Notes under the pieces: generated by a model
The model's database searches: none
Told to the model about the DNA's origin: nothing
What the model saw: only the letters and a program-made list of their open reading frames with translations
NCBI RefSeq assembly: GCF_900176145.1
Contig: NZ_FWWY01000001.1
Span: 2,307,595-2,371,594, forward strand
From: Sulfobacillus thermosulfidooxidans DSM 9293
GTDB lineage: Bacteria > Bacillota > Sulfobacillia > Sulfobacillales > Sulfobacillaceae
Length of the DNA stretch: 64,000 bases
Direction: 5' to 3'
Made by a program: the position numbers and the translations under genes
Part shown: positions 1 through 64,000 of the stretch, one piece after another
Position numbering within the stretch: position 1 is the stretch's first letter
Layout: every line of letters begins with the position of its first letter

Positions 1-296
1 TTATGAAATTTAAAGGCGGCAAAGGCATTGCCACTGGGCTCGGTGTCTTGTCAACATTATTTTGGCCTGCAGCGCTCATAGCCGTCCTATGTTTCGCACT
101 CGTTGTCGTCCTATCCCGGATTGTGTCAGTGGCATCTTTTGTGGCCATGTTGGCGGCCCTAGTGAGCTTTTGGGCCTTTGGTCAACAAACCGATTTTTGG
201 TTCTTTGGAGTTCCTGCGGTTATCTTGGCATTTTGGGCGCACCGCAATAATTGGCGCCGACTGCTTAAAGGTCAGGAACCTCGCTTTGGACGCTAA
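1..296 (+). CDS. plsY: Glycerol-3-phosphate acyltransferase PlsY, C-terminal part (partial)
   Basis: This is the C-terminal ~97 residues of a PlsY-type membrane acyltransferase, which transfers an acyl group from acyl-phosphate to glycerol-3-phosphate in the first step of phospholipid synthesis. The family motif GGKGIATGLG is near the start of the visible part, followed by three hydrophobic segments and a basic tail ending LLKGQEPRFGR, as usual for PlsY. The reading frame is open to the left edge, so the true start lies outside the window; the ATG at 3 is an internal methionine. Assignment is from the motif and topology. Confidence 0.85.
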   Translation, partial: MKFKGGKGIATGLGVLSTLFWPAALIAVLCFALVVVLSRIVSVASFVAMLAALVSFWAFGQQTDFWFFGVPAVILAFWAHRNNWRRLLKGQEPRFGR

Positions 297-397
297 GGGT
301 GAAGTCGGTAAACTGGACTGGTTTTATGACCTTGAGACTTTGAAATGATCAAATAATGGGTTGGGAATGGAATGAAATAGGTAAAATGGGGAAAGCT

Positions 398-448
398 GAC
401 TGTTAGATAATACCTTTCTCAAAGGAGTCTAACAGTCTAAGAGTCTAA
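398..448. repeat. Inverted repeat plus three tandem 7-mers (putative operator)
   Basis: A perfect 10-bp inverted repeat (GACTGTTAGA at 398-407, TCTAACAGTC at 428-437) encloses a smaller CCTTT/AAAGG hairpin. The right arm overlaps three copies of AGTCTAA at 426-432, 434-440 and 442-448, with an exact 8-bp period. The array ends at the ribosome site of the gene at 463. Iteron-like spacing suggests a protein-binding operator, possibly for the protein encoded next door; that link is inference. Confidence 0.55.
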
Positions 449-462
449 GGAGGCTTATCCCA

Positions 463-954
463 TTGGAAGTGACATTATCCCAGCTTATTGAATCTGCACC
501 GGAATTAGCGGTAGCCTTACGCACCGACATTCGCAAGGGAAAATTGGCAGCCAAACGGCAAGAGGGTGTGGCGGGCCGCCCCTATGTGGTAGATACCCAA
601 GCGTTAATGCAATCCGATCGCGAAGCTTTTCGGCAATTAGCTCAAGATTTGGAAGCCGGCCGAGAAGTGGTGCGTTCTCGCAATAGCAATGCGGGGAGAA
701 TTCATCACACATCCACTATTGGCAATGAGGCCAACTGGCAACCGTTTATGAAGATCATGGAATCGCAACAAAGCATGATGAGCCAGCTTTTGGAAGTGCT
801 AACCGATGAAATGCGACACCGTCAGGAACGTGTGGATCGTCAAGCGCGAGAAATGCAAGAGTTGTCCTATAAACTTGGCCAGTCGCATCAACAAATCGAG
901 CGGCTGGAACGTTTACTGAAAGACCATGCCGAAAATCATTTGGAACAAGCATAA
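463..954 (+). CDS. Unknown protein: N-terminal HTH-like domain plus coiled coil
   Basis: A 163-residue protein that I cannot place in a named family. Residues ~1-50 resemble a MerR-type winged helix (a basic stretch RKGKLAAKRQ, then a GRPY turn). Residues ~85-160 are rich in Q, E, R, M and L with heptad-like spacing, indicating a long coiled coil. This HTH-plus-coiled-coil build is shared by chromosome or plasmid anchoring proteins such as RacA, but I see no decisive motif. The start is TTG at 463, chosen because AAGGAGG lies at 448-454. The 8-bp-period repeats immediately upstream suggest autoregulation or a binding-site cluster. The gene stands alone between plsY and a MerR gene. Confidence 0.6.
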   Translation: MEVTLSQLIESAPELAVALRTDIRKGKLAAKRQEGVAGRPYVVDTQALMQSDREAFRQLAQDLEAGREVVRSRNSNAGRIHHTSTIGNEANWQPFMKIMESQQSMMSQLLEVLTDEMRHRQERVDRQAREMQELSYKLGQSHQQIERLERLLKDHAENHLEQA

Positions 955-1002
955 AACCGGATATCTTGGCAACGATTGATGGAGAATAATAGCGGGTTAG
1001 GT

Positions 1003-1027
1003 GGCAGGGGTTTTTATGACCCCTGCC
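1003..1027 (+). terminator. GC-rich stem-loop after the coiled-coil gene
   Basis: GGCAGGGGT (1003-1011) pairs with ACCCCTGCC (1019-1027) around a short T-rich loop. It lies about 50 bases after the stop at 954. There is no clear run of T after the stem, so it may be a weak terminator or an mRNA-stabilising hairpin. Confidence 0.4.
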
Positions 1028-1124
1028 AAATTCTTACCAACCTGTTTAGTTTCGTGTCAAAGTTCGGTAAGATGGTGGCGGAGCCTCAAAAGGTCGTTTC
1101 ACCTTAACAAAAAGGAGATGCGCT

Positions 1125-1559
1125 ATGAAAAATGCCAATCATTCGGATCAGCCTTCGTTTTCTATCCGTGTTGTAAAAGAGGCGACCGGTTTGACAGAAC
1201 GGCGCATACGCTATTATGAGACGTTGCATTTATTAGCGCCCAGGCGTACACAAGGAAATCAACGTTTGTATACTCAAGCAGACATTGATCGGTTGAAGTA
1301 TATTAAAAGCTTGTTGGACCATGGGGTGTCACTAAAAGAAGTGCGCGCCCAGCTTCAACAAGAAGATTTAATTGCGCATGACCGTGACTTTGATGATGTG
1401 GAGCGAGATGCTGAAAGTTATTTCCAAGGCAAACTAATTGCCCGGAAAGCCGAAATTCACCGGGATTCATTATATCCCTTAATCAATCGTCATGAGATTA
1501 TGCGCCGGTTAGTCCGTGACCACACAAGTGGGCACGAAGATACGAAAGGGGACCAGTAA
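1125..1559 (+). CDS. MerR-family transcriptional regulator, GlnR/TnrA-like
   Basis: A 144-residue regulator. Residues ~10-85 form a MerR-type HTH: LTERRIRYYE, then GNQRLYTQADIDRL and a helix ending GVSLKEVRAQL. The RRIRYYE and GNxRLY signatures are those of the GlnR/TnrA branch, which controls nitrogen assimilation in Bacilli. The C-terminal ~60 residues are charged and helical and lack the cysteines of metal-sensing MerR proteins. AAAAAGGAG at 1109-1117 supports the ATG. The next gene, hpt, begins three bases after the stop, so this regulator is translationally coupled to purine salvage (hpt) and GMP synthesis (guaA, a glutamine-using enzyme). I did not find a convincing TGTNA-N7-TNACA GlnR box upstream, so the ligand and targets remain open. 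Confidence 0.8.
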   Translation: MKNANHSDQPSFSIRVVKEATGLTERRIRYYETLHLLAPRRTQGNQRLYTQADIDRLKYIKSLLDHGVSLKEVRAQLQQEDLIAHDRDFDDVERDAESYFQGKLIARKAEIHRDSLYPLINRHEIMRRLVRDHTSGHEDTKGDQ

Positions 1560-1562
1560 AGG

Positions 1563-2105
1563 TTGCAGGGGGTTCAGGGAGAAGAGCTAGAAGTGCTCTT
1601 ATCTGCTAAAGACATTGCAAGTCGGGTGGAAAGTCTCGGCAAACGGATCACGTTAGACTATCAAAACAAACCATTGATTCTGATTGGGATTCTTAAGGGG
1701 TCTTTTATCTTTTTGGCGGATCTTATCCGGGCTATTGATTTACCTGTCGCCGTCGATTTTATGGCTCTGTCGTCTTATGGCAGTTCAACGAAGTCCTCTG
1801 GCGTAGTCCGCATCATTAAGGATTTAGATCATAGCTTGGAGGGGCACCATGTTCTCGTGGTCGAAGATATCGTCGACACCGGGCTCACGTTAAACTACAT
1901 TTATGGGCATGTGAAATCGCGTGGCGCCTTGAGCGTAAAAATTTGTTCGCTTTTGGACAAGCCTTCAAGGCGTCAAGTCGCTGTGCCCTTGCATTATAAA
2001 GGGTTCGAAATTCCGGATGAATTTGTTGTAGGCTACGGATTAGATGTCGGTGAACGCTACCGCAACTTGCCTGATGTCTGCAAGTTAGTGAGGGCAAATG
2101 GATGA
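1563..2105 (+). CDS. hpt: Hypoxanthine phosphoribosyltransferase
   Basis: A 180-residue type I phosphoribosyltransferase that converts hypoxanthine (and usually guanine) plus PRPP to IMP or GMP in the cytoplasm. The PRPP-binding loop VVEDIVDTG is near residues 98-106, and the [13 protein letters not shown] and [19 protein letters not shown] segments are typical of bacterial HPRT. The start is probably TTG at 1563, since GAAAGGGG lies just upstream. The stop overlaps the guaA start by 4 bases (ATGA), indicating one mRNA with guaA and, given the 3-base gap upstream, with the MerR gene. Length fits the family. Confidence 0.93.
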
Positions 2106-3622
2106 GTGATACGGTATTAGTTTTAGATTTTGGTGCGCAGTATAATCAATTGATTGCACGACGTGTGCGTGAAGCCCAGGTCTTTTGTGAAGTCGTACCC
2201 GGAGATATTTCTTACGAAGAAGTACGGAAGAAAAATCCTGCTGCCATTATTTTATCCGGGGGGCCGGCGAGTGTATTTGAACCGGGTGCTCCGAGTATGG
2301 ATCCGGCGATTTTAACAATGGGTATTCCTACCCTGGGAATCTGTTATGGGATGCAGTTGATGGCCCACTTGCTAAACGGCACGGTGACCCCAGCTGAACG
2401 GCGTGAATATGGGCGGACGCCCATGACTCTCACGCAATCTAGTCCGCTATTTTTAGACATTCCTGAACACAGCACTGTGTGGATGAGCCATGGCGACCAT
2501 GTGCTGAAAGCGCCGGAAGGCTTTACGGTACTGGCCTCGACCAATACCACGCCGATTGCAGCCATGGCCAATCCCGCTCGGAATCTCTATGCCGTGCAAT
2601 ATCATCCCGAGGTCCACCACACCGAAGGCGGGTTTCGGATGCTCCAGAACTTTTTGTACCAGATTGCGCATCTGGAACCAAACTGGCAGCCCGATCAGTT
2701 TATCCCGCAAGCTATTGCCCAAATTCGAGAAAAGGTGGGCAATGGCCGCGCCTTAATAGCCTTGTCGGGTGGAGTAGATTCCGCCTTGGCGGCGGCTTTG
2801 GCGCATGAAGCGATCGGGTCGAAATTGACGGCGATTTTAATTGATCATGGGTTGATGCGGCAAGGCGAAATCGAAGAAGTCGTCCAAGCATTTCCCTCGT
2901 TAGATTTGCGAGTTGTGCGCCGTGATGACGTCTTTTTTGCTGCGTTAAAGGGCGTCACGGATCCCGAAGCTAAACGGAAAATTATTGGTCGGGAGTTTAT
3001 TCGTGCGTTTGAACACGCCAAAGAGGCGATAGGTCCGGTGGATGTTTTAATCCAAGGGACAGTCTATCCCGATGTGATTGAATCGGGAGGAAAAAATGCC
3101 CGGACTATCAAGTCCCATCATAATGTCGGGGGTCTTCCCGACGATGTCGGGTTTGAAATTGTCGAGCCCCTCAGGTGGCTGTTCAAAGACGAGGTCCGGA
3201 AAGTCGGAGAGGCGCTCGGTTTGCCGGATAGTATTGTCTGGCGACAACCCTTCCCGGGACCTGGCTTAGCCGTGCGTATTGTTGGGGAAGTCACCCCAGA
3301 TAAGGTGGATATTTTGCGTCAAGCGGACGCCATTGTCCGCCAAGAGATCCGTAAAGCCGGTCTCGAACGTCAAATCTGGCAGGCTTTTGCCGTGCTTTTA
3401 GATATTCGTTCGGTGGGGGTCATGGGTGATGAACGGACCTATGGATTTCCCATTGTGATTCGGGCTGTCGAAAGTTTGGACGGGATGACAGCGGATTGGG
3501 TACGCTTGCCAGATGATCTTCTAGAAACTATGGCCAGTCGGATTATTGGAGAAGTACCGCGGGTCAATCGGGTTGTTTATGATATTACATCTAAACCACC
3601 GGGCACAATTGAATGGGAATAA
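2102..3622 (+). CDS. guaA: GMP synthase (glutamine-hydrolysing)
   Basis: A 506-residue two-domain amidotransferase that makes GMP from XMP, ATP and glutamine. The N-terminal class I glutaminase domain has the nucleophile in GICYGMQ (about residue 80) and the His-Glu pair in [10 protein letters not shown]. The ATP-pyrophosphatase domain starts with the P-loop [12 protein letters not shown] (about residue 220), and the C-terminal dimerisation domain ends with the conserved PPGTIEWE. Full length. It is the last gene of the MerR-hpt-guaA unit and is followed by a strong terminator. Confidence 0.97.
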
Positions 3623-3636
3623 GGATCACAGTATAG

Positions 3637-3679
3637 GAAAAGAGGTCAGGGATACATTATGCCCATGACCTCTTTTTTT
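3637..3679 (+). terminator. Rho-independent terminator after guaA
   Basis: AGAGGTCA (3641-3648) pairs with TGACCTCT (3665-3672), an inner GGG/CCC extends the stem, and a T-run follows at 3672-3679. It separates the guaA transcript from the purB operon. Confidence 0.9.
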
Positions 3680-3706
3680 CTTGGTGGGGGGACGATAAGG
3701 GTCGAC

Positions 3707-3751
3707 ATTTCCGAACAATTTCTATAGTATTTAACTGTAATGTTCGGTTAT
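3707..3751 (+). promoter_or_regulatory. Inverted pair of PurBoxes (PurR operator) before purB
   Basis: Positions 3707-3719 fit the Bacillus PurBox consensus AWWWCCGAACWWT at every base, and 3739-3751 fit its reverse complement at every base. The two 13-mers are separated by 19 bp, close to the spacing of PurR-binding sites in B. subtilis. They lie 23 bases before the purB start. A possible -10 (TATAGT, 3723-3728) sits between the boxes, so bound PurR would cover the promoter. A Bacillus-type PRPP-sensing PurR is therefore expected elsewhere in the genome. Confidence 0.85.
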
Positions 3752-3773
3752 TATCAGGAAGGGGTTTGTTCAT

Positions 3774-5075
3774 TTGATCAACCGCTATGCACGGCCCATT
3801 ATGCAAACACTTTGGTCTGACCAAAATCGCTATAACCGCTGGTTAGACATTGAACGATATGTGGTTGAAGCGTGGGAGCATTTAGGAGTGATTCCTCAAG
3901 GCGTGGCGGATCGACTCAAGAAAGCCACAGTGGATCCCGCTCGCGTGGATGAATACGAAAAAACGTTTCATCATGACGTCATCGCTTTTATCAATGCTGC
4001 TGGGGAGACGGTAGCGCCTGAAGATGCCAAATACATTCATTTTGGGTTGACGTCGACAGATGTTGTGGACACGGCGTTATCGTCTTTAATTCGAGACAGT
4101 TTAGCAATTATTTTGGATGATTTGAAGAAACTGCAAGATGTCGTCCGGGAGTTGGCGATTCGCTACAAAGATACGCCGGTGATGGGACGCACTCACGGCA
4201 TTCATGCGGAACCGACAAGTTTTGGATTAAAACTTGCGTTATGGTGGTTAGAACTGGGACGAGATTATGAACGTATTGACCGTGCTCGTGATACCATTAG
4301 CGTGATAAAAATATCTGGAGCCGTCGGAAATTACGCTAATATTTCTCCCGATATCGAAGAATTTGTTGCCAAGAAAATGGGCATGAAACCGGCGCCGTTG
4401 TCCACGCAGGTACTGCAACGCGATCGCCATGCCGAAGTGATTGCTGCTTTAGCCATTTTAGGGGGCACCTTGGATAAAATCGCCACGGAAATTCGTCATA
4501 TGCAACGGACGGAACTGGGCGAATTGGCGGAGCCTTTTGGCGAAGGTCAAAGAGGCTCGTCCGCGATGCCGCACAAAAGGAATCCCGTGATGGCGGAACA
4601 AATTTCTGGTCTCTCCCGGATTCTTCGTGGATATATGGTTCCGGCTTTAGACGATATGGCCTTATGGCATGAGCGGGACATCTCGCATTCCTCCGTGGAG
4701 CGGGTGATATTTCCTGACGCCACGACACTGGCCGATTATCTCCTCGATACGATGCTGCGCATTATGCAAGGGTTAACCGTCAATACCGAGCGCATGCGAG
4801 AAAATATTGATTTAACTGGAGGACTCGTCTTTTCCCAAAAAATTCTGCTTGCCCTTGTGGAAGCTGGCATGACACGGGAAGAAGCTTACAAACGGGTTCA
4901 GTCGCATGCCATGGCCGCTATGAAGGAATCCTCGCCAAATTTCCAAGAACGTATCCTACACGATCCTGAAATCGGGAAGTATTTAACCGCTGAGGAGATT
5001 GTTGCGCTGTTTGCCATCGAACCCTATTTGAAGGAAGTGGATACGATTTACCGCCGGATTGGACTGATTGATTAA
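3774..5075 (+). CDS. purB: Adenylosuccinate lyase
   Basis: A 433-residue fumarase/aspartase-superfamily enzyme. It removes fumarate from SAICAR and from adenylosuccinate, acting in both IMP and AMP synthesis. The signature loop GSSAMPHKRNP is near residue 262, and the catalytic-region motifs TSTDVVDTA and MGRTHGIHAEP are present. The start is TTG at 3774, supported by AGGAAGGGG at 3756-3764. It is the first gene of the pur operon, directly behind the PurBoxes. In Bacillus purE and purK precede purB; they are not here, so carboxylation of AIR must be encoded elsewhere. Confidence 0.96.
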   Translation: MINRYARPIMQTLWSDQNRYNRWLDIERYVVEAWEHLGVIPQGVADRLKKATVDPARVDEYEKTFHHDVIAFINAAGETVAPEDAKYIHFGLTSTDVVDTALSSLIRDSLAIILDDLKKLQDVVRELAIRYKDTPVMGRTHGIHAEPTSFGLKLALWWLELGRDYERIDRARDTISVIKISGAVGNYANISPDIEEFVAKKMGMKPAPLSTQVLQRDRHAEVIAALAILGGTLDKIATEIRHMQRTELGELAEPFGEGQRGSSAMPHKRNPVMAEQISGLSRILRGYMVPALDDMALWHERDISHSSVERVIFPDATTLADYLLDTMLRIMQGLTVNTERMRENIDLTGGLVFSQKILLALVEAGMTREEAYKRVQSHAMAAMKESSPNFQERILHDPEIGKYLTAEEIVALFAIEPYLKEVDTIYRRIGLID

Positions 5076-5096
5076 CAGAAAGGGAGTAAACGAACA

Positions 5097-5801
5097 ATGA
5101 CATCCCAAAAACTGCTTTACGAAGGAAAGGCCAAAAAAGTTTTTGAAACCGATGTACCGGGTGTCGTGATTGTCGAGTTTAAAGATGATGCGACCGCCTT
5201 CAATGGGGAAAAGAAAGGGCAAATCGCGGATAAAGGGGTCGCCAATGCCGCGATTTCGACAAAATTATTTCGGTTACTCGAAGCTCAGGGAATTGCCACA
5301 CATTTTCGAGAGCAGTTGGATGCCAGACATCTCGCGGTGGACCTGTTACACATGATTCCCCTAGAGGTCGTGGTTCGAAATCGTGTTGCAGGATCCTTGG
5401 AAAAGCGAACAGGATTAAAAGAGGGGACGATTTTGCCAAAGGCAGTCATTGAACTCTACTTCAAAAATGACCAATTAGGTGATCCCTTGCTCAATGACGA
5501 TCATATTGAAGTGTTACAATTAGCCACACCAGAATTATTACAGCAGCTGCGGAGCACGGCTACAAAGATTAATCAGATTTTGCAACAGTTTTTTGGCCAG
5601 CGGCAGTTGATTCTTGTCGATTTCAAACTCGAATTCGGTCTTAAAGGAGACAAATTAGTTTTAGGGGATGAAATTTCTCCCGACACGTGCCGTTTGTGGG
5701 ATGAACAGACCCTTAAAAAATTGGACAAGGACCGGTTTCGTCGGGATTTGGGCGGAGTCGAAGAAGCTTATCATGAAGTATTAGAGAGGGTTTTATCATG
5801 A
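5097..5801 (+). CDS. purC: SAICAR synthetase
   Basis: A 234-residue enzyme that joins aspartate to CAIR with ATP to give SAICAR. The N-terminal LLYEGKAKKVFET and the central MIPLEVVVRNRVAGSLEKR are classic PurC motifs, and EISPDTCRLWD completes the active site near residue 195. Length is normal for the bacterial single-domain form. GAAAGGGAG just upstream supports the ATG at 5097. The stop overlaps purS by 4 bases. Confidence 0.97.
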   Translation: MTSQKLLYEGKAKKVFETDVPGVVIVEFKDDATAFNGEKKGQIADKGVANAAISTKLFRLLEAQGIATHFREQLDARHLAVDLLHMIPLEVVVRNRVAGSLEKRTGLKEGTILPKAVIELYFKNDQLGDPLLNDDHIEVLQLATPELLQQLRSTATKINQILQQFFGQRQLILVDFKLEFGLKGDKLVLGDEISPDTCRLWDEQTLKKLDKDRFRRDLGGVEEAYHEVLERVLS

Positions 5802-6046
5802 CGTTCGACATTATCGTCAATGTGGCCTTAAAGGATGCCATTTTAGATCCGGCCGGTCAGTCGACCGCCAAAGTTTTGCGTAATATGGGATACCCGGTGC
5901 AAGATGTGCGGATTGGCAAACAAATCAAATTACAAGTGACGGCCGAAAGCCTCAACGACGCGAAGGAGAAGGCTCGCCAGATGGCAGAAAAATTGTTGGC
6001 TAACCCGGTAATGGAAACCTACGACATTGTGGTGAGGGAATCATGA
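5798..6046 (+). CDS. purS: Phosphoribosylformylglycinamidine synthase subunit PurS
   Basis: An 82-residue small subunit of the three-part FGAM synthase (PurS-PurQ-PurL) of Gram-positive bacteria and archaea, which bridges the glutaminase and the synthetase. It has the usual pattern VALKDAILDPAGQ near the N-terminus and VRIGKQIKLQV in the middle. It overlaps purC and purQ by 4 bases each, indicating translational coupling in subunit order. Confidence 0.95.
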   Translation: MTFDIIVNVALKDAILDPAGQSTAKVLRNMGYPVQDVRIGKQIKLQVTAESLNDAKEKARQMAEKLLANPVMETYDIVVRES

Positions 6047-6726
6047 AAGTCGGGGTCATTACCTTTCCCGGGTCGAATTGTGATACGGACACGTTTGAAG
6101 CCTTAAGCCAGTTAGGGGTTGATGCCGTGCCGCTATGGTATACCGACACATCATTATCTGGCATTGATCGTTTAATTCTGCCTGGCGGCTTTTCGTATGG
6201 CGATTATCTACGGAGCGGAGCATTAGCCGCACAAGCTCCTATTATGGATGCGGTTGAACAGGCGATTTCGGAACAGGACTTACCCGTTTTAGGGATCTGC
6301 AATGGATTTCAGATTTTGTGTGAACGGGGCCTTTTACCAGGGGCGTTAAGGCCTAATGCGTCGGGGGAATTCCGTTGTACCTGGGAGTATGTGCGGGTCA
6401 ACGCTGTCCCCGAGAGTTTCCCCGGCCTTAAGCCAGGCGATGTATTACGTTTGCCGATTGCCCATCATGAAGGGGCTTATGCTGTAGAACCGGGCCAATT
6501 AGCTCCTCTGTTTGAAAATCAACAAGTCTTTTTGCAATATAGTGACGAACACGGTGCTGTGCATGCTCTGACCAATCCTAATGGGGCAGTGGCAAACATT
6601 GCGGCGGTCAGTCAAGGACCCGTTGTCGGTTTAATGCCGCATCCTGAACGAGCTATGGCAGCGTATTTAGGTTCCGCCGATGGTGCGCGGTTCTTAAAGG
6701 CTTGGTTAGGGGAGGACAGGGCATGA
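6043..6726 (+). CDS. purQ: Phosphoribosylformylglycinamidine synthase subunit PurQ (glutaminase)
   Basis: A 227-residue class I glutamine amidotransferase that supplies ammonia to PurL. The nucleophile elbow is GICNGFQIL (about residue 87), and the His/Glu of the triad are in LMPHPERAM near residue 200. The N-terminal VITFPGSNCD is typical of stand-alone PurQ. The stop overlaps the purL start by 4 bases. Confidence 0.96.
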   Translation: MKVGVITFPGSNCDTDTFEALSQLGVDAVPLWYTDTSLSGIDRLILPGGFSYGDYLRSGALAAQAPIMDAVEQAISEQDLPVLGICNGFQILCERGLLPGALRPNASGEFRCTWEYVRVNAVPESFPGLKPGDVLRLPIAHHEGAYAVEPGQLAPLFENQQVFLQYSDEHGAVHALTNPNGAVANIAAVSQGPVVGLMPHPERAMAAYLGSADGARFLKAWLGEDRA

Positions 6727-8894
6727 CTTATCAAGATGTCGGGCTAACCGAAGAGGAATACCGCGTCATTCAACAGCAACTCGGTCGCGAGCCCAATGAA
6801 TTGGAACTGGGGTTATTCGGCGTTTTATGGTCTGAGCATTGTAGTTATAAAAGCTCGAAGAACCTGTTGTCTTGGCTGCCCCATGAAGGACCAGCGGTGG
6901 TGCAAGGGCCAGGAGAAAATGCCGGGATTGTGGCGTTAAACGATCATGTTCATGTGGCATTTAAGGTCGAGAGCCATAATCACCCATCTTATGTGGAACC
7001 TGTGCAAGGCGCGGCGACAGGCGTTGGCGGCATTTTGCGTGATATTGTCGCGATGGGGGCGAGACCCATCGCCTTGGCGGATTCTTTGCGGTTTGGAACC
7101 GATGATAAGGCGAAATGGATTCAAAATGGTGTCGTGGAAGGTGTCGGTGCTTATGGCAATGCTATTGGCATTCCAACGGTGACCGGAGAAGTCGCTTACG
7201 GAGCCGTTTACGACAAAAATCCGTTAGTGAATGTGATGGCTATCGGACTATTGTCTCCGGAACATCAGGTCAGTGCTAGTGGTGCGAAGGTGGGATCCTA
7301 TCTCGTTTTGTTAGGACAGCCTACCGGACGCGACGGCATTCATGGCGCCAGCCTTTTGGCCTCGCAAGATTTTGGTGATGCCACAGAACACATGCGTCCC
7401 ACTGTGCAGGTCGGTGATCCCTTCATGGGCAAAATGTTGATGGAAGCCACCTTGAATGCGATCCAAACTGATAAATTGGATGCGGTACAAGATTTAGGTG
7501 CCGCCGGGTTGACGTCATCGGTTGCTGAACTCGCCTATCGTTCCGGCGTTGGCGCCCACATTTGGCTTGAACGGGTGCCTTGTCGTGAAGAGGGGATGAC
7601 CCCTTACGAAATCATGTTGTCCGAAACTCAAGAACGCATGTTGCTCGTGGTATCCCCGGAGAATTGGCCGGTGGTGGAAGAAATCATCCAGCACTGGGAA
7701 GTGCCTTATAGCATCATCGGAGAAGTGAGTGCAGATCAGGAGCTCGTGATTTCCCTGAACGGGGAAATTGTGGCGGCGGTTCCCCCTCAAATTTTAGCAG
7801 GCTCCTGCCCAAGACGACCCGCAATATCAAAGTGGGCACAAACAGCGCGGGAACAAGCGCCTCAGCTGACAGCATTTCGCCCTCTCACATTTGAACGGGA
7901 ATGGGCCTTAGAGGTCTTGGGGTCGCCCAATTGCCGTAGCCGTCATCGCATTTACGAGCGATATGATTCAATGATTTTGACGAATACTGTCTGGGGACCG
8001 ACGCATGATTTGGCCGTTTTACGCGTAAGGGGATCAGAAGAAGGACTCGCCGTTGCGGTTTCTGGGCCAGGACGTTATGCGGCTCGTGATGCGTACAGCG
8101 GGGGGCTCGCTGCGGTCAGCCGCGTGATGGGCTTATTGGCGACGCAAGGGGCAATGGCCCTGGGACTTACGGACGGCATTAATGCAGGCAATCCGGACAA
8201 AGAACACGTATTTTTAGATTTGACCCATCTGATTGCTGGGATCGCCGATGCTAGTCAAGGATTTGGTGTGCCGGTTACCGGGGGAAATGTATCCTTGCAC
8301 AATGAAACGGAAGGTGAACCCATTTGGCCCACGGCCATTATTGGAGCGGTGGGCCGACATCTTCATCCATTGCACCCTACTAACGACGCACCTTGGAAAG
8401 CTGGCTTGAATATTATTCGGCTCAGTGCCGCGTCGGATCTGAATTTGGGCGGCAGTGTTTTTGAGATGCTGCACAGTGAATTGAGTGCTTATCCAAGGCC
8501 CGATATCAGCAAATTGGCTGATATGTACGAGCTATTAATCGCTTCTAACCAGGAGTCGTTAGAGTATGGCGCACGGCTAGTGGGGGATGGGGGATTATTT
8601 GTGGCTCTGACCAAATCACTGTTGGCGTCTCCCGCCAACTTGGGCATGGAGATCACCGTGTCGAAAGACGAGACAACCCAAGAACTTTTTAGCGAAGTTA
8701 TGGGACAAATGCTATTGTTTACTGAACCCAGCACCACTGAGCACTGGGTCAGCGTGTTCCGTCACCACAATATTGCGGTAGACCTTATCGGCCACGTGAC
8801 GGATTCGCCCACCATGGTCATCCGGGCGGGCCGCTCCTATGTGTTCGACCGCACAGAACTCGACAGGACGTTTAGGCAGGGCTATGGAGGGTAA
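6723..8894 (+). CDS. purL: Phosphoribosylformylglycinamidine synthase subunit PurL
   Basis: A 723-residue small-type PurL, the ATP-dependent synthetase half of FGAM synthase. LGLFGVLWSEHCSYKSS, VESHNHPS and GVGGILRD near the N-terminus, and TGGNVSLHNE in the second half, show the duplicated AIR-synthetase-like folds. I use ATG 6723 rather than the in-frame upstream codon at 6702 because GGGGAGGACA precedes it and it gives the ATGA overlap with purQ. purF begins two bases after the stop. Confidence 0.96.
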   Translation: MTYQDVGLTEEEYRVIQQQLGREPNELELGLFGVLWSEHCSYKSSKNLLSWLPHEGPAVVQGPGENAGIVALNDHVHVAFKVESHNHPSYVEPVQGAATGVGGILRDIVAMGARPIALADSLRFGTDDKAKWIQNGVVEGVGAYGNAIGIPTVTGEVAYGAVYDKNPLVNVMAIGLLSPEHQVSASGAKVGSYLVLLGQPTGRDGIHGASLLASQDFGDATEHMRPTVQVGDPFMGKMLMEATLNAIQTDKLDAVQDLGAAGLTSSVAELAYRSGVGAHIWLERVPCREEGMTPYEIMLSETQERMLLVVSPENWPVVEEIIQHWEVPYSIIGEVSADQELVISLNGEIVAAVPPQILAGSCPRRPAISKWAQTAREQAPQLTAFRPLTFEREWALEVLGSPNCRSRHRIYERYDSMILTNTVWGPTHDLAVLRVRGSEEGLAVAVSGPGRYAARDAYSGGLAAVSRVMGLLATQGAMALGLTDGINAGNPDKEHVFLDLTHLIAGIADASQGFGVPVTGGNVSLHNETEGEPIWPTAIIGAVGRHLHPLHPTNDAPWKAGLNIIRLSAASDLNLGGSVFEMLHSELSAYPRPDISKLADMYELLIASNQESLEYGARLVGDGGLFVALTKSLLASPANLGMEITVSKDETTQELFSEVMGQMLLFTEPSTTEHWVSVFRHHNIAVDLIGHVTDSPTMVIRAGRSYVFDRTELDRTFRQGYGG

Positions 8895-8896
8895 CG

Positions 8897-10318
8897 ATGG
8901 CAGACGAATTGCATGATGAGTGTGGGGTCTTCGGAATTTACGGGGATAATCAAGCTGCCCTGAAATCCTATTGGGGTACGTTCAGCTTGCAACACCGGGG
9001 CCAGGAAAGTGCGGGGCTGGCCGTGTTACAAGGTGAAGAGATTACTGTGCACAAAGGAATGGGACTCGTTACCGAAGCCTTAAAAATTGAGGAAGAAAGC
9101 CAACGCACTGGTCATGCCGCCATTGGGCATGTCCGTTATTCCACGACCGGCGAATCTTCGATCGTGAATGCGCAACCATTACTCATGAAAACCCGCTTTG
9201 GTCTTTTGGCTCTCGGACAAAACGGAAATTTGGTCAATGCTCAAGAGTTACGTCAGCGCTTGGAAGCGGAAGGCGCCATATTTCAAGGCACAACCGATAG
9301 TGAAGTGCTCGCCCACTTGATTGCGCGCAGTCATCAAACCTCTTTTTATGAGGCCCTGCGTGATTCCCTTCAGCAGTTGCAGGGCGGATTCGCGTTTACC
9401 GTCCTTACCGATGAGGCCTTGTATGGTGCGCGTGATCCGCACGGGATACGTCCTTTGGCCCTGGGGCAAACGGAGGATGGGGCTTATTTATTGGCATCCG
9501 AATCGTGTGCCTTTGATGTCATTGGAGCCCGCTATATTCGTGAAATTGATCCCGGGGAATTAATCACGATTCGTGACAAAACGATCGAAACCGATCGCTT
9601 TGTGAATTTTCAAGCGCCAAGAGCCCTTTGCAGCTTCGAAATGATTTATTTCGCCCGTCCTGATTCTCATATGGAAGGACAAAGTACCCATGTTGTGCGA
9701 CGACGCCTCGGGGAGATCTTGGCACATGAAGCGCCCGCTCAAGCAGATTTAGTGATTGGCGTTCCGGATTCCAGTATCCCAGCGGCAATGGGATATGCTC
9801 AGGCAGCCCGGCTGCCCTTTGATTTTGGCTTGGTCAAAAATCGCTATGTGGCGCGTACCTTCATTGCGCCCAATCAAGCTTTGCGCGAATCAGGGGTGCA
9901 ACTCAAATTATCGGCTGTCCGAGAAGTGGTTGAAGGAAAGCGTTTGGTTTTGGTGGACGACAGCTTAGTGCGGGGAACCACATCTCGCCACCTGGTGCAA
10001 ATCTTGCGGCATGCGGGGGCCACCGAAGTGCATATGCGTATTGCTTCACCGCCTTATACCGATCCTTGTCATTACGGGATTGATACGTCACGAGCCACTG
10101 AATTAGCGGCCCGGAATATGAGCATTGAGGAAATCCGGGACATGGTGGGTGCCGATTCTTTGGCGTATTTATCGATTGATGGCTTACGCCGAGGATTGTC
10201 GCAAGAAGGATGGTGTATGGCGTGCTTTGGGGCGGGATATCCTGTCCCCCTGACTAACGACCTGAATGTTTCTGTCAGTGCGACGAAAGGCGGACCCAAA
10301 TCCCATGAATTCCGATAA
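8897..10318 (+). CDS. purF: Amidophosphoribosyltransferase
   Basis: A 473-residue enzyme that makes 5-phosphoribosylamine from PRPP and glutamine, the committed step of the pathway. The N-terminal Ntn-hydrolase domain has the catalytic Cys at residue 9 after the short propeptide MADELHDE. The PRPP loop LVLVDDSLVRGTTS lies near residue 353. Two Cys (in ALCSFEMIYF and EGWCMACFGAGYP) match the positions of Fe-S ligands in Bacillus-type PurF, so an oxygen-sensitive cluster is likely. The end overlaps purM by 14 bases. Confidence 0.96.
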   Translation: MADELHDECGVFGIYGDNQAALKSYWGTFSLQHRGQESAGLAVLQGEEITVHKGMGLVTEALKIEEESQRTGHAAIGHVRYSTTGESSIVNAQPLLMKTRFGLLALGQNGNLVNAQELRQRLEAEGAIFQGTTDSEVLAHLIARSHQTSFYEALRDSLQQLQGGFAFTVLTDEALYGARDPHGIRPLALGQTEDGAYLLASESCAFDVIGARYIREIDPGELITIRDKTIETDRFVNFQAPRALCSFEMIYFARPDSHMEGQSTHVVRRRLGEILAHEAPAQADLVIGVPDSSIPAAMGYAQAARLPFDFGLVKNRYVARTFIAPNQALRESGVQLKLSAVREVVEGKRLVLVDDSLVRGTTSRHLVQILRHAGATEVHMRIASPPYTDPCHYGIDTSRATELAARNMSIEEIRDMVGADSLAYLSIDGLRRGLSQEGWCMACFGAGYPVPLTNDLNVSVSATKGGPKSHEFR

Positions 10319-11351
10319 AGATATGACACGCGAAAATCAACCCTTACGGTACCAAGACGCCGGTGTAGATATCGAAAAGGGCAACGAAGCGGTAAACCGA
10401 ATACGGCCCTGGGCATTGAAAACGGCCCGAAAGGAAGTCCTCTCTGGAGTGGGAGGGTTTGCTGGCGCCTTTGAATTGCAAGAGCCCAGTGTGTTATTAG
10501 CTGGGGCTGATGGGGTTGGTTCAAAATTGATGATTGCCGAAGCACTCCAACAATTTGATACGATTGGCATTGATTTGGTGGCCATGAATGTGAATGATAT
10601 TTTGGCACAAGGCGGCGAGCCGCTGTTCTTTTTGGACTATATCGCCACGCATCAAATTGTCCCCGAACAGATCGAACTTCTTGTCAAAGGCATCGCCCAA
10701 GGGTGTCTTGAATCCGGCTGTGCCTTGCTGGGCGGGGAAACGGCGGAACTTCCGGATCTCTATCAGCCGAGTCATTTTGACTTAGCAGGTTTTTGTGTGG
10801 GGCGCATGGTGCATAAGCCTACGGAACCGGTGCAAGCGGGAGACCAAATTTTGGGTATCGCGTCAAGCGGATTTCATTCAAATGGGTATGCCTTGCTCAG
10901 GAGAATCGTAAGCGAGCGACATTTGAAGTGGGATCAGCTCTATCCTGCGACTGGGGATCAAACCTTGGGACAAGCTTTGTTAACTCCCACCCGAATTTAT
11001 GTGAAAGCGGTAGAGGATTTGTGGCAAAAGGTGAGCATCAAAGCCATGGCACATATTACCGGCGGCGGTCTGATTGAAAATGTGCCGCGCACATTACCAG
11101 ATGACGTCATCGCGGTGATTGACAGATCCTCCTGGACAATGAGCGCTTTGATGCAGTGGTTTCAAGAACTGGGTCCGGTGAGTGATGATGAGTGGTACCG
11201 AACGTTCAATGCCGGCATTGGTTTTACCGTAGTCCTGGCCCAAAGCGATGTCACGCTAGCCCAATCGGTTTTGGCCCAACACGGCTTGGCATCTTATGTT
11301 ATTGGCCACATTGAAGTCGGGCACGGTGAACGAGGAGTGAAATGGGCATGA
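10305..11351 (+). CDS. purM: AIR synthetase (phosphoribosylformylglycinamidine cyclo-ligase)
   Basis: A 348-residue enzyme that closes the imidazole ring, converting FGAM and ATP to AIR. Motifs SVLLAGADGVGSKLMIA, DLVAMNVNDILAQGGEPLFFLDY and ALLGGETAELPDLY are those of PurM. I choose ATG 10305, with GAAAGGCGG about 12 bases upstream; ATG 10323 is an alternative, and the in-frame codon at 10266 would extend deep into purF without need. The stop overlaps purN (ATGA). Confidence 0.95.
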   Translation: MNSDKDMTRENQPLRYQDAGVDIEKGNEAVNRIRPWALKTARKEVLSGVGGFAGAFELQEPSVLLAGADGVGSKLMIAEALQQFDTIGIDLVAMNVNDILAQGGEPLFFLDYIATHQIVPEQIELLVKGIAQGCLESGCALLGGETAELPDLYQPSHFDLAGFCVGRMVHKPTEPVQAGDQILGIASSGFHSNGYALLRRIVSERHLKWDQLYPATGDQTLGQALLTPTRIYVKAVEDLWQKVSIKAMAHITGGGLIENVPRTLPDDVIAVIDRSSWTMSALMQWFQELGPVSDDEWYRTFNAGIGFTVVLAQSDVTLAQSVLAQHGLASYVIGHIEVGHGERGVKWA

Positions 11352-11959
11352 AGTGGGCGGCGTTAGTTGGCGGCTATGGCAGTAACTTGGAGGCGATGTT
11401 GGAATATGGGAATCCCATTGGCCTGGTCATATCCCATAAAGCCAATGTGCGCGCCTTGGAGGTTGCGAAACGCTTTCATGTGCCAACAGTGACATTATTG
11501 CCTAAAGCGTTCCCCATGCGTGAAGCCTTCGATCAAGCGCTGCTGAAAATATTACGAGACGAAGGGATTGAAGCTTTGGCATTGGCAGGATATTTGCGTT
11601 GGTTGGATCCGGCTATTGTCCGCGAATATAAAGGGCGAGCGATTAACCTTCATCCTGCACTGTTGCCTTCATTTCCCGGCCTCAATGCGATCGAACAGGC
11701 GTTCGAACACGGCGTGTTTTGGACAGGCGTTACCGTGCACTTTATTGATGACGGCCATGATACCGGCCCGATTATTGCTCAAGCCGCCGTTCCCCGTTAC
11801 CGGGAGGACACGCTTTTCGATCTCCGAGAACGTATTCAATATCATGAACATCACCTCTATCCTCGCATTGTGGAAGCGGTTGATCAAGGCATCGTGGTCT
11901 TGGAAGGAACACAGGTCATTTGGAAGGAGTCAAAATCATGGATCAATGGGCAGTATTAA
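11348..11959 (+). CDS. purN: Phosphoribosylglycinamide formyltransferase (folate-dependent)
   Basis: A 203-residue GAR transformylase using 10-formyl-tetrahydrofolate. The catalytic Asn-His pair is in AINLHPALLPSFPG (about residue 105), and the catalytic Asp is in DDGHDTGPIIAQ. The N-terminal substrate loop is GGYGSN rather than the more common SGxGSN. Start 11348 gives the ATGA overlap with purM; ATG 11342, with AGGAG at 11332-11336, would add two residues. The 3' end overlaps purH by 22 bases. Confidence 0.94.
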   Translation: MKWAALVGGYGSNLEAMLEYGNPIGLVISHKANVRALEVAKRFHVPTVTLLPKAFPMREAFDQALLKILRDEGIEALALAGYLRWLDPAIVREYKGRAINLHPALLPSFPGLNAIEQAFEHGVFWTGVTVHFIDDGHDTGPIIAQAAVPRYREDTLFDLRERIQYHEHHLYPRIVEAVDQGIVVLEGTQVIWKESKSWINGQY

Positions 11960-13467
11960 GTGTTAGTGACAAAACAGGATTGGCCGAATTGGCCCAAGGG
12001 TTCCTGTCACAAGGCATCAAGCTTTTGGCGAGTGGAGGAACCTACCGGTTTTTACAGGAACAGGGTATCGAGGCCAGGCCTTTAGAGGACTTAACGGGTT
12101 TTAGTGAGATTTTAGGGGGACGGGTGAAAACACTGCATCCCCGTATTTATGCCGGAATCTTATCCCGTGAAACGGATCAGGACATTCGTGACCGGGACAC
12201 CATTGGTGCGCCGCAGATCGTTGCGGTGGTGGTGAATCTATATCCGTTCGAAAACCGTCTCACCCAAGGAGCCGATCAGCCGACTTTAATCGAAGAAATT
12301 GACATTGGCGGTGTGGCCCTCATTCGGGCGGCAGCGAAAAATTTTGCGCAGGTACTGGTCTTAGTCGATCCCAAACAATATCCTGAAGCGTTGAAAACGC
12401 CTATCACGGCATTGTCTTGGGAGGATCGGTTACGCTTTGCACAAGAAGCCTTTCTCCATATTGCCCATTACGACGCGGTTATTGCACAAACCTTTAGCCA
12501 ATGGCGCAATCCTCCAGTAAAACCGGTTCATGAAGAAGTTTATGTTTTGTCAGGACGCAAATGGGGAGAACTACGCTACGGGGAAAACCCTCATCAAGAT
12601 GCCGCATTTTATGCGGTTCCCGGGCAAGAGGGCTTTCAAAGTGCCACACTCTATCAAGGAAAAGCGTTGTCCTATAACAATTTAGCCGATGCTGATACCG
12701 CCTGGCGGCTATCGGCGAGTCTTCCGGCGCCGAATGCGGTTGCCGTCAAACACCAGACTCCTTGCGGTGTCGGACTGGGTACTACATTAGAAGAGGCTTA
12801 TGTCAAAGCGTACGAAGCCGATCCCGTATCGATTTTTGGCGGGATTGTCGCATTAAAAGGCACCGTCGATGAATCTCTCGCAACAAGGCTCAATACGCTC
12901 TTTCTCGAAGTGGTGATTGCGGAATCGTATACCCCTGAGGCCTTAAAGATTTTGGCAAAAAAGAAAAATCTTCGAGTGCTCGCGATGCCGTTTAATTTGC
13001 CCCCTTATGCCGAAGAAATCCGTACGATTACGGGCGGCTTTTTAGTTCAACAACGTGATAGGGTGAGTGTTCCCTGGGATCGCCTCCAACATGTGGCGGG
13101 ACCCCAAGCAGATCTGGAGAAGTTTAAACAAGATGTGACGTTAGCCTGGACAACAGTCGGATTTGTCAAGTCGAATGCTATTGTCGTGGTCAAAGATGGG
13201 ATGACAGTGGGCATTGGTGGTGGGCAAACAAACCGCATTGATGCTGCGCGTCAAGCTCTAGAACAGGCTAAAGAAAAGGCCCAAGGAGCGGTTCTGGCAT
13301 CCGATGCCTTTTTTCCTTTTGGCGATGTCATGACTGAAGCTGCGAAGTATCATGTTGGTCTGGTTATTCAACCCGGGGGGTCTTTAAGAGATAATGAGTC
13401 CATTGACGCAGCTAATCTCTATCAAATTCCCTTGTATTTTACCGGTCAGCGTCATTTCCGCCATTAA
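11938..13467 (+). CDS. purH: Bifunctional AICAR transformylase / IMP cyclohydrolase
   Basis: A 509-residue enzyme for the last two steps to IMP. Residues ~1-145 form the MGS-like cyclohydrolase domain (SVSDKTGLAELA, LASGGTYRFL, GGRVKTLHPRIYAGIL). The rest is the formyltransferase domain with VAVKHQTPCGVG near residue 260. ATG 11938 has AAGGAG ten bases upstream. The C-terminal RHFRH end is usual for the family. Confidence 0.96.
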   Translation: MDQWAVLSVSDKTGLAELAQGFLSQGIKLLASGGTYRFLQEQGIEARPLEDLTGFSEILGGRVKTLHPRIYAGILSRETDQDIRDRDTIGAPQIVAVVVNLYPFENRLTQGADQPTLIEEIDIGGVALIRAAAKNFAQVLVLVDPKQYPEALKTPITALSWEDRLRFAQEAFLHIAHYDAVIAQTFSQWRNPPVKPVHEEVYVLSGRKWGELRYGENPHQDAAFYAVPGQEGFQSATLYQGKALSYNNLADADTAWRLSASLPAPNAVAVKHQTPCGVGLGTTLEEAYVKAYEADPVSIFGGIVALKGTVDESLATRLNTLFLEVVIAESYTPEALKILAKKKNLRVLAMPFNLPPYAEEIRTITGGFLVQQRDRVSVPWDRLQHVAGPQADLEKFKQDVTLAWTTVGFVKSNAIVVVKDGMTVGIGGGQTNRIDAARQALEQAKEKAQGAVLASDAFFPFGDVMTEAAKYHVGLVIQPGGSLRDNESIDAANLYQIPLYFTGQRHFRH

Positions 13468-13516
13468 AACGAATCAACGGTGAATAGGCTAAAGGTTAGA
13501 GGAGGGCTTTTGGGGC

Positions 13517-14806
13517 ATGCATGAGGAGTCAAATCAATTACCATTATCTGCGATGACCGGCATTTTGGTTGTGGGCAGTGGTGCGCGTGAACATGCGATT
13601 ATATGGGGAATTGCTAAAAGTTCTCCGGGGGTCCCTCTTTATGCGGCGCCGGGGAATGCTGGTATCGAAACCCTTGCTACCTGCTTGCCTTTATATTCAG
13701 CCGCCGAGGTGGTGGACTGGACGCGGGATAAGGGGCGGTTATTAGTGGTCATAGGACCTGAAGCGCCTTTGGCCGAAGGGATTGCTGATCTCTTGCGCCA
13801 ACAGGGGCATGTCGTGGTGGGACCGTCCCGGGACGCGGCTCAACTGGAAAGCAGTAAAGTTTTTGCAAAGCGCTTTATGGATCGTTATCAGATTCCGACA
13901 GCTACATGGCAGGTATTTCGCGATCGCCAGAGCTTGTGGGATTATGTGATTCAGCAGAAGACGTTTCCGCTTGTCCTCAAACAAAGCCGATTGGCTCAGG
14001 GCAAAGGCGTGGTTGTCGCTGCTGACCGTGAGGAAGCCCTCCAGACTATTACAGACTGGTCTCATGATCCAGCGGTATTTGCCGATGGGATTATTGTTGA
14101 ACAATGTTTAATCGGCAAAGAGGTCTCAGTACATATTTTGACAAATGGACAAGATTATGTCTGGCTGCCTCTCGCGCAAGATTATAAACGGCTGACGCCC
14201 GAACCTCACAGTCCCAATACCGGAGGAATGGGAGCTTATGCTCCCGTAGACTGGCTTAGCCCCAAAGAACGTCAGGTCATCGATGACGAAATTCTACGAC
14301 CCGTTGTGAAGGCGATCGCAGAGGAACATTTGTTGTACCGGGGAATCTTGTATGTCGGGTTGATGATGACTGTGGACGGTCCCAAAGTCTTGGAATTCAA
14401 TGTGCGTTTAGGCGATCCGGAAACGGAAGTTCTCATTCCCATTATGGATATTCCGTGGGTTGAATGGTGGTGGGCTTTAGGACAAGGACATCTATTGGAA
14501 ACACAGTTGCCACCACCGAGTAGAGCCGCTGTCGCGGTGGTCTTGGCATCTGAAGGGTATCCCAAACATCCCATGACTGGGCAGTCCATTAACATCGAAC
14601 CGGTTGCTGGCACCGTTGTTTTCCACGCGGCGACAGTGCGTGAGCAAGGAGAACTAAAGGCTCAGGGCGGGCGCGTGCTAACCGTGGTGGGGCTCGGTGA
14701 TAATATTGACAAGGCCCGGCAGCAAAGTTATGCGCAAGTGGCTGCCATTACATTTCCTCACAGCCAACATCGTAGGGATATTGCGGCGAATATTGAAGCC
14801 AACTGA
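13517..14806 (+). CDS. purD: Phosphoribosylamine-glycine ligase
   Basis: A 429-residue ATP-grasp ligase that makes GAR from phosphoribosylamine, glycine and ATP. It has the N-terminal GILVVGSGAREHAIIW, the ATP-grasp segment PLVLKQSRLAQGKGVVVA and the metal/ATP motif VLEFNVRLGDPETEVL. About 12 residues precede the conserved start of the fold; ATG 13517 with AGAGGAGGG upstream is favoured, although the internal ATG at 13553 would also give a complete domain. It is the last gene of the pur operon, and no clear terminator follows. Confidence 0.95.
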   Translation: MHEESNQLPLSAMTGILVVGSGAREHAIIWGIAKSSPGVPLYAAPGNAGIETLATCLPLYSAAEVVDWTRDKGRLLVVIGPEAPLAEGIADLLRQQGHVVVGPSRDAAQLESSKVFAKRFMDRYQIPTATWQVFRDRQSLWDYVIQQKTFPLVLKQSRLAQGKGVVVAADREEALQTITDWSHDPAVFADGIIVEQCLIGKEVSVHILTNGQDYVWLPLAQDYKRLTPEPHSPNTGGMGAYAPVDWLSPKERQVIDDEILRPVVKAIAEEHLLYRGILYVGLMMTVDGPKVLEFNVRLGDPETEVLIPIMDIPWVEWWWALGQGHLLETQLPPPSRAAVAVVLASEGYPKHPMTGQSINIEPVAGTVVFHAATVREQGELKAQGGRVLTVVGLGDNIDKARQQSYAQVAAITFPHSQHRRDIAANIEAN

Positions 14807-14833
14807 GTAAATTTGGTCCACTTGGGGCACTCT

Positions 14834-14855
14834 GAACACAAGACAATGTGTGTTC
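14834..14855 (+). other. Small stem-loop upstream of the GerD-like gene
   Basis: GAACACA (14834-14840) pairs with TGTGTTC (14849-14855) just before the GGAGGAGG ribosome site of the next gene. It has no T-run and could be an operator or mRNA structure. Confidence 0.3.
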
Positions 14856-14871
14856 GGAGGAGGCATAACAG

Positions 14872-15609
14872 GTGCGTAAAATTTTGAGTGTGGCAATGAT
14901 GGGTCTTTTTTTGACATTTGTTCCGGCCTGCAGTTTCACCATGGGAGCTCCGGCTCCCGAGCACGGAAGTACAGCCTCGACAAATCAAACGGAAGGCACA
15001 TCGGGATCCCATAGTCCGAGTTCCTCCTCGTCTGGTGGAGGTTCATCGGGATCTCAAGGTAGCAGCGGTTCGTCTTCTCAAGGGGGCTCGAGTTCGTCTC
15101 AAGGAGGATCCTCGGGAGGCTCCTCCTCAGGCGGGTCAAGTTCATCAGGTCAGGAACCTTCTATGGAAATTCAAAAGGCGGTTCGTGATGAGATGGAGAC
15201 GCCCAAAATGCAGAAAATGATTGCCGAAACGATTTCTTCAAGCCAGTTACAACAAGCACTGATGACTCCTATGGGACAGTCGACGTTAGAGAAAGCGTTA
15301 ATGATGGTAGTCAACAGTCCTAGTTTCCAAAAAACTTTAGAGACTGACGTGAGTAAGGCCTTGAGTTCACCACAAATTATGGACATGATTGATTCGTCGG
15401 TAAAAACGAGTTTGATGAAAATGGCTTCATCGTCCAGTAGTAGTAAATCGTCGAGTTCCTCAGGCGGTCAGTCGTCCTCATCTTCCCCAAGCAGCTCATC
15501 ATCGGGGTCATCGTCAAGTGGAGGTTCCAGTGGAGGAGGATCCAGCGGAGGATCGAGTGGTGGCAGTTCGGGATCAAGCGGAGGATCCTCGTCAAAGTCC
15601 TCGTCCTAA
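14872..15609 (+). CDS. Ser/Gly-rich lipoprotein with a GerD-like central region
   Basis: A 245-residue predicted lipoprotein. A signal peptide ends in a lipobox, FVPAC, with Cys about residue 20. Residues ~40-100 and ~185-245 are almost pure Ser/Gly/Gln low complexity. The central ~85 residues (IQKAVRDEMETPKMQKMIAETI onward) consist of short amphipathic helices with repeated small-Pro/Ser-Met turns. The pattern recalls GerD, the spore lipoprotein that clusters germinant receptors, but GerD lacks such long serine linkers, so the match is tentative. GTG start with GGAGGAGG at 14856-14863. Alternatively it is a cell-envelope adhesin-like lipoprotein. Confidence 0.6.
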   Translation: MRKILSVAMMGLFLTFVPACSFTMGAPAPEHGSTASTNQTEGTSGSHSPSSSSSGGGSSGSQGSSGSSSQGGSSSSQGGSSGGSSSGGSSSSGQEPSMEIQKAVRDEMETPKMQKMIAETISSSQLQQALMTPMGQSTLEKALMMVVNSPSFQKTLETDVSKALSSPQIMDMIDSSVKTSLMKMASSSSSSKSSSSSGGQSSSSSPSSSSSGSSSSGGSSGGGSSGGSSGGSSGSSGGSSSKSSS

Positions 15610-15637
15610 TTGTCTGGTATGGTTTAGTGACGGCGGT

Positions 15638-15678
15638 AAAAGAGCCCTTCAAGGGGAAAGATATCTTGAAGGGCTCTT
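15638..15678. terminator. Bidirectional terminator between convergent genes
   Basis: AGAGCCCTTCAAG (15640-15652) pairs perfectly with CTTGAAGGGCTCT (15664-15676). On the minus strand the stem is followed by TTTT, making it a standard terminator for the peptide-binding lipoprotein gene; on the plus strand the T-run is minimal. Confidence 0.85.
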
Positions 15679-15695
15679 GCGTTCCATCTGTGCGC

Positions 15696-17420
15696 TTAAT
15701 TAACGGTCCAATAATTAGGCGATTCGAGATCGGTGACCGGATTAAAGTGGCGATTGACGCCGTGAAGATAGGATGCATGTTCCGTAAAGGTGGGAATCCA
15801 TGGAAGCCAGATCACGGGAAGATTTTTCGCGGCAAATTGTTGGTAGGCGTTCATTCGAGCCTGAATTTGCTGCGGGGTCCCCGGTTGATAGGTCTCTTGG
15901 ATTAATTGATTCATTTCCTGAGAGTTGTAACTTCCGTAGTTCGCCGCGGCGTTGGTGCTAAACAGTCCGCCACCCGTGGGGTAGTAATCCGGTTCGTAAG
16001 TCCAACCTCCTCCCCAGTTGGCAAGCTGCCAATGTGATGCATTTTGCTGGGTTGCGGTGGCAATAATGGTATTAAAGGGTTGAGAAACCAAATTGATGAC
16101 AATACCTTCTTGTGCCAGATCACTTTTGATGAGTTCCATCTCATGAGCGACGGTGTTGCTGCCACTGACATAATCTGCCGTAAATTCGAGTTTTTGACCA
16201 TTTTTCGTCATAACTCCGTCGACCAGTTTCCACCCGTGTTCTTCCAAAAGTTTTTTGCCCGCTGCGGGGTTAAAGGGATAGGGATTTTTCAGTTGCGGAT
16301 CATAAAATATGGTCGCCGGTTTAGAGGGAATCGGCCCATATTCGGGCACTCCATCATGATATAAGGCTTGAATAATGCCGGCTTGATTGATGCCCATTTG
16401 GAAGGCTTGGCGAATGTAGAGATGGTTAAATATTTGTCCAAATCCACCGGGCGCTTTGACACTCAAATTGGGCAGCATGTAGTTAAATCCAAACGGATAT
16501 TGAATGTCCATCACATCGGTTGTAAGTTGATTGCGAGAATTCCATAGTGAGGGTGGAAGATATCCCACCGTTAATGTGCCCGTTTTGAGCCCCGCAAAAA
16601 CGGCTGCCGGCGATGATTCGTACATGTACACTAGTTTGGTAATGCTGGGCTTATGTCCATCGTAATGGGGGTTTGGCACAAATGTCCAATACTGGTTGTT
16701 GGTCTTCGATTCCGCCGCAGAAAATTCAAAAGGACCATCCACGACTTGGTAATACGGTGAAGCCGGATCATTGGCTACGGATTGAATGAATTTTAGTTCC
16801 TGAGTCATGTTTTTGTGAATATCCCAAACCGATGCAGGTACCACGTCAATCTGCCCTAGACCATTATGCAAAAACCACTGGGGGTTGGACGGTTGGTTTA
16901 ACGTCACGATAACCCTATCCTGTCCTTGGGCTGTGACACTCTGCCAACGACTGGGAATTCCGCCAATTCCTGCCGCACCATATTGCCAAGGCGGCGTTTG
17001 TCCGTTGGCCCCAGCTGCCGCTAGCATCAAGTCAATCGTGAAGACGACATCTTGAGCCGTGACAGGTTGTCCATTGGACCAATGCCATTTGGGATTTAAT
17101 ATAATCGTGTAAACGGTACCATTACTGTTCCATGTGACTTGTGATGCCAGGGATCTTGCATAATCAATGCTGTCCGTGTGAGAAATGTCCAGTAAAGGTT
17201 TATACATCAGGGCATTAATTTGACCATTAACCGTAGAAAAAGCCTGGCTCGATTCAATGGGAAACCACCAGTTCGGACTCACTTGGGCTGGTAACGCTAC
17301 GGTGATAGCTTTGGAGACGGCAGCGGGGGATTGAGTGCCTGCCGATGACGTCCCACATCCCGCCAAAACTGCGGGAATCAAGATAGCTGTTGATATTAAG
17401 GCAAAAGATTGTTTGCGCAT
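15696..17420 (-). CDS. Peptide/nickel-type ABC transporter substrate-binding lipoprotein
   Basis: A 574-residue family 5 solute-binding protein (OppA/DppA/NikA type). The signal peptide ends in the lipobox LAGC (Cys ~21), followed by a Ser/Ala/Thr linker. Family features are LNPKWHWSNGQPVTAQDVVFTIDLM near residue 115, and the C-terminal lobe with LLEEHGWKLVDGVM and WLPWIPTF. It is outside the membrane and would pass peptides or similar solutes to a permease, but no permease gene lies in the window. The likely partner ATPases are at 22852-24851, on the other strand. Substrate cannot be read from sequence. Confidence 0.92.
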   Translation of the reverse strand: MRKQSFALISTAILIPAVLAGCGTSSAGTQSPAAVSKAITVALPAQVSPNWWFPIESSQAFSTVNGQINALMYKPLLDISHTDSIDYARSLASQVTWNSNGTVYTIILNPKWHWSNGQPVTAQDVVFTIDLMLAAAGANGQTPPWQYGAAGIGGIPSRWQSVTAQGQDRVIVTLNQPSNPQWFLHNGLGQIDVVPASVWDIHKNMTQELKFIQSVANDPASPYYQVVDGPFEFSAAESKTNNQYWTFVPNPHYDGHKPSITKLVYMYESSPAAVFAGLKTGTLTVGYLPPSLWNSRNQLTTDVMDIQYPFGFNYMLPNLSVKAPGGFGQIFNHLYIRQAFQMGINQAGIIQALYHDGVPEYGPIPSKPATIFYDPQLKNPYPFNPAAGKKLLEEHGWKLVDGVMTKNGQKLEFTADYVSGSNTVAHEMELIKSDLAQEGIVINLVSQPFNTIIATATQQNASHWQLANWGGGWTYEPDYYPTGGGLFSTNAAANYGSYNSQEMNQLIQETYQPGTPQQIQARMNAYQQFAAKNLPVIWLPWIPTFTEHASYLHGVNRHFNPVTDLESPNYWTVN

Positions 17421-17581
17421 AAGAAAATGGTCCTCCTACCTATTGGGCACGCCTTTCGTGTTTTTATCGTTTTTGAGCAATACCGGCCGGGCTCATTGAA
17501 ACAGGAGATACCATAACGCAGAATTTCTCGAGCGTCGAGCAGCAAATTGACGATAATTTATGCAAAAACCATGGAATATCA

Positions 17582-17599
17582 TAAACTGACATCAGTTTA
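17582..17599. promoter_or_regulatory. Palindrome TAAACTGA-CA-TCAGTTTA between divergent genes
   Basis: An 18-bp sequence with perfect 8-bp arms (17582-17589, 17592-17599) around CA. It lies in the 281-bp divergent region between the peptide-binding lipoprotein gene and the YerC-like regulator. The symmetry and site suggest a dimeric repressor site. The binding protein is unknown; the TrpR-like product of the adjacent gene is an obvious candidate. Confidence 0.5.
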
Positions 17600-17701
17600 C
17601 GACAATTTTTGAATGAAAATGCCCTCTTTTCTTTGATCTCCAATTCGGTATAGTGTATTTAAAGGTTAAATTTAAAGACAGAATTGAGGTTGAGGCGCGT
17701 T

Positions 17702-17998
17702 ATGAATCTTAAGCTAAAGACACCGGAAACCGAATTACTATGCCGTGCCGTATTGTCTTTAGAGACGGAAGATGAGTGTTTTGCGTTTTTTGAAGATATT
17801 TTGACGGTGCAAGAAATTCAATCCATCGCTCAACGATTGTCTGTCGCGCAAATGCTCGACCAGGGTCAAACCTATGATGATATTGCCCGAGTGACGGGTG
17901 CATCGTCAGCCACCATTTCGCGAGTGAAGCGGGCTTTAGCGTTTGGGGCGGATGGATATCGGCGGGTCCTCGACAAACTGAACTCGACCACCCAATAA
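17702..17998 (+). CDS. YerC/YecD family TrpR-related regulator
   Basis: A 98-residue all-helical protein of the TrpR-like YerC/YecD family. The helix-turn-helix is at residues ~55-80 (YDDIARVTGASSATISRVKRAL), preceded by TVQEIQSIAQRLSVAQML, the conserved family stretch. ATG 17702 is preferred to the in-frame codon at 17684 because GAGGTTGAGG precedes it. B. subtilis yerC also lies upstream of pcrA-ligA, so this is the positional ortholog. The family lacks the tryptophan pocket of real TrpR; its ligand is not known to me. Confidence 0.88.
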   Translation: MNLKLKTPETELLCRAVLSLETEDECFAFFEDILTVQEIQSIAQRLSVAQMLDQGQTYDDIARVTGASSATISRVKRALAFGADGYRRVLDKLNSTTQ

Positions 17999-18047
17999 TT
18001 TTTTGCGCGCGCTCTTTAGCGCGGTAATGCGTCAGGAGGGTAATGCG

Positions 18048-18347
18048 GTGAATTCTCTTCAGTTATTGACCGAGTCGGGATTCTTCTGGCAAGACCGTAT
18101 CAAGGGATTTGCCCGGATGAATGACCGCGTTCTGGCGTTATGGTACCGAATGCCCAATGAACTGGTGGCAGAGAGCGAACTGGTTCAAATCGCGAAATCC
18201 TTGCTCCGCATGGTATCAACCCAGGAAGACGACGGCGGGTTTTTCACAGTCAAGAAAGATCATCATCCTCTCCAGGTGCATGTGCATTTCAACCGGTGGC
18301 CCCATGACCTGAAGCCTCTGTTTGGGCGAGAAGAAAGCGTGCACTAA
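18048..18347 (+). CDS. Small unknown protein between yerC and pcrA
   Basis: A 99-residue soluble protein, unrecognised. It is rich in W, F, H and charged residues (SGFFWQDRIKGFARMNDRVLALWYRMP near the start, PLQVHVHFNRWPHD near the end). No signal peptide or membrane segment is seen. GTG 18048 is chosen because CAGGAGGG lies at 18033-18040. It starts 50 bases after the YerC-like gene in the same direction and may be cotranscribed with it. Confidence 0.6.
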   Translation: MNSLQLLTESGFFWQDRIKGFARMNDRVLALWYRMPNELVAESELVQIAKSLLRMVSTQEDDGGFFTVKKDHHPLQVHVHFNRWPHDLKPLFGREESVH

Positions 18348-18455
18348 TGGGTGGATGCCATAATCATGACCCCTTGGGATTGAGAAGGGAAAACCTAACG
18401 GGGTAACAAATCCAGGCAGTGGACAAGAACTCCCAAGGAGCCTCTGATGCTCCCG

Positions 18456-18464
18456 TGATATAAT
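18456..18464 (+). promoter_or_regulatory. Extended -10 promoter element for pcrA
   Basis: TG-A-TATAAT at 18456-18464 is a perfect extended -10 box 30 bases before the pcrA ATG. No good -35 is seen, as is common with extended -10 promoters. The preceding ~100 bases hold nothing else I can name. Confidence 0.6.
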
Positions 18465-18493
18465 AGATAATGAGGACATCACGGGAGGCTATC

Positions 18494-22677
<4,184 letters not shown>

Positions 22678-22709
22678 TCCAAATGGGGGAGGAGACACTG
22701 GATAATTGT

Positions 22710-22735
22710 CCAAACTTCGTCGCAGGAAGCTTGGA
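22710..22735 (+). other. Long imperfect stem-loop between ligA and oppD
   Basis: GTCCAA-A-CTTC pairs with GAAG-C-TTGGAC around a GTCGCAG loop, an 11-bp stem with one mismatch. Its right half is part of a 17-mer (22721-22737) that recurs exactly at 53163-53179. There is no T-run, so it is not a classic terminator. Confidence 0.45.
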
Positions 22736-22738
22736 CCA

Positions 22739-22767
22739 TTGCAGCAGATTCTGTCAGACCTTATAAT
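22739..22767 (+). promoter_or_regulatory. Probable promoter for oppDF
   Basis: TTGCAG (22739-22744) and a perfect TATAAT (22762-22767) are spaced by 17 bp, 84 bases before the oppD start. The -35 is weak (first three bases match). Confidence 0.4.
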
Positions 22768-22851
22768 GATTGAGATTAGTTAATTGTCGGATTATGTCGT
22801 CATTATTATCATAAGTTTGATAACCGCGTGAGCGAGGAAGGAGCGAACGGA

Positions 22852-23862
22852 GTGCCGCAGAGAGTACTGGATGTCCGGAATTTAAGCACCCATTTTTTCA
22901 CTGAAGATGGAGCGGTGAAATCCGTCGATCAAGTGAGTTTTTACATTAATGCGGAAGAGACGCTCTGCGTTGTGGGGGAATCAGGGTGTGGCAAGAGTGT
23001 GACATCGCTCTCAATTATGCAATTGATTCCCAGCCCGCCCGGGAAAATTGTGGGAGGAGAAATCCTGTTTAATGGGGAAGACCTATTAAAGAAATCTCCT
23101 GAAGAGATGCGAAAAATCCGGGGCAACGATATTGCCATGATCTTTCAGGAGCCTATGACGTCTCTTAACCCGGTCTATACCGTTGGCGACCAAATTGCAG
23201 AGGCTGTCATTTTGCATCAAAAAGTTGACAAGAAAGAGGCATGGAAACGCGCTGTTGACATGCTACGTGAAGTGGGTATTCCTTCTCCCGAAAAACGGGC
23301 GAGAGAGTATCCCCATCAAATGTCTGGGGGTATGCGTCAACGGGTCATGATTGCTATGGCTATGTCGTGTAATCCGCAGTTGCTGATTGCTGATGAACCG
23401 ACTACGGCGCTTGACGTGACAATCCAGGCTCAGATTCTTGACTTAATGCGCAAGCTGAAACGGGAGTTTCATACCGCCATTATGTTGATTACGCACGATC
23501 TTGGTGTGGTGGCGGAAATGGCGGACCGGGTCGTGGTTATGTATGCCGGTAAAATTGTGGAGGAGAGTGCGACAGCAGAGCTATTCCGCGAGCCCCTTCA
23601 TCCATACACGCAGGGATTGTTGGATTCGATTCCTCGCTTGGATCAACCGACGACGGAAAAATTACATGTTATTGAAGGCACGGTTCCGAACCCCTTGCAT
23701 CTGCCTAAGGGATGTACTTTTGCTCCCCGTTGTCCCAAGGCGATGGATATCTGCCGTGAGAAAGCTCCGGTATTAACAGAGGTATCTGAAGGTCGCAAAG
23801 TGAGTTGCTGGTTACATGTGGATCCCCAAAAACAACCGAGTGGTAAGGAGGCGGCTTCATGA
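22852..23862 (+). CDS. oppD: Oligopeptide/dipeptide ABC transporter ATPase (OppD/DppD type)
   Basis: A 336-residue ATPase powering peptide uptake at the inner face of the membrane. Walker [16 protein letters not shown], the Q-loop [11 protein letters not shown], the signature [12 protein letters not shown] and Walker [13 protein letters not shown] are intact. The C-terminal oligopeptide-type extension carries the Cys pattern [15 protein letters not shown], typical of the family. GTG 22852 is favoured over GTG 22828 because AAGGAG (22838-22843) has ideal spacing to it. It overlaps oppF by 4 bases. No permease genes are adjacent. Confidence 0.93.
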
Positions 23863-24851
23863 GCGCCGTTTTACAAGATCAAAAGGCTAACGACATCTTG
23901 ATGGAAGTGCGGGATCTCACCAAGTATTTCCCCATTACCGGGGGATTATTTTCCCGCGTCGTCGGGCAGGTTAAAGCTGTAGACGGGGTTAGCTTTGATT
24001 TGCGCCGGGGAGAAACCTTAGGCTTAGTGGGAGAATCAGGCTGTGGAAAAACGACCACAGGCCGTGCCGTGTTGCGGCTCATTGAACCGACCTCAGGCAC
24101 TATTAAATTTGAGGGCCGAGACATCACGCGGTTAGGCAAAAAAGAAATGCGTGCCTTACGCAAAGAAATGCAAATCATTTTTCAGGACCCGTTTGGGTCA
24201 TTAAACCCTCGGATGTCTGTTGGGGAAATTATCGAAGAACCATTAGTCATTCACCATATGGGCAACCGCAAGGAACGGGAAGAGCGGGTTCGGAAGTTGC
24301 TTGAGGTTGTGGGATTGGCGTCCTATCACACTAGACGGTATCCCCATGAATTTTCCGGAGGGCAGCGTCAGCGTATCGGAATCGCCCGAGCCTTGGCCTT
24401 AAATCCTAAATTAATCGTGGCGGATGAACCGGTATCGGCTTTGGACGTATCCATTCAGTCACAGATTTTGAATCTCCTTGAGGATTTGCAAAAGGAATTT
24501 GGATTGACGTATTTGTTTATTGCCCACGGTCTGAACGTTATTCGTCACATTTCCGATCGGGTGGGTGTGATGTATTTGGGTGCGATGGTCGAAATTGCGT
24601 CCTCTGAAGAAATTTATCATAAACCTTTACATCCCTATACTGAGGCCTTATTCTCGGCCATACCGATTCCCAATCCAGATATCAAGCGGGAACGGATTAT
24701 CTTGCAAGGGGATGTGCCAAGTCCCGTTAATCCTCCTTCGGGCTGTCGGTTTCATACACGTTGTCCGATTGCGCAGGAAAAATGTAAGGTGGATCGGCCC
24801 ATTCTTAAAGAATCGGCCCCAGATCACTGGGTGGCTTGCCACTATCGGTAA
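23859..24851 (+). CDS. oppF: Oligopeptide/dipeptide ABC transporter ATPase (OppF/DppF type)
   Basis: A 330-residue partner ATPase of the preceding gene. Walker [16 protein letters not shown], the Q-loop [14 protein letters not shown], the signature [12 protein letters not shown], Walker [14 protein letters not shown] and the C-terminal [16 protein letters not shown] element are intact. After Walker B it reads [11 protein letters not shown], where most OppF proteins have AHDL; the Gly-for-Asp change sits beside the switch His and is unusual. A strong terminator follows. Confidence 0.93.
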
Positions 24852-24866
24852 CGGCGCATGGCATGG

Positions 24867-24906
24867 AAAAACACAGGACGGGGAGGCATCTGTCCTGTGT
24901 TTTTTC
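24867..24906 (+). terminator. Rho-independent terminator after oppF
   Basis: AACACAGGAC (24870-24879) pairs with GTCCTGTGTT (24892-24901) and is followed by a T-run to about 24905. The A-run before the stem means it could also serve the convergent minus-strand gene. Confidence 0.9.
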
Positions 24907-24941
24907 ATTTCACCATGAGTTTCTCCAGTGAGCAGGGTTCT

Positions 24942-25298
24942 TTATTTCATGACGCTTAATGCGGTCAATGTCACCACGTGGGGCGCCGAGGGCTGGTAAA
25001 ATGTCCACCAAGGCACTTTGGCAACCCATTTGCCAGAGGCCTTCACATTTTGTCCAATATGCAAATGAGGCGGTAAGGAGACGATAGAATTTGAGGGGGT
25101 ATTAATAACGGGATCATCAAAAATAGTGGAATCGACCTCGATAGCCACGAATCCGCCATCAAATCCTTGTCCTATATAACGAATCCTGCCAGTTTTCGTG
25201 ATTTGATATTCACGGGTTTTTTGTGGATACACGAGCAAGAATGCCAATATGGCCAATATGCCCAGCAGCCAAAATTTTCTCTTGGAGAGTGCGATCAT
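24942..25298 (-). CDS. Small membrane-anchored unknown protein
   Basis: A 118-residue protein with a basic N-terminus and one transmembrane segment (residues ~8-24, FWLLGILAILAFLLVYP), then an extracellular beta-rich domain of ~90 residues. No catalytic motif or lipobox is seen. The outer part (GRIRYIGQGFDGGFVAIEV, LPPHLHIGQNVKASG) looks like a small OB- or SH3-like fold, but I recognise no family. It is read opposite to its neighbours, between oppF and gatC, and looks monocistronic. Confidence 0.55.
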   Translation of the reverse strand: MIALSKRKFWLLGILAILAFLLVYPQKTREYQITKTGRIRYIGQGFDGGFVAIEVDSTIFDDPVINTPSNSIVSLPPHLHIGQNVKASGKWVAKVPWWTFYQPSAPHVVTLTALSVMK

Positions 25299-25465
25299 CG
25301 TTTCCCACCTTTAGTCATCATGTTCAAATGCTGTAGAATCCCAGCGTTCATATCGTTACTGTCCGTTTTCCCGCTAATGACCAAGCCTATTCCGTATTGT
25401 TGCGATTTCTGTGAAAGCCGACAAGGGGGAGAAGAGCACGGCATTTTTAAAAGCGTATTGAGCCA

Positions 25466-25474
25466 TGTTATAAT
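25466..25474 (+). promoter_or_regulatory. Extended -10 promoter element for gatCAB
   Basis: TG-T-TATAAT at 25466-25474, 24 bases before the gatC start. It matches the extended -10 consensus fully; the -35 is not obvious. Confidence 0.6.
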
Positions 25475-25498
25475 TGGTAGGTTATGGAGGGGTGAAAT

Positions 25499-25798
25499 GT
25501 GTCTTTATCTGAAGAACAAGTGAAGCATGTGGCGCGTCTTGCTCGGATTCAGCTTAAACCTGAAGAGGTTTCACAAATGACCGTTCATTTAGGCGCAGTT
25601 CTCGAATATATGTCTCAACTCAATGAATTAAATACCGATCAGGTTCAACCGACAATGCACGTCATACCGATGACAATGCCTTTGCGGGAAGATATTGTCC
25701 GTCCTTCGTTGCCAGTGGAAGAGGCTTTGAAAAACGCCCCCGATCCCCGTGACAATATGTTCGGTGTGCCGCGGATCATGGATGGAGGCGAGGAGTAA
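25499..25798 (+). CDS. gatC: Asp-tRNA(Asn)/Glu-tRNA(Gln) amidotransferase subunit C
   Basis: A 99-residue subunit that clamps GatA to GatB. The pattern HVARLARIQLKPEE then LGAVLEYMSQLNELNTD, and the C-terminal APDPRDNMFGVPRIM, are typical. It starts at GTG 25499 after GGAGGGG. The stop overlaps the gatA start by one base. With gatA and gatB it converts misacylated Glu-tRNA(Gln), and often Asp-tRNA(Asn), to the correct amide forms. Confidence 0.95.
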   Translation: MSLSEEQVKHVARLARIQLKPEEVSQMTVHLGAVLEYMSQLNELNTDQVQPTMHVIPMTMPLREDIVRPSLPVEEALKNAPDPRDNMFGVPRIMDGGEE

Positions 25799-27258
25799 TG
25801 GTGATTCATGAATTAGGTGTTAATGAGCTCGCATACCGCATCCGTGACAAAGAATTATCCGCAAGCGATGTGGTCGCTGCGATTAGTGATCGTATAGAAG
25901 ACGTCGAACCCCAGGTTCAGGCATTTTTACACATTGATTTGGAATATGCCAAAGCTCAGGCAAAGAGAATTGATCAATTGCCTGCACACGAATTAGAACG
26001 GTTGCCTTTAGCCGGCGTTCCCATAGCCATTAAAGACAACATGACAACGACGGCTATGCCGACGACTGCGGGGTCCAAAATTCTTGAAGGGTTCATGGCG
26101 CCTTATAATGCGACAGTCGTTAACCGGTTGGAAGCGGCTGGGGCTATCATCATCGGAAAAACCAATTTGGATGAGTTTGCCATGGGTTCGTCGACGGAGC
26201 ATTCGGCCTACCATGTGACCCGTAACCCGTGGGACCTGGAACGGGTGCCAGGGGGATCGAGTGGCGGCTCTGCCGCCGCGGTTGCCGCACAAATGGTTCC
26301 GGCCGCCTTGGGTTCCGATACCGGAGGTTCTATTCGTCAGCCCGCTAGTTATTGCGGGGTAACAGGCTTTAAGCCGACATACGGGCGTGTATCCCGCTAT
26401 GGATTAATTGCCTTTGCTTCCAGTTTGGATCAAATTGGTCCGTTGACGCGGAGTGTGGATGATGCTTGGTTGTTATATCAAGTCATTGCGGGACATGATC
26501 CTTTTGATGCCACATCTTTGACACAACCCGTTGAGCCACGAACTGCCGAACCGGTTCAATGGAATCAATTACGGATTGGGATTCCTAAAGAATACGACGG
26601 CGAGGGACTTGATCCACGTGTTCAGGAGCGCTACCATCAAGTTTTGTCAACGTTGGAGGCGCAAGGAGCGAAACTGATCGAAATTTCCTTGCCTCACACG
26701 CATTATGCCATCGCCACCTACTATTTAGTGGCCCCTGCTGAAGCATCCAGTAACTTATCGCGCTTTGACGGCGTTCGTTACGGATACCGGGCTCAGGGGA
26801 ACGACTTGTTGGAAATGTACGAGCGGACTCGGGCTGAAGGATTTGGCCCCGAAGTCATTCGTCGTATTCTTCTGGGGACTCATGCTTTATCGGCGGGTTA
26901 TTATGATGCGTATTACCTTAAAGCGCAAAAGGTTCGGACGCTCATCCGCCAAGATTTTGAAACCGCTTTTGGTCAAGTGGATGTGATATTGACCCCGACA
27001 ACCCCAGATATTGCCTTTAAATTTGGGGAAAAGAGCCAAGATCCCCTCCAGATGTACCTGTCTGATGTATTCACCGTGACGGCGAACTTAGCGGGGATTC
27101 CCGGAATTTCCACGCCGGCAGGTTTGATTTCAGGAATTCCTGTCGGAATCCAGTGGCTTGGACCTGCCTTACAAGAGAACCGGTTATTGCAAATTGCCCG
27201 TGGATTTGAAGAACTTTGGCCATCAGGGCCTTGGCCGTCTTTAGGAGGCGACTTATGA
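25798..27258 (+). CDS. gatA: Asp-tRNA(Asn)/Glu-tRNA(Gln) amidotransferase subunit A
   Basis: A 486-residue amidase-signature enzyme that releases ammonia from glutamine. The Ser-cisSer-Lys triad is visible: Lys in [10 protein letters not shown] (about residue 79), Ser in [11 protein letters not shown] and the nucleophile in [12 protein letters not shown] (about residue 178). Length is normal. It overlaps gatB by 4 bases. Confidence 0.96.
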
Positions 27259-28727
27259 ACAGCAATTTTGAGGTTATCATCGGACTCGAGGTGCACGTTG
27301 AACTTAAGACACAGTCAAAGCTTTTCTGTAGCTGTTCGACGGAATTTGGTGCAGAACCTAACACCCATACCTGTCCTATTTGTTTAGGGATGCCTGGCGT
27401 ATTACCGGTTTTGAATCAACAAGCTGTTGTGTATGCCACCAAAGCCGCAATGGCTCTTCAGTGCACGGTCCATCCATACTCGAAGTTCGACCGCAAACAG
27501 TACTTTTATCCCGATTTGCCCAAAGCCTATCAAATTTCACAATATGATCAGCCTTTGGCCGAACATGGTTCTGTGCCCATTGTTGAGAATGGCGAAGTCG
27601 TCAAGAAGATTGGGGTACGGCGTATTCATCTGGAAGAAGACGCCGGGAAATTAAATCATATCGGTCAACGACTGGGAGATGCTAAAGGTTCCCTGGTCGA
27701 TCTCAACCGGGCCGGAGTTCCTCTCATTGAAATCGTATCGGAGCCTGACATCCGCTCAGCCGAGGAAGCCAGACTTTATCTCACTGAACTACGCAACATT
27801 TTAAGTTATCTAGATATCTCTGACTTGCGCATGGAAGAGGGCTCGATGCGGTGTGATGCTAACGTATCCTTACGCCCGAAAGACTACACGGGATCGTTAG
27901 AAGATTTGCCGCGTGTTGAAATCAAAAACGTCAATTCCATTCGGAATGTGCAACGGGGAATTGAATATGAGGTGGAACGCCAGGCGGAATTGTTGGCTCG
28001 TGGGGAACGCATTGTGAAGGAAACGCGCGGATTTGACGATCAAAGTGGCAGAACCTATTCTCAACGTAGCAAGGAAGAAGCCAATGACTATCGTTATTTC
28101 CCTGAACCGGATTTGCCTCCTTTGGTACTCGATGAGGCATTTATCCAAACGATAGCGGGTAGTCTACCACCATCCACCATGACCATTCGTGAAGAATTAA
28201 AGGCAGCAGGAGTCCAACCCAAGGATATTGAAATCATTTTAGCCGATCAAGGAGCATGGGCTTTTTGGCAGGATGCGACATCGCAATATGCGGATGCGCG
28301 GCAAATCACCAATTGGATGTTGTCGGATTTGTCACGGTTACTCAATGCGCATGGCGATAGTTTTGCAACGTCGCCCGTGTCGCCAAGCAATCTTGTGGAA
28401 TTACTGAAATTGATTGATGATGGCACCTTGTCAGGACGTATGGCCAAAGAAGTTCTTGACCATATGTACCAAACCAAACAACCAGCACATATTGTGGTTA
28501 AGGACTTGGGCTTGAGCCAAATTACGGACCAGAATGCGATTACGCAGGTTGTCGAAGAAACTGTGGCTCAACATCCTCAGGTCGTTCAAGATTACCTCAG
28601 TGGAAAAGAAAAGGCCTTAGGGTTCTTAGTGGGTCAAGTCATGAAAAAGACCAAAGGACAGGCCAAACCGGATATGGTCAACGCGATTTTGAAAGAAGTT
28701 ATTCAGGCCTATGCGGAAAAAGCCTAA
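27255..28727 (+). CDS. gatB: Asp-tRNA(Asn)/Glu-tRNA(Gln) amidotransferase subunit B
   Basis: A 490-residue subunit that phosphorylates and amidates the misacylated aminoacyl-tRNA. IIGLEVHVELKTQSKLFC, the zinc-binding Cys pairs (FCSC, CPICLG) and RKQYFYPDLPKAYQISQ mark the kinase domain. The C-terminal YqeY-like tail (LGFLVGQVMKKTKGQANP-like) binds tRNA. ATG 27255 follows TTAGGAGG; upstream in-frame codons lie inside gatA. Confidence 0.96.
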   Translation: MNSNFEVIIGLEVHVELKTQSKLFCSCSTEFGAEPNTHTCPICLGMPGVLPVLNQQAVVYATKAAMALQCTVHPYSKFDRKQYFYPDLPKAYQISQYDQPLAEHGSVPIVENGEVVKKIGVRRIHLEEDAGKLNHIGQRLGDAKGSLVDLNRAGVPLIEIVSEPDIRSAEEARLYLTELRNILSYLDISDLRMEEGSMRCDANVSLRPKDYTGSLEDLPRVEIKNVNSIRNVQRGIEYEVERQAELLARGERIVKETRGFDDQSGRTYSQRSKEEANDYRYFPEPDLPPLVLDEAFIQTIAGSLPPSTMTIREELKAAGVQPKDIEIILADQGAWAFWQDATSQYADARQITNWMLSDLSRLLNAHGDSFATSPVSPSNLVELLKLIDDGTLSGRMAKEVLDHMYQTKQPAHIVVKDLGLSQITDQNAITQVVEETVAQHPQVVQDYLSGKEKALGFLVGQVMKKTKGQAKPDMVNAILKEVIQAYAEKA

Positions 28728-29604
28728 ACCATTAAAAGCCGGTGCCCACATTCGAATCGTAGCTCCCGCAGGCATCGTGAATCCACAGAAACTACAGCGC
28801 AGCCAAGATTTCTTGACTCACCGTGGATACACGGTGAGTCAAGGCGCTCATGTGTTGGACCAGCATGAAATATTTGCAGGAAGAGACACCGACCGGGTCC
28901 AAGATTTAATTGACGCCTTATCGGATCCCCAAGTGGATGCGGTGATTGCCGCCCGAGGAGGCTATGGAAGCGTTCGCCTTTTGCCGTTGTTAGATCAAGT
29001 GGATCTTTCCCATCTTGAGCCCAAGTGCTTGATAGGGTACAGCGATATTACCGCTTTGCACGCCTATTTTTTTACGAGATATGGCTGGATCACCTATCAT
29101 GGACCCGTCATGGAATCCGATTGGACCCAGGAGAATGGTCAGATGGCACTCGATGTTCTCGCCGGGAGGAAGACATGTTGGCTAACACGGGAGATGGAGG
29201 TATTAAACCGGCCTCATGCTCCGATTACAGCTCCTTGGCAGGGCGGTAACTTAACAGTATTAACCTCTCTCATCGGGACGCCCTATTTCCCACGTCTGAA
29301 TGGCACGGTTCTCTTTGTAGAAGACGTGAATGAAGCTCCTTACCGCATCGACCGGATGTTTCAGCACCTCTTATTAGCGGGTTGCCTGGAAGGAATTCGG
29401 GGTATTGTATGGGGAGAAGCAGTGGGCTGCGGTAGTGATGCGGACCCTTTAACAGTGAAACAGATTATACACAGGATAGCCTTAGAATGTGGTATTCCGG
29501 GATGGTACAACTTCCCCGCGGGTCACGGTGTAACGAATTGGACTGTCCCTTTGGGACAACCGTTGACAATATCTGATGATCACGTCTTGGTAGCAGGTGA
29601 CTAA
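28711..29604 (+). CDS. LD-carboxypeptidase (peptidase family S66)
   Basis: A 297-residue serine peptidase of family S66 (LdcA/MccF). It trims the terminal D-Ala from tetrapeptide stems during murein recycling, or detoxifies peptide-nucleotide antibiotics in MccF members. The N-terminal IRIVAPAG, the Ser-elbow AARGGYGSVRLLPLL (Ser about residue 91), the Glu-bearing LFVEDVNEAPYRIDRM and the His in PAGHGVTNWTVPLG make up the S66 triad. No signal peptide, so cytoplasmic. It overlaps gatB by 17 bases and the next gene by 8, so it is cotranscribed with both. Confidence 0.92.
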   Translation: MRKKPKPLKAGAHIRIVAPAGIVNPQKLQRSQDFLTHRGYTVSQGAHVLDQHEIFAGRDTDRVQDLIDALSDPQVDAVIAARGGYGSVRLLPLLDQVDLSHLEPKCLIGYSDITALHAYFFTRYGWITYHGPVMESDWTQENGQMALDVLAGRKTCWLTREMEVLNRPHAPITAPWQGGNLTVLTSLIGTPYFPRLNGTVLFVEDVNEAPYRIDRMFQHLLLAGCLEGIRGIVWGEAVGCGSDADPLTVKQIIHRIALECGIPGWYNFPAGHGVTNWTVPLGQPLTISDDHVLVAGD

Positions 29605-30958
29605 ACGAATGGACACAACATTGCCAAAAGAGATTGAGGTTCAAATTGACCGCATGGGACAAAATGGCCAAGGTATCGCTTACCTGCCTGATGGGCGGAT
29701 TTTCTTTGTAGACGGCGCTTTACCCGGGGAACGGGTTCGTGCTCAGTTGACTCAAGTCAAATCACAATATGCCCGGGGAACATTAAACCAGGTGCTTCAA
29801 GCGAGTCCTAGCCGGATTGAGTCCGGTTGTTCTTACTTTGAACAGTGTGGGGGATGCGCCTTTCAACACTGGGATTATCAACAAGAATTGCAGTACAAGG
29901 AAAACTGGGTAAGACAAGCCCTGAAACGGATTGGCAAAGTAGATGCCCCACCTGTGGAACAGATCGTGGCGGCACCTTCGGCCGATCATTACCGGAATAA
30001 AGGGCAATTCCCCTGGGGATATGTTGATGGGAAACTGCGATTAGGTCTTTATCAATCCCGCAGTCACGAGCTCGTTCCTTTGGACAATTGCCTTATCCAG
30101 GATCAGGCTATTAGTAAAATGTTGGAGGATTTGCCGCGCCTAGTTGCCCCGTACCGCCTATCCGCTTACGATGAATCTACGGGCAAAGGATTGTTGCGGC
30201 ATGTGCTCATCCGCACGTCAAAATGGTCCCATGATATGCTGGTCTTGTTTGTTGTGACAAAGCAAGAACCTCGGCTCAAAAACATTGCCGAGGAATTACG
30301 GCGGCAATACCCCCACATTGCAGGCGTCGGAATCAATATTAACGCCGAACGGACTAATCGAATTCTCGGAACCCATACGGAGTTGTTGGCGGGAACCTCA
30401 ACAATTATCGACAAAATCCTAGACATGTCGTTTTATGTGTCTTTTGAGTCGTTTTTCCAGGTCAATCCCGAACAAGTCAGCACATTATATCAGCTAGCCT
30501 TAAAGCATGTGCCCGAGAATGCGAAAATTGTCTGGGATCTTTATGCTGGGGTCGGTACGCTTGCCACATTGATGAGTCCTAAGAGCCAAGCCGTTTATGC
30601 CATTGAAATCAATCCTCAAGCTGCAGCAGATGCTAAGAAAAATTTTGCTCTTAACCATTTGAGTAATGTGTCTATAATAGCCGCCCCGGTCGAAGAGATT
30701 GCGACACGTCACCAGCTGCCCAATCCTGAAATTGTTGTGATGGATCCTCCACGAAAAGGTGTAGACGCTAGTGTATTGCAGACGTTAAAACAATTGGCAC
30801 CCGAACGGATTATTTATGTCAGTTGTAACCCTGACACTTTGGCTCGGGACATCGCCTTATTACGTCCCGATTATGAACTTCAAAGTGTCACGCCCGTCGA
30901 TATGTTCCCGAGAACTGATCATGTAGAGTCCTGTTCACTACTCATCAAAAAACCCTAA
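29597..30958 (+). CDS. rlmD: 23S rRNA (uracil-5-)-methyltransferase, RlmCD type
   Basis: A 453-residue TrmA/RumA-family enzyme that makes m5U in 23S rRNA with SAM. An N-terminal TRAM domain (~1-60) is followed by the Fe-S cluster ligands C-x5-C-x2-C (CSYFEQCGGC) plus a later Cys. The SAM site is DLYAGVGTLA, followed by MDPPRKG, and the nucleophile Cys is in YVSCNPDTLARD near residue 410. The position after gatCAB matches B. subtilis yefA (rlmCD), so one protein may modify two sites. GTG 29597 overlaps the previous gene; ATG 29609 is an alternative. Confidence 0.93.
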   Translation: MTKRMDTTLPKEIEVQIDRMGQNGQGIAYLPDGRIFFVDGALPGERVRAQLTQVKSQYARGTLNQVLQASPSRIESGCSYFEQCGGCAFQHWDYQQELQYKENWVRQALKRIGKVDAPPVEQIVAAPSADHYRNKGQFPWGYVDGKLRLGLYQSRSHELVPLDNCLIQDQAISKMLEDLPRLVAPYRLSAYDESTGKGLLRHVLIRTSKWSHDMLVLFVVTKQEPRLKNIAEELRRQYPHIAGVGININAERTNRILGTHTELLAGTSTIIDKILDMSFYVSFESFFQVNPEQVSTLYQLALKHVPENAKIVWDLYAGVGTLATLMSPKSQAVYAIEINPQAAADAKKNFALNHLSNVSIIAAPVEEIATRHQLPNPEIVVMDPPRKGVDASVLQTLKQLAPERIIYVSCNPDTLARDIALLRPDYELQSVTPVDMFPRTDHVESCSLLIKKP

Positions 30959-31012
30959 ATAACGCAGGATCTATTGGAGATTCATGGGAATTCATACTGG
31001 CCAAAGTTTTAG

Positions 31013-32434
31013 TTACTCATACATTGCCTCTTGGAGGCGATGACGTAAGAACAGCCAAGCGATCCAGGCGACCAAAATGCCAGCAAAGCCGACGATAGCA
31101 CCCATTGCTTCGCCTTGAGCGAATGGAGAAGCTAAAAGACCGAGGAAGACGATGGCAATGACCAAATATGTCGTATAAGGGAACCCCCATAATTTATAGG
31201 TGAGACGGTCGGGATGGTGGTGCTTCAGATATGGCCGGTAATAGAGTTGAGTCAGGAGTACCATAAACCAGATAAACATCGCTTGAAATCCCGTAGCGGT
31301 CACTAAATAGCCATAGGCTTTGGCTGGTAACACATAAGCCAGAATAATTGTTAAGGCAAGCAGTCCCGCACTCATCCAAATGGCATTGGCCGGCACTCCT
31401 TTTTTGTTTAACTTCCCTAAGATTTTAGGCGCTTGGTTGGCATGAGCTAAGCCATATAATACGCGTACATTGGAATAAAGGGCGGCATTCATCGTCGATA
31501 ATACGGCGAACAGTAAGACGAGATTCATAATCGCCGCGCCATAGGGAATATGTGTGGCTCGAATGGCCAACACGAAAGGAGAAACCGATGATGACATGTG
31601 ATTCCATGGCACCAAATTTAAAATTAGTACCATGGATCCCAAGTACATGACAAACACAAGCCCAATGGTCCAGCGAATGGTGCGGGCAATAGTTTTTCCG
31701 GGATTTTTAGTTTCTGCCGCCGCCAGTCCGATCACTCCTGTTCCAGCATAAGCAAACAATACGAGTAAAAACGCTGGGGCCGCGCCAAGCCATCCATGAG
31801 GAATCCACCCTCCATAGTGGGTGAAGCTGGCAAAACCCGATGGGGCAATGTGATGGGGGGTGAGAGGAAGAATGTGAGTCACCGCTAAAGCCCCCATGCC
31901 AACAAAAAGCAGCACCGCGATCGATTTCACCCCTGCCATGACTCCTTCGATTGTGCCAAAGCCACGGACACTAATGAAGTTGATTGAGACGATAAATATC
32001 GAGTAAGATAACGACCAAATCCATAAGGCGACTTGCGGAAACCATAGCCGTGAGAAGAGACTTGCGGCTGTCACTTCGCTAGACATGGTTAAAACGCTAG
32101 AAAACCAAAAGATCCAACCGGCGACAAATGTCCATCCGGGACCTAAGACCACTTTTGTGTAGTTTAAGAACGATCCAGGAGTAGGTGAGGCAATAGACAT
32201 TTCGCCAAGGGCGGAAATTTCGAGGTACATAGCAATCCAACCAATGGCATAAAGGACGAGGATGCTCGGACCGGCTCGTTTAATGGCAAGACCGCTCGCC
32301 ATAAAAAGTCCCGAACCCATAATACCGCCAATCGTCAAAAGGGTCAGGGTAAAAGTCCCAAGATCTTTTTGAAAACTCTGGTGAATTTTGGAAACATTTT
32401 GCCGAAGATGAATTCGACCCGACTTAATACTCAC
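31013..32434 (-). CDS. Amino acid permease (APC superfamily)
   Basis: A 473-residue integral membrane protein with ~12 transmembrane helices. TIGGIMGSGLFMASG near residue 38 and FAYAGTGVIGLAAAETKNPGKTIARTIRW near 200 are the APC amino acid:cation symporter signatures. GTG 32434 is chosen because GGAGGG precedes it on the minus strand; the longer frame would run into the divergent thioesterase gene and adds a segment unlike a permease. Substrate not predictable; family members carry GABA, lysine, aromatic or other amino acids. Confidence 0.9.
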   Translation of the reverse strand: MSIKSGRIHLRQNVSKIHQSFQKDLGTFTLTLLTIGGIMGSGLFMASGLAIKRAGPSILVLYAIGWIAMYLEISALGEMSIASPTPGSFLNYTKVVLGPGWTFVAGWIFWFSSVLTMSSEVTAASLFSRLWFPQVALWIWSLSYSIFIVSINFISVRGFGTIEGVMAGVKSIAVLLFVGMGALAVTHILPLTPHHIAPSGFASFTHYGGWIPHGWLGAAPAFLLVLFAYAGTGVIGLAAAETKNPGKTIARTIRWTIGLVFVMYLGSMVLILNLVPWNHMSSSVSPFVLAIRATHIPYGAAIMNLVLLFAVLSTMNAALYSNVRVLYGLAHANQAPKILGKLNKKGVPANAIWMSAGLLALTIILAYVLPAKAYGYLVTATGFQAMFIWFMVLLTQLYYRPYLKHHHPDRLTYKLWGFPYTTYLVIAIVFLGLLASPFAQGEAMGAIVGFAGILVAWIAWLFLRHRLQEAMYE

Positions 32435-32500
32435 ACAATTTCCCTCCTCACCAATCCTGATGTTAGGATGTTGATTTGAGGACACGCTTATACCAATCTT

Positions 32501-32518
32501 GATATCACCGATATCACC
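32501..32518. repeat. Tandem 9-mer GATATCACC x2
   Basis: Two exact copies of GATATCACC stand head to tail (32501-32509, 32510-32518) in the divergent region between the permease and thioesterase genes. A small ATCCT-GATGTT-AGGAT inverted repeat lies nearby at 32454-32469. They may be regulator sites. Confidence 0.3.
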
Positions 32519-32546
32519 CAACAACGCACGGAAAGGAACGATTGAA

Positions 32547-33026
32547 TTGGATAAGGGACGCACGCCATCGTTTTCTCGTACAGAAATGACCGAATTGGTC
32601 CTGCCCGGAGACTCCAATCAACTGGGAAATATTTTAGGTGGACGCCTCATGCACTGGATTGATTTGGCCGCTGCTATTACGGCTGCTCGTCATGCGGGTC
32701 ATGTGGCTGTCACCGCATCAATGGATTCGTTGGAATTTCTACATCCGGTAAAAGTCGGCCAAGTGGTTCGCCTGATTGCTCAAGTCAACTGGGTAGGGCG
32801 AACATCTATGGAAATTGGCGTGGATGTTTACCGAGAAGACATGCATGATGATGACATCAAAAAGACCAGCACAGCCTATCTAACCTTTGTTGCCTTAGAT
32901 GATAACGGAAAACCCATTGAGGTGCCTCGCCTGATTCTCGAAACACCCGAAGAGATTGAACGCTTTCATCAAGCCGAACAAAGGCGACAAGAACGACTTA
33001 AACACCGTCAACGTGCGAAAGAATAA
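32547..33026 (+). CDS. Hotdog-fold acyl-CoA thioesterase
   Basis: A 159-residue protein of the YkhA/YciA acyl-CoA hydrolase group. The conserved core is LPGDSNQLGNILGGRLMHWIDLAAAITAARHAG (residues ~17-50), with the Asn-Gly-Asp active-site region, then VTASMDSLEFLHPVKVGQVV. The C-terminus is a charged helix (RFHQAEQRRQERLKHRQRAKE). It hydrolyses acyl-CoA thioesters in the cytoplasm. TTG 32547 with GGAAAGGA upstream is the favoured start; a longer in-frame start at 32499 adds residues not typical of the family. Confidence 0.88.
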   Translation: MDKGRTPSFSRTEMTELVLPGDSNQLGNILGGRLMHWIDLAAAITAARHAGHVAVTASMDSLEFLHPVKVGQVVRLIAQVNWVGRTSMEIGVDVYREDMHDDDIKKTSTAYLTFVALDDNGKPIEVPRLILETPEEIERFHQAEQRRQERLKHRQRAKE

Positions 33027-33410
33027 CACATGCCATGAGGCTGGATTATCCCCCCCAGCCTCAGTGTTTGATTAATGAAATCACCTCATCCCGTAAGACA
33101 GACCTCATCTTAGTTTGTGATGAGCATCCCCCGGCTTACAGGGAAGATAAATACCGGGTTTTGATCCCCCTTGATTCCACTTTCTTAAGGTTGTTATGTC
33201 TAATCCGAATGGTTTTCATTTAGAAATGGGGCTTGGCACTTAAGAACGAGCTATTTGCCCTTCATTCCCCATGAAGTTCTACAGGAAATCTGATAGAGTT
33301 CTTCGCTATGATAATCCCAAGTCTCACAGCATTATCACTTCATCACCCCACAGCTAAAGCCGGGGCAGCCTGGCTGCGTAAATTCGTAAGACCAGACGGG
33401 AGGATACCAC
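33027..33410. other. Gene-free 384-bp stretch: stem-loop and possible IS200/IS605 end remnant
   Basis: A perfect 9-bp stem (TGAGGCTGG 33036-33044 with CCAGCCTCA 33055-33063) just after the thioesterase stop probably ends that transcript, although no T-run follows. At 33346-33365 CCCC-ACA-GC-TAAA-GC-C-GGGG resembles the imperfect hairpins left at IS200/IS605 ends, with CAGCC-T-GGCTG right after it. No transposase reading frame is near, so the second part is only a hint. The rest shows nothing I can name. Confidence 0.35.
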
Positions 33411-33644
33411 ATGCCCACAGCACATGTGCTGTCGTTAATAACTAAATTGACCACGCTTTTAGTTGATATCGCTGGGGGATTATTTTCCCTTGTGATGGTA
33501 TATGGCGGGATTCGTTTCATGATTGCTCAAAGTCCTCGTAGTGTTCAAGCGGCGAAAGAACTGATGACTCGGGCAGCTACAGGACTTGTCCTGATTTTAT
33601 TGGTCGATGTGATTCGCCAGGTTCTTCAATATGCTGCCAGCTAA
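33411..33644 (+). CDS. TrbC/VirB2-like pilin or small membrane subunit
   Basis: A 77-residue protein with two transmembrane segments (~residues 17-36 and 52-70). The turn GGIRFMIAQSPRSVQAAKELMTRAATGL between them has the TrbC/VirB2 pattern: a GG-[IY]-xx turn, a short basic loop and AxxxxxxAxxGL. Members of this family are the pilin of type IV secretion machines. GGGAGG at 33396-33401 supports ATG 33411. It overlaps the next membrane gene by 14 bases and opens the export/pilus cluster. The N-terminus has no long cleavable signal, unlike many VirB2 proteins. Confidence 0.6.
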   Translation: MPTAHVLSLITKLTTLLVDIAGGLFSLVMVYGGIRFMIAQSPRSVQAAKELMTRAATGLVLILLVDVIRQVLQYAAS

Positions 33645-34425
33645 TATTCATCCCCTAACCGCTTCGTCATTTAGCCCCTTGCAGTCGTTGCTAGTGTGGG
33701 TGAGTAATGGATTAAATCACAGCTTGATAAAATTTAGTCAAATCGTGCTGGCTCATAGTGTCTTTTACCCCTTCGTGTTATCCTCATCCGCTTATCAGTT
33801 ATTTGATTTGAGTCGGAATTTGGCGATCATGGCAAGCACGGCATTCATTGCGATGGCATTGATCCAATCCCAATGGCCGGAACTGCACGCGAAAGGCTGG
33901 GAATTGTCACCGGTGGTGATATTGCACCGGAGCCTCACGCAAATTGTTTGGGCTACCTTGTCGGTGCCACTCATTAATGCACTCCTGGCATTCAATAATG
34001 CTGTGGTGCAAGCATTACGGGTGCCCGTTGTGCTCTCGTTTCATCTGTCATCTCACCTGGCAGCCCTGACTGACCCGATAACTATTGTTGTTCTAACCAT
34101 CGCTATTGTCGTGTTATTAGCCATCCTTGGAGCCTATTATGTCGTTCGCAATATGGAAATCGTGGTGTTATTGGCGCTTCTTCCCTGGTTTGGATTATTT
34201 GGGATGACACAAGTGAGAATGTCTTCGCTTCTCAAATTAATGAAAGAGCTTTTGATAGCCATCTTTATTCAAAGTATCCAGGCTATGGTGTTTTATCTGT
34301 TTGTGCATTTGGTGGCTTCTCGTTCTGATACCATCATGGGCCAAATCGAAGAAATCGGGTTGCTCTATTACATGATTAAATTGCCCCAGCAATTGCGTCG
34401 TTTAGTGGGTACGGCCGGCCCATAG
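33631..34425 (+). CDS. Polytopic membrane protein, VirB6/TrbL-like
   Basis: A 264-residue protein with about six predicted transmembrane segments, including LTIAIVVLLAILGAYYVV and MVFYLFVHLV. The order after a TrbC-like gene and before a PrgI-like gene matches the VirB6/TrbL/PrgH inner-membrane channel component of Gram-positive type IV secretion loci. There is no enzymatic motif. Assignment rests on topology and context, so function is inferred. Confidence 0.55.
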   Translation: MLPANIHPLTASSFSPLQSLLVWVSNGLNHSLIKFSQIVLAHSVFYPFVLSSSAYQLFDLSRNLAIMASTAFIAMALIQSQWPELHAKGWELSPVVILHRSLTQIVWATLSVPLINALLAFNNAVVQALRVPVVLSFHLSSHLAALTDPITIVVLTIAIVVLLAILGAYYVVRNMEIVVLLALLPWFGLFGMTQVRMSSLLKLMKELLIAIFIQSIQAMVFYLFVHLVASRSDTIMGQIEEIGLLYYMIKLPQQLRRLVGTAGP

Positions 34426-34512
34426 ACCCTTTGGGTTTGGCCTGTTAAAGCAGCTTAAGAGCTCACACAACCCCTACGCGTGCAGGGTGTGGGGAAACGA
34501 AAGGATTGCAAT

Positions 34513-34800
34513 ATGTCTAACGAACCTTACCGGATTGTCGCTATTCCTTTACAGGCTGATCCTCCCGTTGTGGCCGGCATGCGGTTTCAGGATTTGATTT
34601 GGCCCGCCGCGTCAATTGCCCTTGACGTTTTCTTATCACGGCATGGGAAATGGTTAGAACCGGCACTGGACATCGAACGTGCATTAATTCTTAGCGGCGG
34701 GATTTTACTCGCTAGGGTGCGCATTCAATCTCGGAGTTTGCCAGCATGGTTAATGGTGATTGGCGTCTTTCTCTGCCGACCCCGGCGATATTTGCCATAA
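34513..34800 (+). CDS. PrgI/VirB3-like membrane protein
   Basis: A 95-residue protein. The start MSNEPYRIVAIPLQADPPVVAGMRF and the centre with two hydrophobic stretches (LIWPAASIALDVFL, SLPAWLMVIGVFLC) fit the PrgI family, the Gram-positive VirB3 counterpart that sits next to VirB4. ATG 34513 follows GAAAGGATTG; upstream in-frame codons lack a ribosome site. It is 28 bases before the TraC-like gene. Confidence 0.55.
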   Translation: MSNEPYRIVAIPLQADPPVVAGMRFQDLIWPAASIALDVFLSRHGKWLEPALDIERALILSGGILLARVRIQSRSLPAWLMVIGVFLCRPRRYLP

Positions 34801-34828
34801 CAAGAACAATCGGAGGAGGACAACGGGG

Positions 34829-35404
34829 ATGGATATTTATCTGAATCGTCTATTTCCCATACGGGCCATTGGGCCAGGTATTTGCCTAGTGCATAAAGAT
34901 CGGTATGTGGCGATTTTGGAAGCCATTCCAATAAATTTTGCCTTGCGTGCCCCCGAGGAGCAAGAACGACTCATAAAAGGCTATGCGAATTTTCTCAACG
35001 GACTCAACTTTCCTGTTCAGCTCTTTGTTCGTTCCGATTTTCTACGCGTGGATGAATATCTTGCAGACCTCAAAAGTCACGAAGATGCCATTGAAGCGCA
35101 TCTTCGTCCATCTCTCGGGGATTATATTCAATTTTTACGGGAGACCGTCAGTGTCAACCGATTAGTTAAACGCCGATTTTATATTGTGATGGCGTGGCAA
35201 GGGCATGAATCGCGGAAAATTCCCCGCACCCGTGGGGAAATTCTCTGGGACGAAGCGGAACACGAATTGATTCGGCGACGGGAGATCCTTATTCAAGGAT
35301 TAAGACCCTTAGGCATCCGGCTACAAACACTTGATCAAGTAAGCACCTTGCACTTTTTGCAGTCCAGTTTTGGTCAAGGACCAGCTGCCAGTGAAAGATC
35401 ATGA
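34829..35404 (+). CDS. TraC-like N-terminal VirB4-type domain protein
   Basis: A 191-residue soluble protein resembling the N-terminal domain of TraC/TrsE/VirB4 ATPases. It begins MDIYLNRLFPIRAIGPGICL, then has a mixed alpha/beta domain (DRYVAILEAIPINFALR, VQLFVRSDFLRVDEYLADL) and a long helix. No P-loop is present. The ATPase half is a separate gene at 35578 in another frame. In several Gram-positive and Patescibacteria loci the two parts are also split, so this is not necessarily a frameshift. AATCGGAGGAGG upstream supports ATG 34829. Confidence 0.55.
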   Translation: MDIYLNRLFPIRAIGPGICLVHKDRYVAILEAIPINFALRAPEEQERLIKGYANFLNGLNFPVQLFVRSDFLRVDEYLADLKSHEDAIEAHLRPSLGDYIQFLRETVSVNRLVKRRFYIVMAWQGHESRKIPRTRGEILWDEAEHELIRRREILIQGLRPLGIRLQTLDQVSTLHFLQSSFGQGPAASERS

Positions 35405-35432
35405 ACTTTAGTCGTCCCAGAACTTTTCTGCA

Positions 35433-35591
35433 TTGAATATTTTCCCGATTGTAATAGATCTTTCGAACCTACAGTCGCAAGAAGTGGTGTTTTGGGAAAG
35501 GAGGGTACCTGGTTTCGCGGAAAGCGAACTCTTTGAACTCGAACTCGACGAAGTCATTGAAAGCATCGTGAAATCAGTTGAAGTCATATGA
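35433..35591 (+). CDS. Possible small acidic ORF between the two VirB4 parts
   Basis: A 52-codon frame starting at TTG 35433 and overlapping the VirB4 start. Its second half is coding-like and acidic (GFAESELFELELDEVIESIVKSV), while the first half reads NIFPIVIDLSNLQSQEVVFWE. There is no good ribosome site, and the DNA here holds imperfect GAAGTCAT-TGAAA repeats, so it may be a non-coding linker. No family recognised. Confidence 0.25.
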   Translation: MNIFPIVIDLSNLQSQEVVFWERRVPGFAESELFELELDEVIESIVKSVEVI

Positions 35592-37317
35592 AATCACTGA
35601 AAGAGTTCATGGGTATGTCAACCAGGCAAGAAAACTATTGCAGATAAGACGTTTATATAAGCATCGCCGCGTGATTCAAGATATTGACATAATTTGGCCA
35701 GATTTTATTGAGGTGGGCCCACGAGAGCTTCGTGTCGGTAATCGTTTTACGCGTTCGTTCATGGCGGTCAGTTATCCTCGTCAAGTCTATCCCGGGTGGT
35801 TTGACTCGCTTTTACGGTTTCCCTATCCCCTGACTATTGCCTTTTATCAAGGTCCTTTGCCCCCACAAATAGTCTTGCGATCAATGAAGCGTCATCTTTT
35901 GTGGAGCCGGGGATTAGACAATGCAGGAAAAACCCAAGGGCACTTGAGTGATCCTTCCAGAGAAACAGCCATTGAAGATGCCGAACGTATTCGACAAAAG
36001 CTTGCTCAGGGGGATGCACGCATCCTTGAAACCTCGTTGTTCATGACCTTATGGGCGGCGACACAAGAGGAATTAAACGAAGCAACGGCCATGTTACAAA
36101 ACTTGTGCGAAAGTATGCTGATCACGATTCGTCCGTTACATTTTCAGCACCTGCAAGGTTTTAAGTGGACATGGCCTCTTGGAGAACATCCTTCATTGGT
36201 TCGGGAAATGGAAAGTGACACCTGGGCGACATTTTTTCCCTTGGTCTCGGAAGAAATTGTTCACGAACAAGGCATCTTATGGGGGACAAATCCCCAAAAC
36301 CATTCTCTGATTTTGGTCAACCGATTTCTCATGCCTGCGCCTCATTCGATTACCATTGCCTGGTCCGGAGCGGGCAAAAGTTACGCGGCAAAATTGGAGG
36401 TTTTGCGTGCCCGCTATCAGGAATTGCCCGTCTACATCATTGATCCAGAAGGAGAATATACCATATTCCGCGATGTAGGGGCCGATGTATGGTCCATAGG
36501 CCAAGCGCAAGAGAACCACTTTCCTTTCGATCCCTTCACGATGTCTCGAGAAACCCACGATTTCGAGCATGACAGCGATTTTTTGATCCGTTTCTTATCT
36601 CGCCTGTTGCCCCATTTAGAGAACCGGTTGAAAATGATTTTGCCGCCCGTTTTATGGTCACATTGGAAATCATCATCCTCTCCTAAGTGGTCTGTCACGC
36701 CCTTAACGGTGGACATTTCCGAGCTTCTTGAAGGGATTGTGAGCCGCGATAAAGAACTTGCTGAACAACTCGATATGGCGATGACCCGGTGGCGTACTTT
36801 AGTGGGCACAAAAGCACGGGACTCGATTAACCCCCATTTTCAAGTCTTCGACTTAAGTCATCTCACTACCTCTATGAAAAATGCCGCGTACCTGGCTATC
36901 AGTGAATGGCTCACACGTCAGACATTTTCTGGTTCCCGGCGGCTCATTATATTTGATGAGGCATGGCACCTGCTAACTGATCAAGAATCCGCCAAATATC
37001 TCGAATCCCTATTTCGACGGGCGCGGAAATGGGGAACAGCCTTGTCATTGATTACGCAGGATATGAATGACTTTGTTCGTTCTCAAACTGCAGAGGTCTG
37101 CCTACGAAATGCCCCGATAGTGTTGCTGCTTAAACAACATCCCGAAAGCCTGCAGCAATTAGCCGCGTCGTTACGATTACATGAAGGAGAGGTTAACCGG
37201 ATTGCCCAAGCAGGAATGGGGGAGGGGGTGCTGATGGTGGGCGAGGACCATGTTCCCATTCGGATTATGGGCGCGCCATTTGAGACCCGAATTCTTCATT
37301 CGTCATATCGGAATTAA
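35578..37317 (+). CDS. VirB4-type conjugation/secretion ATPase
   Basis: A 579-residue ATPase of the VirB4/TraC/PrgJ group. Residues ~40-75 (IIWPDFIEVGPRELRVGNRFTRSF) are the typical entry, then the ATPase domain with Walker A WSGAGKSY (Lys267, Ser268), DPEGEYTIF just after, and Walker B LIIFDEAW (Asp460, Glu461), followed by SLITQDMNDF (sensor/arginine region). The first Gly of the P-loop is Ala here. The N-terminal TraC-like domain is encoded separately upstream. VirB4 proteins energise pilus assembly and substrate export at the inner membrane. The TTG start is weakly supported; the frame is closed upstream at 35569, so the start cannot lie much earlier. Confidence 0.88.
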   Translation: MKSYEITERVHGYVNQARKLLQIRRLYKHRRVIQDIDIIWPDFIEVGPRELRVGNRFTRSFMAVSYPRQVYPGWFDSLLRFPYPLTIAFYQGPLPPQIVLRSMKRHLLWSRGLDNAGKTQGHLSDPSRETAIEDAERIRQKLAQGDARILETSLFMTLWAATQEELNEATAMLQNLCESMLITIRPLHFQHLQGFKWTWPLGEHPSLVREMESDTWATFFPLVSEEIVHEQGILWGTNPQNHSLILVNRFLMPAPHSITIAWSGAGKSYAAKLEVLRARYQELPVYIIDPEGEYTIFRDVGADVWSIGQAQENHFPFDPFTMSRETHDFEHDSDFLIRFLSRLLPHLENRLKMILPPVLWSHWKSSSSPKWSVTPLTVDISELLEGIVSRDKELAEQLDMAMTRWRTLVGTKARDSINPHFQVFDLSHLTTSMKNAAYLAISEWLTRQTFSGSRRLIIFDEAWHLLTDQESAKYLESLFRRARKWGTALSLITQDMNDFVRSQTAEVCLRNAPIVLLLKQHPESLQQLAASLRLHEGEVNRIAQAGMGEGVLMVGEDHVPIRIMGAPFETRILHSSYRN

Positions 37318-37384
37318 ACGGAAAAATCCCAAGCCTTTTTAACAATGGGATATAGCGTGACCTAACCCAACAGGAGGGATTACC

Positions 37385-37921
37385 TTGAAATCTGTCTTCT
37401 CTGTTAAATCGTCTGCTTTATGGGGAATGCTGGTGGCAGGACTTGTCTATGGTGGGCTCAGTGTGCTGCCCTGGATACGTCCTTTACCCCGGGTTCCTGT
37501 GGTAGAACAATCTCATGCACAGGGGACTTTGTTACGGCCATCTGATATCAAATGGATACCTATGAACCGGGATATGGAGAACCTTTCTCCTGGATATTTA
37601 AAAGTCGCAGTAAGTCCCGGCGAAATTTTGTCACCGGCGATGTTTTCGCGCCAACCACAGTCACCGCGAGGTATTTTAGTCGATATTCCCTCATCCTCGA
37701 CATTCGCGCAAGCTGGGCAAAAAGTACGCATTTTAGTAATTAGTCCATCCGGACATTTGTGGTCTTCTGGTCCCGTGACGGTCATTCATTCTCCCCATGG
37801 TAACGGATTGATTGGGACGGGAGGAGGTTCTTTACTCGTGGAAATGCCATGGTCTGAGGCATTAACATTTGAAAAGCTCAGTGTTCACGGGAGTGTTTCT
37901 GTAGTGGGGATTCCATCATGA
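37385..37921 (+). CDS. CpaB/RcpC-like SAF-domain protein
   Basis: A 178-residue protein with one N-terminal transmembrane segment (~residues 10-30) and an SAF domain: VPVVEQSHAQGTLLRPSDIKWIPM, then VAVSPGEILSPAMF and AQAGQKVRILVISPSG. This is the layout of CpaB/RcpC in Tad pilus loci and of FlgA-like proteins. It is shorter than Gram-negative CpaB, as expected without an outer membrane. TTG 37385 has AGGAGGG at 37372-37378. It overlaps the CpaE-like gene by 4 bases, supporting a Tad role. Confidence 0.65.
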   Translation: MKSVFSVKSSALWGMLVAGLVYGGLSVLPWIRPLPRVPVVEQSHAQGTLLRPSDIKWIPMNRDMENLSPGYLKVAVSPGEILSPAMFSRQPQSPRGILVDIPSSSTFAQAGQKVRILVISPSGHLWSSGPVTVIHSPHGNGLIGTGGGSLLVEMPWSEALTFEKLSVHGSVSVVGIPS

Positions 37922-38877
37922 TTATCGTAGCAGTGGAGCACGCAGGCCTTGAACAGTTTATTCATGAGGAAATTGTGAACCATGAGGACTTTGACCGGGT
38001 AAGTATTGTTCATTCCTGGGAGGAAGTTCGAAAACTAGCCCGGCGTGCCCAAAAAATTTTACTGGGAGAACGCATTCTTCGGCACGTGTCGACCGAGCAA
38101 CTTGTCAAGCTGATTGAACAGGAACCAATGATACAGTGGGTTATTTGGACCAGTGAGGCGGAATATTGGCGAACCCTATTGGGTGAACATGGGGAAGTGT
38201 GGGAACACACTTTAGGCCCTGATGACTTAAAAAAATGGCTCAAAGTCGGGACCGTCGCCCCACGAATTCACATTCCGCGCCGGTGGTTTTTATGGTCGAC
38301 CTCTGGAACTGTTCGGCGCCAGCTCCTATGGCGGGATCTTCTGGAGAAGATGAAAACTCAATATCAAGAGGGTATGACGATTGATTATGATTGGGGACAA
38401 GCTCTTGTCACCCGTTTATGGGAATCGCGAAATCTTCCCAATGAGAATTTTCCTTATGCCAGACTTACGCCTCAATCGTCAACATGGGGATGGATTGTGC
38501 CGGCCCCGATGCCGTGGATGCCTATTTTTTATACACCGGATATTAATGATGTTAAACGGGTTTTAGCGCAAACAAAATCATGGATGGCATGGGATCTAGG
38601 AATAAACTTGCGCGATCCTCTGACCAGCCTGGTCATTTCATCTCTGCCAACAGGCTTGATTTTTACCGCTGAAGAGGGTACTGATGACGTGTTTCGTCAC
38701 GGACTATTGATGATCAAAGAACTGAATCCTCAATGTGAAATCCTATTGGTCGGAGACCAAGCTTCTCGCGTTGGACGCCAATATGGATTGCCGTCCTTAT
38801 CCTCTTCAGAATCGCCTAGGATTGCTCCCGGTGTGCTTGAACGGTGGCTGCGTCGTGACCGGAGGACAAAGCGGTAA
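37918..38877 (+). CDS. CpaE/TadZ-like protein with degenerate nucleotide site
   Basis: A 319-residue protein. Residues ~1-110 look like a receiver-like alpha/beta domain. From ~120 the order of strands and helices follows the MinD/ParA-type TadZ domain, but the P-loop position reads FLWSTSGTVRRQLLW, without the GKT/GKS. Later segments still resemble the family: TIDYDWGQALVTRLWE (switch region), WDLGINLRDPLTSLVISSLPTGLIFTAEEG (Walker B-like and following). So I read it as a TadZ/CpaE localisation factor that probably no longer hydrolyses ATP. It is translationally coupled to the CpaB-like gene. Its 3' end overlaps a convergent PadR gene by 62 bases. Confidence 0.55.
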   Translation: MIIVAVEHAGLEQFIHEEIVNHEDFDRVSIVHSWEEVRKLARRAQKILLGERILRHVSTEQLVKLIEQEPMIQWVIWTSEAEYWRTLLGEHGEVWEHTLGPDDLKKWLKVGTVAPRIHIPRRWFLWSTSGTVRRQLLWRDLLEKMKTQYQEGMTIDYDWGQALVTRLWESRNLPNENFPYARLTPQSSTWGWIVPAPMPWMPIFYTPDINDVKRVLAQTKSWMAWDLGINLRDPLTSLVISSLPTGLIFTAEEGTDDVFRHGLLMIKELNPQCEILLVGDQASRVGRQYGLPSLSSSESPRIAPGVLERWLRRDRRTKR

Positions 38878-39214
38878 TCTCATGATATTTCGTTAAAAAT
38901 GTTGCCAAAGAAGCTTGTTTGACTTCCATTTCTTGAGCCCATGCGTCTAACCGGGCCTTTCCTTCCGGGGTAATTTGATACTGACGGGTAGGTGCCCCGT
39001 TATCTTCTGTGACCCACGACGATGTGAGACAACTATCTTCTTCCAGTTCTCGCAATAAACGATAGATGCGTCCACTATCGACGGTCCATTCTTTTGGCAA
39101 CATCGCACTAAGACGGGAAAGAAGATGGCCACCATGGTCAGGCTCTTGGTATAACAGCAAAAGAACAAACGCTTCAAGATGTTTTCCGGTCTGATAGCGT
39201 TTTAAATTCGGCAT
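38816..39214 (-). CDS. PadR-family transcriptional regulator
   Basis: A 132-residue winged-helix repressor. Residues ~1-85 show the PadR pattern: LEAFVLLLLYQEPDHGGHLLSRL, then VDSGRIYRLLRELEEDSCL and the wing PTRQYQITPEGKARLDAWA. The C-terminal helix would mediate dimerisation. ATG 39214 has TTAGGAGGTGAT upstream on the minus strand. A terminator between it and the upstream AhpD-like gene suggests separate transcription. Effector unknown. Confidence 0.88.
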   Translation of the reverse strand: MPNLKRYQTGKHLEAFVLLLLYQEPDHGGHLLSRLSAMLPKEWTVDSGRIYRLLRELEEDSCLTSSWVTEDNGAPTRQYQITPEGKARLDAWAQEMEVKQASLATFLTKYHEITALSSGHDAATVQAHREQS

Positions 39215-39235
39215 AGATATCACCTCCTAAATCCG

Positions 39236-39263
39236 CAAAAAGGAGGCAATATATGCCTCCTTT
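39236..39263 (-). terminator. Rho-independent terminator after the AhpD-like gene
   Basis: On the minus strand AAAGGAGGCA pairs with TGCCTCCTTT around TATAT and runs into TTTTT. It ends the aldolase/AhpD-like transcript just before the PadR promoter region. Confidence 0.85.
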
Positions 39264-39275
39264 GTCGGGTGCTTG

Positions 39276-39653
39276 TTAGGCTTGCTGTTCTTGTAAAATG
39301 GTTTCGAGTCCCTCTAGTGAGGCTGAAAAGACGGCGGTTCCCGCAATAAATTGGGCATGGGCCATCACGGCACCGATCTCCTCGTGTGTAACTCCAGCAT
39401 TTAACGCGGCTTGCATGTTATTGCGAATGCACATCGGTACACGAGTAACTAAAGCTGCAGCTAAATTAACCATGGCGATGGTTTTGGCGTCAAGAGGATT
39501 GTCTTCCCGGTACAGTTTACTCACAGTGGCCTGGGCCTCTGCGATGTTCGGATTGACTTCGGCCAAATAACGTCGCAGTTTAATAGGACGGCCCAATTTA
39601 ATTTCTTCTTGACGGATTTGTTCCAAAATGCGTTGTTTCTTTTCGAGATTCAC
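39276..39653 (-). CDS. Carboxymuconolactone decarboxylase/AhpD-like protein
   Basis: A 125-residue all-helical protein of the CMD/AhpD fold. The family segment is MVNLAAALVTRVPMCIRNNMQAALNAGVTHEEIGAVMAHA in the middle. Only one Cys is in the usual CxxC/CxxxN area (CIRNN), so a peroxidase-type redox pair is missing and a lyase- or isomerase-like role is more likely. Probably cotranscribed with the aldolase gene upstream (39696-40367, same strand, 42-base gap). Confidence 0.82.
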   Translation of the reverse strand: MNLEKKQRILEQIRQEEIKLGRPIKLRRYLAEVNPNIAEAQATVSKLYREDNPLDAKTIAMVNLAAALVTRVPMCIRNNMQAALNAGVTHEEIGAVMAHAQFIAGTAVFSASLEGLETILQEQQA

Positions 39654-39695
39654 GATATGATTCCTCCAATTTGTTCAACATGCGCTGATCATCGA

Positions 39696-40367
39696 TTAGT
39701 GCTTGCTACCAAAAGCCATCATTCGCTCCCGGACTTGCTCGATCGCGAGCTCTGGCAAGACTTTGGCACCGCCTAAAGACTCGGCCAGAATATAAAGCTC
39801 GGCAGCCTCGTCCAAAGTCCCTAAGAGACTCGCTGTTGCCATGGGATTGTCGGCGAAGACTAATACGCCATGGTTAGCCATTAGCACAGCCGGAAGGCCG
39901 GGGTGGTTCTTAGCAATATCCACAATAGCATCAACTGACGCTTTGGATCCACGAGGTGCCCACGGAACAACCGGAACTGGCTCACTGACACCAAAGCGGA
40001 GCAACGGCTCATAAACTAATGGGATAGCTTTTTGCGCCACCGAAAATGCGGTAACGTGCGGAGCATGCGTGTGAATAACCGATCCCACCGATGGGCGAAC
40101 ATTATAAATCCCAACGTGCATATCAATGATTTCTTGCATCGTCGGTTCCATGTCGCCTTCTAGCACCTTCCCATTTAGCCCGACAATCGCAAAATCGTTC
40201 ACAGAAAGATTAGCAATACTGCCACCTTTTGTCATGACAATTTGGGTGTCGCTAATTCGAGCAGATAAATTGGCATGGTTACCCCGAAACAAGAGACCGT
40301 GAGACGCTAAGTAATGCGCCGCTTGAACCAATTGTTCTTTGGCGGCTTCTGCCGTTAACTGGGCCAT
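39696..40367 (-). CDS. Class II aldolase/adducin family protein
   Basis: A 223-residue zinc-dependent aldolase-like enzyme related to fuculose-1-phosphate aldolase and ribulose-5-phosphate 4-epimerase. The metal-binding His pair is in VIHTHAPHVTAFS (about residues 95-97) with a third His in MANHGVLVF (about 165); the catalytic acidic residue probably lies in EPLLRFG or close by. LLFRGNHANLSARI replaces the usual GNxS phosphate loop: GNHAN in place of GNxSx. Likely one transcript with the AhpD-like gene, suggesting catabolism of a hydroxy acid or sugar acid; substrate unknown. Confidence 0.88.
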   Translation of the reverse strand: MAQLTAEAAKEQLVQAAHYLASHGLLFRGNHANLSARISDTQIVMTKGGSIANLSVNDFAIVGLNGKVLEGDMEPTMQEIIDMHVGIYNVRPSVGSVIHTHAPHVTAFSVAQKAIPLVYEPLLRFGVSEPVPVVPWAPRGSKASVDAIVDIAKNHPGLPAVLMANHGVLVFADNPMATASLLGTLDEAAELYILAESLGGAKVLPELAIEQVRERMMAFGSKH

Positions 40368-40602
40368 TATAAAACCCTCCTTTGCTATTTCTAGAATCGT
40401 AATGTCTTATGAAATCAGGATTTTCCCCAAGGCGATAGTCATACCTTCCCTTGCAACTCAGGAACTTATGCATGAGATATTTACCAACCATCTAGATACA
40501 TCATACAACAATATTAACTATAGTGCAACATTCAGTATAAAGCCAGAATAAAAAAGTTTGCCCATTATGGTATAAAAGAGGTTAGGAAAGGAGCGAACTG
40601 CG

Positions 40603-40956
40603 CTGAACGACGTCATTATTTTTTTTGGAGGATTTTTGGGAGCGGTGGCCCGATTTCAGGTGGGACAATGGGTTGGACAGCGCACGAGCGGGGGCTTTCC
40701 GTATGGCACGTTAGTGATTAACACGCTGGGCTGTTTCTTTATTGGTCTCATTGTGTCCCGGTGGGCGTCGGGAGGGCTCTTTAATTTCTTGGATGTGGGC
40801 TTTACCGCCGCCTTTACCACGTTTTCGACCTTTAGCTATGAAACCTGGCGTCTCATCGAAGAAAAATTACTAGGTCTCGCCTTCTTAAATGTGTTTTTCA
40901 ATGTCGGTCTCGGGCTAGCCGGGGTCGAAATGGGCCTGTTTCTCGGGAGGGTGTAA
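40603..40956 (+). CDS. crcB: Fluoride channel subunit FluC/CrcB (1), probable CTG start
   Basis: A 117-residue four-helix membrane protein that exports fluoride as a dimer. The family motifs are GGFLGAVARFQVG (helix 1), GTLVINTLGCFFIGLI (helix 2) and AAFTTFSTFSYET (the phenylalanine and polar track). The frame is closed by TAA at 40573, and no ATG, GTG or TTG occurs before helix 1. CTG 40603 has AAAGGAG nine bases upstream and gives a complete N-terminus (NDVIIFFGGFLG). A start at TTG 40636 would delete half of helix 1. It is followed by a second crcB gene, so the channel is probably a heterodimer. Confidence 0.85.
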   Translation: MNDVIIFFGGFLGAVARFQVGQWVGQRTSGGFPYGTLVINTLGCFFIGLIVSRWASGGLFNFLDVGFTAAFTTFSTFSYETWRLIEEKLLGLAFLNVFFNVGLGLAGVEMGLFLGRV

Positions 40957-40960
40957 GCCG

Positions 40961-41374
40961 ATGAAAAATTGGATTTGGGTGGGCGTCGGCGGCGGCCTGG
41001 GGGCATTAGCCCGGACGGCCCTTGAGCAGGTGGGAACATCTCATCACCTGCCTCTGAATTTCTTTCTCATTAATGTCTTGGGCAGCTTTTTCATTGGGAT
41101 GATTATGGCTCTGAGTGCGGAATGGGGCGTCTTAGCCAATCAATGGCGCTTATTTTGGGGCGTAGGCGTCTTGGGAGGCTTTACCACCTTTTCGACGTTT
41201 ATGCTGGGGGTGCATACGTTATGGCAGGACACGAAAGGGTTAGCGGTGCTGTATTTGACCGGGACCTTGATCGCCGGGTTAGCCGCCGCCTTCGGGGGGC
41301 TGGTCGTGATTCGCGAAGTGGCTCGCATGGCGGCATCCCGGACTCAATTAGAAGAGACTGAGGATGAGGGATGA
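40961..41374 (+). CDS. crcB: Fluoride channel subunit FluC/CrcB (2)
   Basis: A 137-residue paralog of the preceding gene. It has GGGLGALARTALEQ, NFFLINVLGSFFIGMI and GFTTFSTFMLGV, all in family positions, with four membrane helices and a charged C-terminal tail. Tandem crcB pairs are common in Firmicutes and are thought to form antiparallel heterodimers. The stop overlaps the next gene (cobT-bluB) by 4 bases, an unexpected partner. Confidence 0.93.
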   Translation: MKNWIWVGVGGGLGALARTALEQVGTSHHLPLNFFLINVLGSFFIGMIMALSAEWGVLANQWRLFWGVGVLGGFTTFSTFMLGVHTLWQDTKGLAVLYLTGTLIAGLAAAFGGLVVIREVARMAASRTQLEETEDEG

Positions 41375-43128
41375 ACCGTCAAGAAATTGAAATCATACTG
41401 AATAAGGTAACACCGCCTTCAACGCCATTTCGCCAACGAGCCCAAGAACGCATGGACAATCTGACCAAACCCTTAGGGAGCCTGGGCCTATTAGAAAATA
41501 TCGTTGTGCAATTGGCCGCTATCCAACGCAAAATTATTCCAGAATTACGTAAGCCGCATGCGCTCATTTTTGCAGCAGATCACGGCGTCTCCGAAGAGCA
41601 TGTTTCACGGTATGAGGACCACGTGACCGAAGAAATGGCCGTCAATATTGCCATGGAAACGGCTGTGAGTAGTGTTTTAGCGCGTCATAACCAGATTCCT
41701 TTGGACATTGTGGATGTGGGGGTCAAGAGCGTTGTACGCCATCCCAAAGTCATCGTGCAAAAGATTCGAGCGGGGACGCACAATATCGTTTATGGCCCAG
41801 CTATGACGTCAGAAGACGTCGATCGAGCTCTTCATGTCGGTTATGAAATAGCTACCGAAATCATCTTACGGGGGACCGATGTGTTGATTGCTGGGGAGCT
41901 TGGCATTAGTAATACTACCTCGTCTACGGCTATGGCTTGCGCTTTGTTACAGCGTGATCCCCGTGAGATGACGGGGATGGGCAGTGGCATTGATGACGAC
42001 CACCGGATGCACAAAGTGAATATGATCGCCCAAGCGTTAGCGGTAAACCAGGTCGATCCGGAGGATTATTGGGATGTTCTGACCAAATTAGGCGGACTCG
42101 AAATTGCAGCTTTAGTGGGAGCTTATACGAAGGCGGTAGAATCTGGAATTCCTATTATATTAGATGGTCTCATCACGACCGTGGCGGCACTCGGGCTTGT
42201 GCGCGTCAATGCCGAATGCCGACAATATTTTATTGCAGCACATGAATCCCATGAACCCTCACATCAAGCATTATTGACGGCCATGGATCTTAAACCGTTA
42301 TTAAAATGGGATATGAGGCTAGGAGAAGCCTCCGGGGCGTTATTAGTATTCCCGTTGCTACAACAAGGGTGCGCGATTTTAAAAGAAACAGCAACATTCG
42401 CGGACGCTCGGGTATCGAATCCTCATGCCAAGGAATCATTAATGGTGGAGCCTATGCCGCTTGAACACCCTGTACGTACCGACTTTTCTGAGAGTGAGCG
42501 GGAGAGTTTTTATCGTGTCATTATGGGAAGGCGGGATATTCGTATCTATTTGCCAGATCCCATTCCTCAGGTGGTGCTACAACGTGTACTTATGGCAGCT
42601 CATCATGCGCCGTCCGTGGGATTTATGCAACCCTGGAATTTTATTGTGATTGACAATCCCGACATTAAAAGAAGACTGCATGAGGTTGTGGAACAACAAC
42701 GGGTGGTTGCAGCGCAAAATTATACCGATATGCGCCAGCTGCATTATTTACGGCTAAAAGTGGAAGGTCTATTAGAGGCGCCCGTCACGATCTGTGTGAC
42801 CAACGACTCCCACCGGGGTGGACCCCATGTCCTTGGTCGGAATACGATTCCCGAAACAGATTTGATGTCGACGGCGTGTGCGATTGAAAATATGTGGTTA
42901 GCAGCACGTGTCGAAGGATTAGGTATGGGTTGGGTCAGCATTTTCCGTAAGGAAGATGTTCGTGAGATTTTAGGGATACCAGACCATATCGATCCGATTG
43001 CGTTAATGACCGTGGGCTATACGCCCTATTTTCCTGAGATTCCGTTATTAGAACGCGTCGGATGGGAACAACGACGACCATTTGACGACCTGGTTTATTT
43101 TAATCGGTGGTCGTGTTCGGATCATTGA
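41371..43128 (+). CDS. CobT-BluB fusion: lower-ligand synthesis and activation
   Basis: A 585-residue fusion. Residues ~1-355 are nicotinate-nucleotide-dimethylbenzimidazole phosphoribosyltransferase (CobT), with RMDNLTKPLGSLGLLE, FAADHGVSEEHVS and GELGISNTTSSTAMACALL. Residues ~372-585 are BluB, the flavin nitroreductase-fold enzyme that turns reduced FMN into 5,6-dimethylbenzimidazole with O2: FYRVIMGRRDIRIYLPDP, HHAPSVGFMQPWNF and WLAARVEGLGMGWVSIF. So one protein makes and activates the lower ligand of B12. BluB needs oxygen, which points to an aerobe. It overlaps crcB and lies just upstream of the B12 riboswitch rather than under it. Confidence 0.95.
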   Translation: MNRQEIEIILNKVTPPSTPFRQRAQERMDNLTKPLGSLGLLENIVVQLAAIQRKIIPELRKPHALIFAADHGVSEEHVSRYEDHVTEEMAVNIAMETAVSSVLARHNQIPLDIVDVGVKSVVRHPKVIVQKIRAGTHNIVYGPAMTSEDVDRALHVGYEIATEIILRGTDVLIAGELGISNTTSSTAMACALLQRDPREMTGMGSGIDDDHRMHKVNMIAQALAVNQVDPEDYWDVLTKLGGLEIAALVGAYTKAVESGIPIILDGLITTVAALGLVRVNAECRQYFIAAHESHEPSHQALLTAMDLKPLLKWDMRLGEASGALLVFPLLQQGCAILKETATFADARVSNPHAKESLMVEPMPLEHPVRTDFSESERESFYRVIMGRRDIRIYLPDPIPQVVLQRVLMAAHHAPSVGFMQPWNFIVIDNPDIKRRLHEVVEQQRVVAAQNYTDMRQLHYLRLKVEGLLEAPVTICVTNDSHRGGPHVLGRNTIPETDLMSTACAIENMWLAARVEGLGMGWVSIFRKEDVREILGIPDHIDPIALMTVGYTPYFPEIPLLERVGWEQRRPFDDLVYFNRWSCSDH

Positions 43129-43183
43129 TTCCATGATATGATAGGCACAATCAAGTAATGGTTCACGTGCTCAATCTAGCCCG

Positions 43184-43310
43184 AGAGGTGCTTGCCGCTG
43201 GCAAGAGAATAGGGAATCAGGTGAAAGGCCTGAACGGTCCCGCCACTGTAATTCCATCAGTGCTGTTGCTGTTGATGGAAGAGTCAGGAGACCTGCCTTT
43301 GGGGTTAAGA
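43184..43310 (+). ncRNA. Cobalamin riboswitch aptamer
   Basis: Conserved core in order: GGTGCTTGCC, AGGGAATCAGGTGAAA, GGTCCCGCCACTGTAA and the B12 box GAGTCAGGAGACCTGCC (43281-43297). These are the signature segments of the cobalamin (adenosyl- or methylcobalamin) riboswitch. It lies directly before the corrin-ring operon that starts at 43409. Boundaries are approximate. Confidence 0.95.
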
Positions 43311-43341
43311 CATCTTCTGTTCGCGGAAACGGGAGATGGTG

Positions 43342-43391
43342 CTCTAGTTTACTAGAGATCCATCCTCTCGTGCTGTTGAGAGGATTTTTTA
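43342..43391 (+). terminator. Riboswitch expression platform: hairpin plus intrinsic terminator
   Basis: CTCTAGT-TT-ACTAGAG (43342-43357) forms a small hairpin. It is followed by ATCCTCTC (43362-43369) pairing with GAGAGGAT (43378-43385) and a T-run. The second hairpin is an intrinsic terminator placed before the operon's ribosome site, so B12 binding would stop transcription early. Confidence 0.85.
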
Positions 43392-43408
43392 TTAGGTGGG
43401 AGATTGAT

Positions 43409-44077
43409 ATGGGTTATATGCCTATTTTGCTGGACGTCCAAAATCTCCGAGTTTTATTCGTGGGAGGGGGACAGTCAGCACATCGCAAGCTGCCGGAGTT
43501 CCTGGGTAACGGAGCCAGTATTACCATTGTCAGTCCCACCGTACACGAGGTGATATACCCCTATATTGCGGCGGGAGAGGTGAAATGGCGGAAAAAAACC
43601 TATCACTCTCACGATTTACAAGAAATGCAATGTGTGATGGCTTGCACGAACGATCCGGCATTGAATCAGCAGATCGTCTTGGATGCCCGCCGTCAAGGAA
43701 TTCTTGCCGGCAATATCTCTCCCCAAGGACCAAGAGATTTTCAAATGATGGCGGTGCTGCGCGGTGAGTCTTTCATGCTCGCGGCATCGACGATGGGTCA
43801 GGCTCCCCTTTTAGCTCCCATTTTGTTGGAAGACCTTAGCGCGTCTATTAATCCTCAGTGGTCCCGTTTAATTGCTGGAGTGCACCGAATGCGCCAGGAC
43901 GTCCTTAATCGGTGTTCTGTGGAAGAGCGATCGCAAATGTGGCGGCATATGCGAACATTACCATTTCGGACGTGGTTAGAAGAGGCTCACCAGGAAGCGT
44001 GGACGCAAGAAACTTGGGATGACAAACTTCAAGAAGCCTTAGAATCTTGGCGAGCCGAGCAGGAGGGCAAATTGTGA
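43409..44077 (+). CDS. Precorrin-2 dehydrogenase (CysG N-terminal / Met8 type)
   Basis: A 222-residue NAD-dependent dehydrogenase that makes sirohydrochlorin from precorrin-2. It has the Rossmann start MPILLDVQNLRVLFVGGGQSAHRK, the family pattern ITIVSPTVHEVI and ACTNDPALNQQI, and a helical C-terminus. ATG 43409 has TAGGTGGGA upstream. It lacks the methyltransferase half, which is in the next gene. First gene under the riboswitch; it overlaps the next gene by 4 bases. Confidence 0.9.
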   Translation: MGYMPILLDVQNLRVLFVGGGQSAHRKLPEFLGNGASITIVSPTVHEVIYPYIAAGEVKWRKKTYHSHDLQEMQCVMACTNDPALNQQIVLDARRQGILAGNISPQGPRDFQMMAVLRGESFMLAASTMGQAPLLAPILLEDLSASINPQWSRLIAGVHRMRQDVLNRCSVEERSQMWRHMRTLPFRTWLEEAHQEAWTQETWDDKLQEALESWRAEQEGKL

Positions 44078-45501
44078 CAGCAAATCCGGGAAGAGTGTAT
44101 CTGGTAGGTGCCGGGCCGGGTGATCCCAGATTATTGACCGTTCATGCCGTAAGCGTATTAAAGAAAGCAGACGTGGTCGTTTATGACCGGCTAATTCATC
44201 CCAATGTTTTGGACTTATGCCAAGAAGATGCTGAAAGAATTTATGTGGGTAAGGAACACCAGAAAATTTCGACTAGTCAAGATGCCATCAATCAACTTCT
44301 CGTACAACATGCATTAGCGGGCCGAAATGTGGTGCGTCTCAAAGGGGGGGATCCTCTCTTATTTGGACGGGGTGGCGAAGAGGCCGAAGTGCTGTCCGCT
44401 CAAAATATTCCATTTGAAATTATTCCTGGGTTAAGTTCATCCTTGGCCTCATTAGCCTATGCGGGGATACCTGTGACGCATCGTCAAATCGTTCAAGGCG
44501 TGAGTATTGTCGGTGGATTTCGTGGAGAATTTGATTTCCCGTGGAAAGACAAGCATGCATGGATCGTTTTAATGGGACTAGACCATGTTCAACAACTTGT
44601 TGACACCGCGCTGTCCCATGGATTTCCGCCAACGCTTCCGGCCGGTGCGATTGAATGGGGAACATGGGGGAACCAGCGTACGGTGCGAACTTCGTTACAA
44701 GATCTTCCCAAGGCGATTCATCAAAAAAACTTGGAATCGCCGTGTCTTTTGGTTTTTGGTGATAATGTGAATGTGGGCACGACATTGTCGTGGTTTGAAT
44801 CGAAGCCCCTGTATGGTCAACGCATTTTACTTGCCAGCACCTATCCGTGGCCATGGTCACAATTGATGAACCTGCGCGAGCAGGGGGCGGAAGTCTTTAA
44901 TTGGTCGGTGTATCTCAAATCCGTAGCCGACGATCACATTTTGCAGGAATTGTCTTCTGATGCCCAAGTATATCTTGATGAAGCCTCGTTGATAGAACCC
45001 CTTCTCGCGGGATGGCAGAAAACGGGTAGGGATATCAGGCACTTGCCCACATTGATATGCCCCCGTATGACACGCCCCTTAGTCCAGGCGCAAGGATTTA
45101 CTGAGGTGCAAGCGGTAGACATCGAAGAACTAGGGCAGCCACCAACCGTGGGCAACCGTGATCATGTTTACGTGCCTTGGGAACTATGTCAGGAACTTTC
45201 CATCACCAATGAGCCCCAAATAGGTTGCTGGACCCGAGCGGCTAAAAAGCGTCTTACGGATCCACTATGGGACTATCACCTGCAGCGGGATTTCGATGTC
45301 GCGTGGATTTTGTCTAAGCAGGCCGCCAATTGGTATATTGAGCGCGGTCTCTGTGCTAAAAGCATACTCATTGCACCCCCGTTGCAAGCATTCTTTGAGA
45401 GCCTGTCATTACCATGTGGAAAAGTTTCGGTCATGGGGCCAGATCAGTGGACCGATCTATTGGGTACCCATCACCTTATGGCAATAGATTGTGAGGATTG
45501 A
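44074..45501 (+). CDS. cobA: Uroporphyrinogen-III C-methyltransferase fused to a C-terminal HemD-like region
   Basis: A 475-residue protein. Residues ~1-235 are the SUMT (CobA) methyltransferase: VYLVGAGPGDPRLLTVHAV, VVRLKGGDPLLFGRGGEEAEVL and GIPVTHRQIVQGVSIVGG. It makes precorrin-2 with two SAM. The remaining ~240 residues have the length and two-lobed alpha/beta layout of uroporphyrinogen-III synthase (HemD), as in other CobA-HemD fusions, but conserved motifs are weak, so this part is tentative and could be degenerate. GTG 44074 overlaps the stop of the previous gene. Confidence 0.85.
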   Translation: MTANPGRVYLVGAGPGDPRLLTVHAVSVLKKADVVVYDRLIHPNVLDLCQEDAERIYVGKEHQKISTSQDAINQLLVQHALAGRNVVRLKGGDPLLFGRGGEEAEVLSAQNIPFEIIPGLSSSLASLAYAGIPVTHRQIVQGVSIVGGFRGEFDFPWKDKHAWIVLMGLDHVQQLVDTALSHGFPPTLPAGAIEWGTWGNQRTVRTSLQDLPKAIHQKNLESPCLLVFGDNVNVGTTLSWFESKPLYGQRILLASTYPWPWSQLMNLREQGAEVFNWSVYLKSVADDHILQELSSDAQVYLDEASLIEPLLAGWQKTGRDIRHLPTLICPRMTRPLVQAQGFTEVQAVDIEELGQPPTVGNRDHVYVPWELCQELSITNEPQIGCWTRAAKKRLTDPLWDYHLQRDFDVAWILSKQAANWYIERGLCAKSILIAPPLQAFFESLSLPCGKVSVMGPDQWTDLLGTHHLMAIDCED

Positions 45502-45510
45502 GGATAACGC

Positions 45511-48500
45511 ATGATAATTTATTTAACGACTGCTGAGACCGATTTGCTAAGTTTATCGAAAGCCTGTGAACGTGACTCATCGCATCCCTGGGATGTCATG
45601 GCTGTCAATCTGACCGAGCCCGTCAATGAGAGTGATATTTTGCAGCATATTGCCGATCATGGGGAAGTGGTGATTATGCGCCTTTTAGGGGGACGGAAGG
45701 CGTGTCCTCATCTGTTTGATAATATTGTGCAACTTTGTTGGCAGAACAAGATTCCTCTGATGGCATGGCCTGGCGATCTCGAACCTAGTGAGGAATTGCA
45801 AAGGGTTACGAATGTGGATTTTGTATTGTCCGAACAAGCTATGCGTTATGCAGCCCTTGGAGGAGAACGCAACTTTTATCATCTCCTAGGTTTTGTGTCC
45901 GATCATTTTCTTGGCACGCACTATGGATATGAACCTCCTTTTGAAGAGGCGTGGACGGGGATTTATTGGCCAACTATGGATGAGCCCTTGACGCGAGAAC
46001 AGTGGCAGGAGGTAACGCAACCATACGATAACCGTCCTATTGTAGCCATTTTATTTTACCGTGCTCATTGGTTAAGCCGAAATCTCTCGTTTATCGATGC
46101 GATTATAACCGAACTGATTCACCGTGATATGCGCCCACTCCCCGTGTTTACCCAATCCCTCAAGACCGATCAGCAAGTAGCCGCGTGGTTAAACGGAATT
46201 GATGCAGCAATTATTACGATGAGTTTTGCGACGGTGGGACTCCAAGAAGAGATGCAGGGCGTATCTGGCCGGTTAGCGCATCAAGGTGAGCCCAACTTGT
46301 TGATGCAATGGGACGTACCTGTCTTTCAAGCGCTGATTTCTTTGGGATCGGAGAAAACATGGCGCGCCAGTGCCTTGGGACTTGGACCTCTCGAAACGGC
46401 CATGAACGTAGCTATTCCGGAATTTGATGGCCGGATTATTACCATTCCGATTTCATTCCGGGAAGAGGAACCATCGACATCTCATGGTATCCGGAGCCGA
46501 CGTTATGTCACAATTCCGGACCGCATTAGCCGGTTATGTGATATGGTCACCAAAGCGGTCAGATTGCGCCGAACGCCTGTATCCCACCGCCGCATTGCCT
46601 TTGTTTTAACGAATTACCCCTCGAAAAATTCACGTATCGGCAATGCTGTTGGTCTAGACACGCCAAAGTCTTTAGTGAAGTTATTGCACTTAATGGCGCA
46701 AAGTGGGTACGATGTGGGGCCACGTGAATCCCTTCCGGAGAGCGGCGATGAGCTAATGAAAACACTGATTGCCCGGGGAACCCATGATGAGGATTACCTA
46801 ACCGAAGAACAATGGCGGCAAATGGCTGAATTGCCGGTTCCGAAGTATTCACAAAAGTACCAGGCTCTAAATCCTTTAGTGCGGGACCAGGTGGAGAAAC
46901 ATTGGGGAGCCGCGCCAGGACAAGGGGAGCATTTGCACGCGTCGATGAGGATTCCTGGTTGTGTATTTGGCAACATTTTTGTGGGCATTCAGCCACCCCG
47001 GGGGAACGGCGAGGATGAGGTAGGAATTTACCACAGTCCGGAATTACCGCCTTCGCACCATTACATAGCCTATTATCAATGGATCCGGGAGGAATTTCAG
47101 GCCCATGCCGTGATTCATCTAGGAAAACATGGAACCTTGGAATGGTTACCAGGAAAAGGGATCGGATTGTCCCAAGACTGTTTTCCCGATATTGTGTTGG
47201 AGGACTTACCTAACTTTTACCCGTTTATCGTGGATGATCCCGGGGAAGGAACCCAAGCCAAACGGCGCAGTCATGCCGTATTGATTGATCACATGGTGCC
47301 TCCTGTTACAGCCGCGGGCCTTTACGATGACTTGGTGAAAATGCAGCAACTGCTTGATCAATATTATCAAGCAGAAACGCTGGACCCGAGTAAATTGCCC
47401 ATAATTCAAGATGCGATTTGGGAACTGGCGGAATCTATTCACTTGAATCGAGATCTTAATCAATGGGACCGGCCTCAAGATTTTCCGCAATATCTTCTCG
47501 AGATTGACGGCTATCTCTGTGAATTGGAAGCGCGGCAAATTCGTGACGGGTTACACATTTTAGGGCAAAGCCCACAGACCCCAGAGAATTGGGGAGAACT
47601 CCTTTATGCCATGGCCCGCCTGCCCTTTTCCAATACCGTTCCCTCTATGCCCGAGGCCTTGTGTCAAGATTTGGGCATTAATTGGGCGGATTTTCAGGAC
47701 AATTTAGGACGTCCTTATTGGGGTCCAGTTCCCTCCTGGATTGAGTCTTATTTGCCTAAAAGCGTCAGGCGAACTTATGGGGATGTGAAAAAGGCGGTGG
47801 AGCAGCTCGCAAAAACTCTATTAGCTCAGAGTGTGGAGGGTGAAAGACCCGAGCAATTACCCCAAAGCGCCTCGGTAATCGAAGTGGTGCAAACCCGGAT
47901 TGTTCCCTTTTTGAAGGATCTGCAAACCGAAACCACGGCCTTGTTACACGGCTTAGATGGGGGATATGTCCCTCCTGGCCCGAGCGGCGCTCCAACCAGG
48001 GGAATGATTGACGTTTTACCGACCGGGCGTAACTTCTATTCAGTGGATCCGCGAAGCATCCCTTCCATTCCGGCATGGCAAGTGGGACAGCGCCTAGCCA
48101 AAGAATTGATAGAGAAATATCAAAAAGATCACGGACAGATGCCTCACTCTGTTGGCATTGTGGTTTGGGGTACCGCTGCGATGCGGACAGGGGGAGATGA
48201 TGTGGCCGAGATTTTAGCTTTATTGGGAGTCCGCCCTGTATGGGAACAAGCGAACGGGCGTATCCAATCACTCGCAATTATCCCCTTAGAAGAATTGGGG
48301 CGTCCTCGCGTGGATGTTACAGTCCGTATTAGCGGGTTTTTTCGCGACGCTTTTCGCAATGTCATCGATTTGATTCACCAGGCGGTCACTATGGTGGCTC
48401 AGGTCGATGAACCCCTCGATCTCAATCCCGTGCGGGCGCACTGGCTCAGTGATAGGGATAAGGCAATAGCCCAAGGACAATCTGCCGAGCAAGCGGCTCA

Positions 48501-49245
48501 TCAAGCTTTGTGGCGCGTGTTTGGAAGTAAACCAGGAAGTTATGGATCGGGGATTCTTCCGGCTTTAAACACGGGACAGTGGCAAAATCCCGATGATTTA
48601 GCCAAGATCTATTTAACCTGGTCGAGTTATGCCTATAGTGATACAGATTATGGGACGTTTGCTTATCCGGAATTGTCGGCACGCTTAGCGCGGGTTCAGA
48701 TTGCTACGAAAAATCAGGACAACCGCGAGCACGATATTTTTGATAGTGATGACTATCTCCAAGACCATGGAGGAATGGCCGCATCTATTCGTTCTCTCAC
48801 CGGATCGATGCCTGATCTATATTTTGGGGATTCCTCGGATCCTACTCGGTCGACGGTACGGTCTTTTCGAGATGAGGCCTACCGCGTGTTTCGTAGTCGT
48901 GTTGTCAATCCGAAATGGATTCAAGCGGCCATGCGTCATGATTATAAAGGGGCGCTGGAAATGGCGAACACGATGGACTTCCTATTTGGCTATGATGCCA
49001 CGGCGGATTTATTGGAGGATTGGATGTATGACGAGGTGGCCAAGGCTTATGTTACCAATGACGACGTTCGTCAATTTTTCCAAAAGTCCAATCCCTGGGC
49101 CTTGAAAGACATTGCTGAGCGGCTGATTGAAGCGCATCAACGTGGTATGTGGGAACACCCTGATCCCACCATCTATGAAAACGTTGTCGACGCGTTAATG
49201 GAAACAGAGAATACCTTAGAAGAGTGGGGAGAAGACGATGACTGA
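45511..49245 (+). CDS. cobN: Cobaltochelatase large subunit CobN (ChlH-like)
   Basis: A 1244-residue subunit of ATP-dependent cobalt (or magnesium) chelatase, which inserts the metal into hydrogenobyrinate a,c-diamide. The central motifs AVIHLGKHGTLEWLPGKGIGLS and VDDPGEGTQAKRRSHAVLIDHM near residues 535-590, and the C-terminal region with GTAAMRTGGDDVAEILALLGVRP, are typical. Cytoplasmic. It overlaps the next gene (chelatase ATPase) by 8 bases, so the two subunits are made together. It stands in the cobalamin operon, so cobalt is the likely metal. Confidence 0.94.
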   Translation: MIIYLTTAETDLLSLSKACERDSSHPWDVMAVNLTEPVNESDILQHIADHGEVVIMRLLGGRKACPHLFDNIVQLCWQNKIPLMAWPGDLEPSEELQRVTNVDFVLSEQAMRYAALGGERNFYHLLGFVSDHFLGTHYGYEPPFEEAWTGIYWPTMDEPLTREQWQEVTQPYDNRPIVAILFYRAHWLSRNLSFIDAIITELIHRDMRPLPVFTQSLKTDQQVAAWLNGIDAAIITMSFATVGLQEEMQGVSGRLAHQGEPNLLMQWDVPVFQALISLGSEKTWRASALGLGPLETAMNVAIPEFDGRIITIPISFREEEPSTSHGIRSRRYVTIPDRISRLCDMVTKAVRLRRTPVSHRRIAFVLTNYPSKNSRIGNAVGLDTPKSLVKLLHLMAQSGYDVGPRESLPESGDELMKTLIARGTHDEDYLTEEQWRQMAELPVPKYSQKYQALNPLVRDQVEKHWGAAPGQGEHLHASMRIPGCVFGNIFVGIQPPRGNGEDEVGIYHSPELPPSHHYIAYYQWIREEFQAHAVIHLGKHGTLEWLPGKGIGLSQDCFPDIVLEDLPNFYPFIVDDPGEGTQAKRRSHAVLIDHMVPPVTAAGLYDDLVKMQQLLDQYYQAETLDPSKLPIIQDAIWELAESIHLNRDLNQWDRPQDFPQYLLEIDGYLCELEARQIRDGLHILGQSPQTPENWGELLYAMARLPFSNTVPSMPEALCQDLGINWADFQDNLGRPYWGPVPSWIESYLPKSVRRTYGDVKKAVEQLAKTLLAQSVEGERPEQLPQSASVIEVVQTRIVPFLKDLQTETTALLHGLDGGYVPPGPSGAPTRGMIDVLPTGRNFYSVDPRSIPSIPAWQVGQRLAKELIEKYQKDHGQMPHSVGIVVWGTAAMRTGGDDVAEILALLGVRPVWEQANGRIQSLAIIPLEELGRPRVDVTVRISGFFRDAFRNVIDLIHQAVTMVAQVDEPLDLNPVRAHWLSDRDKAIAQGQSAEQAAHQALWRVFGSKPGSYGSGILPALNTGQWQNPDDLAKIYLTWSSYAYSDTDYGTFAYPELSARLARVQIATKNQDNREHDIFDSDDYLQDHGGMAASIRSLTGSMPDLYFGDSSDPTRSTVRSFRDEAYRVFRSRVVNPKWIQAAMRHDYKGALEMANTMDFLFGYDATADLLEDWMYDEVAKAYVTNDDVRQFFQKSNPWALKDIAERLIEAHQRGMWEHPDPTIYENVVDALMETENTLEEWGEDDD

Positions 49246-51175
49246 TTATGTAATGCCTCTTGACGCGATTGTTGGCCAAGATGAACTGAAATTAGCCCTA
49301 GCCTTGACGGCCATATCTCCACGCATTGGCGGAGTCTTGATACAAGGTGAACGCGGCAATGCCAAATCCACGACGGTGCGGTCCTTTGCCCAAATTCTCC
49401 CTCCTATTGCCTTGCGCAAAGATTGTCCTTACCATTGCGATCCCATCCATCCATTTTCCTTTTGTCCTGTGTGCGAACAAGGGACATCGGAAACGATTAT
49501 GGGACAAGCTCCTTTTATTGAGTTGCCCTTAGGCGCGACAGAAGATCGAGTCTTAGGCCATTTGGACTTGGAGGAAGTGCTGAGGAGGTCCCACACCCGT
49601 TTTGTTCCGGGGCTGCTGGCTAAGGCGCACCGAGGCATCTTATACATTGATGAAGTGAATCTGTTAGACGATCAATTGATTGATTTATTATTGGATGCTG
49701 CCAGTTCCGGTATGGCCCACATTGAACGGGATGGATTTTCATTGGCATATCCAACGCAGTTTGTGCTCGTGGGCACCATGAATCCTGAAGAGGGTGAAAT
49801 TCGCCCCCAACTCTTAGACCGCTTTGGGCTCTCGGTCGAGATTACCACCCCTCAAAGCATTGACGAGCGGGTATTAATTACCGAACGGCGACTCGCATTT
49901 GATCAACAACCGGAGTTGTTTATCGAACAATGGGAGAGCTCCATCCAAAATTGGCGGGAACGGCTGGTTAATGCCCGACAGTTGTTGCCAGAAATTGCGA
50001 TGCCGACCGCGATTTTGCGCTATATTGCCGAACGCGCGGTACAAGCCCATGTTGAAGGCCTACGAGCCGATATTGTCATGGCTGAGGCGGCTCGGGCCTA
50101 CGCCGCCTTGAATGGCAAGACGTGGGTCGACACGGGGGATGTTGATGTCGTGGCACCCTTGGTCTTGGGTCACCGAACCCGGCCCTTGTCTCCCCCTCCG
50201 CCCCGCGGCCATAACAATAGTAGTAGTCAAGACCGCTCCCGGGACGAGGCAGCCCCGTCGCCTGCATCGTCAATGCCACAATCTCCAAAGTCTTCCGGTG
50301 TCAGTGCCCACCATGAAAACATTGACAGTCCGGGAGACGGAGACGATGCTGAGCGAATGATCCCTATGCATTTGCCCAATCATTTGATGGCTTCTGGGGA
50401 TTTTGGTCCCTGGCGCCATAATGCGGGTACGAAGAAGGAGACGGGAAAGCGTCTTCTGATCTCACGCCGGCTAGGACAACCATCTTTATCTTATTTACGG
50501 GGGAAAAACCGCAAACGCCGTGCTCATGACAATAATGCCGTATTAATTGACTGGCCGGGAACGATAACGGCAAAAATTAAACGGCAGCATGGGACATCCC
50601 CCAGTCACGCGTGGGGTCGTAACGATTTGATTTTTCGTAAATCAAAACATCCCCGTCCGGTTGCCGTGGTCTTTGTGGTGGATACTAGTGCGTCTATGGG
50701 AAGTATTAAGCGCTTGGGACGGGTGAAAGGCACCATTATGAAGATCGCGCAAAAAGCGTATCGTAAGCGGGCATATTTTTCCCTATTAACATTTGGTCAC
50801 CGGAGTGCGCGAGTTGTTCTAGCGCCTACCAATAAACTGGGAAGGCTTCGGGCCGTTCTTGAGAGGATGCCAGCCCGCGGTAATACTCCGTTGTGGGAGG
50901 GATTGCAGGAGACAGCTCTTCAATTAAAAAAATGGCGCCGGGAGGTCCCCTGGGTCTTTGAACTTTATCTGATGACCGATGGCAAAGTGCCGGGGATAAC
51001 AACCCATTGGGATGAACATGTTGTACGGGCTAGAGAGTGCAAACAAGCGTTAGATCAAAGTCCCGTTCATCTCCAAGTTATTGATGCGGACACGAGTCGG
51101 ATTGCGATGCATTGGGCAAAGAAAATTGCCCAGGTTCTTCACGCCGAATATGGCACGTTAGAAGAGGGGGCCTAG
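49238..51175 (+). CDS. Cobalt/magnesium chelatase ATPase, ChlI-ChlD fusion type
   Basis: A 645-residue AAA+ plus von Willebrand A protein. Walker A is GERGNAKST (Lys44), a Cys motif CPYHC...CPVC follows at ~residues 65-85, and Walker B is ILYIDEVNLL with GTMNPEEGEIRPQLLDRFGL after it. A low-complexity linker (~305-430) leads to the VWA domain, with the MIDAS motif DTSAS at 482-486. Such proteins supply the ATPase for CobN in bacteria lacking CobS/CobT of the Pseudomonas type. It is 2 bases from cobH and coupled to cobN. Confidence 0.93.
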   Translation: MTDYVMPLDAIVGQDELKLALALTAISPRIGGVLIQGERGNAKSTTVRSFAQILPPIALRKDCPYHCDPIHPFSFCPVCEQGTSETIMGQAPFIELPLGATEDRVLGHLDLEEVLRRSHTRFVPGLLAKAHRGILYIDEVNLLDDQLIDLLLDAASSGMAHIERDGFSLAYPTQFVLVGTMNPEEGEIRPQLLDRFGLSVEITTPQSIDERVLITERRLAFDQQPELFIEQWESSIQNWRERLVNARQLLPEIAMPTAILRYIAERAVQAHVEGLRADIVMAEAARAYAALNGKTWVDTGDVDVVAPLVLGHRTRPLSPPPPRGHNNSSSQDRSRDEAAPSPASSMPQSPKSSGVSAHHENIDSPGDGDDAERMIPMHLPNHLMASGDFGPWRHNAGTKKETGKRLLISRRLGQPSLSYLRGKNRKRRAHDNNAVLIDWPGTITAKIKRQHGTSPSHAWGRNDLIFRKSKHPRPVAVVFVVDTSASMGSIKRLGRVKGTIMKIAQKAYRKRAYFSLLTFGHRSARVVLAPTNKLGRLRAVLERMPARGNTPLWEGLQETALQLKKWRREVPWVFELYLMTDGKVPGITTHWDEHVVRARECKQALDQSPVHLQVIDADTSRIAMHWAKKIAQVLHAEYGTLEEGA

Positions 51176-51177
51176 AA

Positions 51178-51813
51178 GTGACGCCCATGACTCCTGAACA
51201 AATCTATGAGCAGTCCTTTTGGCAAATTCGTCAAGGATTAACCAGCTTAAACTGCTCGGATGAAGAACGTCGTATCATTGAGCGGGTTATTCATGCGACA
51301 GCGGACTGGGAATACCGGGATACGATGCAATTTCATCCCCAGGCCATCAACGCCGGGATTGAGGCGATAACGCGCCATATACCGCTGATTACCGATGTCC
51401 ATATGGTTGAGGTAGGCTTTAATCGCACGATGATGGCGAGTCTCGGACTCAAGAGTTTTTGTTATGTGGATCATGATAATGCAGAGACCATGGCGAAAAA
51501 ATTAGGGATAACACGGTCAGCCTGGGGCATTCGGCACGCATTTGATGTGCACGGTAATGAGGGGATTGTGGTCATTGCCAATGCGCCCACCGCATTATTA
51601 GAAACCTTACGGCTAATTGACGAAAAGCTTTGGACTCCCCATTTGGTTATCGGGGTTCCGGTGGGCTTTGTCATGGCCAAGGAATCTAAAGAGCTCCTGG
51701 CACAGCAGCAAAAAATTCCCTTTGTGACCAATTTGTCGATGAAAGGAGGAAGTCCCGTGGGGGCTGCGATTGTTAACGCCTTGATGACGCTGGTGGACAA
51801 GAAAGGCTTATGA
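51178..51813 (+). CDS. cbiC: Precorrin-8X methylmutase (CobH/CbiC)
   Basis: A 211-residue enzyme that moves the C11 methyl to C12, giving hydrogenobyrinic or cobyrinic acid. Family motifs: IERVIHATADWEYRDTMQF with the active-site His, VIANAPTALLE and LVIGVPVGFVMAKESKELL. GTG 51178 has AGAGGGGG upstream; the next in-frame ATG is at 51187. It overlaps the CbiET gene by 4 bases. Confidence 0.94.
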   Translation: MTPMTPEQIYEQSFWQIRQGLTSLNCSDEERRIIERVIHATADWEYRDTMQFHPQAINAGIEAITRHIPLITDVHMVEVGFNRTMMASLGLKSFCYVDHDNAETMAKKLGITRSAWGIRHAFDVHGNEGIVVIANAPTALLETLRLIDEKLWTPHLVIGVPVGFVMAKESKELLAQQQKIPFVTNLSMKGGSPVGAAIVNALMTLVDKKGL

Positions 51814-53069
51814 TAGCCAATCCGATTTATGTTTTGGGTCTGCCGTCTCAAGGCTTGGACCAATTGGATGAAGATGGACAGCGTCTTATTCAAACGGCGG
51901 ATATTGTCTATGGCAGTCGTTTCATATTGGAACACGTTCCAGAGGGTCCTAAAAAGTATGCCATCATACCGCCCCTTGAGCAAATGGCTCTACATTTGAA
52001 GAAGAATTCTAATCAAAAACGGATCGTGCTCGCGACCGGAGATCCAAACTTTTTTGGCATTGCGGATTTTTTATACCGTTCTTTGGGGGCTGAAAGGCTG
52101 GTCGTGATTCCGCAGGTCTCGTCCATTCAGCGGGCTTTTGCCAAAATAAAAATGTCATGGCACGATGCGTTTTTTGGAAGCGTTCATGGACGCCCCATAG
52201 AACCGGTGATCGCCTGGATTGTGCGCTATCCCAAGGTGGTGGTACTGACTGATCCCGACCATCACGCGGGGAAAATCGCTCAAATCCTTGTCGCCGCCGG
52301 TTTGCCTGGGGTGTCTATGTATGTTTGCGAAAACCTAGATAGGGATAATGAACACATTACGGTGGGGACGGCACAAGAGCTTCAAAATCAGTGTCTGGGC
52401 GAATATGCAGTCGTGATTTTAATTAATAATCAAGCTGGATTTCAGCCCTTTGGCTACGAGGATGATACATTTCACCATCGTCCCGAGCAACCTGGCATGA
52501 TTACCAAAAAGCCAGTCAGGGCTATCAGTATTGCCCAACTTGGGTTACATCAACACAGTATACTGTGGGATATCGGGGCGGGAACGGGATCGGTGGCGAT
52601 TGATGCCAGCCGAATTGTTGGTGTTAGGGGACAAGTTTTTGCCATTGAAGCGAACTCTCGAGATTATCAGATTTTGTGCGAAAATATCCGGAGCCATCAG
52701 GCATCTGTGACGCCCATTTATGGGGAAGCCCCTGAGATTCTTGATCTTCTGCCTGATCCAGACGCGGTATTTGTAGGCGGATCAGGGGGACGCCTCCCCG
52801 ACATTATTGAAACGGTTAGCCAGCGTTTAAAGCCTGGAGGCATGATCGTCTTGAATGTGGTTCGCTTTGATCATCTATCTGTTATACCACAGCTTTTTCC
52901 CAAGGAGTATTCTTGGAGCGTGCGCATGGTGCAAACAGCCGTGATGGATGATAAGATGACCATCCCGCGGTTTCTTCCTGATAATCCGGTCTTTGTTGTC
53001 TCGGTGAAAAAACCTGTGCAGGTTCCTGGTAATAGTGGAGATCATGGGAGCAGCTCGCAAGCTGATTAG
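51810..53069 (+). CDS. cobL: Precorrin-6Y methylase/decarboxylase, CbiE-CbiT fusion (CobL type)
   Basis: A 419-residue fusion of two SAM methyltransferases. Residues ~1-225 are CbiE (C5 methylation): IYVLGLPSQGLDQL, LATGDPNFFGIADFLY and VVVLTDPDHHAGKIAQ. Residues ~240-410 are CbiT (C15 methylation and decarboxylation): SILWDIGAGTGSVAIDASRIV and VFVGGSGGRLPDIIE. Fusion of E and T is also found in CobL of the aerobic pathway. The following 162 bases before cbiL carry no ribosome site until 53213. Confidence 0.93.
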   Translation: MIANPIYVLGLPSQGLDQLDEDGQRLIQTADIVYGSRFILEHVPEGPKKYAIIPPLEQMALHLKKNSNQKRIVLATGDPNFFGIADFLYRSLGAERLVVIPQVSSIQRAFAKIKMSWHDAFFGSVHGRPIEPVIAWIVRYPKVVVLTDPDHHAGKIAQILVAAGLPGVSMYVCENLDRDNEHITVGTAQELQNQCLGEYAVVILINNQAGFQPFGYEDDTFHHRPEQPGMITKKPVRAISIAQLGLHQHSILWDIGAGTGSVAIDASRIVGVRGQVFAIEANSRDYQILCENIRSHQASVTPIYGEAPEILDLLPDPDAVFVGGSGGRLPDIIETVSQRLKPGGMIVLNVVRFDHLSVIPQLFPKEYSWSVRMVQTAVMDDKMTIPRFLPDNPVFVVSVKKPVQVPGNSGDHGSSSQAD

Positions 53070-53162
53070 GATAAGAGGGACATCCAGCGAGAGAAAAGGG
53101 AATTTGGCAAGCGAGGCAAAATGGACAACTGAACCCGGAAAACTTTTTATGGCAACACAAAG

Positions 53163-53179
53163 CGCAGGAAGCTTGGACC
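53163..53179 (+). repeat. 17-mer identical to a site between ligA and oppD
   Basis: CGCAGGAAGCTTGGACC at 53163-53179 is the same as 22721-22737. Here it stands in the 162-bp gap between the CbiET and CbiL genes and lacks the complementary left arm seen at the other site. Confidence 0.5.
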
Positions 53180-53231
53180 GAGAATGAAATCATGTGACAG
53201 ACGATGACCCGTAGAAAGGTTGAAAAGCGTA

Positions 53232-53972
53232 ATGAAATTATGTGGCACATTATACGGATTAGGAGCCGGTGCCGGCAATCGAGAATGGTTGACATTAGAA
53301 GCCGATAGGATTTTGCGAGAGGTCCCCATTATTGCCCTGCCTTACGGTGCCGATGGTCATCGTGGCCGGGCCGAGCAGATTATCGCACCATATTTAGGAC
53401 CGGAGAAAACCGTCTTGCGATTACGATTTCCCATGACGCGTGATCCTCGGCTGCTACATCAGGCATGGGAAGAAGCGGCTGACCAAAGCTTATTGTATTT
53501 GCGACAACCGGCCGATGTCGTGTTTGTGACGGAAGGCGATCCATCACTCTATTCCACCTTTTCCTATCTCGCTGAGGCTGTTAAAACCCAATGTCCCGAG
53601 GTCAAGGTCCGTATCGTGCCGGGCATATCCTCGATTCTTGCTGGCCCCGCCCGGTGGGGGCATGCGTTAACAAAATCTCACCAGTCCCTGGCGATTATTC
53701 CGGCTTCCCATAATCTCGAGAAAGTGGCCAAAGCGCTTGATCTGTGTGATACGGTCGTTATTTTGAAAGTGGCTCAGGTATTTGAGGAGGTTTATAATTT
53801 ATTGGCGTCACGCCAGTTGTTGACCAATACCGTCTATTTATCCCATATTGGGTTGGATGACGAAGAAATGATCACGGATATTAGCATGTTAAAAGAAAGG
53901 CCGTTACCTTATATGTCACTTCTCATCGTTTCTCCCAATGGTCAAAAACCTATGAAGGCAGGGAACCCATGA
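53232..53972 (+). CDS. cbiL: Precorrin-2 C20-methyltransferase (CobI/CbiL)
   Basis: A 246-residue SAM methyltransferase adding the C20 methyl. GTLYGLGAGAGNREWLTLEA, VFVTEGDPSLYSTFSYL and VRIVPGISSILAGPARWG are the tetrapyrrole methylase motifs in family positions. ATG 53232 with AGAAAGG about 12 bases upstream is preferred over TTG 53220, which would abut that ribosome site. It overlaps cbiF by 4 bases. Confidence 0.92.
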   Translation: MKLCGTLYGLGAGAGNREWLTLEADRILREVPIIALPYGADGHRGRAEQIIAPYLGPEKTVLRLRFPMTRDPRLLHQAWEEAADQSLLYLRQPADVVFVTEGDPSLYSTFSYLAEAVKTQCPEVKVRIVPGISSILAGPARWGHALTKSHQSLAIIPASHNLEKVAKALDLCDTVVILKVAQVFEEVYNLLASRQLLTNTVYLSHIGLDDEEMITDISMLKERPLPYMSLLIVSPNGQKPMKAGNP

Positions 53973-54775
53973 AAGAGATTAAACCGGGAACGGTGTACAT
54001 TATCGGGGCAGGTCCTGGCGATCCGGAATTGTTAACCGTTCGGGGGATGCACATTCTTCAACAGGCCGATACGGTCATTTACGCGGATTCACTCATTGAC
54101 AAGCAAATTCTTTCGTATTGTCGCTCCTCGGCTCACATTGTTACCAGTAGCGATCATCATTTGGATGAAATTATCGGTGTGATGGTGCAAGCGGTCCAGC
54201 AACATCATGTTGTGGCCCGCTTACATTCCGGAGATCCCGCGGTTTATGGTGCGATTGCCGAACAGATGCGGGCATTGGCCACCCATCACATTCCCTTTGA
54301 AGTTATCCCCGGCGTAAGTTCGGTGTTCGCCGCGGCAAGCACGTTGAAGAAAGAATTAACCGTACCAGGAAAATCGCAAACCCTGATTTTGACACGGGTC
54401 GAAGGGCGGGCCAGTGAACTGCCGCAAGGCGCATCTTTATCTCATTTGGCCCGTTTTCCGGCAACCTTGGCCATTTTCTTAAGTGCAGCCCTTGCGGGGA
54501 AAGTCACGCGTGAACTCCTCGATGCCGGATTTAAAGAGTCCGATCCGTTAGTCGTGGCATATAAAGTCACGTGGCCGGATGAGGAGATTATTTGGAGCAC
54601 GGTGAAAACGTTATCGGAAGATTTACGTCATCACCGGATTCATCGGCATGCCTTGATTTTGGCGGGTCCAGCAATTGAAGAGTATGCTTCGGATATTCGT
54701 TCACGTTTGTATGATCCTGCGTTTTCTCATTTATTTCGACAACCACAGGAGGATAAACGAGGAACGACGACATGA
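53969..54775 (+). CDS. cbiF: Precorrin-4 C11-methyltransferase (CobM/CbiF)
   Basis: A 268-residue SAM methyltransferase. GTVYIIGAGPGDPELLTVRG, ARLHSGDPAVYGAIAEQM, FEVIPGVSSVFAAAS and a TRVEGRASELPQGASL loop are characteristic of C11 methylases. It overlaps cbiL upstream and cbiG downstream by 4 bases each. Confidence 0.94.
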   Translation: MKEIKPGTVYIIGAGPGDPELLTVRGMHILQQADTVIYADSLIDKQILSYCRSSAHIVTSSDHHLDEIIGVMVQAVQQHHVVARLHSGDPAVYGAIAEQMRALATHHIPFEVIPGVSSVFAAASTLKKELTVPGKSQTLILTRVEGRASELPQGASLSHLARFPATLAIFLSAALAGKVTRELLDAGFKESDPLVVAYKVTWPDEEIIWSTVKTLSEDLRHHRIHRHALILAGPAIEEYASDIRSRLYDPAFSHLFRQPQEDKRGTTT

Positions 54776-55869
54776 GGAACGAAACATGGGCAGCGGTATT
54801 GATTTCGCGCGCGGGATTACGTCTTATCGAGCGTTTGCGTGCACACAAAGTGTTCGATCTCTGGATCCCGGATCGCCTCAGGAATGCGGTCCTTCCCTCA
54901 ATGGGCTCGACGCACATCTATAACAGGCCATTGAAAGATCTTGTAAGAGACAAATTTCATGCCTATGATCACTGGATATTTGTTATGTCCGTGGGAGCGG
55001 TCGTCCGACTCATCGCCCCTGTCCTTCGCAATAAGTATTCCGATCCCAGTGTGACTGTCTTGGATGATGCGGGACACTATGCTATTTGCCTTTTGTCTTG
55101 CCATGGCCGAGGGGGGAACCAAGCGACGTATGACGTGGCCAAGATATTACAAGCAATTCCCGTCATAACGACCGGCTCTGAGAGTTTAGGAGTGCCAGCC
55201 TTAGATATGATTGGAAAGGAATGGGAATGGTCTCTTGACCCTTCCACCACGATTCCTGTGATGTCGCGTATGATGTTGGATAACGAACCGATTGGTGTGA
55301 TTCAAGAAAGCGGTCCCTTACACTGGAATTATCGTGATTATTTTGCATCTCGGGTCTACGATAGTTGGACCTCCGTCCCCAAGCCCGTCATGGATGAAAT
55401 GAAAGGGTGGATCTGGATTACTCATCGTCATGTTCCGCCGCCCGATACCACCGGGAACAAACCTATTCTCATTTATCATCCTAAGGTCTTGAGCGTAGGT
55501 ATAGGTTTTAGCCGCAATACTCCCCCAGAGGATTTTGAACAACTATTGGTCCAAACATTTACGGAACACCATCTTGCTGTGGACAGTGTGGCGCAGCTGG
55601 CAACCATTGATATTAAGCAAGGAGATTTGGCGTTGAGGACTTTTGCCACGTCGCATGGCTGGCCCGTTGTATATTTCTCGGCGAAAGAATTAAACACAGT
55701 CGTCCTTCATCAGGCCACGCACAATCCTCATGTCTTTCATGTCACCGGTGCCATGGCCGTAGCAGAACCGGCCGCCATTTTAGCGGCACAGGGAGGGGAT
55801 TTGATTGTCCGAAAGGTCAAATCAGAACGGGTGACAATGGCTGTTGGGCTGTTGAACGCATTGGATTAA
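54772..55869 (+). CDS. cbiG: Cobalt-precorrin 5A hydrolase (CbiG)
   Basis: A 365-residue enzyme that opens the delta-lactone and releases the C20 carbon as acetaldehyde in the oxygen-independent ring contraction. WIFVMSVGAVVRLIAPVLRNKYSDPSV, then VLDDAGHYAICLLSCHGRGGNQ, are the N-terminal CbiG motifs. The C-terminal ~120 residues (GIGFSRNTPPEDFEQLLVQTFTEH; FFSAKELNTV-like; VTGAMAVAEPAAILAA) form the CobE/CbiG C domain. A marker of the anaerobic-type pathway. Confidence 0.93.
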   Translation: MRNETWAAVLISRAGLRLIERLRAHKVFDLWIPDRLRNAVLPSMGSTHIYNRPLKDLVRDKFHAYDHWIFVMSVGAVVRLIAPVLRNKYSDPSVTVLDDAGHYAICLLSCHGRGGNQATYDVAKILQAIPVITTGSESLGVPALDMIGKEWEWSLDPSTTIPVMSRMMLDNEPIGVIQESGPLHWNYRDYFASRVYDSWTSVPKPVMDEMKGWIWITHRHVPPPDTTGNKPILIYHPKVLSVGIGFSRNTPPEDFEQLLVQTFTEHHLAVDSVAQLATIDIKQGDLALRTFATSHGWPVVYFSAKELNTVVLHQATHNPHVFHVTGAMAVAEPAAILAAQGGDLIVRKVKSERVTMAVGLLNALD

Positions 55870-55913
55870 CGCCTATTTCAAGGTATCTCAAAACAAGAAA
55901 AGAGGAATGGATA

Positions 55914-56783
55914 ATGAGTGAAGCAGTCGACGCAGTGTTGCTGATAGGGCATGGCAGTCGCGATGAAGAAGGATCGAGACAATTTGATGAAATGGTAAAA
56001 CAGGTGGACGAAATATTAAAAAAGTCTTTGACAATCCCCGTATACCGGGCATTTTTGGAATTTGCCCGCCCCAGGATTGATGAGACCATTCACGAATTGG
56101 TAGCCAACGGCGTCAAAAATCTGGCGGCAGTACCGGTTATGTTACTCGATGCCGGACACAAAATGCAGGATATTCCCCATGAATTAGCGCATGCTGCACA
56201 AACCTATTCCGATCTCCATATTCGTTATGGAGATCATTTGGGATTTCATCCCGATATTATGACCGTAATCTTAAACCGCTTAGCGTCTTTTGCCGCTGAT
56301 CCGGATACAGGGATTCTCTTTGTCGGCCGAGGGAGTTCCGATCCGGTGGCGAATGCACATTTTTATCAAATGTCTCGCATGCTTTGGGAACGCACGGAAT
56401 ATGCCCTGGTAGAAAATGCATTTATTGGCATTACCTTTCCTTCTTTGCCACAAGGACTTCAACGGATTTACCAATTAGGCGCGCGAAAGATTATTGTGGT
56501 GCCCTACTTTTTGTTTACGGGAGCCTTATTTAAAAAAATTGAACGGGTTTCATACGAGTTTGCTGCGCAACATCCCGATGTGAAGCTGTCTGTGACCCAA
56601 TATTTTGGTCTGGAAGAGGAAATTATTCAGATCGTTGCGCAAAGAGTGCACGAAGTGCTCCGGGGAGAACATACCGCTTACAATGTTGAATGGATGCGCC
56701 ATTTGGCAGTGCACCGTTACCCAAGTTCCCATCATCATGACCATCATCATGACCATCACCATGGACATGCTCATCATCATTAG
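55914..56783 (+). CDS. cbiX: Sirohydrochlorin cobaltochelatase CbiX (His-rich tail)
   Basis: A 289-residue two-domain (long) CbiX that inserts Co2+ into sirohydrochlorin without ATP. The N-terminal catalytic His is in VLLIGHGSRDEEGSRQF, with AVPVMLLDAGHKMQDIP after it, and the second half is similar (LFVGRGSSDPVANAHFYQM). The C-terminal ~16 residues are almost all His with Asp, a metal store or cobalt donor typical of CbiX. ATG 55914 follows AAGAGGAATGG. Early cobalt insertion in the same operon as CobN is noted below. Confidence 0.94.
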   Translation: MSEAVDAVLLIGHGSRDEEGSRQFDEMVKQVDEILKKSLTIPVYRAFLEFARPRIDETIHELVANGVKNLAAVPVMLLDAGHKMQDIPHELAHAAQTYSDLHIRYGDHLGFHPDIMTVILNRLASFAADPDTGILFVGRGSSDPVANAHFYQMSRMLWERTEYALVENAFIGITFPSLPQGLQRIYQLGARKIIVVPYFLFTGALFKKIERVSYEFAAQHPDVKLSVTQYFGLEEEIIQIVAQRVHEVLRGEHTAYNVEWMRHLAVHRYPSSHHHDHHHDHHHGHAHHH

Positions 56784-56796
56784 GAGGTCCAGAAAA

Positions 56797-58341
56797 ATGA
56801 CAGGAACCCTTTATATCATTGGCATGGGGCCTGGCGATCTTGAATTAATGACACCGCTTGCAACACGAATTTTAAGGCAAGTTCATGTCGTGATTGGATA
56901 CCATGGTTACTTACAGCTTTTGAAGCCGGTTTTGGATGCACAGCGTCAAATTATTGTCGCCAAAGAGCTGTCACAAGAAGTTGACCGTGCAGCCATCGCT
57001 GTGCAATATGCCCTAGACGGATATGATGTTGCGGTGGTGTCAAGTGGCGATGCGGGAATCTATGGGATGGCCGGCGTGATTTTTGAGTATTTAAGCCAAC
57101 ATAATCCAGTAAATCCGCCTCCTATCGAAATGGTCCCTGGAATTTCTGCCTTGCAAGCGGCTGCAGCACGTGTGGGAGCCCCTATTATGCATGATTTTGC
57201 GGTATTAAGTTTGAGCGATTTAATGACGCCGTGGAACACCATAAAACAGCGTCTTGAGCATGCAGCCCAGGGGGATTTTGTGATCGCTTTATATAATCCC
57301 AGGAGTGCGAAGCGTCAGCATCAGATTGAAGAAGCCAGAGATATTGTCCTTCGCTACCGTAGCCCTAAAACGCCCGTGGCCATTGTCCGAAACGTTTCCC
57401 GGAGTGGTGAATCGGTGGTTTTGACCGATTTGGAACATCTATTGACCCATTTAATTGACATGTTTAGCCTTGTCCTGATTGGGAATTCGCAAACGTATCT
57501 GTGGCACGAGCGTCTCATAACGCCACGTGGCTATTATTCTTCACCGGACCTTCGGGTTTTGGTATTGGGCGGCACGATTGAGGGCCGGCAAATTGCACAA
57601 CGCCTTGCCGCTCGCCGGATACCGGTGACCCTGTCCTATCAAAATGCTCCCAGCCACCATCCTTGGCCTGTTGGCGTCGAGGTGCATCACGGCAGTTTTG
57701 ATTATCGAAGCTTAACGGAATTTGTTCAGCACCACCATGTGAACTATATTGTCGATGCGGCTCATCCCGATGCGAAGACCATCCATCACCTGGCTAAGAC
57801 CGTTAGTGAGACTCTTCATGTTGATTATGTGAGGTATGCCCGGTCCTCATTAGTTCGTGAGCATTCGTTGATTTATCCCGTGACAAGCCATGAGGACGCT
57901 GCCCAGATTGCCGCAACGATGTCTGGGACCGTGTTATTGATGGTTGGCATCAAGTTTCTTGATGTGTATGCGCAAGTCCTTTTGCCAAGGCCCCAAGTGA
58001 ACCCTGTGATCCGGATTTTGCCAAAATCGTCCTCTATTCACAAGGCGGAAACGCTAGGTTTTGCTCCGCAGCAAATCATCGCCATGATGGGTCCCTTTTC
58101 CCAATCTATAAATGCAGCATTATATGATCAATATCGGCCGAAGCTAGTCGTCACAAAGGCGGGTAGTTATGATTTACATGACAAAGTACAGCCGGCGCTA
58201 GACCGGGGAATTCCCGTGGTGGTCGTTCACCGCGCACCGGAATCCGGCGACTTGGAAGATGTGGGAGGGGGCCATGTCAATTCATTAGAGGCATTGGAGC
58301 AGCTCATTTTAAGTAAAATTCGCGTGCATTCTCCGACCTAG
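56797..58341 (+). CDS. Precorrin-3B C17-methyltransferase fused to precorrin-6A reductase (CbiH-CbiJ)
   Basis: A 514-residue fusion. Residues ~1-245 are CbiH/CobJ (C17 methylation with ring contraction): YIIGMGPGDLELMTPLATRIL, VVSSGDAGIYGMAG, VPGISALQAAAARVGAP and ALYNPRSAKRQHQIEEA. Residues ~250-505 are CbiJ/CobK, the NADPH-dependent reductase: RVLVLGGTIEGRQIAQRLA, VDAAHPDAKTIHHLAK and VVTKAGSYDLHDKVQPA-like end. ATG 56797 follows TAGGAGGTCC; no fusion joint is broken. Such CobJ-CobK fusions are known, so this is a normal variant. Confidence 0.92.
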   Translation: MTGTLYIIGMGPGDLELMTPLATRILRQVHVVIGYHGYLQLLKPVLDAQRQIIVAKELSQEVDRAAIAVQYALDGYDVAVVSSGDAGIYGMAGVIFEYLSQHNPVNPPPIEMVPGISALQAAAARVGAPIMHDFAVLSLSDLMTPWNTIKQRLEHAAQGDFVIALYNPRSAKRQHQIEEARDIVLRYRSPKTPVAIVRNVSRSGESVVLTDLEHLLTHLIDMFSLVLIGNSQTYLWHERLITPRGYYSSPDLRVLVLGGTIEGRQIAQRLAARRIPVTLSYQNAPSHHPWPVGVEVHHGSFDYRSLTEFVQHHHVNYIVDAAHPDAKTIHHLAKTVSETLHVDYVRYARSSLVREHSLIYPVTSHEDAAQIAATMSGTVLLMVGIKFLDVYAQVLLPRPQVNPVIRILPKSSSIHKAETLGFAPQQIIAMMGPFSQSINAALYDQYRPKLVVTKAGSYDLHDKVQPALDRGIPVVVVHRAPESGDLEDVGGGHVNSLEALEQLILSKIRVHSPT

Positions 58342-58438
58342 ACTGAAATGGGAAAGGCTAATGTGTGCCGTGAGCGGTTATTTATGTCCCAATTGTGAGA
58401 AAGTCCGATCAACCAAGGAGCGTGTAAATCCTCTTTCT

Positions 58439-58471
58439 CCTGTATAGTAAACAGGGGATATTGTATACAGG
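58439..58471. promoter_or_regulatory. Inverted repeat CCTGTATA-N17-TATACAGG upstream of cbiD
   Basis: Perfect 8-bp arms (58439-58446, 58464-58471) with a 17-bp spacer in the 186-bp gap between cbiHJ and cbiD. The arms contain -10-like TATA sequence, so it may be an internal promoter with an operator. No ligand can be assigned. Confidence 0.4.
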
Positions 58472-58527
58472 CGATCAGATCCTGACTTTTTGGCGTGTAT
58501 TGAGACGGCAGCGGGAGGTAAAGCCTA

Positions 58528-59667
58528 GTGGACGACTTATATCTCGGATCGATTTATGAGGACGTTGATGTTGATGGCGTCAAAAAGCGTCTGCGACAAG
58601 GGTTTACCACCGGAACATGTGCTGCGGCAGCGACACAAGGAGCGTTATGGTTGCTTGCCGGCCAACCCCTTCCTTCGGATTTGACCGTCACGTTGCCCAT
58701 TGGCAAAAGAGCGCATCTCCCCGTGTATTCCGCATCGGTACAGGGAGAGCATGCGCTGTGCACGATTCAAAAAGATGGTGGGGATGATCCAGACGTTACA
58801 CATGGGGCACTCATCACGGTGACCGTGCAAGGGACTGCCCTTCCCGGTATTGTTTTGGAAGGGGGAGAAGGGGTAGGACGTGTGACCAAACCGGGACTTG
58901 GTTTACGTCTTGGTGCTCCTGCTATTAACCGCATTCCACAAAAAATGATTTTGCACGAAGCCCAGCAAATGTTGGAAACGGTATTCGACACGTCGTGGTT
59001 CTCGTCTTACGCGGGTCTAAAGATTTCGGTCGCGGTAGAACATGGCGAAGACATTGCCCAAAATACCTGCAATCCGCGTTTGGGCATTGTGGGTGGGATT
59101 TCCATTTTGGGCACAACTGGCTTGGTTCGGCCGTATTCATTATCATCATGGAAAGCATCCGTGGTATTAGCGACCAAAGTGGCCTGTGAGAATCATGATC
59201 AAGTGGTTTTAGTTCCTGGAAGCCGTTCTAAACAGTGGGCCGATCAATATTTTACGTCTTTCCCCCCGGAGTCTGTCGTCGAAATTGGCCGGTTTCTGGG
59301 ACATGCTTTACATGTTATTAATATTCGACCGACGGTGACACGCGTCATTTTTGCAGCCATGCCCGGAAAATTAACCAAAGTCGCGCAAGGGGCGATGGAT
59401 CTTCATGCCTATGAATCCTCCGTGGACCTAACGTGGTTATTGAATTTAGCGCGAGACAGCGGAGTGAAGTCATCGGTGATGGAAGACATGCAGCATTTGA
59501 CGACGGCAGGAGGAATTGTTAACCGGGCACGCCATTATCCGCGCTTTCTAAAACAATTGACCCTTTCTGCGCGGAACCAAATTCTTACAAAGTTGCGCGA
59601 TGGTGTTGTCGTCGATGTATATCTCCTCGATGCACAGGGACATATTCTATCGTCCAGCGTATCATAA
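58528..59667 (+). CDS. cbiD: Cobalt-precorrin-5B C1-methyltransferase (CbiD)
   Basis: A 379-residue SAM-dependent C1 methylase of the oxygen-independent route. RQGFTTGTCAAAATQGALWLL near residue 22, and KDGGDDPDVTHGALI and EGGEGVGRVTKPGLG further on, are the CbiD signatures. GTG 58528 has CGGGAGG at 58512-58518. It is separated from the rest by 186 bases with its own possible promoter. Last gene of the corrin operon in this window. Confidence 0.95.
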   Translation: MDDLYLGSIYEDVDVDGVKKRLRQGFTTGTCAAAATQGALWLLAGQPLPSDLTVTLPIGKRAHLPVYSASVQGEHALCTIQKDGGDDPDVTHGALITVTVQGTALPGIVLEGGEGVGRVTKPGLGLRLGAPAINRIPQKMILHEAQQMLETVFDTSWFSSYAGLKISVAVEHGEDIAQNTCNPRLGIVGGISILGTTGLVRPYSLSSWKASVVLATKVACENHDQVVLVPGSRSKQWADQYFTSFPPESVVEIGRFLGHALHVINIRPTVTRVIFAAMPGKLTKVAQGAMDLHAYESSVDLTWLLNLARDSGVKSSVMEDMQHLTTAGGIVNRARHYPRFLKQLTLSARNQILTKLRDGVVVDVYLLDAQGHILSSSVS

Positions 59668-59675
59668 TCCCTCTT

Positions 59676-59710
59676 AAGTCTCCTGTCCCATGTGTCTTAG
59701 TCTGACAGGA
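59676..59710 (+). repeat. Stem-loop with direct-repeat motif flanking cpaF (copy 1)
   Basis: AAGTCTCCT (59676-59684), five bases, then ATGTGTCTT (59690-59698) recur as AAGTCTCCT/ATGTGTCTT with a seven-base spacer at 62350-62374, just after tadC. Here TCCTGTC (59681-59687) also pairs with GACAGGA (59704-59710). Confidence 0.45.
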
Positions 59711-59773
59711 TATATGGCACAAACCTTCGTTATGCTGAATGCGGAAAACACCATGACGGAGGAGTGTTAAGGC

Positions 59774-60991
59774 ATGAACCAATACTCATGGAAACCTGAT
59801 GATGCTACTCGCTCATCATCGACAATCTGGGAAACGCGTGCTCAGGAAGAATCCACCTCCATGGGAGTGCGTGTAGACCGCTGGCAGCAAGCGATACAAT
59901 CCCAGTATCCGGAATTGCTTAGGCATTTGGTTTGGGACCGCGAACGGCTGAGGAAATTGGAAGAGGCAATTAACCAGGTGATTTCCGAGGAGGGATTGGA
60001 TATCGCATCCATGACTCTGTATCGCCGTTCCCTGTTAAACCGGCTTACAGGACTAGGACCCTTGGATGCGTTGTTAACTGACGACCGGGTCACCGAAATT
60101 ATGGTCAATGGACCGGAAGAAATTTTTTGTGAGCGTGCCGGACATATTGACCAGGTCGACCAAAAATTTCTCAGCCAAGAAGATGTCACGCTTTTGGCCC
60201 AACGTTTAGCGAGCCGTGCGGGTCGAGTACTCAATACGGAAACTTCGGTGTGTGATGCGCAGTTGGTGGATGGATCTCGGATTCATTGTGTGCTTCCCCC
60301 TATATCCGAACAAGCAGCCATAACCATTCGCCGGGCGCGTCACAAACCTTTCACATTAGATGACTATTTGTTAGGGGGAACATTAACTGCAGAAATATGG
60401 GAGGAGTTGGTGACCTTTATTCGGGAACGCCGCAACATTGTGGTGGCGGGAGGGGCTGGGTCAGGAAAAACGTCTTTACTGCGCCTTCTCACGGCTGTTG
60501 TGGATGATAGGGAACGCTTAATTACGATTGAAGACGTGCGGGAACTTAACCTCCACCATGCCAATACGGTAAGTTTGGAAGCACACCGGAATTATTCCAT
60601 TCATGATTTGATGATTAACGCACTGCGTATGCGCCCTGACCGCATTATTGTAGGGGAAGTACGCGGCGAAGAAGCTATGGAACTCATTGAAGCGATGTCG
60701 ACAGGACATCCTGGGAGTTTGTCCACCGTGCACAGTCAATCAGGTGGCGTGGCGACGATTTTTCGCTTAGCTCGGATGTGTTCCAGACGTCAATTAGGTA
60801 TCCCGTTTGACCAGTTAGTGCAGCAAATTCGAGAAACTTTAGATGTCATCATTTATGTTCGCCGTTACCCTGATGGTGTTCGGCGTGTGGAATCCATTCA
60901 ACAACCCCTTCAAGATACTATGAATATTATTTGGCAATATCAACAAGAACCGCACCCCGGATTTGTTAAGGTAGGGACATTTCATGCATAG
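59774..60991 (+). CDS. cpaF: CpaF/TadA-type secretion ATPase
   Basis: A 405-residue VirB11/GspE superfamily ATPase of the CpaF (TadA) group that energises Tad pilus assembly. The N-terminal helical region precedes LTGLGPLDALLTDDRVTEIMVNGPEEIF, then Walker A GGAGSGKTS (Lys232), Asp box ITIEDVRELNL, Walker B-like PDRIIVGEVRGEEAMELIEAMSTGHPGSLSTVHSQS with the His box. ATG 59774 follows GGAGGAG. It overlaps TadB by 8 bases. The N-terminal ~60 residues are poorly conserved. Confidence 0.93.
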   Translation: MNQYSWKPDDATRSSSTIWETRAQEESTSMGVRVDRWQQAIQSQYPELLRHLVWDRERLRKLEEAINQVISEEGLDIASMTLYRRSLLNRLTGLGPLDALLTDDRVTEIMVNGPEEIFCERAGHIDQVDQKFLSQEDVTLLAQRLASRAGRVLNTETSVCDAQLVDGSRIHCVLPPISEQAAITIRRARHKPFTLDDYLLGGTLTAEIWEELVTFIRERRNIVVAGGAGSGKTSLLRLLTAVVDDRERLITIEDVRELNLHHANTVSLEAHRNYSIHDLMINALRMRPDRIIVGEVRGEEAMELIEAMSTGHPGSLSTVHSQSGGVATIFRLARMCSRRQLGIPFDQLVQQIRETLDVIIYVRRYPDGVRRVESIQQPLQDTMNIIWQYQQEPHPGFVKVGTFHA

Positions 60992-61691
60992 TGCTATCCT
61001 ATTGAGTGCCGGGCTGCTGGGCCTTAGTGTCACAGGCTTTCTATCGTCCTACCGACCGGTTTTATTGTCTCTAGGTAGTCTTGTCTCCTTGATACTTCCC
61101 AGTCACATTGTGGCAATGTCCACGTTGTTAATGGTTTGGGGATTAGATACGTTTTGGACAAGTCGTCTCCAACGCCAGCGACAAGAATTGAATGAACAGG
61201 AAACGGAACTGTTCTTGCGGCGTCTCAGCCGAATGTTAAAAGCCCGGGGGAGTTTAGCCTATGCCTTAGATGACCTGGGACGGGCGGATTCCCGAATTCA
61301 GCTGTATGCGGAACCAGAACGTGTGCTCGATGAATTGTCGTTGCAGTGGTCTACTGATGCAATACGGGTGGTGGCGAGTTCGGCTAAATGGGCTGATCGT
61401 TATGGAGGGTCGTTAGAGAACATTATCGAACATGTGATAAAACACATGGCGCTATCACGCCGGTGGCGATTTCAACGGCGGCTAGAAGAAATGACGTTAG
61501 AATCAACCGTCTTCATCCTCACACTGGCGCCTTATGTGGTTCTTCTCTTATTGAAAATGGCTATTCCGACATTTTATGGAGTATTTATTGGGACAGGGTT
61601 AGGACATGTGATGCTAATCTTATCCGGGATCATTAGTTTTTTGGTGTTACAGATTTTTTCTTGGCATATTCGCAATGAGGTGCGGCCATGA
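60984..61691 (+). CDS. tadB: TadB-like membrane protein
   Basis: A 235-residue GspF/TadB-type membrane platform protein. A short N-terminal membrane region (~two helices) is followed by the cytoplasmic helical domain (LFLRRLSRMLKARGSLAYALDDLGR; LENIIEHVIKHMALSRRW), then two C-terminal transmembrane segments. It is shorter than Gram-negative TadB. Position after cpaF and a 4-base overlap with the next gene support the assignment. Confidence 0.75.
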   Translation: MHSAILLSAGLLGLSVTGFLSSYRPVLLSLGSLVSLILPSHIVAMSTLLMVWGLDTFWTSRLQRQRQELNEQETELFLRRLSRMLKARGSLAYALDDLGRADSRIQLYAEPERVLDELSLQWSTDAIRVVASSAKWADRYGGSLENIIEHVIKHMALSRRWRFQRRLEEMTLESTVFILTLAPYVVLLLLKMAIPTFYGVFIGTGLGHVMLILSGIISFLVLQIFSWHIRNEVRP

Positions 61692-62350
61692 CCGCGATGA
61701 TTTCGGCTTTATTCCTGGGGATTGTGGTCATGGTCTGGCGTTCGCGCACATTAAGGTTGACATCCCTATTATGGGTAGCTGGTGGCTTGTTTGGCCCATG
61801 GTTATGGCACCCTACCTTAACCGGTGCGCTGTTACTCACGGGGATAAGCCTATTAGGGTTTTTGGGCGAATGGAAAGCACCTCTTAGCCGTAAAATGATA
61901 CGCCAAAAGCGTTGGAGCCTTGTGCGATTCTGGCGAACCACCGCTTTTTTCTTGACGGCAGGAATGACGTTTTGGCAAGCGGTTGATCAAGCCGTGTTAG
62001 CGGTGCCAGAAGTGGCTTTAGATATTGGTTACTTGGCGAAATTGATTGGTGCACAGCGAGCGGATTCCTCGGCTCTTCTGACATTTCGGACCCAATATCC
62101 GGGGCCGGAAGGAGATTTGGTCGCCACGATGATGGCGTACGGCTATCAAAACGGTCTTCAAGCCGAAGATGCAATTTCTCAGGCCTGGGATATGGAAGAA
62201 CAACTCGCGTTAGAAGAGGCCCTAAAAAAGCAGTCGGATCCGTTATGGTTGACCCTTTTACCCGCATTATTGCTGCTCAATGTTCTGATGATGTTTGTGG
62301 GCCCGATGATTGTCATGGCGATCAAAAATTGGTCCGTCTTAGCCCATTAA
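61688..62350 (+). CDS. tadC: TadC-like membrane protein
   Basis: A 220-residue second platform protein with two N-terminal and one or two C-terminal membrane helices around a helical domain (FFLTAGMTFWQAVDQAVLAVPEVALDIGYL; ALEEALKKQSDP). It fits TadC, which partners TadB in the inner membrane. No Flp-type pilin or prepilin peptidase gene follows in the window. Confidence 0.72.
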   Translation: MTAMISALFLGIVVMVWRSRTLRLTSLLWVAGGLFGPWLWHPTLTGALLLTGISLLGFLGEWKAPLSRKMIRQKRWSLVRFWRTTAFFLTAGMTFWQAVDQAVLAVPEVALDIGYLAKLIGAQRADSSALLTFRTQYPGPEGDLVATMMAYGYQNGLQAEDAISQAWDMEEQLALEEALKKQSDPLWLTLLPALLLLNVLMMFVGPMIVMAIKNWSVLAH

Positions 62351-62374
62351 AGTCTCCTAATGTCTATGTGTCTT
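62350..62374 (+). repeat. Direct-repeat motif flanking cpaF-tadBC (copy 2)
   Basis: AAGTCTCCT (62350-62358) and ATGTGTCTT (62366-62374), the same two blocks as at 59676-59698, directly after the tadC stop. Confidence 0.45.
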
Positions 62375-62391
62375 GTAGAAAAAAGGACTGA

Positions 62392-62438
62392 ACCGAGAAA
62401 AACTGTGAAATATCCGACCGAAAAAAACCTCTGTGAAA
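62392..62438. repeat. Imperfect tandem repeat, ~25-bp period
   Basis: ACCGAGAAAAACTGTGAAA (62392-62410) is repeated as ACCGAAAAAAACCTCTGTGAAA (62417-62438) with small differences. It is in the gap before the methyltransferase gene and may bind a regulator or mark an old boundary. Confidence 0.4.
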
Positions 62439-62525
62439 GTCATCAGTTCTTTCCCTCGTAGCTTCCTGTTCTTTTCATTTCACTCGGTATGGTGGTGACC
62501 GTGCACGTTTTAGCGGTACCAACGT

Positions 62526-63536
62526 ATGTGTAAAGCACGCACCGAGGAATCGGCCTGGGAAAGGGGAATGACATTGATTGCGGAATGGGCATTAATGGAA
62601 CAAGACTTTTACATTGATGCGGTCTTGTATGCCGTGGTTGCATCGGGACTCTATCAGGCATTACAGCGGGGAGCTAGACGCGAGGATTTAGATAGATTGC
62701 AGGACAATCTCACAATCTCTTGGAAATCCCTGCTTTCTATTCTCAAAGATTTAGGATATGTTAGACAATTAGCAGATAGGTGGTATTGGGCTGGCGTATC
62801 ACTGCCTGCCCGCCGTATCCACCGAATGGATATGATGAGACGATGGCTAAACTTGGCGGCCAATTATTCACCTACCGAACTCACGTTGTGTATTCAATCC
62901 TCAGAAGATGACCGTTTACGAGAATCGAGCTTGCCAATCAATACTTATGTTTTGAAGTATGTGCCCATATCCCAACCTATGCGGTGGATGGATGTTGGGG
63001 GTGGCAGTGGAACATTAGCGTTGACTTTAGCGACTTCTGGGGTCGAAGTGACTATGGTCGATACGTCTTATACTATTGCGCGCGTTTCCAAGCATTTACA
63101 ACATCCTCAGATCAGATTATGGGCTGGCGATATTTTACAGTCCTTGCCGGATGGAAGATTTGATGTCATCAGTCTTATCCGGTTGATTGAAAATTTTCCG
63201 ATTGAAACCACCTTGCTCCTTTTGAAGCGGTTAACGCGCGCGAGTCACGAATCCACCCGGCTGGTTTTGGTGACAACTGACGCCGATTTAGATCTCTGGG
63301 CCCAGTTATTTGCCATTGAAGTCCAGTTGACAACGCATCAAGGACGATTATATAGCTTGCGTCTGTTGAAAATCCTAGCTACTAAAGCAGGTTGGCGCAT
63401 TAAACAAGTGCATCATGTTGATTTATTCTGTATTACGATTTTGGAACCTATTCCTGTACTAAAACTGTCCCATAGAAGACGTGCCATACCAGCGCACTCA
63501 AAAATCCAATCCACCAAAGTCCTGCAATTACTGTGA
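62526..63536 (+). CDS. SAM-dependent methyltransferase with winged-helix N-terminus
   Basis: A 336-residue protein. Residues ~30-100 form a helical/winged-helix domain (FYIDAVLYAVVASGLYQALQRG; LTISWKSLLSILKDLGYV), and the C-terminal part is a class I SAM domain with WMDVGGGSGTLALTLA (motif I) and a VISLIRLIENFP stretch. This is the layout of plant- and fungal-type O-methyltransferases and their bacterial relatives. Substrate unknown. ATG 62526 has no ribosome site; ATG 62568, after GGAAAGGGGA, is as likely. The 3' end overlaps a convergent transporter frame by 89 bases. Confidence 0.75.
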   Translation: MCKARTEESAWERGMTLIAEWALMEQDFYIDAVLYAVVASGLYQALQRGARREDLDRLQDNLTISWKSLLSILKDLGYVRQLADRWYWAGVSLPARRIHRMDMMRRWLNLAANYSPTELTLCIQSSEDDRLRESSLPINTYVLKYVPISQPMRWMDVGGGSGTLALTLATSGVEVTMVDTSYTIARVSKHLQHPQIRLWAGDILQSLPDGRFDVISLIRLIENFPIETTLLLLKRLTRASHESTRLVLVTTDADLDLWAQLFAIEVQLTTHQGRLYSLRLLKILATKAGWRIKQVHHVDLFCITILEPIPVLKLSHRRRAIPAHSKIQSTKVLQLL

Positions 63537-64000
63537 GAAAGGTGTTAAAGGGTTGGCGGTTTAAAGCCCATAGAATGAGGATATAGCCGATGAGGCCGAT
63601 GATACGAGAGATAGCGGTAAAGCGGCTCCGATAAAAATCGGGCCAATGGGCAGATTTAAAGGTGTCCTCTCCGAGATAACTCAAAGACGTTCCCGCGCTT
63701 AAGGTTATGATGAAGAGCCAAAAGTGCCTGCCTTGAGGATTAGGATGAAGACGCACGGCAGTGGCGGACACCGCAGCTAATAGGTAGGCATAGACGAGAA
63801 ACCGGTTCACGGGCCATTTGGCAACAATCGGTGCACTAAGGCCAATCATAACCGCGGTACCTGTACTGATGAGAAGGAAGACAGGAAAAATGCGCGGAAA
63901 AAACACCGTGCCAAACGCATAAGTCAAGAGGGAAAAACCTGACGTGTTGGTGAGGGAAAACACCGATGACACGAGCAGGCGAGGAAAAAATTTAAGGAAT
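63448..64000 (-). CDS. Membrane transporter, MFS-like (partial)
   Basis: At least 174 residues with ~5 transmembrane segments. The frame is open to the right edge of the window, continuing with FFPRLLVSSVFSLTN-like sequence before the GTG at 63972, so the real start is outside and the visible part is internal plus C-terminal. Composition fits the major facilitator superfamily or a related family; no specific motif is seen. It ends in VWHVFYGTVLVQE, overlapping the methyltransferase gene tail to tail. Confidence 0.5.
   Translation of the reverse strand, partial: FLKFFPRLLVSSVFSLTNTSGFSLLTYAFGTVFFPRIFPVFLLISTGTAVMIGLSAPIVAKWPVNRFLVYAYLLAAVSATAVRLHPNPQGRHFWLFIITLSAGTSLSYLGEDTFKSAHWPDFYRSRFTAISRIIGLIGYILILWALNRQPFNTFLTVIAGLWWIGFLSALVWHVFYGTVLVQE

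Follow-up and report, generated by a model that had tools for sequence, protein, structure and literature searches.

A lineage-specific Sulfobacillus protein predicted to join a winged helix to a coiled coil, its variable leader repeats and a possible link to sporulation

RacA of Bacillus subtilis is built from a helix-turn-helix domain followed by a coiled coil; the closest counterparts in predicted fold of the protein described here include BldC, a winged-helix protein of the MerR superfamily. RacA is reported to anchor chromosomes to the cell poles via DivIVA and to help condense the nucleoid (PMC6593407; PMC4125091), and BldC is a protein of 68 residues with no coiled coil (PMC5859096). 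The locus analysed here lies in a 64-kb stretch of the Sulfobacillus thermosulfidooxidans DSM 9293 genome (the window, Table 1), where the initial annotation had paired iteron-like repeats with a gene for a helix-turn-helix and coiled-coil protein, likening the pair to a self-regulated DNA-organising or partition-type module of RacA-like build while noting that motifs show no such function. We lean, if not strongly, towards a different account, in which the repeats are a duplication in the leader rather than iterons and the gene encodes an order-specific DNA-binding protein that apparently serves sporulation.

Table 1. Features of the locus, in window coordinates
Feature	Position	Strand	Basis or detail
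Conserved promoter-like element GGAATGAAATAGGTAAAATGGGGAAAGCTGA	369-399	+	near-invariant in 6 genus members
Inverted repeat / leader hairpin	398-437	+	arms 398-407 and 428-437, inner CCTTT/AAAGG
AGTCTAA direct repeats	426-432, 434-440, 442-448	+	exact copies, 8-bp period
AGTCTAAC AGTCTAAG AGTCTAAG, apparent local 8-bp tandem duplication	426-449	+	sequence, period count, copy number in genus
Shine-Dalgarno AAGGAGG	447-453	+	sequence; invariant in 6-leader alignment
Gene for 163-aa lineage-specific protein	463-954	+	TTG start; predicted winged helix-turn-helix ~1-68, linker 70-88, helix 93-162
GC-rich inverted repeat, read as terminator	1002-1028		between gene and MerR gene
MerR-type regulator (TnrA/GlnR-like DNA-binding domain)	1125-1559	+	PF13411, E 6e-20
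Hypoxanthine phosphoribosyltransferase-like (hpt)	1563-2105	+	ORF
GMP synthase-like (guaA)	2102-3622	+	ORF

The reading frame at 463-954 is a real gene, as judged from its Shine-Dalgarno sequence, placed 9 nt ahead of the TTG start at 463, and from its family members in 39 of the 42 genomes of the order (the window genome counted). The family alignment has a mean column identity of 49%; AGRPY in the wing is invariant, and so, within the conserved KLGQxHxEIxRLER stretch of the long helix (93-162), are K-L-G-Q-x-H and L-E-R. No Pfam or NCBIfam model matched the window protein above cut-off; MerR and MerR_1 are absent from its Pfam matches up to E 1, and MerR models likewise from the 10 families listed for 36 family members (E up to 0.01). 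One of these 36 proteins matches an excisionase model at E 0.044 in a separate search. We thus set aside the classical MerR family, although the neighbour at 1125-1559 does match it.

Folded alone with AlphaFold2, residues 1-68 give a winged-helix model (pLDDT 88, pTM 0.71), and in the full-length model (35 sequences, pTM 0.35) a linker of low confidence at residues 70-88 leads into a confidently predicted 70-residue helix, with block means of 90-98 for residues 101-150. Among VIA matches of the N-terminal part, BldC comes first (Z 5.6, rmsd 2.8 over 51 residues), with the Xis/excisionase and Mu transposase/repressor winged helices comparable (Z 5.4 for Pukovnik Xis, 5.1 for Mu transposase, and 5.0) and the RacA domain under them at Z 3.3; all of these structural matches are weak, with Z below 6, and a shared fold of this kind shows no function. 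Foldseek with the full model returned matches of E 0.11 or worse, the third of them the RacA-DNA complex 5i44 at E 0.36. Between them, the models and the weak but consistent matches support the helix-turn-helix-plus-coiled-coil build that had been proposed from the sequence: the N-terminal part is predicted to be a winged helix of MerR/Xis/BldC type, and on these models the protein as a whole adds a new, lineage-specific representative to the large class of DNA-binding proteins that combine a winged helix with a probable coiled coil. Alike as the predicted N-terminal folds are, the protein differs from BldC in carrying the long helix and in having no family match above cut-off, and from the Xis and Mu proteins in its setting, since phage and plasmid records yielded no match with E below 0.7 and no mobile-element genes were seen beside the gene.

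Within the 61 genomes searched (the window genome included), which comprise 42 of the order and 19 others of the class, the gene was found in 39 of the former, with one match each, and in none of the latter; of the 30 good genomes within the order, 29 carry it. Named carriers include records of Sulfobacillus thermotolerans, S. benefaciens, S. acidophilus and S. harzensis. A wider search of 299 genomes of the phylum, in which for some genomes 12 candidates were scored, yielded at least two weak matches outside the order. One protein (L078), with a helix-turn-helix and a helical tail, aligns at the winged helix and over profile positions 19-133; in the other (L079), a recombinase-like frame of 514 aa, the alignment falls in a coiled segment. 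From these searches the family appears to be order-restricted and single-copy. Among the papers searched, none joins Sulfobacillus with RacA, or Sulfobacillus with a coiled coil and helix-turn-helix.

The three AGTCTAA copies at an exact 8-bp period and the 10-bp perfect inverted repeat before the gene are present as first described, the arms GACTGTTAGA (398-407) and TCTAACAGTC (428-437) being perfectly complementary across a 20-nt loop. The third copy overlaps the Shine-Dalgarno sequence, which places the array in the translation-initiation leader. When 15 or more of 16 positions were required to match at lag 8, the window held this period-8 array and no other, and 60 sequences of 64 kb simulated with a first-order Markov model held none. 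The inverted repeat on its own is a commoner feature, since the window has 10 separate sites at which perfect 10-bp arms enclose a loop of 3-30 nt (22 k-mer hits, against a simulation mean of 2.5 hits). The only other array of period 6-12 reaching threshold in the window, at 56728-56763, consists of CAT/ATG-rich triplets in a 12-bp-period tandem repeat. Over the whole 3.86-Mb genome AGTCTAANAGTCTAA is matched without mismatch at this site alone (two overlapping matches) and with one mismatch at one other place, so that the search for further AGTCTAA arrays suggested by the initial annotation produced a single one-mismatch pair and no second exact array or pair.

Comparison with relatives is what chiefly speaks to the nature of the repeats. 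In 39 oriented loci of the gene (the window included), exact AGTCTAA was counted within 130 nt of the start, and we found three copies in the window genome, two each in G003 and G007, and one each in G005, G006 and G002, all members of the genus; across the eight genus genomes the copy number runs 3/2/2/1/1/1/0/0, and it is zero in all 31 leaders beyond the genus. The leader of the sister species G003, whose protein is 94-95% identical to that of the window, equals the window leader minus exactly one 8-bp unit. Because the copy number varies in this way among relatives that carry the gene, the array is best described as a local, variable duplication. An iteron, operator or partition-site reading was accordingly rejected, the gene being kept in 33 of 39 loci with no exact copy and the genome holding no other exact array; absence of the repeats from relatives that retain the gene is what the initial annotation had named as refuting its proposal. 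The repeats look like an ordinary leader duplication rather than a set of conserved binding sites.

A narrower proposal would have the repeats serve, in this species group, as true regulatory direct-repeat sites to which the protein binds head to tail in the manner of BldC. BldC is the best match of the winged helix, the copies recur at 8-bp spacing, and BldC is reported to bind direct repeats of varying number (PMC5859096); against this stand the BldC consensus given in that paper, AATTXXXX(C), which is unlike AGTCTAA, the fact that just 3 of the 39 leaders have two or more copies, the lack of a second exact array in the genome, and the position of the array over the Shine-Dalgarno sequence, downstream of the likely promoter. 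We regard such binding as very improbable.

What the duplication may do instead is alter the folding of the leader. Compared with shuffled sequences, the hairpin energy is low in the window genome (z -3.1) and in G003 (z -3.8). The GACU.UUAGA stem is kept in the MFE structures of G007, G005 and G002 at ordinary energy (z -0.9, -0.35 and -0.16), the leader of G006 folds differently (z -2.7), two other genus leaders have z 0.55 and -2.0, and 43-nt pieces of seven leaders from other genera range from z -0.7 to 1.5. A conserved RNA hairpin was rejected on these figures, since a leader with this stem is distinctly more stable than its shuffles in the window genome and G003 only, and so was a riboswitch or known RNA, Rfam returning for 290-1200 a single lncRNA-family match (E 0.31) far under its gathering score. 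The stem is nevertheless present in the MFE of five of the six genus leaders, which leaves room for a selected role of the repeats.

Just upstream lies the promoter-like element, in which the invariant columns of the block GGAATGAAATA(A/G)GTAAAATGGGGAAAGCTGA(C/T)T(A/G)TTAGATAATACCTTT are identical in six genus members, G007 having one extra G; AGTCTAAGGAGG is likewise identical in six, and the stretch separating the two blocks varies in length. Relaxed to G[AT][AT]T-N13-18-GGG[AG]?A, the element recurs across genera: 28 of 39 leaders have it, where mononucleotide shuffling predicts 2.8, an excess inflated by the kinship of the sequences. The remaining 11 comprise three with a near match (L014-L016) and eight with nothing similar by eye. 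The strict form occurs at three places in the genome: in this leader, where another reading frame ends some 13 nt ahead of an ATG (L080), and at a third site with no clear context (L082). Should the element at 369-399 act as a promoter, the transcript would begin near 399-402, and the inverted repeat would then be a 5'-terminal hairpin.

The sporulation gene sigG is a target of sigma-F, and it offers a point of reference within the order: from 30 fetched spoIIR loci (L091-L120), four with no sigG start being left out (L092, L093, L097 and L114), all 26 sigG upstream regions read contain GTATA-N14-16-GGNNATACT, a motif that we take to resemble the Bacillus sigma-F consensus, and 18 of these 26 have the form GGTGATACT. 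The element before our gene clearly differs from this motif and does not fit a sigma-F-type promoter of the kind seen before sigG. Only two SigB/F/G factors exceed cut-off in the window genome, which we read as SigF and SigG; a third, SigB, was not found over cut-off there. The sigma-B consensus is GGTTTGA-N12-15-GGGWAW; over the 42 genomes it is matched 93 times and its reversed control 65 times, a modest, 1.4-fold excess that decides nothing, with three of the 93 sites preceding this gene itself. Three related 12-mers, TCGGTAAACTGG (305-316), TAGGTAAAATGG (378-389) and TCGGTAAGATGG (1064-1075), stand before this gene and the MerR gene and are possibly a shared regulatory element.

Downstream, the order of the gene, a MerR-like regulator, hpt and guaA holds in 34 of 34 named loci. 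The regulator scores 64.6 bits against the NCBIfam TnrA-type model, under the cut-off of 140, and the two frames that follow (1563-3622) are presumably hpt and guaA, names recognised from sequence without a family search. This constant linkage would suit a protein that simply regulates transcription of the purine cluster MerR-hpt-guaA, or of its own gene, with the element at 369-399 as its operator, and so would the conservation of that element across genera and the rarity of its strict form. Against it, the putative terminator at 1002-1028 and a separate conserved promoter-like element stand before the MerR gene; the upstream element is missing from 11 of 39 leaders by regular expression; and one near-complete genome, considered below, keeps MerR-hpt-guaA with no intact copy of the gene. 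We hold this account to be unlikely, though deserving of serious weight. The separate element contains CGGTAA[GT]AT, which 13 of the 24 relatives read share at this place, while several others differ from it by a single base. Taken with an imperfect inverted repeat that holds TTTAGTTT and CGGTAAGATGG at 1025-1079, upstream of MerR-hpt-guaA, this recurrence suggests an unusual conserved promoter or operator.

The link to sporulation comes from a single lineage. Three genomes of the order were without the gene, and two of them are partial (G028, 71% complete; G030, 63%), so that G036, at 97%, is the sole near-complete genome of the order with no intact copy. In G036 neither spoIVA nor spoIIR was found, and the sigG model identified no sigG: it picked up two other sigma factors and no more, with E about 1e-35, a level at which its genus-mate G037 has further partial matches in addition to a true sigG. 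In G037 the gene, spoIVA and sigG are all present. Having kept Spo0A, with spoIVA, sigG and spoIIR not found, G036 is a candidate for a recently asporogenous lineage.

The two genomes are collinear on both sides of the locus (82.4% over 3,669 bases and 82.8% over 3,134 bases), G036 (L089, C9:18000-27000) having on one side a frame that we take by eye to be groEL-like and on the other MerR-hpt-guaA. Between them no intact copy of the gene was found; collinear fragments in different frames match the G037 protein at residues 1-53 and at 85-113, with a further, weak match to 149-161. The first two fragments reach a tblastn E of 1.9e-4, with 1 of 300 codon-shuffled controls attaining E 2e-4, and at the DNA level there is a 45-nt match at 78% (E 8e-5), making a decayed remnant of the gene probable. 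As the gene apparently decayed in the genome where spoIVA, sigG and spoIIR were not found, a link to sporulation is suggested, a lead resting on one loss event and no proof; the lineage looks like one that has shed late sporulation genes. The presence profile itself gives little contrast, because nearly all members of the order have spoIVA; G007, 61% complete, has the gene and no spoIVA match. The retention of Spo0A in G036, the purine-gene surroundings and the difference between the upstream element and that of sigG likewise count against the link. We also rejected spoIIR as a clean marker of sporulation, since 10 of the order's 42 genomes gave no spoIIR match, and eight of these keep the gene and have spoIVA matches. 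In these eight (G014, G016, G022, G025, G034, G038, G039 and G040) spoIIR, undetected with TIGR02837, is either divergent or truly missing.

The apparent loss together with spoIVA and sigG is also an indirect argument for a RacA analogue, which during sporulation would use its winged helix to bind dispersed origin-near sites and its coiled coil, with the help of a polar partner, to tether or condense the chromosome. The predicted domain order, the same as in RacA, and the third-ranking Foldseek match agree with such a role, but the fold match to the RacA domain is below those to BldC, Xis and Mu transposase, RacA appeared neither in a search of PDB sequences that admitted matches up to E 1 nor among NCBIfam matches of the window protein and family members, RacA belongs to another order, and further proteins of helix-turn-helix and coiled-coil build exist outside this one (L078). 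A RacA-like role retains the indirect support of G036, though these searches and models revealed neither a match in sequence nor a specific kinship in structure: the protein may work like RacA by analogy, while membership of the RacA family finds no support in these sequence searches. That the order evolved its own sporulation-linked chromosome organiser, a BldC/Xis-type winged helix with a coiled coil, encoded beside purine genes and decaying after sporulation was lost, strikes us as improbable.

The account we prefer, of a leader duplication before an order-specific DNA-binding protein gene, would run as follows. The AGTCTAA array would have arisen recently, when 8 bp of the 5' leader next to the Shine-Dalgarno sequence were duplicated by a slippage-type event, and the duplicated TCTAA/AGTC would pair with the conserved GACTGTTAGA, which lies close to where transcription probably starts, and so complete a hairpin; the duplication would, in consequence, at most tune mRNA stability or translation, and in few species. 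The MerR/Xis-type winged helix would bind DNA, and the long C-terminal helix would dimerise and present its KLGQxHxEIxRLER surface to a partner, the protein serving sporulation as a regulator or as a nucleoid- or chromosome-organising factor.

The locus illustrates that a neat direct repeat and palindrome before the gene of a DNA-binding protein can be mere local duplication. If the sporulation link is true, an unannotated coiled-coil protein that binds DNA is at work in a lineage of spore formers, possibly where Bacillus uses RacA, and the family would bear on chromosome handling in spore formers without RacA.
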